Part shown: positions 1-34,279 of the stretch, piece after piece
Layout of the letters: every line of letters starts with the position of its first letter
How positions within the stretch are numbered: position 1 is the first letter of the stretch
IMG/VR virus record: IMGVR_UViG_3300017667_000007
Span: 1 to 34,279 of that record
DNA from: a virus
Length of the DNA stretch: 34,279 nucleotides
Strand: one strand, 5' to 3'
Notes under the pieces: model-generated
What the model was told of the DNA's origin: nothing
Seen by the model: only the letters and a program-made list of their open reading frames with translations
The model's database searches: none
Position numbers and translations under genes: made by a program

Positions 1-872
1 AGGCGCCGGTGATGCTGTGGGCCGACTGGCACATGGGCGAGAAGGTCGAGCCCTCCGAATTGCACGGCGTCAACGGCTATTCGCTGGAGATCGCGCGGGC
101 CAGGGCAAACCGTGTCGTCGAGCGCGCCATCACCATCGCCCGCGACCATGGGCCGGGGCTTTATCCCGGCGCCGTGGTGGCGCTGATGGGCGATTTCGTC
201 TCGGGCGGACTGCACCCGGAACTGCTGGCGACGGATGAGGCGGAGATCCTGCCCTCGGTGCTGCATGCCGCCGATCTGCTCGCCGCATCGCTGACCCGCA
301 TGGCGGATTTCTTCGGGCGGCTTTATGTGCCGGCGGTCTGCGGCAACCATGGCCGGCTGACCCGCAAGCCCGAATTCAAGCGCTACACGGCGAAGAACGC
401 CGATTTCATGATCTACGAGATCCTGCGCGGCAGGCTCGCGGGCGATTCCCGCATCCGCATCGATTTCCGCGCCGAAAACGACATGCACTGGCGCGTCTAT
501 AACCTGCGCTTCGCCCAGACGCATGGCGACATGCTCGGCGTCAAGGGCGGCGACGGCATCATCGGCGCGATGGGCCCGATCATGCGCGGCGAGATCAAGA
601 CCGGCAAGCAGATGGCGGCGATCGGCCGCGATTACGACATCCTGCTGATGGGCCATTGGCACCAGATGCTCTGGCTGCCGCGCGCCATCGTCGCCAACAG
701 CCTGAAGGGCTGGGACGAATATGCGAGGCTTTCGCTGCGCGCCCCGCCGAGCCGCCCCTCGCAGCCTTTGTTCTTCGTGCATCCCCGCCACGGCATCACC
801 TCGCAATGGCAGGTCTGGGCCGATGAAGGCCCGGCCCCGGCGGAGGAAAACTGGATCAGCTGGAAGGAATGA
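1..872 (+). CDS. Metallophosphoesterase, 5' end outside window
   Basis: Calcineurin-like metallophosphoesterase, a metal-dependent phosphodiesterase or phosphatase with unknown substrate. The usual motifs appear in order: DWH near the start (D-x-H), GDF about 55 residues later, GNHGR in the middle, a THGD, and GHWH near the C-terminus. The third motif reads GNHG rather than the common GNHD/E. The frame is open to the left edge, and a start at the GTG at position 9 would cut the first beta strand, so the true start lies upstream. The stop overlaps the next start as ATGA, so the two genes are translationally coupled. Proteins of this kind are common in phages. Cellular role not assignable. Confidence 0.85.
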   Translation, partial: APVMLWADWHMGEKVEPSELHGVNGYSLEIARARANRVVERAITIARDHGPGLYPGAVVALMGDFVSGGLHPELLATDEAEILPSVLHAADLLAASLTRMADFFGRLYVPAVCGNHGRLTRKPEFKRYTAKNADFMIYEILRGRLAGDSRIRIDFRAENDMHWRVYNLRFAQTHGDMLGVKGGDGIIGAMGPIMRGEIKTGKQMAAIGRDYDILLMGHWHQMLWLPRAIVANSLKGWDEYARLSLRAPPSRPSQPLFFVHPRHGITSQWQVWADEGPAPAEENWISWKE

Positions 873-1249
873 AAATGGACAATTTCGACCCATCGGCCGG
901 CGGGATCAAGCAGGATGCCGACAAGCTGCGCATGGACCTCCTGCCGCCCGACGCGATTGAAAGCGTCGCGGCCGTCTTCACCTATGGCGCCGCGAAATAC
1001 GATGACCGCAACTGGGAGAAGGGCGGCCGCCATGGCCGCTGGATGGCGGCGATTCTGCGCCATTGCTTCGCCTGGATGAAGGGCGAGCGGAATGACCAGG
1101 AGAGCGGCTTGCCGCATCTCGCCCACGCGGCCTGCTCGATCCTGATGCTGCTCGGCATGGAATTGCGCGGCATCGGCACGGATGACCGGGCCAAGACGGT
1201 TGCCCCGAGCGGGCAAGAAACGGGAGGGACGCGCCGCCCGGCTGGGTGA
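869..1249 (+). CDS. MazG-like dATP/dGTP diphosphohydrolase family (DUF5664)
   Basis: 126 residues. The stretch with TYGAAKYDDRNWEKG, followed by a helix with RHCFAWMKGE and later LPHLAHAACSILML, is the signature of the phage DUF5664 proteins annotated as dATP/dGTP diphosphohydrolases, which are distant all-alpha NTP pyrophosphatase relatives. The likely role is adjusting the nucleotide pool, perhaps removing dGTP or dATP. It starts within the stop of the metallophosphoesterase (ATGA) and is the last gene before a terminator. The last 20 or so residues are low in structure and not conserved-looking. The family call is fairly firm; the precise substrate is not. Confidence 0.8.
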   Translation: MKMDNFDPSAGGIKQDADKLRMDLLPPDAIESVAAVFTYGAAKYDDRNWEKGGRHGRWMAAILRHCFAWMKGERNDQESGLPHLAHAACSILMLLGMELRGIGTDDRAKTVAPSGQETGGTRRPAG

Positions 1250-1310
1250 ATGACCCGAGCGGTAAACCGTTCATCAGGAACCGTCCGCAAAAACCGGATA
1301 GCTGCTTATC

Positions 1311-1342
1311 GCCCGCTGGCTTCACCGCCGGCGGGCTTTTTT
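1311..1342 (+). terminator. Rho-independent terminator
   Basis: GCCCGCTGGC (1311-1320), loop TTCACC, GCCGGCGGGC (1327-1336), then six T. The 10-bp stem has one G-T pair. It closes the rightward pair of genes 60 bases after the DUF5664 stop. Confidence 0.85.
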
Positions 1343-1356
1343 GCGTTGGGGGAGCC

Positions 1357-1392
1357 TCCCATCATATTGCTCATCCAAGCAATATGATGGGA
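1357..1392. repeat. Perfect 15-bp inverted repeat, 6-base loop
   Basis: The arm TCCCATCATATTGCT at 1357-1371 has an exact reverse complement at 1378-1392, with loop CATCCA. It is AT-richer than its surroundings, lies between convergent genes and has no following T-run on either strand. It is therefore not a normal intrinsic terminator. It may be a protein-binding site or the remnant end of a mobile element. The remaining 1343-1444 shows nothing else. Confidence 0.7.
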
Positions 1393-1444
1393 ATCCCACA
1401 CGTCACATCGGGTTGGGCTGATGCGCAAGATGACGGGATGGTTT

Positions 1445-1666
1445 TCATGGCGGCAAATCATCGTAACATTCATCGCAGATGACGTGCATGGACGGTTTGC
1501 CGATGTCGCGATAGCGTCTAGGTTCGCTATGCCTCTTGGGCGGCAGCGGTTCTCCACATCGGCCGCACTGCGTAAGCTGCCTTACGCTTCCGACGAACCC
1601 CGGCTCTTGCATGGCCCATTTTGCCGTGCTTTCGCCATCTGCGGTCGATTCATGTTGATCCATCAT
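1445..1666 (-). CDS. Small protein with two Cys-x2-Cys pairs
   Basis: 73 residues, function unknown. CGRC (preceded by LTQ) and CDEC near the C-terminus could hold a zinc ion, as in small zinc-ribbon proteins. The start at 1666 (or the adjacent ATG at 1663) is chosen because the strong ribosome-binding site GGGAGGGAAGG lies just upstream. The longer frame to 1723 lacks one and would reach toward the gene upstream. It is the last gene of the leftward accessory group, 31 bases after the Ead-like gene, and ends close to the perfect palindrome at 1357-1392. Confidence 0.55.
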   Translation of the reverse strand: MMDQHESTADGESTAKWAMQEPGFVGSVRQLTQCGRCGEPLPPKRHSEPRRYRDIGKPSMHVICDECYDDLPP

Positions 1667-1697
1667 CCTTCCCTCCCGAGTGCGGCGCGCTGACGGG

Positions 1698-2279
1698 TCA
1701 CCACCCGCGCCCGATTCCACCATAACCTGGCCCTGCCATTGCTTTCGCCAGCGCCGCCTCTAGCTTGGCGATGCGGGCCTCTGCGGCCATGCGTTCATCT
1801 CGATAGCGCAGCTTGGCCGTGAACTCCGCATCGGCGGTTTCCTTGGCCTTCGCCAGCGCCGCTTCAAGCTCGGCGATGCGGGCTTCAGCGGCCTGTCGAG
1901 CTAGACCGTCAACACTCCCCACCCTTAAAGCTGCGTCTAGTTCTGCATTCAATTGGGAGATGCGGGCGTGCTTCTCGCGCAGAAGCGAGCCGGAATAGTT
2001 GGCGACGACTGCTGCGCCTTTCATGGCCTCACGGCTTTCCAGCACCTCGGATGCGAGGGCGCGAATGGTGGCGGGGTCGCAGCGGGCGATGTGGGAGGTA
2101 TTGCGTCGATACTCCAAAGGGAACTCGCGTCCTTTTTCTGTTTTTGCTACGAGGGTCCACTCACGGCGGCCTTCGATGTAAATCCCTACTAAAGTTCCGC
2201 TGCCCTCCCACGGCCCTGGCGTCACTCCCTCGCATCCGTCGATCAGCGCCTTCAGTGCTTCGTCACTCAGTCGGGTCAT
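1698..2279 (-). CDS. Ead/Ea22-like phage protein with coiled-coil tail
   Basis: 193 residues. The N-terminal half follows the pattern of phage Ead/Ea22-type proteins: ALKALIDGC, then TPGPWE, then HIARCDPATIRALASEVLE. The C-terminal half is a coiled coil in which a segment beginning AEARIAELEAALAKA is repeated about 35 residues later as AEARIAKLEAALAKA. The biochemical role of the family is unknown. Members sit in non-essential early regions of lambdoid and related phages. The first eight residues (MTRLSDEA) and the ribosome-binding site match those of the gene upstream (MTRLSDEQ). This indicates a shared, duplicated initiation region. Confidence 0.7.
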   Translation of the reverse strand: MTRLSDEALKALIDGCEGVTPGPWEGSGTLVGIYIEGRREWTLVAKTEKGREFPLEYRRNTSHIARCDPATIRALASEVLESREAMKGAAVVANYSGSLLREKHARISQLNAELDAALRVGSVDGLARQAAEARIAELEAALAKAKETADAEFTAKLRYRDERMAAEARIAKLEAALAKAMAGPGYGGIGRGW

Positions 2280-2293
2280 TGGCGGGGCTCCTT
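2259..2293 (-). repeat. Duplicated translation-initiation block, copy 1
   Basis: 35 bases covering the ribosome-binding site AGGAGCCCCGCC, the start codon and the first seven codons. It matches 2776-2810 at 34 of 35 positions, the difference being the base just before ATG. The stop of the upstream gene lies at its edge. Confidence 0.85.
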
Positions 2294-2796
2294 TAATGCG
2301 CGGACGTCTTTGGCGGCATCGTACCGCCCTCGGTCGTAGGGACTGCCGGGCGGGAGGTTCCCGTTCTCGTCTCTATCGTTTCCCCGCCATATAAAGCGGA
2401 TCGGGATATGCCACCCCCGCCCCCGCCGCCCCCGCCGATGACCGCGAGGCCGTCAGGCACGACGGCATAAGTCCCCCGCCCTCCAAACGTGAAGGGGGAA
2501 GCCGTTAAAGACTCCCCTGCCTTGAAGGGGGTAAGGGCAAGCGTTCCGTTCTCTGCCACGGTGACGATGCCGCCCCCCTGCGCCCCTGACTTTTTCAGCG
2601 ACATGTCAATGATGCTGATGACCATTCCTGTAATTGCCTGAAACCTGGCGATGCGGGCGTCCTTCTCGCGAAGTTCCCTTGCGGCCTTTTGCAACAGCGG
2701 CGAGAGGTCAACAAGATCACTGCCATTGCCGCCCGAAGCGACAATTTCAAGCATGTCTGCGGTCGTTACCTCTTGTTCGTCACTCAGTCGGGTCAT
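2293..2796 (-). CDS. Hypothetical protein with polyglycine run
   Basis: 167 residues, not recognised. After the MTRLSDEQ start there is a short charged helix (LLQKAARELREKDARIARF), then a segment rich in Gly, Ser and Thr, and a run of nine glycines near residue 125. The C-terminus (TEGGTMPPKTSAH) looks unstructured. The start is shared in sequence with the Ead-like gene downstream. Its start overlaps the stop of the upstream gene as ATGA. The glycine-rich part resembles exposed or tail-associated phage segments, but no function can be given. Confidence 0.55.
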   Translation of the reverse strand: MTRLSDEQEVTTADMLEIVASGGNGSDLVDLSPLLQKAARELREKDARIARFQAITGMVISIIDMSLKKSGAQGGGIVTVAENGTLALTPFKAGESLTASPFTFGGRGTYAVVPDGLAVIGGGGGGGGGISRSALYGGETIETRTGTSRPAVPTTEGGTMPPKTSAH

Positions 2797-2810
2797 GGGC
2801 GGGGCTCCTT
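2776..2810 (-). repeat. Duplicated translation-initiation block, copy 2
   Basis: Second copy of the block at 2259-2293 (34 of 35 identical), again placed exactly over ribosome-binding site, start codon and first codons of a leftward gene. Confidence 0.85.
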
Positions 2811-3083
2811 AAATGAGCGGATGTTGGAGACTGCGGTTTTTATCCCGGCAGAAAAGCCATCAGCATAATCGCTTAGACCTTTATCGGCATCGTCCTGCTG
2901 AACTACATTCGCCGCCTTCGCCGCTTCCTCCAGGATCATCGGGGCGACGGCTTCAAGAACAGCTTTTTGTGCCATGCCTATGTGAAAATGCGACAATCCG
3001 CGCTCTCTGGTTTCATTGATGTGGTCACTCCACGTTTTACGAGCCTTCTCCACTATCTCATCCGTTATGACGCTCTTGCTCAT
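2793..3083 (-). CDS. Hypothetical phage protein, 96 aa
   Basis: Not recognised. Predicted mostly helical: an N-terminal helix (TDEIVEKARKTWSDHI), then MAQKAVLEAVAPMILEEAAKAANVV, then a glycine-containing segment SDYADGFSAGIKTAVSNIR near the C-terminus. No membrane segment or cysteine motif. The ribosome-binding site GGAAGG lies upstream of the ATG at 3083, two bases after the previous stop. It ends in ATGA with the next gene. Coding is supported by this tight packing. Confidence 0.6.
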   Translation of the reverse strand: MSKSVITDEIVEKARKTWSDHINETRERGLSHFHIGMAQKAVLEAVAPMILEEAAKAANVVQQDDADKGLSDYADGFSAGIKTAVSNIRSFKEPRP

Positions 3084-3085
3084 GG

Positions 3086-3319
3086 CTACACCTTCCCCCG
3101 CCGCGGCCTTTTGACTTTTGGATGCTTCGGGAGGACGGCGATCGTATATTCCCGGCCAGACTGCATATCCCTTGGATCGAGCAGGCCAATCACCTTGAAC
3201 CTTGCCGCGCGCATGCCCCTCGCCACAACGGTCGGCGGCCCCGTGTTGGTCGGCGTGCTGACGAAACGCGCGCTCTCGGGATTCAGCAAAAGCGGCGGAG
3301 CCTTGTCATCCATGGTCAT
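3086..3319 (-). CDS. Hypothetical protein, 77 aa
   Basis: Not recognised. Acidic start (MTMDDKAPPLLLNPES), central PTVVARGMRAARFKVIGLLDPRDM, and a very basic tail ending PKVKRPRRGKV. The tail could bind nucleic acid, but that is inference. The start at 3319 is chosen for the GGGAG ribosome-binding site and because it lies two bases after the stop of the nuclease gene. The same frame stays open to 3910, but that upstream part runs antisense-like through the nuclease coding region and is Arg/Gly-rich noise. Confidence 0.6.
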   Translation of the reverse strand: MTMDDKAPPLLLNPESARFVSTPTNTGPPTVVARGMRAARFKVIGLLDPRDMQSGREYTIAVLPKHPKVKRPRRGKV

Positions 3320-3321
3320 GG

Positions 3322-3891
3322 CTATCTCCCTTCCTTCCCCCGCCGCGCCGCGCGCCATTCCTCGGGCAACGTGAACCGCCCCTGCCAGATCCCGCGGCGG
3401 CTGCGCCGCGCCAGATCCTCCGCCAGCAAGAAATCCGCCTTGTGCGGACGCGGCGAGCCGTCGCGCCAGTCGAGATAACGCTTGTAAGCGACGGCATGGC
3501 CGCCCAGCACCATGACGAGGTTGATGTCGATATCGCCCGCCCGGCACATCGCCAGGGCGCGGCCGTAGCGGTCCTCCGCATCGCGCGGATTCTGCTGGCA
3601 GGCGGCGACCCCGGCGATCAACGCATTGAGCGCCGCCGTTGCCGCCTCTCCGCAGCGCCAACCCCTTCCCTCCCCATCCTCGCAAAGCTGCGCCGATTCG
3701 GGCGCGTCGATGCCCTGCAGGCGGATCATGCGGCCGCCGATCTCGATCGTGTCGCCGTCGACCGCCCGCGCCCGCCCCACGATGGGCGGCAACGATGCCC
3801 CGGCCTCCTGCCCCGGCGCCTGGCCGGGCAAGCAGAGAAAACCAAAGGCGGCGCAGATGAGGGCGGCGAGCATGCGGATCAAGCTTACCAT
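3322..3891 (-). CDS. Secreted thermonuclease-like (SNase) protein
   Basis: 189 residues. An N-terminal signal peptide (MVSLIRMLAALICAAFGFLC) predicts export. The SNase fold follows, with catalytic-type residues visible: Asp in VDGDTI, Arg and Asp/Glu in IRLQGIDAPE, and Arg in DRYGRALA. Family members are Ca-dependent nucleases or smaller cell-surface proteins with the same fold. The ATG at 3891 fits the signal peptide; the frame remains open upstream to 4092, into attP, but that part is not signal-like. No clear ribosome-binding site is seen. The gene sits directly beside attP, a typical place for cargo, so it may be a lysogenic-conversion gene. Its two extra cysteine-bearing loops (LCEDGEGRGWRCG and ACQQNP) are common in alphaproteobacterial versions. 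Confidence 0.8.
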   Translation of the reverse strand: MVSLIRMLAALICAAFGFLCLPGQAPGQEAGASLPPIVGRARAVDGDTIEIGGRMIRLQGIDAPESAQLCEDGEGRGWRCGEAATAALNALIAGVAACQQNPRDAEDRYGRALAMCRAGDIDINLVMVLGGHAVAYKRYLDWRDGSPRPHKADFLLAEDLARRSRRGIWQGRFTLPEEWRAARRGKEGR

Positions 3892-3908
3892 CGCGGCCCG
3901 CGAACGCC

Positions 3909-4163
3909 ATGGGAACTTTTCTGGGAAGTCCCGGTTCCCATCCATGCCGTTCGGTGCTATTCCGTTCCGCAACAAGACCGGAAGAGATCGGCGGCGAGAC
4001 TGAAATCCCGTAAGGATTTCAAGACGTTGCTGAACGTCGGGGTGTAGCGCAGTCTGGTAGCGCATCTGGTTTGGGAGCGGGTATTCAATCATTTTAACTC
4101 CTTGTTTTGTTTCATGTTTTTGGCGCTTCCCATATCACCGTGGGAAGTTTCATGGGAAGTTTC
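3909..4163. other. Probable attP: tRNA-Pro fragment flanked by repeated TGGGAA arm sites
   Basis: The core is the tRNA-Pro 5' half at 4038-4076, 12 bases from the integrase stop. On the left, TGGGAA occurs at 3910-3915 and 3922-3927, and inverted (TTCCCA) at 3935-3940. On the right it is inverted at 4128-4133 and direct at 4141-4146 and 4153-4158, the last two inside two tandem 12-base units of form RTGGGAAGTTTC. Such flanking repeats are the usual form of integrase arm-type sites. A separate 8-bp inverted repeat (TGAAATCC at 4001-4008, GGATTTCA at 4014-4021) lies between the left arm and the core. Function inferred from position and repetition. Confidence 0.6.
4038..4076 (+). pseudogene. 5' half of tRNA-Pro(TGG), att core
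   Basis: 39 bases fit a proline tRNA exactly through the anticodon loop: acceptor CGGGGTG, D-arm GCGC...GCGC, anticodon 5' stem TCTGG and loop TTTGGGA carrying anticodon TGG. The expected 3' stem CCAGA is replaced by unrelated GCGGG. The fragment ends exactly after the anticodon loop, a known crossover place for tyrosine integrases. No 3' half is present, so it cannot make a tRNA by itself. Confidence 0.8.
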
Positions 4164-5246
4164 GGCCTGTTCCATGGCGCGGCGGAGGGCCTCTTCCCCC
4201 TGTTTGAAGTAGCGCATCGTGGTGGCGATCTCGCTATGGCCGGCGAGCGCCTGGGCCGCGGCCACCCCGCCCGCATGGCCGACGCGGGTGATGGCCGTGG
4301 CGCGCATGTCGTGCAGGCGCAGGCCCATGACGGGATCGATCCGCGTCGAGGTGAAACCGGCCCGCGCCCGCGCCCGGCGGAATTCGGTCTTGAGGCCGCT
4401 GATTGTGACCGGCGCGCGCGCCTCCTCCCGCCCCGCCTGCCCGCGCTGCGGCGCATAGGTCCAGACGCCATCCTGATCGTGCCGCTCCAGCTCATGGCGC
4501 AGCAATGTGGCCATGGCATCGGTGAGCGGGATGACGCGCAATTTGTCGCCCTTGCCGATGAGGCGGAGCGAGGGCCTGCGCCCGAAGGCGATCTGGTTGC
4601 GCCGTAATGTCACCAGCTCCTCAAGGCGAAGCCCCGAGAGAATGGCGAAGCGCAGGATCGGCCGGTAATCCGGCCTCACCTCGGCCAGCAGGCGCGCCTC
4701 CTCCTCCGGCGAGGCCGGGCGGGGCCGGGGCTCCTTCTCGCGCAGCAGGATATCCTTCCAGACGATGCGGGCGACCGGCTGGCCCCAGACATCGCGGGCG
4801 CGCAGCAGAATGGCGCGCAGATGCTCGATCACGGTGCGGTTGACCGAAGCCGCCGAAACGCCCTCGGTCTGCCGGAGGGAGACGATGCGGGCCAGCATAT
4901 CGCCGTCGATGGCGCGGATCGGCGTGGCGTTGCCGATCGCCGTCTGCAGCCAGGCGAGATCGCGTTCGATCTCCTCGGGCCGCGCCCGCCGGCTGCCCTT
5001 CTCCACGAACCAGCGCGAGCTGGCCGTGAAGAAGCTCATGAGTTGAAGGCCAGCACCCTGGCCGATGGCGGCCGCCGCTTCCGCCCGCAGGCGCTGGACG
5101 TGCTTTTCGGCTTCGCGGAGAGCCGTTCGGCGCGTCGAGCCGCGAAATCGATGGCCGGCGAGGCGGAAATCATAGTGCCAGCAGCCTTCGCCTTCGTGCC
5201 GCCAGAGGCCCTTGACGCGTCTGGATTGATCCCGCTTCTTGCGCAT
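4089..5246 (-). CDS. int: Tyrosine recombinase (phage integrase)
   Basis: 385 residues. N-terminal arm-binding-type domain (about 12-60, with WHYDFRLAGHRFRGSTRRT), SAM-like core-binding domain (about 70-175), and catalytic domain. The catalytic set is complete: Arg207 in SGLRLEEL, Lys235 in GKGDKLR, His312 and Arg315 in LHDMR, His337 in LAGHS, and Tyr346 in MRYF. It joins attP and attB, here probably a tRNA-Pro gene. The last 30 residues encode the tandem TGGGAAGTTTC repeats, so the 3' end doubles as attP arm DNA. It is the final gene of the leftward early operon. The first 211 bases overlap the excisionase-like frame. Confidence 0.93.
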   Translation of the reverse strand: MRKKRDQSRRVKGLWRHEGEGCWHYDFRLAGHRFRGSTRRTALREAEKHVQRLRAEAAAAIGQGAGLQLMSFFTASSRWFVEKGSRRARPEEIERDLAWLQTAIGNATPIRAIDGDMLARIVSLRQTEGVSAASVNRTVIEHLRAILLRARDVWGQPVARIVWKDILLREKEPRPRPASPEEEARLLAEVRPDYRPILRFAILSGLRLEELVTLRRNQIAFGRRPSLRLIGKGDKLRVIPLTDAMATLLRHELERHDQDGVWTYAPQRGQAGREEARAPVTISGLKTEFRRARARAGFTSTRIDPVMGLRLHDMRATAITRVGHAGGVAAAQALAGHSEIATTMRYFKQGEEALRRAMEQAETSHETSHGDMGSAKNMKQNKELK

Positions 5247-5434
5247 GGCTGCACCTTTCGCCTGGCCTTGAACGCCTCGATCTCCCGCCGCTCGATCCGC
5301 AGCGCCGCGCGCGCGGCGCCTGGCGAGCGGCCGTCATAAGCCGCAATCTGCCCCTCATTGATCAGATCGCGCAAGTGCCTCCCGGTGAAACCGAGATCCA
5401 GCGCCGCGGCTTGGAGGGTGAGCGCGCCGGTCAT
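5036..5434 (-). CDS. Excisionase-like winged-helix protein, extended
   Basis: 132 residues if read to its stop. The first 60 (MTGALTLQAAALDLGF, then HLRDLINEGQIAAYDGRSPG, then RIERREIEAFKARR) look like a MerR/Xis-type helix-turn-helix that directs the integrase to excise. The start at 5434 overlaps the upstream stop as ATGA. From 5246 downward the frame continues for about 70 codons through the 5' end of the integrase gene in another frame. That tail is Ser/Arg/Ala-rich and may be translated without being functional. The position just before int supports the excisionase role. Confidence 0.65.
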   Translation of the reverse strand: MTGALTLQAAALDLGFTGRHLRDLINEGQIAAYDGRSPGAARAALRIERREIEAFKARRKVQPCARSGINPDASRASGGTKAKAAGTMISASPAIDFAARRAERLSAKPKSTSSACGRKRRPPSARVLAFNS

Positions 5435-6072
5435 GGGGCTACCAAAATGATGGGCGGATCGGACGACGGATGATCCTTGGCCTTCGGGAAAGCGTCGCGG
5501 GCGCGCAATTCGCGGCACACCTCGCGCACGATCTCGTCGCCCGTCGCTTTCCGCGCAATTTCCGGCACGATACTGTAAAGCGGCGCTGATTTACTGTGAG
5601 AAATTCTGAGCCGCGCGGCGACATTTCTTGCCTCATCAGCCCACAACAGATGAAGCATAGGCGTCGTAATCAATCTGTTTTCCTTGAACGCGCAATGCTT
5701 CGCTTCAACCTTTTCTCCGCACTCCACGGTGTCCGCGCCGCTCCAATTCGGGAGCCATCCGTGCTTCGGGTGCCTGTGTTTCGGTGCAACTGCAACGATC
5801 ACGGTTTGGAGGTGAGAGACGAACGTTTTGACTTGAGCGTCGGCCCGATCCAGAACGTCTTTGCTGGACTTGATCTCAATCCCGATGATCCGATCCGGGG
5901 AGATCAGCGCCATATCGACCCTGTTCTCTCCGACGACAAGCTCATGAACGATCCGGGCATTGGGCCATCGCGGCCTGGCCCAATCCATCAAGGTTCGCCG
6001 CATCGCAAATTCTTCGGAGGACCGATTGCGGCGCTGCTCAACCTGTTCGGTTGCTTGTGGCGCGACCTCCAT
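5431..6072 (-). CDS. PD-(D/E)XK nuclease-like protein, sce7726 type
   Basis: 213 residues. The core has Glu44 in HELVVGENRVDMAL, Asp53, then IIGIEIKSS with Glu66-x-Lys68. This is the D-x(12)-E-x-K arrangement of the PD-(D/E)XK nuclease fold, followed by DAQVKTF. It resembles the sce7726 family of phage and mobile-element proteins, whose substrate is unknown. The C-terminal half (AKHCAFKENRLITTPMLHLLWADEARN) is an added domain of unknown role. It starts one base into the stop of the DUF4326 gene (TAATG) and ends in ATGA with the excisionase-like gene, inside the leftward operon. Nuclease activity is inferred from motifs only. Confidence 0.65.
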   Translation of the reverse strand: MEVAPQATEQVEQRRNRSSEEFAMRRTLMDWARPRWPNARIVHELVVGENRVDMALISPDRIIGIEIKSSKDVLDRADAQVKTFVSHLQTVIVAVAPKHRHPKHGWLPNWSGADTVECGEKVEAKHCAFKENRLITTPMLHLLWADEARNVAARLRISHSKSAPLYSIVPEIARKATGDEIVREVCRELRARDAFPKAKDHPSSDPPIILVAP

Positions 6073-6665
6073 TACTCCACCCTCTCGCAGGTCGGCTTAT
6101 TGGCCAGTTCGAGCAGCACATCGGCGTGGCATGGCGCGCCGGGGGCGCAGGCGCAGGCGAGATTCCTGCCGCGCAGCGCCTCCCTCATCAATGGCGCGCG
6201 GATCGCGGCCATCGCCTCTTTCTGCTCTTCGATCCCCGCCTTCGCCGAGATGGCGATGAACCCGCTGGCGAGCGCCCTGTAGAGAGCCACGCAATAGGCC
6301 GCATCGCCATCCCTGCCGGTGACAAACGGGTTGCCCCATTTCCGGCCCGGCCCGCGCGTCACGACGACCGCCTCCAGCCCGTTCATGGCCCGGCTGTGCT
6401 CCTGGAGATTGAAGCCCTTGCGGCGCGAGAGGCGGAGGCGCACGGGGCGGGCGGGCAAGCGGACCGGGCCTCCGTAAAGCACATCGTCGATCAGCGCATC
6501 CGCCTCCTCCGCTGTCATCGCCGGGTGATCCATCATCAATTCGCCGCGCACATAGGAGCGGCGCTGCGCCTCGTGCATCTTCGCCAGCGCCCCGGGCGTC
6601 ATGGCGGCGACCATGGCGCGGGCGCGTCCGAGGAGGCGGTTGAATTCGGCGGTGGCGGTGGTCAT
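6072..6665 (-). CDS. DUF4326-domain protein
   Basis: 197 residues. The C-terminal half contains the DUF4326 signature: VVVTRGPGRKWGNPF, then CVALYRALASG, then LRGRNLACACAPGAPCHADVLLE with a CxC and two more cysteines. The N-terminal 90 residues are helical and unrelated-looking (FNRLLGRARAMVAAMTPGALAKMHEAQ). The domain is common in phages and its biochemical function is unknown; the cysteines could bind a metal. The start at 6665 overlaps the stop of the small membrane protein (ATGA). The longer frame up to 7055 overlaps two other genes and is not used. Confidence 0.75.
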   Translation of the reverse strand: MTTATAEFNRLLGRARAMVAAMTPGALAKMHEAQRRSYVRGELMMDHPAMTAEEADALIDDVLYGGPVRLPARPVRLRLSRRKGFNLQEHSRAMNGLEAVVVTRGPGRKWGNPFVTGRDGDAAYCVALYRALASGFIAISAKAGIEEQKEAMAAIRAPLMREALRGRNLACACAPGAPCHADVLLELANKPTCERVE

Positions 6666-6871
6666 GGCGCGAGACTCCGGAACGCGCCGACATGGAACAG
6701 CGCGGCGACGGTGATGGCATTGCCGATAGCCTTGAGGATGATACTGCCGAAGTCCTGCCCCGTCCGGCCCCACCATTCCCGCCAGCGGATGATGATGATG
6801 AGATAAGCGCCCAAGCGCCAGCCCACGAACAGGAGGAGCCAGATTTGCAGCAAGGTGAAAGTCTGGATCAT
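6662..6871 (-). CDS. Small membrane protein, 69 aa
   Basis: Not recognised. Residues 5-30 (FTLLQIWLLLFVGWRLGAYLIIIIRW) form one transmembrane segment ending in positively charged residues. A second, weaker hydrophobic stretch (SIILKAIGNAITVAALFHVG) may cross or lie on the membrane. It overlaps both neighbours by four bases (ATGA), so it is cotranslated within the early leftward operon. Small membrane proteins in such positions are often superinfection-exclusion or host-modifying factors, but nothing here shows that directly. Confidence 0.65.
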   Translation of the reverse strand: MIQTFTLLQIWLLLFVGWRLGAYLIIIIRWREWWGRTGQDFGSIILKAIGNAITVAALFHVGAFRSLAP

Positions 6872-7920
6872 GACTGCGCCTCCGGCATGGCGTTATGCTC
6901 GACGCCGTCGAGCAGGCGGCCGGCGCGGGCTTTGCCGAGCGGCGTGGCGCGAACGACGCGATCGCCATGGAAGCCGTGCCCGCCTTCGAGATTGAGCCAG
7001 CGGCCCTTCGGGTCTTCCCGGTTAATGTCACCGCACCTCCGCCAGTCCGGATCATCCCGATCGCGGTCGTAGGTGACTGCCCACTCCCCCCATTGCTTGA
7101 AGAAGAACGCGGTGCCCGCGGCCTGGCATTGATCGCGGATCGATCGCGCCCAATCCGGATGCATGGGCCGCGCGCCGTCGCCGGATTCGCCGCCGACGAT
7201 GATCCAGTCGAGGCGGCCCGGAGGTCCGTTGAAGCCGCCCGTGCCGCGCAGAGCGTCGTAAATCACGGACCCTCGCAGGTCCGGCCTCGGCTGCGCAACT
7301 TCGGTGAAATCCACAGGCCCAAGCAGAGGCTCGGCGGAGACGAACCGCACCGCCGCCGGCGTGGCGAGCAGATCGGGGATGCGCTCATCGGCGCGCGCCT
7401 GATCCTCGGCGGAGACGCCAAGCCAGACATTGGGCAGGGGCCATTCTGGCAAATCCGCTTCTGTCGAGTGTTGCCGCCCTTCGTAATTTGCGATCCATCC
7501 CATGATATTCGCTGGAGCCAAGCCCCTGACATACTCCCGCATCCGCTTCGCCCGTTTCGTCAGCACCTGGAATGTGTGCTGCGGCAAAAGCGCCATGACG
7601 GCAAAGACGCGGTCGATCACCGCATCCGGCACGCCCTCGTGGAAGAGGTCCGCCATCGAGTTGACGAAATACATGGTGGGCTTCCTGCGCCTGAGCGGCG
7701 CGAGCAGCACGGAATCGGGCGCGATGCCGATCTTGCCGGTCCAGACCGGCTTGCCGTTGACGCGCTTCGTCGTGCCTTCGTAATGGCTGCCCGGCCTGTC
7801 AAGCAGGCGCGCGGCCTGAACCATGGCGTAGCAATTGGTGCAGCCGGGGCTGACGAGCGAGCAGCCCGCCACCGGGTTCCATGTCTGCTCGGTCCATTCG
7901 ATCGCGCTCTTGCCGGTCAT
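6868..7920 (-). CDS. Phage Gp37/Gp68 family protein (DUF5131)
   Basis: 350 residues. The start IEWTEQTWNPVAGC, then SPGCTNCYA, gives Cys20, Cys27 and Cys30. This is the Cys cluster of DUF5131 proteins, a group with a radical-SAM-like barrel known from mycobacteriophage Gp37/Gp68. Further family blocks follow: VNSMADLFHEGVPD, FQVLTKRAKRM, WLGVSAEDQARADERIPDLL, RFVSAEPLLGPVDF and WIIVGGESGDGARPMHPDWARSIRDQC. Length is as expected. The reaction is not established in vivo. It starts in ATGA overlap with the gene upstream. Antisense open frames across this gene are shadows. Confidence 0.9.
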   Translation of the reverse strand: MTGKSAIEWTEQTWNPVAGCSLVSPGCTNCYAMVQAARLLDRPGSHYEGTTKRVNGKPVWTGKIGIAPDSVLLAPLRRRKPTMYFVNSMADLFHEGVPDAVIDRVFAVMALLPQHTFQVLTKRAKRMREYVRGLAPANIMGWIANYEGRQHSTEADLPEWPLPNVWLGVSAEDQARADERIPDLLATPAAVRFVSAEPLLGPVDFTEVAQPRPDLRGSVIYDALRGTGGFNGPPGRLDWIIVGGESGDGARPMHPDWARSIRDQCQAAGTAFFFKQWGEWAVTYDRDRDDPDWRRCGDINREDPKGRWLNLEGGHGFHGDRVVRATPLGKARAGRLLDGVEHNAMPEAQS

Positions 7921-8150
7921 GCCCCGCCCTCCAGCGCCTCGACTTCCGCCTTCGCCTTGTCGAAGGCCTTGCGGGCGGCCATCATCTTGGTCTGCGCGGA
8001 CATGCTGATCTGCGCCTCCGCGACGGAGATGGCCTTCGTGAGGTCGTCAGCCAGCCCCCTTGCCGTATCGGGGCTCATGATGAATCGCGCGCCGCTGGCG
8101 CGAAGGGCGATCTCGCCGTTGTCGGCGCTGATAAACAATCTGGCGCTCAT
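7917..8150 (-). CDS. Hypothetical protein, 77 aa
   Basis: Not recognised. Residues 1-30 look like beta strands (ARLFISADNGEIALRASGARFIM), followed by helices rich in Ala, Lys and Glu (AEAQISMSAQTKMMAARKAFDKAKAEVEAL). No cysteines or membrane segment. It overlaps both neighbours by four bases (ATGA), which supports translation in the leftward operon. It could be a small adaptor of the replication-related proteins around it, but there is no direct evidence. Confidence 0.6.
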   Translation of the reverse strand: MSARLFISADNGEIALRASGARFIMSPDTARGLADDLTKAISVAEAQISMSAQTKMMAARKAFDKAKAEVEALEGGA

Positions 8151-8407
8151 CGGACAAGCTCCGGTTGGCCGAAGAGATCGGCGATGGGGGATGGGGCGGC
8201 GGCGGCCGTGGCGCGCTTTTGGGCGCGCTGCTGCCAGGCGAGAGAGGCGGCGGTGAGGCGCACCAATTCGCGTTCGATCCGCCCGATCCCGCCCTTCTTG
8301 CGGCGGCGGGCGGCATTGAGCTTTTTGGCTGCCGCGATGCGCAATTGCAGCGCGCGGCGGGGCTCGATCGGGATGATGGGGCGCAAAATCATTGGGCGGG
8401 GGTTCAT
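8147..8407 (-). CDS. Basic hypothetical protein, 86 aa
   Basis: Not recognised. Strongly basic helices (LQLRIAAAKKLNAARRRKKGGIGRIERELVRLTAAS) suggest nucleic-acid binding. The C-terminus ends PIADLFGQPELVR: QPELV and the hydrophobic DLF motif are reminiscent of short clamp-binding peptides (QxxLxF/DLF). That is notable given the DnaN gene in the same operon, but it is inference. The ribosome-binding site GAGGTG overlaps the SSB stop, ten bases upstream of the start. Confidence 0.6.
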   Translation of the reverse strand: MNPRPMILRPIIPIEPRRALQLRIAAAKKLNAARRRKKGGIGRIERELVRLTAASLAWQQRAQKRATAAAAPSPIADLFGQPELVR

Positions 8408-8416
8408 GGCTTCACC

Positions 8417-8914
8417 TCAAAACGGAATGTCGTCGTCGAGATCATGGGCCGGCGCGGAACCTTGACCTGAAGATCGGGGCTCCGCGCTGCGGCCTTTCAT
8501 GTCGCCGTAGCCCGCCGTCTTGCCCTCGCGCTCGGCCGCGTCGTTCGGCGGCGGGCGGGCGCCCTCGCTGCGGTCGAGGATCACCAATTCGCCGCCGAAG
8601 GCGCGCAGCACGATCTCGGTGGTCCAGCGCTCCACGCCGCTCTTGTCGGTGTATTTGCGCGTCTCGATCCGGCCCGCGACATAGACCTTCGAGCCCTTGG
8701 CGAGGTTGCGCTCCACGATGCCGCAAAGGCCGTCGTTGAAGATCACCACATTGTGCCATTGCACCGCTTCCTTGCGCTCGCCGGTCGTCTTGTCCTTCCA
8801 GGATTCGGAGGTGGCGACGGAGAAGGAGGCGACCTTCGCGCCGGAATTCAGCGTGCGGATTTCCGGGTCGCGGCCCAGGTTGCCGATGATCTCGGCTCGG
8901 TTGATGGAGAACAT
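8417..8914 (-). CDS. ssb: Single-stranded DNA-binding protein
   Basis: 165 residues, usual length for bacterial-type SSB. The OB-fold is clear: INRAEIIGNLGRDPEIRTLNSGAKVASFSVATSESW, then WHNVVIFNDGL, then GSKVYVAGRIETRKYTDKSGVERWTTEIVLR. A disordered linker with Gly/Pro/Arg ends in the acidic tip DLDDDIPF, which binds partner repair and replication proteins. It coats single strands during phage replication or recombination. The start at 8914 overlaps the previous stop as TGATG. Longer frames upstream belong to the neighbouring gene. Confidence 0.95.
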   Translation of the reverse strand: MFSINRAEIIGNLGRDPEIRTLNSGAKVASFSVATSESWKDKTTGERKEAVQWHNVVIFNDGLCGIVERNLAKGSKVYVAGRIETRKYTDKSGVERWTTEIVLRAFGGELVILDRSEGARPPPNDAAEREGKTAGYGDMKGRSAEPRSSGQGSAPAHDLDDDIPF

Positions 8915-9174
8915 CAGCGCTTCGCCTTGCCGATCGCCTTGGCGGGATTGTGTTCGATGGTCGCCGGCTCGGTGATTGCCGGGGCGCAATCGAGGAAGGC
9001 GATATTGGGCCGTTGCTTGCGACCACGGGCAAAATCGATCTCCGTCTTGGCCGTGCCGATGATCCTGCCGGCGAGATGGGCGAGAACGATGCCCTCGTTG
9101 ATATCGACCTTTCCGCTGCGGATGCCTTGCCATACGTCGATGAGTTCGGCGCGCATTTCGACCATGTTCTTCAT
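8914..9174 (-). CDS. Hypothetical protein upstream of ssb, 86 aa
   Basis: Not recognised. It begins MKNMVEMRAELIDVWQGIRSGKVDINEGIVLAHLAGRIIGTAKTEIDFARGRKQ, a compact helical region of a kind often found in phage early genes beside ssb. The C-terminus is rich in Pro and Ala with a basic end. The start at 9174 is chosen because AGGAGAG lies nine bases before it, although the frame is open to 9201. The stop of the repeat protein is one base before the start. It ends as TGATG with ssb, so coupled translation is likely. Confidence 0.65.
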   Translation of the reverse strand: MKNMVEMRAELIDVWQGIRSGKVDINEGIVLAHLAGRIIGTAKTEIDFARGRKQRPNIAFLDCAPAITEPATIEHNPAKAIGKAKR

Positions 9175-9175
9175 G

Positions 9176-9955
9176 TCAGTCTCTCCTGAGTTCGCGGACA
9201 AGCCGCAGTTGCTCCGCTTTCACGGAAATGAAATTGGCGATGGTGGGGTCATGGCGATCGCTGGCTGGCCAGCCGAGCAGCTTCAAAATGTAGGAGTGGT
9301 GAAGAGAATCTCTTTCGGCTTTTCCCGATGCGCGTTTTTCCGCGGCAAGCCGCTCCTTGTTGGCTTCTCTCCATGCTCGGTGCTTCGCAAGGTACTGCTC
9401 CTTGTTGGCCTCTCTCCATGCTCGGTGCTTCGCAAGGCGCTGCTCCTTGTTGGCCTCATAGTACGCGCGCTGGCTCGCCGCGATCCGCTCCTTGTTAGCC
9501 TCACGGTATGCGCGGCTTTTTGCGGATCGCTGTTCTCCGTTGGCCTCACGGTAGGCGTGCTTTTTCGCGGCGCTGATCCGCTCCTTGTTGGCCTCACGGT
9601 AGGCGCGCTGCCTCGCCGCGATCCTCTCCCTGTTGGCCTCACCGTATGCGCGCGTTTTCGCGGCGATACGCTCCTTGTTGGCCTGATAGTATTCGCGCCA
9701 CTGCTGCTTGTTGGCCTCACGGTATGCAATCACGCGCTCCTTGTTGGCCTCACGCCATGAGCGCGCTTTCGCGACACGCCCCTCCTTGTTAGCCTCACGG
9801 TGTGCGCGCCTGTGAGCGGCCATCCGCTCTTTGTTGGCCTCTTCCCACGCGCGCTTTCCGGCTGCGATCCGCTCTTTGTTAGCCGCCCGCCAAGCCCGCA
9901 TATACTGAGCCTTCCGCTCCTTCCTGATGTCAGAGTGTTCGCTATTACTGCCCAT
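9176..9955 (-). CDS. Basic protein with about 13 tandem 15-residue repeats
   Basis: 259 residues. Residues about 20-210 are repeats of the form RAYREANKERIAAxQ. The ANKE-type core appears about 13 times with changes (EANKERM, EANKEGR, QANKERI, EANREPI-like EANRERI, EANGEQR). The result should be one long, highly charged helix that could bind nucleic acid. The C-terminal 45 residues (SYILKLLGW, then DPTIANFISVKAEQLRLVRELRR) are a different, compact domain resembling the tail of other phage proteins with such arrays. This tail is the part likely to be conserved. Repeat number can change by slippage or unequal exchange. Function unknown. Confidence 0.7.
   Translation of the reverse strand: MGSNSEHSDIRKERKAQYMRAWRAANKERIAAGKRAWEEANKERMAAHRRAHREANKEGRVAKARSWREANKERVIAYREANKQQWREYYQANKERIAAKTRAYGEANRERIAARQRAYREANKERISAAKKHAYREANGEQRSAKSRAYREANKERIAASQRAYYEANKEQRLAKHRAWREANKEQYLAKHRAWREANKERLAAEKRASGKAERDSLHHSYILKLLGWPASDRHDPTIANFISVKAEQLRLVRELRRD
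9335..9900 (-). repeat. Tandem coding repeats, unit about 45 bp
   Basis: On the plus strand the unit reads about as TCCTTGTTGGCCTCACGGTA followed by GCGCGC and a variable part. Two adjacent units near 9364-9440 are nearly identical, which suggests recent duplication. The array encodes the 15-residue repeats of the protein at 9176-9955. Confidence 0.85.
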
Positions 9956-9998
9956 CTTCTTTCTCTTTCACCCTCAAACCCATCCCCAAGCCCATCGC

Positions 9999-10050
9999 CC
10001 GTGTCCGGAGCGAAGCTGCAAGCTTGCTTGCAGCGCAGTCCCGGACGCGG
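9999..10050. repeat. Dispersed palindromic element, family A, copy 1
   Basis: Outer stem of ten pairs (ending GTCCGG at 10003-10008 against CCGGAC at 10041-10046), internal loop AGCGAA opposite GCAGTC, and an inner perfect hairpin GCTGCAAGC / TT / GCTTGCAGC (10015-10034). It lies between dnaN and the repeat-protein gene and is the largest structure in that 138-base gap. Confidence 0.85.
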
Positions 10051-10085
10051 CGATCACTCGAAAACCTCCCGGACGCGGCGATCAC
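10040..10085. repeat. 18-bp direct repeat beside element A1
   Basis: CCCGGACGCGGCGATCAC occurs at 10040-10057 and again at 10068-10085. The first copy includes the 3' outer arm of the family A element. A repeat at the edge of the element may mark a duplication or an abandoned earlier end. Confidence 0.75.
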
Positions 10086-10093
10086 CCAAAACT

Positions 10094-11221
10094 TCACACT
10101 CTCATGGGCATCAAAACAAACAACGCGCTCGCCCCATCCCGGCTTTGCGCCAGCGTGGGGCTCGACGGGTCGCCCAATTTGAACAACACCGTATCCCCCG
10201 CCATCTGGCCCAGCATGTCGGCGAGGTAGCGGGCGTTGTATCCCGTCTCGAAATCCGGGCCGTCGTAATCAGCCTCCATCTCCTCGCTGGCGGAGCCGGC
10301 GTCGGGATTGCTGACGGAAAGCGTCAATTTGCCATCGGTCATCCTGAAGCGCACGGCCCCGCCGCGCTCGCTGCTGATCGTTGAGACGCGGTCGACCGCG
10401 GCCAGCAAGGCCCCGCGCTCCGCCACCAGGCGTTTCTCGTTCGCCGCCGGAATCACGCGGGTGTAATCCGGAAAAGTCCCGTCGATCAGCTTGGAGGTGA
10501 GGGTGAGGCCCGGCAGGATGAAGCGGATCTTCGCAGGCGAAGCCTCGATCGTGACCGCCTCCTTGGAATCCTTGACGCCCTTCAGAGCCGCCAGCACCTC
10601 GCCCACGGTCTTGCGCGGCACGATGATGCCCGGCAGCCCAGACGCGCCATCCGGCGCCGTCAGCCGCTCGCGGGCCAGTCTGTGCCCATCCGTCGCCACG
10701 GCGGTGAGATGCGTTTCATCATCCGCCGCGTTGATGTGGAGATAGATGCCGTTCAGGTAATAGCGCGACTCTTCCGTGCTGATCGCGAATTGCACGGTTG
10801 AAAAGAGCTGCGCCAGCGCGCCGGCGGCGAGCGTGAAGCGATGAAATTCATGCGGAAGAGCCATGCTGGGGAAATCGCCGATCGGCAGGGCCTGCAGCGT
10901 GAAGCGGCTGCGGCCGCCGCGCACCACCAGGCGCCTATCATCAGCATCCATGGCGAGGCTCACCTCGCCGCCCTCCGGCATCTTGCGCAGGATATCGTGC
11001 AGCAGATGCGCAGGCACGGTGGTGGCCATCTCGCCCGCCACCTCCAGCACCGCCACGGCCTCGATGTCGAGATCGGTGGCGGTGAGCGTCAGCCGCCCGC
11101 CCCTGGCCGAGAGCGCGACATTGGAAAGGACAGGGATGGTGTTGCGCCGCTCGACGACGCGCTGCAGAGAGGCCAAAGCGCCGGACAGGGTGTCGCGGGA
11201 AAGGGTGAGGGATTGGTTCAT
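10094..11221 (-). CDS. dnaN: DNA polymerase III beta subunit (sliding clamp)
   Basis: 375 residues, full bacterial length. All three clamp domains are present. Family blocks include LQRVVERRNTIPVLSNVALSA, LTATDLDIEA, LPIGDFPS, YLNGIYLH, ATDGHRLA, GLPGIIVPRKTVGE, LIDGTFPDYTRVIP, ERGGAVRF, GYNARYLADML and the terminal FVLMPMRV. It forms the ring that tethers DNA polymerase; a phage copy could favour phage replication or recruit host polymerase. The start at 11221 (MNQSL) matches the normal N-terminus. An in-frame ATG at 11242 overlaps the stop of the HD gene. The leftward operon also carries SSB, while no DNA polymerase gene is in the window. Confidence 0.95.
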   Translation of the reverse strand: MNQSLTLSRDTLSGALASLQRVVERRNTIPVLSNVALSARGGRLTLTATDLDIEAVAVLEVAGEMATTVPAHLLHDILRKMPEGGEVSLAMDADDRRLVVRGGRSRFTLQALPIGDFPSMALPHEFHRFTLAAGALAQLFSTVQFAISTEESRYYLNGIYLHINAADDETHLTAVATDGHRLARERLTAPDGASGLPGIIVPRKTVGEVLAALKGVKDSKEAVTIEASPAKIRFILPGLTLTSKLIDGTFPDYTRVIPAANEKRLVAERGALLAAVDRVSTISSERGGAVRFRMTDGKLTLSVSNPDAGSASEEMEADYDGPDFETGYNARYLADMLGQMAGDTVLFKLGDPSSPTLAQSRDGASALFVLMPMRV

Positions 11222-11234
11222 CACTGTCTCTTTT

Positions 11235-11978
11235 TTAGCCATGACGGTTGGACCGGGTTTGCGCGTGTGCGGATTCTTGCTGACCGCTCGCTCCGGACGA
11301 TGCTCGTCCGCTCGCGGCTTGCGAAGATGCAAGCTTGCTTGCGTCGAAGTCCGTCGCGCTCGCGCCAGTAAAGACAGGCAGGTGGTGCCGGAACAATTGC
11401 AGCAGCCGCTCGGCGCAGACGCCGGGCGAAAGCGGTGGCCCGAGAACGCGGTGGTGGCGCGGGATATCCTCCAGCGCCAGCCATGTCTCGGGCGGATCGG
11501 GCAGGTAATCGCGCCGCTCGGTCATCAGGGCGATCTGGTCGATCTTCCGGACGGCTTCGTGCATCGCCTTGTCGGGCAGCGGCAGGTGGGCGGCTTTGTG
11601 GATGGCGAAATCGTGAGCAAACTTGAGTTCTGCGATGCCATCTGCCGCTTCGTCGCTGAGATGAGCATCGCCCATGACGCTCGCTACGGAGATGGCGATC
11701 GCCTTGGCCACCGGCGTGGCGATATCGCCGATCCGCGCCTCATGCGCATCATGCAGCAGCCAATGCGGTATGGCCCATTCGAGCTTCTGCCAGCGTGCGA
11801 TCTCGACGCCGATAATCGTATGCCAGGCGACCGAGACATCGTATTTCGCCGCTCCGGTCCAGCGGTAAACGCGCGCCAAAGTCTCGGCGATCTCGGCGAA
11901 ATCGACCTGCGCTGGCGTCGGATCGATCAGGTCGATCCGGTTGCCGAAACGGGAGAGGATATGGGGCAGTCCGGTCAT
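11235..11978 (-). CDS. HD-domain phosphohydrolase (YfbR-like nucleotidase)
   Basis: 247 residues. The metal-binding HD pattern is visible: His in VAWHTI, His-Asp in WLLHDAHEARIGDI, and a later Asp in VRKIDQIALMTE. This matches phage HD proteins related to 5'-deoxynucleotidase YfbR, which act on nucleotides or deoxynucleotides. The catalytic part ends near residue 205 (ERLLQLFRHHLPVF). The C-terminal 40 residues are encoded by the family B and family A palindromic elements at 11284-11357. They read as low-complexity Ser/Ala sequence, an in-frame insertion. It overlaps the previous gene as ATGA. Confidence 0.82.
   Translation of the reverse strand: MTGLPHILSRFGNRIDLIDPTPAQVDFAEIAETLARVYRWTGAAKYDVSVAWHTIIGVEIARWQKLEWAIPHWLLHDAHEARIGDIATPVAKAIAISVASVMGDAHLSDEAADGIAELKFAHDFAIHKAAHLPLPDKAMHEAVRKIDQIALMTERRDYLPDPPETWLALEDIPRHHRVLGPPLSPGVCAERLLQLFRHHLPVFTGASATDFDASKLASSQAASGRASSGASGQQESAHAQTRSNRHG
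11284..11357. repeat. Family B element fused to family A element (B1 and A2)
   Basis: B1 (11284-11317) has the inner hairpin GGACGA-TGC-TCGTCC. A2 (about 11318-11357) has the inner hairpin GATGCAAGC / TT / GCTTGCGTC at 11326-11345 and loop GAAGTC. The outer stem of A2 is not preserved, as if B1 had joined into it. Both lie in frame in the 3' end of the HD gene. Confidence 0.8.
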
Positions 11979-12262
11979 GCGAGCCGCCCGATGAAGTCGC
12001 GGCCGAGCGCGCGTTCGATGAAGATCAGCGCTTCCGCCCTGTCGCCGCGCGACAGCGCGTCCCGCGCGGTTTCCAAATCTTCGGGCTGCGACGAAATGAT
12101 TGACATGTCGCCGAACTCATTGCGCAGACTGATCGCTTCGGCCTCGGCTTCGGTGATCTTTTTGCGGTCGATCAATTCCTGCAGCAATTCATCGTCCTCG
12201 AAATCATCGAGATCGATTTCGACATAGGTTTCCTGCGTGGTGCTTTTCCTCTGCCAACCCAT
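11975..12262 (-). CDS. Acidic hypothetical protein, 95 aa
   Basis: Not recognised. The N-terminal half is very acidic (YVEIDLDDFEDDELLQELIDRKKITEAEAEAISL), followed by SSQPEDLETARDALSRGDRAEALIFIERALGRDFIGRL, which looks like paired helices. No membrane or metal motif. The ATG at 12262 is chosen over the GTG at 12265 because GGAGGG then lies six bases away. It starts in the stop of the upstream gene (TGATG) and ends in ATGA with the HD gene. Acidic small phage proteins sometimes act as DNA mimics, but nothing here shows it. Confidence 0.65.
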   Translation of the reverse strand: MGWQRKSTTQETYVEIDLDDFEDDELLQELIDRKKITEAEAEAISLRNEFGDMSIISSQPEDLETARDALSRGDRAEALIFIERALGRDFIGRLA

Positions 12263-12849
12263 CACGCGCCCTCCGGCCGGCAGACGGGGAAGGCCACGGC
12301 CTGCGGCGCGGGCTGAACGGCCGCGGCGTTGAAGGCGGGCAGCGTGCCGGGCCGGGCGATCTCCACGATTCCGGCGAGCATCAAGGCAAACGCGCCGATG
12401 AGGGTGAAGGCGGCAAGGGTGCGCTCGGTGCGGGTGAAAATCGGGCCTGGCTTGACGACGCTCTCGGGGCCAATCGCTGCCAACTCGGCGGAGCCTGTCA
12501 TCCGATCCCGAACGAGCTTCGCCATCCTCGCCGCTTCATCGCTCGCCAGCTTTCCGTAAGCCAGCACCTGATGCGGCGACCAGCCGCGCTGGTGCAGATG
12601 CCAGGGCTCGACATGGCCCCATTCCGCCTCAATCTCGCGCATGTCCAACGCCATGCGCCGGACGATGAAAGCCGCGACGCGCATCGCCTCACGGGGGATG
12701 TCCTCCCTCGCCGCGAGCGGATGAGCACCCCCGCTGCGAGCGGACGAGCATCGTCCGGAGCGAGCAGCGAAGCCGGAATCCTCCGGAGCGAGCGGCGCAG
12801 CAAAAACCTTCGCTGCTGCGGGGTTGTCGGGGGACGGAATCGGGTTCAT
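12262..12849 (-). CDS. Membrane-anchored hypothetical protein, first gene of leftward operon
   Basis: 195 residues. A soluble helical part (about 50-140, with AFIVRRMALDMREIEAEWGHVEPWHLHQRGW) is followed by one transmembrane segment near 150-172 (TLAAFTLIGAFALMLAGIVEIA). The start at 12849 is fixed by a strong AGGAGG just upstream. The frame is open further upstream to 12978, but that would cross the promoter and operator. Residues about 28-50 are encoded by family B element DNA and look inserted. It is the first gene after the leftward promoter, so it is probably expressed early and may alter the host envelope. Function unknown. Confidence 0.65.
   Translation of the reverse strand: MNPIPSPDNPAAAKVFAAPLAPEDSGFAARSGRCSSARSGGAHPLAAREDIPREAMRVAAFIVRRMALDMREIEAEWGHVEPWHLHQRGWSPHQVLAYGKLASDEAARMAKLVRDRMTGSAELAAIGPESVVKPGPIFTRTERTLAAFTLIGAFALMLAGIVEIARPGTLPAFNAAAVQPAPQAVAFPVCRPEGA
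12711..12797. repeat. Dispersed palindromic element, family B, copy 2 with partial copies
   Basis: The core at 12735-12766 contains GCGAGCGGACGAGCATCG followed by TCCGGAGCGAGC, with the GGACGA/TCGTCC hairpin. Partial copies flank it (GCGAGCGGATGAGCA near 12713, CCGGAGCGAGCGGCG near 12783). The cluster lies in frame in the leftward gene. Confidence 0.75.
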
Positions 12850-12877
12850 CGGGCCTCCTGTCGGGGTGACGGGAGGC

Positions 12878-12919
12878 AAAATGCATAACCGATTATCGGT
12901 TGTCAACCGTTTTTCGGTT
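12878..12919 (-). promoter_or_regulatory. Leftward early promoter with two operators
   Basis: Two 15-base operators: AACCGATTATCGGTT (12887-12901), palindromic around one central base, and AACCGTTTTTCGGTT (12905-12919). On the minus strand, TTGACA (12906-12901) lies between them as a -35 box, with a weak -10 CATTTT 17 bases on (12883-12878). The gene at 12849 follows with a good ribosome-binding site. The same operator pair occurs at the rightward promoter, so one repressor probably controls both. The segment may also drive the rightward gene at 13016. Confidence 0.75.
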
Positions 12920-13015
12920 AAAAAGATTGACGCTGATTGCGGGCGTTCCGTTGCGCCCTCGCCGTCCTTGTGCTTCAATCCATCATCTGGCTATGGAAAC
13001 GGCGGGGAATGACCA

Positions 13016-13330
13016 GTGAAGCAAATGTTTTCGGTTTTGTTTGTCCTGATCATGAGCCTCCCGGCGCTTGCGCAGGAAAAGCGGGCAACGCGGGAGTCTT
13101 TTGCCTGCAGTCATCTGGATCAGCTCATGCTGGCTGGCGAGATGGTGGTTAAAAAAGACTATGCCTCGTTCAAGGCTTACATCACCGATATGGCGAATAT
13201 CGGCGAATGCGTGATGATCAACAAGGGCAACCGGCTCTTCGTTGAGGGCGTCACGGGCGGCGTGGCGGCCTGCGTGCGCGTGCGCGCCGAGAAGAAATGC
13301 CGATGGACCGTTCCGCAAAGCTACGAATGA
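13016..13330 (+). CDS. Secreted cysteine-containing small protein (possible moron)
   Basis: 104 residues from a GTG start, or 101 from the ATG at 13025. A GGGGA ribosome-binding site precedes the GTG. The first 20 residues (MKQMFSVLFVLIMSLPALAQ) are a signal peptide with the cleavage motif ALA-QE. The mature part is about 84 residues with four cysteines (FACSH, GECVM, AACVR, KKCRW) that could form two disulfides in the periplasm. It is convergent with the repressor gene and sits between it and the leftward operators. That is a typical place for a gene expressed in lysogens or under repressor control. Candidate roles are superinfection exclusion or host fitness; the family is not recognised. 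Confidence 0.7.
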   Translation: MKQMFSVLFVLIMSLPALAQEKRATRESFACSHLDQLMLAGEMVVKKDYASFKAYITDMANIGECVMINKGNRLFVEGVTGGVAACVRVRAEKKCRWTVPQSYE

Positions 13331-13343
13331 GCGTTACGCCTCC

Positions 13344-13955
13344 TTAACCTGTCAACACGCCCTTGATGCGGTAGCACCACAGGATTTCCGGTTTTTCCTC
13401 AATAGGAATGTCAATATTCTGGCTGCGCAGGACATAGGAGCCGTTGACCCGCTCCAGCATCTTCACCACCCGCCGGCCGTCCCTGAGATCGATGACGCAA
13501 TAATTGTTGAGCAGGTCGCGCGGCAGATAAGGATCGCGGGCCACAAGCAGAATGTCGCCATCGTGATAGCGGGGCAGCGCCGAATCGCCGACCACCTTGA
13601 GGGCGAAAGTATCTTTGGGATCGGGCAGGCTCACCACATCGATGGCGTTGTTCCATGACATATCATCGATCGCCGCCACGTTTAGTCCGGCGCCCACTGT
13701 GCCCATCATGCGCACCTCGCCCGGCGCGCTTGCGGCGCGCATGTCGCCCCTGCCGGTTTCGAGCCAATCGATATTGACCCTGTAGATCTTGGCGTAGCTG
13801 CGCAGGTTTTCCAGCGCCACGGCGTCCAGGTTCTCGTGGTTGCGCACGGTCTGCGCCGCGAGGCCGAGACGCCGGGCAACCTCCGCCACAGAGAATCCCC
13901 GCTCCTTGCGGGCTCCCTTGAGACGCTGGCCTATGGTTGAAGGCGCCTTGATCAT
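13344..13955 (-). CDS. CI-like repressor, XRE helix-turn-helix plus S24 (LexA) domain
   Basis: 203 residues. The N-terminal helix-turn-helix is about 7-60 (GQRLKGARKERGFSVAEVARRLGL, split by the turn, then QTVRNHE). The C-terminal LexA-type domain shows the cleavage motif Ala89-Gly90 (GTVGAGL), catalytic Ser125 in VVGDSALPRYHDGD and Lys165 in RRVVKMLE. It should keep the prophage silent and self-cleave on RecA activation. The ATG at 13955 has no ribosome-binding site, and a GGATAAC -10-like sequence ends only ten bases before it. The transcript may therefore be leaderless, as for lambda cI. A TTG nine bases upstream is possible but less likely. Confidence 0.92.
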   Translation of the reverse strand: MIKAPSTIGQRLKGARKERGFSVAEVARRLGLAAQTVRNHENLDAVALENLRSYAKIYRVNIDWLETGRGDMRAASAPGEVRMMGTVGAGLNVAAIDDMSWNNAIDVVSLPDPKDTFALKVVGDSALPRYHDGDILLVARDPYLPRDLLNNYCVIDLRDGRRVVKMLERVNGSYVLRSQNIDIPIEEKPEILWCYRIKGVLTG

Positions 13956-13959
13956 GGGA

Positions 13960-14013
13960 TTCAAGTTATCCGAAAATTTTAAATGACCCGGTTCAAATTA
14001 TCCTAAAATTTTA
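13960..14013. repeat. Two 22-bp direct repeats between repressor and cro promoter
   Basis: Copies at 13960-13981 and 13992-14013 match at 20 of 22 positions; both contain TTCAARTTATCC followed by KAAAATTTTA. On the minus strand each gives GGATAAY, like a -10 box. They probably form the repressor maintenance promoter and a second operator type, distinct from the AACCG sites. Confidence 0.7.
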
Positions 14014-14055
14014 CCGATTATCGGTTGACAAGACTAACCGTTTTTCGGTTATATC
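14012..14055 (+). promoter_or_regulatory. Rightward early promoter with two operators
   Basis: Operators TACCGATTATCGGTT (14012-14026) and AACCGTTTTTCGGTT (14036-14050) match the leftward pair. TTGACA (14025-14030) is followed after 18-19 bases by TTATAT/TATATC (14049-14055). The expected transcription start is at or within a base or two of the cro ATG at 14061, with no ribosome-binding site. A leaderless mRNA is predicted. Confidence 0.78.
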
Positions 14056-14060
14056 ACGGC

Positions 14061-14441
14061 ATGACGCCGCCACGCACAAAGCGCCTGCGCTCCCTGATGC
14101 AGGAAATGCTCGGTTCTCCGCTCTCGCAGCGGCAATTCGGCCTGTTTCTCCGCCTGCCGCAAAGCACGGTGAATGATCTTGAGCGCGGCAGGCGTGAATC
14201 CGGCCCCGTCTCGATCCTCCTCGATCAGCTCGAATCGCTGCTCGCCCGCGACGGGGCGGAGGCCGCGCGGGCCATCGTGCTTTCCGGCGCGCCCATCGCA
14301 CTCGCTCCTCCCACCCCGGCGTCCGTTTGTTTGGCCGGGGAGAACTGCCCCTCCGCTGCTCCGGCGGCGGAGGGGACTTTTTCGGGCGAAGATTTCGGGA
14401 GGGCTATGGCGATGCAGCAAGGCTTCGGGAGGTTCGAGTGA
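14061..14441 (+). CDS. Cro-like helix-turn-helix regulator
   Basis: 126 residues. The helix-turn-helix is about 20-45: LSQRQFGLFLRLPQSTVNDLERGRR, of XRE/Cro type, followed by a helix SGPVSILLDQLESLL. The rest (60-126) is Ala/Pro-rich with no recognised fold. As the first gene right of the rightward promoter, divergent from the repressor, it should act as Cro and oppose repressor synthesis. The ATG at 14061 follows directly from the promoter; the frame is open to a TTG at 14025, but that lies in the -35 box. It ends in TGATG with the next gene. Confidence 0.8.
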   Translation: MTPPRTKRLRSLMQEMLGSPLSQRQFGLFLRLPQSTVNDLERGRRESGPVSILLDQLESLLARDGAEAARAIVLSGAPIALAPPTPASVCLAGENCPSAAPAAEGTFSGEDFGRAMAMQQGFGRFE

Positions 14442-14665
14442 TGGAAGTCAGTCTTGCCGATTACCCTCCCAAATACGCGCTGGCGCTCATGTGCTCCCGC
14501 AGGATTGCGGAGATTGACGCCAAGCCCGCCGCCGAGCGGCGGCCTATCGATGTCTTGATTCGGCTCGCGCGGTCCGAGCAAATCGCATTCCTGCTCGGCC
14601 TCGACCGCGTCTCCATCCCGCGCCTGCGTCCCGGCAGCATCAAGCTGAAGCAGGGCGGGGCATGA
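14441..14665 (+). CDS. Hypothetical protein after cro, 74 aa
   Basis: Not recognised. Sequence begins MEVSLADYPPKYALALMCSRRIAEIDAKPAAERRPIDVLIRLARSEQIAFLLGL and ends in a basic tail SIPRLRPGSIKLKQGGA. Two predicted helices, no cysteine motif. The ATG overlaps the cro stop (TGATG), and its stop overlaps the next ATG (ATGA), so it belongs to the rightward early operon. The position is that of a lambda cII-like or small replication accessory gene, but no sequence support for that exists. Confidence 0.6.
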   Translation: MEVSLADYPPKYALALMCSRRIAEIDAKPAAERRPIDVLIRLARSEQIAFLLGLDRVSIPRLRPGSIKLKQGGA

Positions 14666-14994
14666 AAACCGCCGCCGATCCAGCAACGCTTTTTCGCAAG
14701 GGCGGCGCGCCGATGAAGCCTTACGTCTCCAAACCGCTTCGCCGCCGCAGCTGGTCCGAACGGGCCGATGCGATCGATCATTACGACCGCCATTCCGAGG
14801 CGGCCTGCGCCGCTCTGGCCGAGGCCGATGTGCTCTATCCCGATGCGCCCGCCGCGCTAGCCCTGCCGTTCCGCGAGGGCCAGGCTTTGCGCAACGGGGC
14901 GCTCGCCCGCAGCGGGGTCTTCATTGGCTCCTGCATGGGCTCCCCCGCCGCGCTCGCGGCGGAAGCGGGCGCAAAGAGATCGCGGGACCGCTGA
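14662..14994 (+). CDS. Hypothetical protein, 110 aa
   Basis: Not recognised. It contains KPLRRRSWSERADAIDHYDRHSEAACAALAEADVLYPDAP, a charged helical stretch, then LALPFREGQALRNGALARSGVFIGSCMGSPAALAAEAG. An internal ATG at 14713 could be an alternative start. Coupled to both neighbours by overlaps (ATGA at the start, TGATG at the end). It precedes the primase and may help in replication, which is inference from position. Confidence 0.6.
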   Translation: MKTAADPATLFRKGGAPMKPYVSKPLRRRSWSERADAIDHYDRHSEAACAALAEADVLYPDAPAALALPFREGQALRNGALARSGVFIGSCMGSPAALAAEAGAKRSRDR

Positions 14995-16205
14995 TGCTGA
15001 GCGAAGCGCAAATCGCCGAGATCAAGGCGCGGACCGATCTGTCCTCGCTGGCGGAAAGCCTGGGCGCGAAGCTGCGCCGCTCGGGCGGGCGCTTCGTCGG
15101 CTCCTGCCCGATCTGCGGCGGGGGCAAGAGCGCCACCCGCTTCGAGATCAAGGGGGCGGGCTGGGTTTGCGCGGTCTGCCCCGATGGCGGCGATGCGATC
15201 CGATTGGTGCAGAAGGCCACGGGCTGCGATTTTCCCGAAGCCTTGCGGCGGCTCGGCGGCGCGGTGATCCTCTCGCCAGAAGAAGAAAAGCGCATCGCCG
15301 GGCGCACCCGCGCAGCGGAAGCCAGGCGGCAGGCGGAAGCGGAAAGCTGCCGCCAGCGCGAGATTGATGCGGCGAGGCGCATCTGGGATGAGGCGGGCGC
15401 GGCGCGGATCGATGGCGCTGTCGTGGCCTATCTCGGCGGGCGGGGCCTGGCGCTTCCTGAAACCGCCATGCTGCGCGAGCATGCCGCTTTGCCCTATTAC
15501 CACGGTGAGGAGATGGACGAACGCGGGCAGAGCCGCCCGGCGCTGGTGCATCGCGGCCCCGCCATGGTGGCGGCGATCCTCGGCAATGACGGTCTCGTTC
15601 AAGGTTGCCACATCACCTGGCTGGATTCCTGCCCGCTCGCTCCGGACGATGCTCGTCCGCTCGCGGGAGCGCGGCCGCCCGGCAAACTGATGCTGGCCGA
15701 CATGAAAACCGGCGAGGTGCTGCCCGCCAAGAAGATGCGCGGCAGCAAGGCGGCGGGGCATATCGTGCTGCGCAGCGGCTGGCCCGAGTCGCGAAGATTG
15801 TTTTTGGCCGAAGGAATCGAAACCTGCCTCGCCGTCGCCGCCGCTTTGCGCAAGGCGGGGCAATTGCGGCGCGAGGACGCCTTCTGGGCCGCTGGCGACC
15901 TTGGCAATATCGGCGGGAAACATTCCGGCACCGTGCCGCATCCGACCGCCGTGACGGCCACGGGCCGCCCGCAGCGCGTGCCCGGCCCGGAGCCCGACCG
16001 GGAAGCCCCGGCGATTGCGCTGCCTGATTCGCTCACGCATCTTGTGCTGCTCGGCGATGGCGACAGCGAAGCATTCCTGACCCGCACAACTCTGGAGCGG
16101 GCGCGGCGGCGCTATGCGAGGCCGGGCCTCGCCATCGCCATCGCCATGGCGCCCGAAGGCGCGGATTTCAACGATGTGCTGGTGGGCGAAGGGGTGGCGG
16201 CGTGA
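14994..16205 (+). CDS. Zinc-finger/toprim DNA primase
   Basis: 403 residues. The N-terminal CHC2-like zinc finger uses Cys38, Cys41, Cys59 and Cys62 (CPICGGG...CAVC), followed by GGDAIRLVQKATG. The C-terminal toprim domain shows Glu273 in LAEGIETC and Asp355/Asp357 in LLGDGD, then ADFNDVL. It makes RNA primers for phage replication. A 36-bp family B element (15632-15667) lies in frame between ITWLD and GKLML, adding CPLAPDDARPLAG-type residues 213-225 in what should be a loop, so the frame is kept. The start overlaps the previous stop (TGATG). A P4-type helicase-primase lies four genes downstream, so this phage carries two primase-type proteins. Confidence 0.88.
   Translation: MLSEAQIAEIKARTDLSSLAESLGAKLRRSGGRFVGSCPICGGGKSATRFEIKGAGWVCAVCPDGGDAIRLVQKATGCDFPEALRRLGGAVILSPEEEKRIAGRTRAAEARRQAEAESCRQREIDAARRIWDEAGAARIDGAVVAYLGGRGLALPETAMLREHAALPYYHGEEMDERGQSRPALVHRGPAMVAAILGNDGLVQGCHITWLDSCPLAPDDARPLAGARPPGKLMLADMKTGEVLPAKKMRGSKAAGHIVLRSGWPESRRLFLAEGIETCLAVAAALRKAGQLRREDAFWAAGDLGNIGGKHSGTVPHPTAVTATGRPQRVPGPEPDREAPAIALPDSLTHLVLLGDGDSEAFLTRTTLERARRRYARPGLAIAIAMAPEGADFNDVLVGEGVAA
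15632..15667. repeat. Dispersed palindromic element, family B, copy 3
   Basis: Outer stem CCCGC/GCGGG at the two ends, inner hairpin GGACGA-TGC-TCGTCC, and an internal loop containing TCGCTCC. The 36-bp length keeps the primase frame. Confidence 0.85.
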
Positions 16206-17908
16206 TGGAGAACTCCCCCGCCGCCGGTGCGCCGAGCGAAGATGCAGGCTTGCTTGCGTCGCAGTCCGGCGCGCCTGCGGCCACTTTTCATGATGGCAAG
16301 ATCACGCTCCACGCCGGCGATTGCCTCGATGTGCTGGCGCAACTGCCCGAAGCCTCGGTCGACGCGGTGGTGACGGACCCGCCATATCATCTGGCCTCCA
16401 TCGTGAAACGGTTCGGGAAAGTCCCGCCCGGTGAGCCGAGCGAAGGTGCAAGCTCGCTTGCGTCGCAGTCCGGCGCGCCGGGCGCAGGAAAAACGGGCGT
16501 CTATTCCCGCTCCGCCCGCGGCTTCATGGGCAAGCAATGGGATGGCGGCGAGATCGCGCATCGGCCCGAAACCTGGGCGGCGGTGCTGCGCGTGCTGAAA
16601 CCCGGCGGGCATTGCGTCGCGTTCCATGCCTCGAAGAACTGGGCGTTTCAGGCCGTGGCCATGGCGCAGGCCGGGTTCGAGCTGCGCGACACGATCACCG
16701 ATCTCTTCGATCCCTCCCCCATCGCGGCGGAATTCGTGGCCAGCCTCTCGCCAGCCCAGGCGGAAGCCTTCGCCCATGTGCTGGCGGCGGATGACCGATT
16801 GGCTGATCTCTTCTGGATCTATGGCAGCGGGTTTCCGAAGTCGCTGAATGTGTGCCGCTCAATAGACAAGGTGAGTGGAGAAAGCGGCGTCTTCGCTGGC
16901 CCCAAAACGCCAGCCCATGCCGGACGGAAAAGGAAAGTTGCCGGTGTAGCGATACACGACAGGCCCTGGATGCACGATCCCGAGAGCATCGACCGGAATA
17001 ATCGGGAATATCTTCCGAGTTCGGAATATGCCCGGCGTTTCGAAGGTTTTGGCACGGCGCTCAAACCCGCCTTCGAGCCCATCGTGCTGGCGCGCAAGCC
17101 GCTTGCGGAAAAGTCGGTCGCCGAACAGGTGCTGGCCACGGGAACGGGCGCGATCAATGTCGGCGGATGCAGGATTGGGGTGGGGCCTGACGAGCCGGAG
17201 AGCTACATGCGCGGTGAGCGCGCCATCACAATGAAGCGCCCTGCGAGCGCCAGTAATTCGGTTTCGCTTCCGCCAGTCATTTTGAAAGATAGCGGCCTCG
17301 GCCGCTGGCCCGCCAATGTCACGCATGACGGCAGCGCGGCGGTGGAGGGGGGGTTCCCGGAGACGGGCGAAAGCAAGTCGTCGCATCGAGGCTTGCAGCA
17401 TAGCGGTCGCCACGGCGGCCTTGCCGATATTGGCGGCAACATAAAGCTAGGCACTGATGGGTTGCGTGGCCACGATGATGCCGGCGGCTCCGCCGCCCGT
17501 TTCTTCTATTCCTCCAAAGCCGATTCCGAAGACCGGATCGGCTCGAAACATCCCACGGTCAAGCCCATCACCCTGATGCGCTGGCTCTGCCGCATGGTGA
17601 CGCCGCCGGGCGGCGTGATCCTCGATCCTTTCGCCGGCACGGGAACCACCGGCGAGGCCGCGCTGCTCGAAGGCTTCAACGCCATCCTGATCGAGCGGGA
17701 AGGGGAATACCGCGCCGATATCGCCCGGCGGATGGAGGCCGTCTTCGCGGGCAAAAGCGCGCGGATGAAGGCCAAGGCGGCGCGGGCAAGTGTATCGCCC
17801 CCGATGCCGCTTTTTGCCGAGCCGGCTGAGGGGGGGGGCGACGGATCTACGGAACCTTCGCCGATCAATCGGCCCGATCGGCCTCAAGCGATGAGGGCAG
17901 TTGAATGA
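16205..17908 (+). CDS. DNA methyltransferase (N4/N6, DPPY type)
   Basis: 567 residues. Catalytic motif TDPPY at 57-61; the S-adenosylmethionine motif DPFAGTGTTGEAA lies near the C-terminus after KPITLMRWLCRM. This order is that of beta-class adenine or cytosine-N4 methyltransferases; no restriction partner is seen. The target-recognition region is about 200-430. Two family A elements lie in frame: at residues about 6-25 and about 75-93, the second just after the DPPYHLASIVKRFGK catalytic loop. Both encode GLLASQSGAP-like peptides. A run of nine G at 17830-17838 lies in the C-terminal tail. The start overlaps the primase stop (TGATG). Likely role: protecting phage DNA or altering gene control. 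Confidence 0.9.
   Translation: MENSPAAGAPSEDAGLLASQSGAPAATFHDGKITLHAGDCLDVLAQLPEASVDAVVTDPPYHLASIVKRFGKVPPGEPSEGASSLASQSGAPGAGKTGVYSRSARGFMGKQWDGGEIAHRPETWAAVLRVLKPGGHCVAFHASKNWAFQAVAMAQAGFELRDTITDLFDPSPIAAEFVASLSPAQAEAFAHVLAADDRLADLFWIYGSGFPKSLNVCRSIDKVSGESGVFAGPKTPAHAGRKRKVAGVAIHDRPWMHDPESIDRNNREYLPSSEYARRFEGFGTALKPAFEPIVLARKPLAEKSVAEQVLATGTGAINVGGCRIGVGPDEPESYMRGERAITMKRPASASNSVSLPPVILKDSGLGRWPANVTHDGSAAVEGGFPETGESKSSHRGLQHSGRHGGLADIGGNIKLGTDGLRGHDDAGGSAARFFYSSKADSEDRIGSKHPTVKPITLMRWLCRMVTPPGGVILDPFAGTGTTGEAALLEGFNAILIEREGEYRADIARRMEAVFAGKSARMKAKAARASVSPPMPLFAEPAEGGGDGSTEPSPINRPDRPQAMRAVE
16221..16280. repeat. Dispersed palindromic element, family A, copy 3
   Basis: Outer stem GGTGCGCCG (16226-16234) against CGGCGCGCC (16267-16275), extended after one mismatch by CCGC/GCGG. 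Internal loop AGCGAA/GCAGTC and inner stem GATGCAGGC / GCTTGCGTC. It is in frame near the 5' end of the methyltransferase gene. Confidence 0.85.
16427..16482. repeat. Dispersed palindromic element, family A, copy 4
   Basis: Outer stem CCCGGTGAGCCG against CGGCGCGCCGGG (one mismatch, one wobble), internal loop AGCGAA/GCAGTC, inner stem GGTGCAAGC / GCTTGCGTC. In frame beside the catalytic loop of the methyltransferase. Confidence 0.85.
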
Positions 17909-18216
17909 GCGAAGAGCCCGCCACCGCAAAGATATTACTCTTCACAGGCGTGCGGCGCGATCCGCGCACGGGGAAGTATGACATCGAGGCGCTTGTGGAG
18001 GCCGCCGTTCTGGCCGGCAAGGTGCGCCGTTTCCCCATGGGCCACCGCGCCCTGCCGCTTGGCTGCGCCACGATCAGCGGCATGGCGGCCGCCATCGCCC
18101 GCGACGCCGGGCCTGCGGGCGACAGGCGGCCCGCCGTTTTGAATTTCAGCAGCGGCCACAGCCCCTCCGGCCTGCGCGTGCTGCCCGTGGGAATCAACGA
18201 GGAGGATGGAGCGTGA
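17905..18216 (+). CDS. Hypothetical protein, 103 aa
   Basis: Not recognised. It reads like an alpha/beta protein: AKILLFTGVRRDPRTGKYDIEALVEAAVLAGKVRRFPMG, then LPLGCATISGMAAAIARDAGP and VLNFSSGHSPSGLRVLPVG. No catalytic motif stands out. The ATG overlaps the methyltransferase stop (ATGA), and its own stop overlaps the GTG of the next gene. It may assist the methyltransferase or replication genes; that is inference from linkage alone. Confidence 0.6.
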   Translation: MSEEPATAKILLFTGVRRDPRTGKYDIEALVEAAVLAGKVRRFPMGHRALPLGCATISGMAAAIARDAGPAGDRRPAVLNFSSGHSPSGLRVLPVGINEEDGA

Positions 18217-18659
18217 CGAATCCCGGCAATTATGTGCTCGCGGCCTTTTTCATCGGCATGGCCGTGCCGCTCGGCATGATCGCCGTCGCGATGATCGAGG
18301 ATGACCCCCGCCCGCCCGGCTTCCGCCGTCTGGTCCTCATCGTGCTGGCGCTGCTCATGCTCGGCGCATGGCTTTCGAAGGCCCATGCCCACGGCCCATG
18401 GCCCTGGGCCTGCTGCGCCGACAATGATTGCGACGAGATCGACGCCCGCTTCGTCAGGGAATACCCGGAGGATGACACGATCCGCATCGCCATCCCGCCC
18501 GGCGGCCACAAGCTCTGGGGGCCGGAGCAGACCACGACCCGGCGCGTCACGCTGCATCGCAGCCAGTTGAAGAAACCCGTGACGGGGGAATGGGGGCTTT
18601 GCATCAAGCCCTACACCTTCGAATTCCTCTGCGCCTTCCCGCCGATGGTGAGCGGGTGA
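18213..18659 (+). CDS. Membrane-anchored protein with periplasmic cysteine domain
   Basis: 148 residues from a GTG start inside the previous stop (GTGA). Two hydrophobic segments are present: 8-28 (VLAAFFIGMAVPLGMIAVAMI) and about 41-56 (LVLIVLALLMLGAWL). A domain follows with WACCADNDCDEI, then IPPGGHKLWG and GLCIKPYTFEFLCAFPP. The pattern CCxxxDC...C...C with PPG resembles a group of small secreted proteins common in Hyphomicrobiales whose function is unknown. It probably faces the periplasm. Its place between a methyltransferase-linked gene and a MutS-domain gene, in a replication operon, is unexpected. Confidence 0.65.
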   Translation: MTNPGNYVLAAFFIGMAVPLGMIAVAMIEDDPRPPGFRRLVLIVLALLMLGAWLSKAHAHGPWPWACCADNDCDEIDARFVREYPEDDTIRIAIPPGGHKLWGPEQTTTRRVTLHRSQLKKPVTGEWGLCIKPYTFEFLCAFPPMVSG

Positions 18660-18916
18660 TGCGATCCATGGGCAGCTATATCGAGGAGAAGGCGATGCAG
18701 CCCGGTGCGCTCGTGCTGCATCGCATGGGCGAATTTTACGAGGCGTTTTTCGAGGATGCGGATGTCGCCGCGCGTTTGCTCGGCCTGCCGGTGACGGCGC
18801 GCGGCACGCATGAGGGCCAGCCCATCCCGGTCGTCGGCGTGGCGGCGCGCAATCTTGCCGCAGCCGTCGCGGCGCTGCGGGCCGCCGGGCAGCAAGTGGT
18901 GATCACCGAATCATGA
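18659..18916 (+). CDS. Stand-alone MutS domain I (mismatch-recognition domain)
   Basis: 85 residues that match the first domain of MutS along their whole length: YIEEKAMQPGALVLHRMGEFYEAFFEDADVAARLLGL (split here only for length), then PVTARG, GQPIPVVGVA, and a final AGQQVVITES where MutS has GESVAICEQ. The Phe-x-Glu mismatch wedge is kept as F-Y-E in GEFYE. No ATPase, clamp or dimer domain follows; the gene stops and the next starts in ATGA. The start at 18659 overlaps the previous stop (TGATG). It could bind mismatched or branched DNA at the fork or compete with host MutS. Function of such orphan domains is not known to me. Confidence 0.85.
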   Translation: MRSMGSYIEEKAMQPGALVLHRMGEFYEAFFEDADVAARLLGLPVTARGTHEGQPIPVVGVAARNLAAAVAALRAAGQQVVITES

Positions 18917-20715
18917 CCTCCCCCGCATCCCCTCCCGATCCCGCGGCGGAGCGCATCGCCGCGATCGTCGGCCGGGCGCTCGCCGACGCTGCGGATGGAG
19001 CGCGGGATGATTCGCGCGGTGATGGCGTTGACGATGCGCCTCCTGCGCCCGATGACGGCGAGGAGGACCGCCTGCCTTCCGACAGCCATGATCCCGATAT
19101 CAACATCGATGCGGTGCGCAGCTGCGCCGGGCTCGATCATTCCGACACCGACAACGCCTTGCGGCTGCGCAAGCATTTCGGCGCTGACCTGATGGTGGTG
19201 GCGCGCCAGGGCGTGGCGGGCGGCGATTGGGCGGGATGGACCGGCGCTTTCTGGGACATCGGCAATGGCGCGGCGCTCTCAATCATGACCTGCCAGAAAC
19301 TCGGCGCGCGAATCGGCCTTGAGGCCGGGTTCCTCAACCTTTCCGAAAGCGAGGAGGCGGAAGTGGCGAAAGCCAGGCCCTTGCGCAACACCCCGGCGAA
19401 GGAGCGCAGCGCCTCGGACAATGAAACGGTCGACCGCGCCGATTCCCTGATCAAGGGCCTCTCCGGGCGGCGCAGCGCCCGCCGCAAATTCGCCGTCACC
19501 TCCAAGAACGTGGGCCGGATTGAGGCGATGCTGAAGATGGCCTCGCCGCATCTCAGGATCGAGCCGGACAGCTTGAACTCTGCGCCGCTCCGCTTCGCCT
19601 GCCGCAGCCACACGATCGAATTCGTGCAGGAGCCGGACCTGGAATGCCCGGACCCGGATGCCAACCGGATGCGCTGGACCTGCCGCGCCACGCCGGGCCA
19701 TGACAGGGCCCATCTCATCACCGGCGTGGTGGCGGCGGATTACGACCCGGCCGCGCAGGCGCCGCAATGGATGACATTCCTCAATGACCGCCTGCCGGAC
19801 GCCGACAAGCGCCGCACGGTCCAGGTCTTTTCCGGCCTTGGCCTCACCGGGCTTTTGATCCAGCGCCTGATGTTCCATTACGGCACCGGCGCCAATGGCA
19901 AGAGTGTCTTTCTCGAAACGCTGTTTTCGCTTTACGGCCCCTCGATGGGCGTGGCGCTGCCCGCCGAATCGATCACAGGTGCTGGCGACCGCAAGGCCGG
20001 CGGCCCCTCGCCCGATATCGTGCGGCTCTTCGGCAAGAGGGCGCTGCGCGTCTCGGAGCTGCCCGCCGGCGCGCGGGTGGATATGGAATTGGTCAAGCGC
20101 CTCACCGGCGGCGAGGGCCTCGCGGTGCGCTCGCTCTATGAGGGTTATTTCGAATTCGTGCCCAAGGCCAAGGCGCATTGGAGCGGCAATGACAAGCCGG
20201 GGTTGGATGGCGGGGATTACGCCACTTTCCGCCGCCTGCTGCTCGTGCATTGGGACACGACCGTGGATGAGGCCGTGCGCCGCGACATCCATGACATGGT
20301 CTCTGATTTCATGACCGAGGGCGCGGGAATCCTCAACTGGCTCATCGCCGGCGTGCTCGATTACCTCAATGCGGGCCACAAGATTTTCGTCGCCCAGGCG
20401 ATCAGCGAGGATACCGAGGAATACCGCAGCGAGAATGATCCGGTCGGCGAATTCGTCAAGGATTGCCTTGAGTTCGAGGAGGGGGAGAAGGCCGAGGCCG
20501 AAGTGCTCTTCGCGGCCTACAAGAGCTATTGCGCCGTGACTGGGCGGAACGAGCCGCTCTCGCAGCTCAAATTCGGCACGGCGCTCAAAAAGCGTGTGCC
20601 GAAAAAGGGCAAGATCAATGGGCGGGTGTTCTATCGCGGGGTCAGGATTGGCCATGTGCCGCAGCCCGCGACCACTGGCCCGCAACCCGATGAGGCGCGA
20701 AACGGAGGGTTCTGA
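18913..20715 (+). CDS. P4-type phage/plasmid primase-helicase (SF3, D5-like)
   Basis: 600 residues. The acidic N-terminus (1-80) is variable. The middle carries the D5_N-type domain (about 225-320, with WMTFLNDRLPDADKRRTVQ). The SF3 helicase follows with Walker A GTGANGKS at 324-331 after QRLMFHY, and a Walker B/sensor region near KRALRVSELP, with RLTGGEGLAVRSLYEGYFEF after it. A C-terminal winged-helix part (VLFAAYKSYCAVTGRNEPLS) is typical of the P4 alpha family. It unwinds the phage origin. The start overlaps the MutS-domain gene (ATGA). The following 311 bases look like its origin. Confidence 0.92.
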   Translation: MTSPASPPDPAAERIAAIVGRALADAADGARDDSRGDGVDDAPPAPDDGEEDRLPSDSHDPDINIDAVRSCAGLDHSDTDNALRLRKHFGADLMVVARQGVAGGDWAGWTGAFWDIGNGAALSIMTCQKLGARIGLEAGFLNLSESEEAEVAKARPLRNTPAKERSASDNETVDRADSLIKGLSGRRSARRKFAVTSKNVGRIEAMLKMASPHLRIEPDSLNSAPLRFACRSHTIEFVQEPDLECPDPDANRMRWTCRATPGHDRAHLITGVVAADYDPAAQAPQWMTFLNDRLPDADKRRTVQVFSGLGLTGLLIQRLMFHYGTGANGKSVFLETLFSLYGPSMGVALPAESITGAGDRKAGGPSPDIVRLFGKRALRVSELPAGARVDMELVKRLTGGEGLAVRSLYEGYFEFVPKAKAHWSGNDKPGLDGGDYATFRRLLLVHWDTTVDEAVRRDIHDMVSDFMTEGAGILNWLIAGVLDYLNAGHKIFVAQAISEDTEEYRSENDPVGEFVKDCLEFEEGEKAEAEVLFAAYKSYCAVTGRNEPLSQLKFGTALKKRVPKKGKINGRVFYRGVRIGHVPQPATTGPQPDEARNGGF

Positions 20716-20821
20716 CCGTCCCCTCAAGCCTTCGGTAGACGGTTGAGGGGATAGTCAGGGGATAATTCAGGGGAGGGTTGAAAATGGGAATTTCTCAAGC
20801 GGATCAAGGCCTTGAGCCGAC

Positions 20822-20927
20822 GAGGGGAGGATGTAGACCTTCTTCGCGCGTATAGCATCTTTTTGGGGTTTCGGGGGAAATGATGTCTCACGTATAGCGC
20901 CCGTTTCACTGTCTACATCCTCCCCTC
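20822..20927. repeat. Perfect 17-bp inverted repeat, 72 bp apart
   Basis: GAGGGGAGGATGTAGAC at 20822-20838 and its exact complement at 20911-20927. Between them CGTATAGC occurs twice as a direct repeat. No T-run follows, so it is not a terminator. Confidence 0.85.
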
Positions 20928-20973
20928 TCGCGTCTATCCCCTTGTTATCGTTTATGTTTTTGCGTTTTTCACT

Positions 20974-21013
20974 ATCTACTCATCTGTCTACCCACCCTCT
21001 ACCAACTGTCTAC
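20974..21013. repeat. Four TCTAC repeats at helical spacing
   Basis: TCTAC begins at 20975, 20987, 20998 and 21009, spaced 12, 11 and 11 bases, so all copies face the same side of the helix. The last copy ends just before the ribosome-binding site AGGAG of the next gene. It may be an iteron array or an operator for that gene. Confidence 0.75.
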
Positions 21014-21026
21014 AGGAGAGAAAAGG

Positions 21027-22148
21027 ATGAAGAATAACAAGGAGATAGGTGGAAAAAGGCGGATTGGCGTGGTGAAGCTGCTGGCCTGGGCCTGGCGCGA
21101 GGAATTGCCGCTGGCAAAGCCGCTCCGCGCGGCTTCCGGCATCGGCGGGCCATCGCCGCCCCGCTCCGCCTGGCTCGGCATGGCGATGGATGCGATCGGC
21201 CCCACGGTGAGCGATGGCAGGCCGATGCTCAACGGCTGGGGCGTCGCGGCTGATCTCTCGGCGAAGCGCGAGCCGCACCCGGATGCGCTGCTCGTGGGCC
21301 AGGCCGTGATGGCGCTCGATGCGCTCGTCTTCGATCTGCCGCCGGACTGGGCGGCGAAGCCGGAGGTGCGCGCCGCCATCGCGGTGCGGGGCGATGCGGA
21401 TGATCTCACCGAGGCCGAATGGCAGGCGGCGGCGCAAAGAGCGATCAACCGTCTGACCGTGACCGAGGCGGATGGATCGCTGCGCCCGCGCCACAAGGTC
21501 TCGGATATCGTCATCGGCGCGGCGACGCGGGGGCGCGCGCCGCAGCTGCGCAAGGCCATCGTCACGCGCCAGCCCGTGCTGGCCGCCAATGGCCGCGCGG
21601 CGTGGTTCGTCCGCGAATGGCGCGAGATCGGCACTGAAGCGGATGGCTCGCCGCGCTTCGCAGATGTGGAGACGAACGGCGTGCAGAAGAACGGCAAGTT
21701 GAAGCCGGGCGCCTATCGGCGATTTATCGACACGCCCGATCCCGCCGATTTCATGGTGGAGCGGGCGGAATACGAGGTCTGGCGCGCGGCCATGGATGTG
21801 CTGGCGGAGGATCTGGCGGGCAGGCTTGCCCGGTTCGAGGTGACGGGGTGCAAGCTGCCGTTTTTGCCATGGATCGAGGCGGGTTTCGAGGGCGGGGCGA
21901 TGCTCGCCGAGGATGGGGGCGGCAGGATCGTGCCGTCGCTCGCTCCCGCCGCGCCTGCGCCCAAGGTCAAGCCGCTGGTTCTGGCCGGGCCGCCGCTCTC
22001 GGAATGGGGCACGCCGGTCAAGCCGAGGCGGCCTGCGGCGCGCGGCGAAAATAAATGCAAGGGCTCAACTCCGGGCAAGAAAGCGCCCAATGCGGGGTTG
22101 GCGCTGTTTAACCGCTTGATCCGTCAAGCGATTTCGGGCCGTGATTAA
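21027..22148 (+). CDS. Hypothetical phage protein, 373 aa, after candidate origin
   Basis: Not recognised by family name. It begins basic (MKNNKEIGGKRRIGVVKLLAWAWREELPLAK) and continues with a long mixed alpha/beta region (for example MALDALVFDLPPDW, then DLTEAEWQAAAQRAINRLTV and GSLRPRHKVSDIVIGAATRGRAP). A basic, probably disordered C-terminus (PVKPRRPAARGENKCKGSTPGKKAP) ends in a short helix. AGGAG and AAAGG before the ATG at 21027 are good ribosome-binding sites. Its place next to the repeat array and before packaging genes fits a DNA-binding or late-control protein; this is inference. The 195 bases after it (22149-22343) show no gene and only weak inverted repeats. Confidence 0.7.
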   Translation: MKNNKEIGGKRRIGVVKLLAWAWREELPLAKPLRAASGIGGPSPPRSAWLGMAMDAIGPTVSDGRPMLNGWGVAADLSAKREPHPDALLVGQAVMALDALVFDLPPDWAAKPEVRAAIAVRGDADDLTEAEWQAAAQRAINRLTVTEADGSLRPRHKVSDIVIGAATRGRAPQLRKAIVTRQPVLAANGRAAWFVREWREIGTEADGSPRFADVETNGVQKNGKLKPGAYRRFIDTPDPADFMVERAEYEVWRAAMDVLAEDLAGRLARFEVTGCKLPFLPWIEAGFEGGAMLAEDGGGRIVPSLAPAAPAPKVKPLVLAGPPLSEWGTPVKPRRPAARGENKCKGSTPGKKAPNAGLALFNRLIRQAISGRD

Positions 22149-22343
22149 CGGTGGTCGGGACTTGTGGCACGTTCGAAGCATCCCAAAAGAGAAAACGGTT
22201 GCGCCCGCGCTTCGGAGGCCGTCATGTGACGCTTCGCACCCCCGGCGGCGCGGGTCCTTCCGCCCCTCCCCCTCCCTGCGATGCGAAAGCGGCGCGGGAT
22301 TTTTCCAGCGCCGGTTGCGCGAAACTGACCGAACACGCCGAAC

Positions 22344-22973
22344 ATGGATGAAGCCGCACCGAACATGACGGATGCGGGCTGGGTTTCCATCTCCGAGCTT
22401 GCCCGTCTGAAGGGCCTTGGCAAGGCCGCCGTTTCCGAGCGCGTCTCCGGCTTCGTCGCCAAGGGGCTGCTTTCGACCAAACCCGGCAAGGGCAAGGTGA
22501 AGCTTGTCAACCTGGCCGCTTTCGACCGCGTCGCCGGGGAAACCACCGATCTCGCCCGCGCCGCTGGCGCCGAGACGAAACGCCTGAACCTCGCGCCCGC
22601 CGCGCCGGCGCAGCTGCCCGCCGATCCGCTCGCGCCGGTCTATACCGCCGAGCAGGCCCGCCACATGGCGTACAAGGCCGAAAGCGCCAAGCTCGACCTT
22701 GAGGAGCGCCAGGGCAAGATATTGCAGGCCGCCGCCGTGGCTGCCGCCATCACCATGGCTGGCGAGGCCATCGCCCGCGCCGTTGACCAGATGCCCGCCC
22801 TCGCCGATGATCTTGCCGCCGCCGTGGCGCAGACCGGCGCGGCCGGCGCCCGCACCTTGCTCAAGGCCCGAGCCCGCGACATCCGCGAGTTGATGGCCCG
22901 CGAGCTTGCCGCCGTCCTGAACCTTGCGCCGCCGGAAGCTCCAGCGGAAACGGAAACCGACCCGGACGCCTGA
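22344..22973 (+). CDS. Terminase small subunit, Nu1-like
   Basis: 209 residues. N-terminal winged helix (GWVSISELARLKGLGKAAVSERVSGFVAKGLLSTKPGKGKVK) followed by a linker and a helical part (YTAEQARHMAYKAESAKLDLEERQGKI) that begins the oligomerisation region. This is the pattern of lambda Nu1-type proteins, which recognise the phage cos/pac site and bring in the large subunit. The start at 22344 has no good ribosome-binding site; the next ATG at 22365 is an alternative. It ends 28 bases before the large-subunit start. Confidence 0.8.
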   Translation: MDEAAPNMTDAGWVSISELARLKGLGKAAVSERVSGFVAKGLLSTKPGKGKVKLVNLAAFDRVAGETTDLARAAGAETKRLNLAPAAPAQLPADPLAPVYTAEQARHMAYKAESAKLDLEERQGKILQAAAVAAAITMAGEAIARAVDQMPALADDLAAAVAQTGAAGARTLLKARARDIRELMARELAAVLNLAPPEAPAETETDPDA

Positions 22974-23001
22974 CCGGCAAACCGACCCGGAACGCCCGCC
23001 T

Positions 23002-25026
23002 ATGACGCCTGCCCGCCCCGACGCGCTGACCGTCGTCGTGCGGACGCTCATCGCCGCCATCGCGCCGCCCGAGCAGATCGACCCGCCCACCTGGGCCGAA
23101 CGCAACCTGATCGTGCCGGATGGGCCGAAGAAGCTGGAAGGCTGGAGCCGCGCGCTCACGCCCTTTGTCGCCGAGCCGCTCGGCCACACCAGCGTCGACA
23201 GCCCGGTCAACGAATTCTGCGTGATGAAATCGGCGCAGACCGGCTTCACCACGCTGATGATCGCCGCGATCGGCCACACCATTGATATTGAGCCCTGCGA
23301 TCAGATGATAGTGCAGCCGACCGATGGTGCGCTGACCGACTTCAATTCGAAGAAGCTGCAGATCGCCATCGATCATTCGCCGGCGCTCTTGGCCAAGGTC
23401 GCGCCGCAGACGGCCCGCTCGGGCAAGGCCAGCACGACCTATGAGAAGCGCTACGGCGCCTCCTCGCTCACGCTGGCGCTGGCCTCGTCGACGGCGGATC
23501 TGCGCTCCAAATCGGTGCGCAAGGTCTGGCTCGACGAGATCGACGAATATGCCGATGACCTTGACGGCCAGGGCTCGCCCTTCGACATGATCGAGGCCAG
23601 GCAGGAAAGCTTCCTGCGCGACGGCACCTGGAAGCGGGCCTATGTCTCGACGCCCACGATCAAGGGCGGCTCGCATATCGAGCGCTATTGGGAGGCCTCG
23701 GACAAGCGGAAATGGTTCGTCACTTGCCCGCATTGCCGGGGAGATGACGGCGAATCATCCGAATATGTCTTCGAATTCGGGCCAAACTTCCGTTATTCGG
23801 AGGAATGGCCCTACCGCTCCTATTTCGTCGCGCCCTGCTGCGGCGTGGTGGTGGAAGAGCATGAGCGCCACGCTCTGGTGCGCGCCGGGCGCTGGAAGGC
23901 GACCGACCCCGCGCCGGGCCGCATGCCGGGCTATCATTTCAACGCGATGTCCTCGCCCTTCGTGCCCTGGGCGAAGATCGCCGAGCGCGCGGTCAAGGCC
24001 GGCGCCGATTCGGCGAAGCAGAAGACGTTCTATAATCTGACGCTCGGCCTGCCTTTCGAGATGAAGGGTGATGCGCCCGATCATGTGCGGCTCTTCGAGC
24101 GGCGCGAGGACGGGCTGCCGCGCTACCGCGTGCCGCCGGGCGGGTTGCTGCTCACCGCCGCCGCCGACGTGCAGATGCGCGGCATCTGGTATGAGATCGT
24201 CGCCTGGGCGCCCGATGGGCAGAGCTGGGTGGTGGACGCGGATTATTGCGACGGCGACACCTCTTCGCCGGATGGCGAGGCCTTCGCGCTGCTGCACAAG
24301 GCCACGATCGGCCGCGCCTTCCCCGACGCCTTCGGCGGCGAGCGGTTCATTGATGCGCTGGGAGTGGATTCGGGCTACCGCAGCCATGTGGTTTACAGCT
24401 GGGTGCGCGCCAACCAGCGCCTGCACCCGGATATGGGCAAGGATATCATCCTCGCGCTCGATGGCCGCGACGGCTGGCCCGTTCCGCCGATCGGCATGCC
24501 GAAGCTGGTCGACATCGACCTCGGCGGCCGCAAGATCAAACAGGGCTGCAAGCTCTGGCCGGTCGGCACCTGGTCGCTGAAAGGCTCGATCTACGATGAC
24601 TTCCGCAAGGAAGGGCTGAAATCCGGCGCCTTGCGCGATCCGGAGGGCTATTGCCATTTTCCGTCCTGGCTCGGGATGAATTATTTCGAGCAGATCACCG
24701 CCGAATATCTGGCTGACGAGAAGCTGCGCGGGCGCTCCCGCAAGGTCTGGAAGGTCCGGCGCGACAACCATCTGCTCGATTGCCGCGTCTATAACCGCGC
24801 CATGGCCAGCTACCTCGGCCTGCAAAGCATGACGAGCGACGAATGGGCGGCGCTTTCCCGCCATCGCGGCCTGCCGGATGAGGCCGTCGCCCGCAACCTG
24901 TTCACAACGCTGCCGGAGCCGGAGGCGAAAGCCCCCGCCGCACCGGAAGCGCAAGACAAGCAACCCGCCCCGCAACCCGCGCCTCCCGCCGATGACTGGC
25001 TGGGCGGGCGCGCCCGCAACTGGTGA
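23002..25026 (+). CDS. Terminase large subunit, lambda GpA family
   Basis: 674 residues. ATPase: the variant Walker A KSAQTGFTT at 76-84, typical of GpA proteins, which lack the usual GKT; Walker B VWLDEID at 175-181. Zinc-like CPHC (FVTCPHCRGDD) and later CC (APCCGV) follow. The nuclease half shows GVDSGYRSHVVYSW, the expected catalytic Asp region. It cuts concatemers and pumps DNA into the head. The start at 23002 is chosen because MTPARPDALTVVVRTL begins the conserved N-terminus; the longer frame from 22924 adds only Arg-rich residues. The tail from about 635 is Pro/Ala-rich. Confidence 0.93.
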   Translation: MTPARPDALTVVVRTLIAAIAPPEQIDPPTWAERNLIVPDGPKKLEGWSRALTPFVAEPLGHTSVDSPVNEFCVMKSAQTGFTTLMIAAIGHTIDIEPCDQMIVQPTDGALTDFNSKKLQIAIDHSPALLAKVAPQTARSGKASTTYEKRYGASSLTLALASSTADLRSKSVRKVWLDEIDEYADDLDGQGSPFDMIEARQESFLRDGTWKRAYVSTPTIKGGSHIERYWEASDKRKWFVTCPHCRGDDGESSEYVFEFGPNFRYSEEWPYRSYFVAPCCGVVVEEHERHALVRAGRWKATDPAPGRMPGYHFNAMSSPFVPWAKIAERAVKAGADSAKQKTFYNLTLGLPFEMKGDAPDHVRLFERREDGLPRYRVPPGGLLLTAAADVQMRGIWYEIVAWAPDGQSWVVDADYCDGDTSSPDGEAFALLHKATIGRAFPDAFGGERFIDALGVDSGYRSHVVYSWVRANQRLHPDMGKDIILALDGRDGWPVPPIGMPKLVDIDLGGRKIKQGCKLWPVGTWSLKGSIYDDFRKEGLKSGALRDPEGYCHFPSWLGMNYFEQITAEYLADEKLRGRSRKVWKVRRDNHLLDCRVYNRAMASYLGLQSMTSDEWAALSRHRGLPDEAVARNLFTTLPEPEAKAPAAPEAQDKQPAPQPAPPADDWLGGRARNW

Positions 25027-25029
25027 TCG

Positions 25030-25233
25030 ATGGCCTGGACGCAAACCGACATCGACGCGCTGAAGAACGCGATGAAGCTGGGCCTGCGCTCCGCCGAATT
25101 CCGCTCGGGCGACACGACCCGCAAGCAGGAGTTCCGCTCCTTGCGCGAAATGGAGCAATTGCTGGCCCGGATGGAGCGCGAGACCGGCGCGGCTGCGCCC
25201 GCCACGGTTTACGTCCAGCACAGCCGGGATTGA
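25030..25233 (+). CDS. Head-tail joining protein, gpW family
   Basis: 67 residues, standard gpW length. Begins MAWTQTDIDALKNAMKLGLRSAEFRSGD and ends with the helix RSLREMEQLLARMERETGAAA; this matches gpW-like joining proteins, which sit in the head-tail junction and stabilise packaged DNA. It lies between the terminase (3-base gap) and portal (3-base gap), exactly as in lambda-type modules. No unusual features. Confidence 0.88.
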   Translation: MAWTQTDIDALKNAMKLGLRSAEFRSGDTTRKQEFRSLREMEQLLARMERETGAAAPATVYVQHSRD

Positions 25234-25236
25234 GGC

Positions 25237-26772
25237 ATGAGCCGCTTTCTCGACATGCTGGCGCTGGTGGCGCCGCAAGCCGCGCTCCGCCGCCGCCATG
25301 CGCAGCTGGCGCTGGCCTCGCTGCGCGGCTATGACGCCGCCCAGCAGGGCCGCCGCACAACGTCTTTCCGCCCCGGCGCGCTATCGGCCAATGCCGAGAT
25401 CGGCCGGGCCTTGCCCGCCTTGCGCGAGCGTTCGCGCGAACTGGTGCGCAACACCTTCATCGGCCCCCGCGCCCTTTCGGTGATCACCGCCCATGCGATC
25501 GGCACCGATCTTTCGGTGCGCTTCGACACTGGCTCAAAACTCGCCGACCGGGCCGTGCAAACGCTCTGGAACGAATGGGCGGCGCAATGCGACGTCGAGG
25601 GCGAAACGGGCTTCACCGGCCTGCTTTCGCTGGCGCTCCGCTCGGCGCTGGAGGGCGGCGACAGTGTCATCCGCATGCTTGATCCCCGATCGGGCGCTGT
25701 GCCCGGCGTGCCGCTCCGCCTGCATGTCACCGAAGGCGACCTGATCGACGAGACGCGCGACTCCAGCCTGACCACGGCAAAAGCAGCCAAGGCGAGGCTC
25801 GGCGTCGAACTCGGCGAGAATGACCGCCGCATCGGCTATTGGCTGCACGATAACATTCCCGGCGAGCCGGAGGCGGGTCTCCTCGCCAGCCAGACATCGA
25901 AGCTCGTCTCGCGCGATGAGGTAATCCACGTCTATCTGCGGCAAAGGCCGGGTCAGGTGCGCGGCGTGCCGATTTTCGCGCCGATCCTGATGAATGCGCG
26001 GGATTACGCCGATCTGCTCGACGCCACCGTGGTGAAAGCCCGGATGGAGGCCTGTATCGGCCTGATCCGCAAATCGAACGACACGACCGCCTCGCTCGGC
26101 GCTGCGGTGACGAACAGCAACGATTCCGACACGCTCACCTCGCTCCGGCCCGGCGCGGTTTACCGCCTGCCGCCCGGCGAGGACGCCATGGCCTTCGCGC
26201 CATCCAGCAACACCGCCTTCGATCCGGTGAGCCGCACCGTCCTGATGGCCATCGCCGCCGGAATCGGCATCACCTACGACCAGCTCACGGGCGATCTGTC
26301 GAACGCCAATTACTCCAGCCTGCGGGCCGGAAAGATCGAATTCCGGCGGCTGATCGCCGATATCCAGTGGAACATGCTGGCGCCGCAGGTCATCGACCGC
26401 ATCGTCGCCCGCTTTCTTGATCGCGCCATCCTCGCCGGCCTGCTGCGCCGCCGCGAAGGCGGCTACCGCTACACTATCGTCATGCCCGCGCATGAGCCGA
26501 TCGATCCGAAGAAGGATCTGGAGGCCGATATCCTCGCGGTGCGCGCCGGGCGCATGTCGCCGCAGGATTTCATCGAGGCCTGGGGCCGCGACTGGCGGCA
26601 GGTGATGGCGGAATACAAGACCTTCCTCGACGAGGCCGACAAGGCCGGCCTGATCTTCGACATCGACGCCCGCCAGCGGACCCGCATCGGCCAGCCGACC
26701 GAGCCGGCGGGTGGCAATCAGAATTCCGGCGATGCCAACGCCGCCGATTCCGCCGCCAACAATGGTTCCTGA
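25237..26772 (+). CDS. Portal protein, lambda family
   Basis: 511 residues. Family features: LRERSRELVRNTFIGPRALSVITAHAIGTDLSVRF near residue 70, SALEGGDSVIRML, LRLHVTEGDLID, GYWLHDNIPGE, VIHVYLRQRPGQVRGVPIFAPIL, and GITYDQLTGDLSNANYSSLRAGKIEFRR. It forms the 12-subunit ring through which DNA enters and to which the tail attaches. The C-terminus (AGGNQNSGDANAADSAANNGS) is disordered. The segment AGLLASQTSKL resembles the peptide encoded by family A elements, but the DNA is not a clear copy. Confidence 0.93.
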   Translation: MSRFLDMLALVAPQAALRRRHAQLALASLRGYDAAQQGRRTTSFRPGALSANAEIGRALPALRERSRELVRNTFIGPRALSVITAHAIGTDLSVRFDTGSKLADRAVQTLWNEWAAQCDVEGETGFTGLLSLALRSALEGGDSVIRMLDPRSGAVPGVPLRLHVTEGDLIDETRDSSLTTAKAAKARLGVELGENDRRIGYWLHDNIPGEPEAGLLASQTSKLVSRDEVIHVYLRQRPGQVRGVPIFAPILMNARDYADLLDATVVKARMEACIGLIRKSNDTTASLGAAVTNSNDSDTLTSLRPGAVYRLPPGEDAMAFAPSSNTAFDPVSRTVLMAIAAGIGITYDQLTGDLSNANYSSLRAGKIEFRRLIADIQWNMLAPQVIDRIVARFLDRAILAGLLRRREGGYRYTIVMPAHEPIDPKKDLEADILAVRAGRMSPQDFIEAWGRDWRQVMAEYKTFLDEADKAGLIFDIDARQRTRIGQPTEPAGGNQNSGDANAADSAANNGS

Positions 26773-26776
26773 CAGC

Positions 26777-28786
26777 ATGAAGAAGCACCGCAACCTGAAG
26801 CGCAGCGCCGCGCCAGCGGTCAGCCCGGAGGGGTTCATCCCCGGATCGACGATGGACCGCCGCGCCGCGCCCGAAACGCTCGCCCGCTTCGCGCTCGGCA
26901 GCTATGACAGCGAATCCCGCACGGTCGAGGCCGTCTTCTCCACCGGGTCGCGCGTGCGCCGCTGGGGCATTTTCGAGGAACTGGCGATCACGCCCGAGGC
27001 GATTGATCTGGCCCGCGTCTCCGCCGGGCAGGTGCGCCTGCTCGACAGCCACAGCCAGGACAGCATCGACGATATTCTGGGCACCGTCGAAAGCGCCCGG
27101 ATCGAGGGCGATCAATTGATCGGGCGCATCCGCTTCGCCGCCAGCGAGGCCGGGCGCAATGCCGAAGCCATGGTCGCCGCCGGCGATGTGGGTGGCATCT
27201 CGATCGGCTACCGCGTCACGACCTGGAGCATCGCCCAGATCGAAAACGATATCGAAGTCTGGCGGGCGGACCGCTGGGAGCTCCTCGAAGTCTCCCTCGT
27301 CGCCGTTCCCGCAGATGCCGCCGGCATGGTCCGGCAGATCAACCCTTCCCCAACCCAACCGGAGATCGACGACATGCGTCGCAACACCCCCGCCGGCGAT
27401 CCGCCGGTTCCCGTCAACACCCCCGCCCCTGTGGCTCCCGTCATCGAGACGCGCGCCGCGCCCGCTCCGGCTCCCGCTCCCACTCCGGCACCCGCCCCAC
27501 AGATCGATCTCGCCGCCGAGCGTTCCCGCGTCCGCGACCTGAACGATATCGCCCGCCGCGCCTCGCTCGACACGGCTGTGCTCGATGCGGCTATCGCCGA
27601 AGGCACCAGCGTCACGGCGTTCCGCGCGCTCGCCTTCGATGCGCTCGCCGAGCGCCAGCAGCCCCGCTCTGCGGTGCGCATCGAACGCGACGAGACCGAG
27701 ACGCGCCGCTCCGCGATGGAGGAGGCTCTGTTCCGTGGCATCGGCGGTGTTGATGCCAACCCCATCAGCGAACCCGTCCGCGCCTATATGCGGATGCCGC
27801 TCTACGCGCTGGCCGCAATCCGCATGGGCGAGCGCCAGATGCCGTTCACCATCGCTGATCGCGAGGATGTCTACCGCCGCGCGATGCACACCACCAGCGA
27901 CTTCCCGATCCTGCTGGAAAACGCCCTCAATCGCCGGCTCGTCGGCAGCTATGGGCAGGCCGAGATTTCCTATCGCGCCATTTCCATGCGTGAGGATTTC
28001 AACGATTTCCGCCCGCATGACAGCGTGTCGATCGGCGATTTCCCGCTGCTGGCCCCCATTGCGGAAGCTGGCAAGATCCAGTTCGGCACGGTCGGCGAAA
28101 AGAAGGAAACCGTGGCGGTCCTGCCTTATGCGATTGGCCTTTCCATCACCCGCCAGCTTGTCGTCAATGACAGCCTGAACGGCATTGAGGCCCTTCTGGC
28201 GAGGTACGGCGAATCCGTCGCGACCTTCGAGGAGGTGACCTTCTACAACATGAAGGCGTTGAACTCGGGCGCTGGCCCGAACCTGCTGGAAGGCGCTGCA
28301 GCGATGTTCACCACAGGCCGCGGCAACCTCGCCGCCGCTGGCACTGCCATCACGCTCGCTGCTCTGGGCGCCGCGCGTGCGGCGATGCGCAAGTACAGGG
28401 CCGTTCCGCCCGCTGCCGGCGGCACCGGCAATATCTTGCAGTACAATGCGCCCAGCATCCTGCTGGTCGGCCCCGACCAGGAAAACGCAGCGGATCAGAT
28501 TCTGACCACCATCACGCCGGCGACCAACGCCGCCGCCGTACCGACCTACGTCAGTTCGTTGACCAAGGTCGTGGCTCCGCAGTTTGGTTCTTCTTTGGCT
28601 TGGGAGCTTTACGTCAAACCATCGGTACGCTCCAACTACCGCTGGGGCCTGCTGAATGGCTACACCGCGCCGCGCATCCGCGTCGAGCAACCCTTCGGCA
28701 CCCAGGGCACGCTGATGTCGGTCGAGCATGATTTCGGCGTCGGCGGTATCGACTGGCGCGCCGCCTACCGCAACCCCGGCGCCTGA
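26777..28786 (+). CDS. Fused prohead protease and major capsid protein
   Basis: 669 residues. The first 185 form an S78-type prohead protease, with His92 in LLDSHSQDS and Ser142 in GGISIGYR plus WELLEVSLVAVPAD. A linker at about 208-241 is almost only Pro and Ala. The rest (from about 310) is the capsid domain: RAYMRMPLYALAAIRMGERQ, then SYRAISMREDFNDFRPHDSVSIGDFP, ITRQLVVND and SSLAWELYVKPSVRSNYRWG. Cleavage of the linker should release the mature coat. Fused protease-capsid genes are known in this kind of phage. The start at 26777 (MKKHRN) follows the portal stop by four bases; an ATG at 26762 is possible. Confidence 0.92.
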   Translation: MKKHRNLKRSAAPAVSPEGFIPGSTMDRRAAPETLARFALGSYDSESRTVEAVFSTGSRVRRWGIFEELAITPEAIDLARVSAGQVRLLDSHSQDSIDDILGTVESARIEGDQLIGRIRFAASEAGRNAEAMVAAGDVGGISIGYRVTTWSIAQIENDIEVWRADRWELLEVSLVAVPADAAGMVRQINPSPTQPEIDDMRRNTPAGDPPVPVNTPAPVAPVIETRAAPAPAPAPTPAPAPQIDLAAERSRVRDLNDIARRASLDTAVLDAAIAEGTSVTAFRALAFDALAERQQPRSAVRIERDETETRRSAMEEALFRGIGGVDANPISEPVRAYMRMPLYALAAIRMGERQMPFTIADREDVYRRAMHTTSDFPILLENALNRRLVGSYGQAEISYRAISMREDFNDFRPHDSVSIGDFPLLAPIAEAGKIQFGTVGEKKETVAVLPYAIGLSITRQLVVNDSLNGIEALLARYGESVATFEEVTFYNMKALNSGAGPNLLEGAAAMFTTGRGNLAAAGTAITLAALGAARAAMRKYRAVPPAAGGTGNILQYNAPSILLVGPDQENAADQILTTITPATNAAAVPTYVSSLTKVVAPQFGSSLAWELYVKPSVRSNYRWGLLNGYTAPRIRVEQPFGTQGTLMSVEHDFGVGGIDWRAAYRNPGA

Positions 28787-28810
28787 TAGCGCCGCATAGC
28801 CTTTCGTGGA

Positions 28811-28837
28811 CCCGCCGGCAGCGCCGCCGGCGGGTTT
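28811..28837 (+). terminator. Weak intrinsic terminator or attenuator after the capsid gene
   Basis: CCCGCCGGC (28811-28819), loop AGCGCC, GCCGGCGGG (28826-28834), then only three T. It may reduce read-through or protect the 3' end of the heavily expressed capsid message. Confidence 0.6.
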
Positions 28838-28888
28838 GGCGAGGCTGCTGTCTTGTTCTCCCCTCCCCCACCACCATTGAGGTGATCC

Positions 28889-29218
28889 ATGAAGAATTAT
28901 GTTCGCGACGGTGATCGCATCCCCCTCATCGCTCCCGCCGGCGGCGTCGTCGCCGGCCGCGGCTATCTGATCGGCGATCTCTTCGTCATCGCCCTCACCA
29001 CGGCTGCCGCAGGCGTCACCTTCACAGCGCAGATCGAAGGCGTCATCGAGCATGCCAAGACCGGCGGCCAGGCGCTGGCCCAAGGCGCCGCGATCTATTG
29101 GGACAACGTCGGCTTCCAGCTCACCACGACCGTGGCATCGAACAAGAAGATCGGCCATGCCGCCGCCGCCGCCCTTGCGGGCGACGCCACTGGCCTCGTG
29201 CGCCTCCAGGCGCTCTGA
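28889..29218 (+). CDS. Capsid decoration protein, DUF2190 family
   Basis: 109 residues. MKNYVRDGDRIPLIAPAGGVVAGRGYLIGDLFVIAL, then AAAGVTFTAQIEGVIEHAK, then ALAQGAAIYWD and GDATGLVRL are the standard DUF2190 blocks. These proteins sit on or cement the shell and follow the capsid gene, as here. A GAGGTGA ribosome-binding site precedes the ATG. Expected length and no oddity. Confidence 0.88.
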   Translation: MKNYVRDGDRIPLIAPAGGVVAGRGYLIGDLFVIALTTAAAGVTFTAQIEGVIEHAKTGGQALAQGAAIYWDNVGFQLTTTVASNKKIGHAAAAALAGDATGLVRLQAL

Positions 29219-29228
29219 GGTTGACGCC

Positions 29229-29423
29229 ATGCCCTGCAGCGGCTGCGGGCAGCGCGGTGAGATGCTGGGCCAGGCCGCCCGGCATATCGCCGTCGGGCAA
29301 TACCAGCCGGCGCTTGCCGCGCTGGCCCCCCTGCCCGCCTCGCTGGCCGGCGATGCCGCAAGGCTCACGGCTGCCGTGCAGGCCGCCGCCGCCGCCGCCA
29401 TCGCCCGCGTCACGGGGCGCTAG
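29229..29423 (+). CDS. Small Ala-rich protein with N-terminal CxxC, 64 aa
   Basis: Not recognised. MPCSGCGQRGEMLGQAARHIAVGQ is followed by a run of alanine-rich helix (PALAALAPLPASLAGDAARLTAAVQ). The N-terminal Cys-x2-Cys could bind a metal with other subunits. The start at 29229 lies ten bases after the previous stop and 197 bases before the tail gene; the same frame is open to 29052, but only as a shadow of the decoration gene. Position suggests a head-completion or connector accessory. Coding is likely but not certain. Confidence 0.5.
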   Translation: MPCSGCGQRGEMLGQAARHIAVGQYQPALAALAPLPASLAGDAARLTAAVQAAAAAAIARVTGR

Positions 29424-29425
29424 AG

Positions 29426-30049
29426 ATGACCGTCCGCCTCATCGTCGATGTCGACACCAAGGGCATCGAGAACATGCTGGCGGCCGCCGGTGACCGCGCG
29501 CCCGTCGCCATCGCCCGCGCCTTGAACCGCGCGGGAACGCCGGCGAAGAATGCCTATCTCCGGCAGGTGCGCAATACTCTCGGCCTGAAGAACTGGCGTC
29601 ACGGCGGCAAGGCCTCCGCCTCCGCCGTGACCGCGATGGAGCGCCGCACCAGCGCCCGCAAGGCCAATCCGGGCCGGCTTGAGTATTCCCTCGTCGGCTT
29701 CGGCCAGGGCCTCAACGCCAAATATTACGACCCGAAGGAAGCGCCGGGCGGAGCCAATGTCAATTGGCTCGGCTCGCGCCAGACCATCGCCCGCAGCTTC
29801 TATCTCGGCGGGCGATTCCCGCAGCGCAAGGTCAGCAAGCTTACGCCGAAAGGCGTCATGGTGCGCAAGGGGCCGGGCCGCTGGAACCTCGGCGGCGCCA
29901 AAGGTCCCGGCGTGCCGGAGGCCATGGTAACGCCAGGCGCGCAAGCCGTTTGGCTCGCCCATGCCCGCGCCCGCCTGCCAAAAGAAATGTCGCATCAGCT
30001 CTACGCCATCCTCGCTGGCCATGCGCGCGGCAGCTGGAAGCCCACATGA
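29426..30049 (+). CDS. Minor tail protein Z-like / tail completion protein
   Basis: 207 residues. N-terminal VRLIVDVDTKGIENMLAAAGDRAPVAIARALNRAGTPAKNAYLRQVRNTLGLK is the pattern of gpZ-like tail completion proteins. A basic middle (GRFPQRKVSKLTPKGVMVRKGPGRW) follows, then a helical C-terminus (SHQLYAILAGHARGSW). It helps finish the tail and join it to the head in lambda-like systems. It starts two bases after the previous stop and overlaps the next gene as ATGA. Confidence 0.75.
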   Translation: MTVRLIVDVDTKGIENMLAAAGDRAPVAIARALNRAGTPAKNAYLRQVRNTLGLKNWRHGGKASASAVTAMERRTSARKANPGRLEYSLVGFGQGLNAKYYDPKEAPGGANVNWLGSRQTIARSFYLGGRFPQRKVSKLTPKGVMVRKGPGRWNLGGAKGPGVPEAMVTPGAQAVWLAHARARLPKEMSHQLYAILAGHARGSWKPT

Positions 30050-30450
30050 CCTCCGCCTTCGCCGCCGTTGAAACCCTGATGATGGATGCGAGCCAGGCGC
30101 TTTTCGGCGAGACCTTGCCCGCCACGCTCTATCCGATGGCGAAGACAGGCGGGCCGAACGGGATCATCGGCTCCGATCCGGCCCGGGCCGCGCAAAGCGT
30201 CCGCGCGATCCGCTCGGAATGGTCGGCCGAGGTCGACACCTCCGACAATGGCATGGGCCGCAGCGCGGGCGCGTTCCGGCTCGGCGTCAACGCCACGCGC
30301 CACATCGCCACTTTGGCCATGGCCGATCTCGCCTGGCTGCCGAAGCGCGACGATGAACTTGTTTACGCCGGCGCGCCGGCGCGCTTCCGCATCGCCGAGG
30401 TGATGCCGGATGGCGGCGCGGGCTTCCGCCTCACGCTGAACGCGGTCTGA
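30046..30450 (+). CDS. Hypothetical head-tail region protein, 134 aa
   Basis: Not firmly recognised. AFAAVETLMMDASQALFGETLPATLYPMAKTGG, then SVRAIRSEWSAEVDTSDNGMGRSAGAFRLGVNATRH, then LVYAGAPARFRIAEVMPDGGAGFRLTLNAV suggests a small beta-rich protein. It is placed where phages of this type have a head-tail connector or adaptor (lambda gpFII-like position). The ATG overlaps the gpZ-like stop (ATGA); an in-frame continuation upstream belongs to the other gene. Function inferred from position. Confidence 0.65.
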   Translation: MTSAFAAVETLMMDASQALFGETLPATLYPMAKTGGPNGIIGSDPARAAQSVRAIRSEWSAEVDTSDNGMGRSAGAFRLGVNATRHIATLAMADLAWLPKRDDELVYAGAPARFRIAEVMPDGGAGFRLTLNAV

Positions 30451-30454
30451 CGCT

Positions 30455-31249
30455 ATGAGCCTTTCACACCTTGCCCTGCGCATCGCCGTGATTGAGGCGC
30501 TCGCGCCCGCCGCGCAATATGCCGCCGCCGTTCCGGTCTGGCCCACGCTGGCCCGAGGCCGCGTGGTCGACAGCCAGATCGAAGCGGAGCCCGCCACCGA
30601 AGCCGAGGCCCGCACGCCGCTGATCGTGGTCTATACCGACGATGCGAAGCGCGAGGGCTATGGCTCCGCGCCCGACGTGTTCGACGGCGCTGAAACCGTG
30701 ACGCTGGCGATCGAAATCCTCGTGCCGGTGCTGGTCGAGGTGGAGCAGGGCGTCACCCAATTCCTGCCCGCCGCCGCAACCGATGCCCGGGCCGAGGCCT
30801 GGCTGAACCTCATGGTGCAGCAGGTTTCCGAAACGCTGGACCGCAGCCGCATGGATGGCGTTTTGCGCCATGTGCTGATCGCCATCGGCAAGATCGAAAG
30901 CCGGCCCTGGACCGATGCGCAGACATCGCTCAGGCTCTCGGCAAGGCGGATCGAATGCGAATGCGCGGTGCGCGCCGCCACGGCGCTGCAGCCCGGCCTC
31001 ACCGGGCTCGACCGCCTGCCCTCGCCGCTTTCCGAAGTGGCGAAGGAATTGCCCGCCAATGCCTATGGCCGCGCCATCGCCAATGATCTGGCGGCGCTGC
31101 TCTCGCCCGCGCCGGCGGATTTCCCGGCGCTGAACGATATTCGCCTCGCCGTCAATCTCACCCGCTCGGATGGCTCCGCGGAGCCGCCCGCCGCAGATCC
31201 CGCCGCCACGCCGCCCGTTGGCGATGCTGTCGCCAAAATCACGCCCTGA
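30455..31249 (+). CDS. Possible tail terminator or neck protein, 264 aa
   Basis: Not recognised with confidence. The first 180 residues read as a mixed fold with TPLIVVYTDDAKREGYG, TVTLAIEILVPVLVEVEQGVTQF and AEAWLNLMVQQVSETLDRSRMDG. The rest is Pro/Ala-rich and probably disordered. The place between the connector-like gene and the sheath is where Mu-like and related phages keep the tail terminator (gp37-like). The start at 30455 is preceded by a four-base gap; no strong ribosome-binding site is seen. Confidence 0.6.
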   Translation: MSLSHLALRIAVIEALAPAAQYAAAVPVWPTLARGRVVDSQIEAEPATEAEARTPLIVVYTDDAKREGYGSAPDVFDGAETVTLAIEILVPVLVEVEQGVTQFLPAAATDARAEAWLNLMVQQVSETLDRSRMDGVLRHVLIAIGKIESRPWTDAQTSLRLSARRIECECAVRAATALQPGLTGLDRLPSPLSEVAKELPANAYGRAIANDLAALLSPAPADFPALNDIRLAVNLTRSDGSAEPPAADPAATPPVGDAVAKITP

Positions 31250-31258
31250 GAGGTCCCC

Positions 31259-31522
31259 ATGCTTGTCCGCCTCGCCAATCCCGAACACATGCTGCCCTGG
31301 CCCGGCGTTCCCGGCCGCATCGTCACCGGCGATGAGGTGGTGGAGATCAATGAGAACCACCCGTTCTGGGGCGCATGTCTCAGGGATGGGAGTTTGGTGG
31401 AGGTGGTTGATTCTCCTGCCCCGCTCGCGACTTCTTCTGCCCCGCTCGCTCCGGACGCTGCTCGTCCGCTCGCGGGGGAACCTGGCCCAGCCGTCGCGAA
31501 GCCCGCCAAGACAACCGCCTGA
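31259..31522 (+). CDS. Small protein before the sheath, DUF2635-like
   Basis: 87 residues. The first 50 (MLVRLANPEHMLPWPGVPGRIVTGDEVVEINENHPFWGACLRDGSLVEVVD) resemble the short DUF2635 proteins found just before contractile-sheath genes in Mu-like phages. An AGAGG ribosome-binding site precedes the ATG. The C-terminal 35 residues are encoded by family B element DNA (31441-31476) and a partial copy before it, giving PLAPDAARPLAG. This looks like an in-frame insertion, since the core protein is complete before it. Confidence 0.6.
   Translation: MLVRLANPEHMLPWPGVPGRIVTGDEVVEINENHPFWGACLRDGSLVEVVDSPAPLATSSAPLAPDAARPLAGEPGPAVAKPAKTTA
31441..31476. repeat. Dispersed palindromic element, family B, copy 4
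   Basis: 36 bp, outer CCCGC/GCGGG, inner GGACG-CTGCT-CGTCC. Identical to copy 5. Lies in frame in the small gene before the sheath. Confidence 0.85.
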
Positions 31523-31532
31523 TTCTTTAGTT

Positions 31533-31568
31533 CCCGCTCGCTCCGGACGCTGCTCGTCCGCTCGCGGG
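31533..31568. repeat. Dispersed palindromic element, family B, copy 5
   Basis: 36 bp identical to copy 4, 56 bases downstream of it and outside coding sequence. It is followed after 26 bases by a family A element. Confidence 0.85.
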
Positions 31569-31594
31569 TGTTTGCACCACGTTTGAACTGCTCC

Positions 31595-31656
31595 GCCGAA
31601 TCCGTGCGGAGCGAAGCTGCAAGCTTGCTTGCGGCGCAGTCCCGCACGGCTTCGGC
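31595..31656. repeat. Dispersed palindromic element, family A, copy 5
   Basis: Outer stem CCGTGCGG against CCGCACGG, extended after one mismatch by GCCGAA/TTCGGC. Internal loop AGCGAA/GCAGTC, inner hairpin GCTGCAAGC / TT / GCTTGCGGC. Intergenic, just upstream of the sheath ribosome-binding site. With copy 5 of family B it fills the 154-base gap 31523-31676. Confidence 0.88.
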
Positions 31657-31676
31657 CAGCAAAAAGGACCCTTCCC

Positions 31677-33182
31677 ATGCCGTTCATGTTCAACTTCATC
31701 CCCGGCGCCTCCAGCTTCCGCGCGCCTGGCGCCTTCTTCGAGGCGCAATCCGGCGGCCAGTTTGTCAGCAAGACCACGACGCTCGTCATGGGCTGCCGTG
31801 GCACGAACGGCCTTGTCGCCTGGCCGAACGACACGCCGCGCATCTGCCCGACGATCGAGGAGGCCGCGACGCTCGCCGGTTTCGGCACGCCGCTTTACGA
31901 AAGCTACCGCGTGGCAAGGCTCAATGATCCCTCCGGCGAGATCTGGATCAGCTCGGTCCCCGTCACCGGCACGGCGGCGGTCTGGACCCTTACGCTGGCC
32001 TCGTTGCCGGCCACCGGCGGCGATTACGTCATCGAGATCGCCGGACGCGAGATTCGCGGCACGATGGCGGCGGGCGAAGTCGTCGCCACCACGGCCACCA
32101 ATCTGGCCGCCGCGATCAACGCTTATGCCGATCCGCTCACCAAGGCGGGACTCCCCGTCACCGCCGCCGCCGCCGCCGCTGTCGTGACGCTCACGGCGCG
32201 CACGCCGGGCGCGTTCATGAACGAGCTTGACATCTTCTCCGATCCGCTGAACGCCAACAATATCCTCGGGCCCACCGGCCGCCTCACCGTGGCGAACTCG
32301 GTGCCGGGCGTCGGCACGCCGACCGCGGCCGCCACGCTCGCCGCGCTGGGCGACGAGATTTTCGGCCAGATCATCTCGCCCTTCGGCGACGCCACCAATC
32401 TCGGCTCCGCCTCAACCGCGCTGGCCGACAGCAACGGCCGCTGGTCCTATCTGGCGCAGCTCTACGGGCATTATTCCAGCGTCGTCACCGGCAATACGGC
32501 CGCGCTCATTTCCGCCGGCGCGGCGCAGAACGACAAGCATCTTTCGCTGCTCGGCCGCGTCGCCTCGCCCACCCCTTCCTGGGAATGGGCGGCCGGCTAT
32601 TTCGCGCGCCAGTCGAACTGGCTTTACGATGACGCCAACGGCAACGCGGCCCGCAACCAGACCGGCCTGATCGTCGCGGGCGTGCGCCCGCCGCGCAACC
32701 GCGCCGACTGGCCCTCGGTGCTGACGACGCAGAACAGCCTGATCAATGCGGGCATCTGCACATGGGCCGTCGACGGTGCCGGTAATGTCGTCATCAACAA
32801 GGCGGTGACGACCTACAAGCGCAACGGCGCCGGCCAGCCGGATATCGAATTCTCCAACCTCCAGCGCATGTTCCAGGTGATGCATATCTTCCGCTACGCG
32901 CGGGCCAAGCTTTCGTTCAAACACACCAACAAATCAACCTCGGCGGCCAATCCGGCCAATGTGCCCGCGATCTCAACCGTGGACGATGTCAAGGCCGATA
33001 TGGTCGAGATCCTCTACGATCTGGAGCGTCAGGGCATCATCGAAAGCCCGGCGAAAGCGGCCAGGCTGCTGGAGGTGACGCGCGACACGGCCAATCCGTC
33101 GCGCATCAATATCGGCGCTACGGTCGACGGCACCGACCCGCTGGATATCCTGGCGGCGGTTGTGGTGTTCAGGCAGCTTTAG
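31677..33182 (+). CDS. Contractile tail sheath protein, Mu gpL-like
   Basis: 501 residues. Start MPFMFNFIPGASSFRAPGAFFE matches Mu-like sheath N-termini; blocks include RVARLNDPSGEIWISSVP, TPGAFMNELDI, ALGDEIFGQIISPFGDATNL, and the C-terminal AKADM-like VDDVKADMVEILYDLERQGIIESPAKAARLLEV. It encloses the tube and contracts at infection. The ribosome-binding site AAGGA lies before 31677; a longer GTG start upstream runs into the repeat DNA and is rejected. This gene defines the phage as a myovirus. Confidence 0.88.
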   Translation: MPFMFNFIPGASSFRAPGAFFEAQSGGQFVSKTTTLVMGCRGTNGLVAWPNDTPRICPTIEEAATLAGFGTPLYESYRVARLNDPSGEIWISSVPVTGTAAVWTLTLASLPATGGDYVIEIAGREIRGTMAAGEVVATTATNLAAAINAYADPLTKAGLPVTAAAAAAVVTLTARTPGAFMNELDIFSDPLNANNILGPTGRLTVANSVPGVGTPTAAATLAALGDEIFGQIISPFGDATNLGSASTALADSNGRWSYLAQLYGHYSSVVTGNTAALISAGAAQNDKHLSLLGRVASPTPSWEWAAGYFARQSNWLYDDANGNAARNQTGLIVAGVRPPRNRADWPSVLTTQNSLINAGICTWAVDGAGNVVINKAVTTYKRNGAGQPDIEFSNLQRMFQVMHIFRYARAKLSFKHTNKSTSAANPANVPAISTVDDVKADMVEILYDLERQGIIESPAKAARLLEVTRDTANPSRINIGATVDGTDPLDILAAVVVFRQL

Positions 33183-33186
33183 TTTT

Positions 33187-33244
33187 CCCACTCCTTCGGG
33201 ACTTCGCCGCAAGCAAGCTTGCAGCTTCGCTCCTCCATCGTGGG
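33187..33244. repeat. Dispersed palindromic element, family A, copy 6 (minus orientation)
   Basis: Inner stem GCCGCAAGC (33206-33214) / AA / GCTTGCAGC (33217-33225), loop GACTTC opposite TTCGCT. Outer arms pair only at CCCAC/GTGGG and CC-GG. Reverse orientation to the other copies; it fills the gap between sheath and tube genes. Confidence 0.75.
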
Positions 33245-33281
33245 ATGGGGGAGTTAAACCCAACACCACGGAGAAACCAAA

Positions 33282-33665
33282 ATGGCCGATTTTGGCGGCA
33301 TCATCAAATTCCGTCTGCCGGACGGGAGCAACCTCACCGTGCGCGGCTCAGTCACGCATATGCCGGGCCGCTTCAGCTACGAGAAGATCAACAATTACGA
33401 CGGCTCGCTGGACCGCTCGCTCAAGCCGGAGGGCTATGAATTCTCGCTCTCCCTCGCCGGCCGCGCCGTCAATGGCGAAAGGCTGGATTACGATGCGCTG
33501 ATGGCGCAATCGGGCGTCACCTTCACCATCCTGGGCGACACCGAGCGGGTCGACCGCACCTATGGCGGCGCCGCCCTCACCGGGCGGCCCTCGGTCGACG
33601 CCATGACCGGGGAAGTCACCGGCATCACCGGCGTCGCCGAAACCTATCTGGAGCTCGCCCGATGA
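33282..33665 (+). CDS. Tail tube protein, Mu gpM-like
   Basis: 127 residues, usual tube size. Blocks: FRLPDGSNLTVRGSVTHMPGRFSYEKINNYDGSLDRSLKPEGYEFSLSLAGRAV, ending VTGITGVAETYLELAR. It forms the inner tube under the sheath. A GGAGA ribosome-binding site lies before the ATG. The stop overlaps the next start (ATGA). Position directly after the sheath is as in Mu. Confidence 0.85.
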   Translation: MADFGGIIKFRLPDGSNLTVRGSVTHMPGRFSYEKINNYDGSLDRSLKPEGYEFSLSLAGRAVNGERLDYDALMAQSGVTFTILGDTERVDRTYGGAALTGRPSVDAMTGEVTGITGVAETYLELAR

Positions 33666-34024
33666 GCGAGACGCGCGCCGAGACGCGCGCCCAGACGCTT
33701 CCCGGCGGCAAGGTCCGGATCATTCTGGCCGAGCCCATGCTGGAGCATGGCCGCCCGGCCGAAAGCTTCACGCTCCGCCCGCCGACGATCCACGAGCAGA
33801 TCACCATCGGCGATCCGCTCACCTGGGTCGTCGGCCAGGCCTCGGCGATGCGCGTCGTCGACCGCGAGATTCTGGCGCGGCTCTTCGGCGTGCTGGTCGA
33901 GGGCGTCGATGCGGATTTCCTCGGCCGCTCCACGGACCTGCGCGCCGGGCACCTCATCGAGGAGACGATCCTCGGTTTTTTTCAGGCCGCGCGGAGCGAA
34001 CCCGCGCGCAAGTCCGGCGACTGA
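33662..34024 (+). CDS. Tail assembly chaperone, short (zero-frame) product
   Basis: 120 residues. The middle (AEPMLEHGRPAESFTLRPPTIHEQITIGDPLTW, then REILARLFGVLVEGVDADFLGR) looks like Mu gp41-type tail assembly proteins, which coat the tape measure during tail growth. The last codons GGT TTT TTT CAG carry seven T (33976-33982), where ribosomes can slip back one base to make a longer product. It starts in the tube gene stop (ATGA). Confidence 0.8.
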   Translation: MSETRAETRAQTLPGGKVRIILAEPMLEHGRPAESFTLRPPTIHEQITIGDPLTWVVGQASAMRVVDREILARLFGVLVEGVDADFLGRSTDLRAGHLIEETILGFFQAARSEPARKSGD

Positions 34025-34107
34025 TCGCCTCGGGCCTCGGGCTTGATGCGATCGGCCGCATGACAGCCGACGATCTCGACCGTTACGCCGCCTTTCTGGA
34101 GGATTGA
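33662..34107 (+). CDS. Tail assembly chaperone, -1 frameshifted long product
   Basis: After the slip on T_TTT_TTT (33976-33982), translation resumes at 33982 in the -1 frame, giving 41 further residues that begin SGRAERTRAQ and end RYAAFLED before TGA at 34105-34107; total 148 residues. The added part looks like coding sequence (VRRLIASGLGLDAIGRMTADDLDRYA), ends three bases before the next ATG and has no start or ribosome-binding site of its own. Such -1 shifts between chaperone genes are conserved in long-tailed phages, including Mu. Confidence 0.8.
33976..33982 (+). promoter_or_regulatory. Slippery site for programmed -1 frameshift
   Basis: Seven T in the frame T_TTT_TTT, an ideal slippage site. 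The GC-rich sequence after it could fold, but I did not identify a specific stem or pseudoknot. Confidence 0.78.
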
Positions 34108-34110
34108 CCG

Positions 34111-34279
34111 ATGGCGACCGTGATGCGCGCCGAGGTTGCTCTTTCGGCGCAGAACGGGCTCAAGCCCGGCCTCGCCGCCGCAGCGCGCGACCTTGAGCGC
34201 TTCCGGCAGTTGCAGAACCGCGCGGCCGCCTCGATGCGCGGCCAGGAAGTGATGGAGCGTGTCGGCGGCGCGTTCCGCA
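34111..34279 (+). CDS. Tape measure protein, N-terminal part, cut by window end
   Basis: 56 residues visible: MATVMRAEVALSAQNGLKPGLAAAARDLERFRQLQNRAAASMRGQ and onward. The helical, Ala/Gln-rich start directly after the frameshifted chaperone is the normal place and form of a tape measure protein, which sets tail length. It starts three bases after the long chaperone stop and runs off the right edge. The call rests mainly on position. Confidence 0.6.
   Translation, partial: MATVMRAEVALSAQNGLKPGLAAAARDLERFRQLQNRAAASMRGQEVMERVGGAFR

Follow-up and report, generated by a model that had tools for sequence, protein, structure and literature searches.

A stand-alone MutS domain I gene between the primase and helicase genes of a phage replication operon, and its relatives in other phages

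The window analyzed here is a virus record of 34,279 nt with integrase, gpA-type terminase, capsid and tail-sheath genes, indicating that it likely derives from a contractile-tailed temperate phage. The nearest terminase among the examined loci was that of a Bosea sp. LC85 prophage (TerL 82%, TerS 71%), and the phage host is therefore probably an alphaproteobacterium, a member of the Hyphomicrobiales near Bosea. Six genes follow one another on the plus strand: a zinc-ribbon/Toprim primase (14994..16205; PF01807, PF13362 and phrog_510, DNA primase), an N6/N4 DNA methyltransferase (16202..17908; PF01555, E 4.9e-22), a 103-aa protein (17905..18216) with four-base overlaps at both ends, a 148-aa protein with a hydrophobic N-terminus (18213..18659), a MutS_I protein (18659..18916), and a P4-type primase/helicase C-terminal protein of 600 aa (18913..20715; TIGR01613 at 166.7 bits with a cut-off of 108.7, D5_N and Pox_D5). 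The 103-aa and 148-aa proteins had no match in Pfam, PHROGs or NCBIfam. Each junction, starting from the primase gene, overlaps by 1 to 4 bases; the TGA of the 148-aa gene overlaps the ATG of the MutS_I gene (TGATG), and the helicase gene begins inside the MutS_I stop codon (ATGA). These overlaps suggest that the six genes form a single transcript and are translationally coupled.

The MutS_I gene starts with an ATG at 18659, ends with a TGA at 18916, and encodes a product of 85 aa, MRSMGSYIEEKAMQPGALVLHRMGEFYEAFFEDADVAARLLGLPVTARGTHEGQPIPVVGVAARNLAAAVAALRAAGQQVVITES. The Pfam MutS_I profile (PF01624) covered residues 4-84 with an E value of 1.5e-15 and a score of 57.8 bits, the curated gathering score being 20.6, and was the sole match in the Pfam search, with no second domain. 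The full-length MutS models NF003810 and TIGR01070 also matched the protein, with about the first 85 model positions only; the NCBIfam scores of 69.3 and 63.2 bits were below the cut-offs of 480 and 641.7. In the PDB sequence search, the protein aligned to residues 14-94 of E. coli MutS. A score this far above the cut-off, together with the matches to full-length MutS models and to E. coli MutS, makes chance a negligible explanation, and the domain assignment is firm. Moreover, a profile search of the whole window found neither MutS_V (PF00488, the ATPase) nor MutS_III (PF05192, the core), indicating that the protein is not a MutS but a stand-alone MutS domain I. An earlier note on this DNA had described an orphan MutS domain I gene lacking the ATPase and clamp domains; the orphan domain I was confirmed, with the ATPase and core domains missing.

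The same note had read a conserved Phe-x-Glu wedge (FYE) in the protein, and the alignments agreed: F26-Y27-E28 (codons at 18734..18742, plus strand) correspond to F36-Y37-E38 of E. coli MutS, leaving the wedge intact. Arg22 and Arg48, the equivalents of E. coli R32 and R58, were also kept. Several residues that are near-invariant in MutS were altered, namely QQ to GS, P to A, H to R and Y to A. The GC content by codon position was 0.75/0.47/0.80, with similar values in the neighboring genes, and the net charge of the protein was about -2, identical to that of the E. coli domain.

The fold was predicted with AlphaFold2 from an alignment of the 85-aa protein with 21 MutS N-termini. The model had a mean pLDDT of 93 and a pTM of 0.81. 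It contained three helices and five strands, the same secondary-structure content as MutS domain I (PMC3848065). The best matches of this model in a Foldseek search against the PDB were MutS proteins, with TMq values of 0.85-0.89 for the top ones, and a second structural alignment gave Z scores of 12-14 against MutS chains over 77-85 residues. This comparison, which could have told against the assignment, shows that the protein fits the MutS domain I fold in a model whose input alignment contained MutS and which is thus not an independent discovery. The protein spans the equivalent of E. coli residues 11-95 and falls about 20 residues short of the domain I C-terminus (2-115); since many phage relatives stop near the same point, this shorter unit appears viable. 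Domain I of MutS (MutS1), for example in the E. coli (1e3m) and Neisseria (5yk4) proteins, shares the fold and the wedge with the phage protein at 38-51% identity. Unlike MutS1, the phage protein has no connector, core, clamp or ATPase domains, lacks the last ~20 residues of domain I, and has changes at conserved residues.

MutS-I outside MutS was stated in 2017 by Iyer et al. to occur only in polyvalent proteins, with Bacteroidetes and Firmicutes named (PMC5512222). Those proteins likewise place a MutS domain I in mobile elements, beside counter-host and replication functions, but there it is one of 2-15 domains, whereas the phage protein consists of MutS_I alone; with 85 aa and one domain, it falls outside a class defined by at least two domains per polypeptide. 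Relatives were sought in viral contigs. The MutS_I, helicase and primase proteins as single queries gave no confirmed relatives there, and neither a two-sequence profile nor the protein of one prophage locus (L184, described below) found anything. A first profile scan of these contigs returned 80 loci, all of them full-length MutS or MutS cut by a contig end, and was set aside as having missed the stand-alone forms. With a Bacteroidetes-based profile, 107 relatives were found and 80 kept, and removal of full-length MutS and duplicates left 63 distinct non-MutS MutS_I domain sequences, of which 37 came from proteins no longer than 210 aa. The exclusivity statement of Iyer et al. thus no longer holds. 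Both the F36 and E38 equivalents were present in 54 of the 63 sequences; one of the two search patterns spans the wedge, and the 38 sequences matching the other pattern are the less biased set. Among these stand-alone or fused domains, F and E were both kept in 29, and one or the other was lost in about a quarter. MutS_V was absent from all eight records of phage relatives that were tested, and the 85-aa gene belongs to the grouping made here, a short phage MutS_I protein in a record without the MutS ATPase.

Some members of this kind are already in the databases. ORF064 of Bacteroides phage B124-14 (CCE45993.1, 'putative mismatch repair protein') is an 81-aa stand-alone MutS_I with FCE at the wedge and the same C-terminal end; it differs in phage lineage and host phylum, and lies between resolvase and antirepressor genes, with no P4-type helicase beside it. 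The BFVD entries A0A8S5PL02 (74 aa, 'MutS domain I'), A0A8S5L9N2 (84 aa) and A0A8S5PPT8 (153 aa) are small proteins of metagenomic phages with the same predicted fold at 16-32% identity, and are known by annotation only. No published study or functional test of stand-alone MutS_I proteins was found in the literature, and the 85-aa gene joins these database entries as a barely described kind of phage gene.

In bacterial genomes, stand-alone forms were rare among Alphaproteobacteria. Nine of 397 Hyphomicrobiales genomes had extra or weak MutS_I matches, which on inspection were mostly contig-end or second full-length copies; one was a clear stand-alone MutS_I, a 254-aa prophage protein (L184; L188:12965-13729, minus strand). 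This protein keeps FYE and adjoins a tape-measure-like gene. Another Hyphomicrobiales match (L187) sits in a 938-aa frame. Among 199 genomes of the Bosea LC85 family, a single one had extra matches; these were a truncated copy of mutS and a divergent protein of 262 aa (L223:7517-8305, plus strand) in which the wedge Phe is lost. The 254- and 262-aa proteins both consist of N-terminal regions of ~140-170 residues of no known family followed by a C-terminal MutS_I.

The domain in the window was closest by sequence to alphaproteobacterial MutS, with up to 51% identity. In the best tree, it joined the 254-aa prophage form (L184) among alphaproteobacterial MutS with a support of 89/81, on long branches and from a short alignment, and seven Bacteroidetes-type forms made a separate clade (100/99). 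The AU test did not reject a single clade of all stand-alone and fused forms (p-AU 0.18), and a claim of separate origins for the stand-alone forms was dropped on this result. Separate excision of domain I from MutS is plausible.

Next to the gene, the earlier note had seen a coupling to the P4-type helicase. The overlapping codons within a replication operon bear this out; a special tie to this helicase type is not supported, since MutS_I was found in none (0/80) of the fetched flanks of prophage loci with a related helicase in bacterial genomes, and the MutS_I genes of other phages adjoin different genes. In many of the 80 Hyphomicrobiales prophage loci (L090-L169), the gap between primase and helicase contained differing genes, which by inspection included DNA methyltransferases and ParB-like, deaminase-like and large helicase-like proteins. 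Together with the absence of MutS_I from the 80 loci, this varied content indicates that the MutS_I gene occupies a variable cargo slot and that its link with the helicase is positional, not obligate. The Hyphomicrobiales primase-helicase gap is also a place to seek counter-defence genes. Two small genes in this gap of Rhodobacter phage RcapNL were not MutS_I-like by eye. A weak BLAST match between MutS_I and the N-terminus of related primases (E 0.003-1) was rejected, being one homologous position that recurred in the zinc-ribbon region.

The neighborhoods of the phage relatives were typed with Pfam and PHROGs for 99 proteins, and the figures are raw counts with no background rate: MPTase-PolyVal 4, ArdC-N 3, ArdA 1, N6/N4 methyltransferases 3, DnaC-like helicase loaders 4, DNA helicases 3, and replication initiators 2. 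This set is suggestive in its agreement with the window, in which a methyltransferase and a helicase are encoded in the MutS_I operon. In addition, phrog_1362 occurred seven times among the 99 neighbors, as a gene of ~380 aa upstream of MutS_I (L234, L244, L298 and others), and its protein may be a functional partner of MutS_I.

Signaling by MutS needs its ATPase, and in MutS the clamp domains and the second subunit also hold the DNA. Of the MutS wedge residues, Phe36 makes a stacking contact with the mismatched base and Glu38 a bond to it, and with the F36A or E38Q substitution specific binding or discrimination is lost (PMC3848065). MutL binds MutS at the connector domain and at another surface, and domain I is flexible or unresolved in the MutL-bound clamp (PMC4521584). 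Our tentative proposal, the most likely of the readings considered, is that the 85-aa protein acts as a passive binder of mismatched or kinked DNA, denying host MutS access to the DNA of the phage. A free mismatch-binding domain would be produced together with the phage primase and helicase, presumably early, and would engage phage DNA at mismatches, loops or kinks by inserting Phe26 and Glu28, in the fashion of MutS. Having no connector or ATPase, it would form no ATP-driven sliding clamp and recruit no MutL, so that the mismatch would be read but not reported. By occupying such sites, it could passively conceal replication errors, heteroduplexes and distorted phage DNA from host MutS, and neither mismatch repair nor its veto on recombination between diverged sequences would be triggered on the phage DNA.

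This decoy role is favored by the conservation of the wedge, Arg22 and Arg48 and by a fold that matches mismatch-bound MutS. The retention of both wedge residues in 29 of 38 relatives, when F36A and E38Q destroy recognition in MutS, suggests selection for DNA recognition. The antirestriction, methyltransferase, helicase-loader and helicase neighbors, and the fact that domain I has no known MutL contacts, argue in the same direction. Against it stand the net charge of about -2 and the loss of F or E in roughly a quarter of the less biased relatives. The main doubt is one of affinity: within MutS, the clamp domains and the second subunit help to hold the DNA, and domain I by itself may bind too weakly. 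The broader idea, that phages repeatedly excised MutS domain I as a mini-decoy against host mismatch repair and anti-recombination, and that such proteins make up a widespread, undescribed counter-repair class, is possible but more doubtful.

Rather unlikely is a helicase or fork targeting role, in which the domain recognizes distorted or branched DNA and brings the P4-type helicase, or the clamp, to such sites. In XPB, a MutS-like damage-recognition domain is believed to act for the protein's own helicase, and N-terminal regions of XPB were the first non-MutS matches of our model, with Z scores of 5.2-5.7, a range that the tool calls common. A targeting role would suit a gene directly upstream of the helicase gene and overlapping it, with relatives near helicases and DnaC-like helicase loaders. 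However, the helicase does not need MutS_I in the 80 loci that carry a related one, and the genes carried between primase and helicase differ from locus to locus.

The changes at several near-invariant MutS residues, the loss of the wedge in some relatives and the truncated mutS copy in one related genome would suit a domain that no longer reads DNA, serving as a structural or protein-interaction module or being a decaying captured mutS fragment. We consider this quite unlikely for a gene with an open frame, a normal codon-position GC, a confident fold, an intact wedge and tight operon overlaps, and with many short relatives that have similar ends.

For the polyvalent proteins, ~80% of which also carry ArdC-N, recognition of single-stranded DNA was proposed for MutS-I by Iyer et al. 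(PMC5512222), and by analogy the phage protein might be a protection or antirestriction factor, coating incoming or replicating phage DNA wherever short stretches are single-stranded or distorted. Relatives next to ArdC-N, MPTase-PolyVal and ArdA genes, and the DNA methyltransferase in the operon of the window, are consistent with this. Nevertheless, the 85-aa protein has no ArdC-N or peptidase domain, and plain coating of single-stranded DNA does not explain a conserved mismatch wedge; we consider this role, too, quite unlikely.

Finally, it is highly improbable that the fragment directly poisons host MutS by binding to it and blocking its dimerization or its clamp. A domain derived from MutS, and closest to alphaproteobacterial MutS, could have kept contacts with the remainder of that protein, but MutS dimerizes through its ATPase/HTH region (PMC3848065), neither MutS_V nor MutS_III was found in the window, and domain I shows flexibility when the clamp is bound to MutL (PMC4521584). 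The subunit-poisoning form of the 'dominant competitor' suggested in the earlier note is unlikely on the same grounds, as the protein lacks that dimerization region and MutL contacts lie on the connector and elsewhere.

The case is of interest for its fairly large group of wedge-bearing mini-proteins, on which we found no experimental work in the literature. To our knowledge, no phage inhibitor of host mismatch repair has been established. If free MutS domain I proteins do bind mismatches, they would offer phages a route to tolerating replication errors and to recombination with diverged relatives, and research would gain a minimal mismatch-binding module. If they do not, phages put to some other use a fold that was considered specific for mismatch recognition. 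The natural versions surveyed here, with and without the wedge, are a panel that makes the mismatch-binding idea directly testable.

Other features of the window were also recorded. On the minus strand, the phage has its own DNA polymerase III beta clamp (DnaN; 10094-11332) with all three Pfam domains, as well as an SSB gene (8417-9133); Paracoccus phage Pthi1, which has a related helicase, likewise has a clamp. At 9176-9955 (minus strand), a 259-aa protein is built of 15-residue repeats (45-bp repeats in the DNA), rich in Ala, Asn, Lys, Glu and Arg. Two dispersed families of GC-rich repeats of ~30-50 bp, with the cores TGCAAGCTTGCTTGC and CGGACGATGCTCGTCCG, were found in both orientations at 11269-11360, 12731-12772, 15618-15666, 16224-16275, 16428-16479, 31427-31650 and 33197-33249. 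The copies inside the primase gene (15618-15666) and the methyltransferase gene (16224 and 16428) are apparently in frame, like protein-coding palindromic elements.
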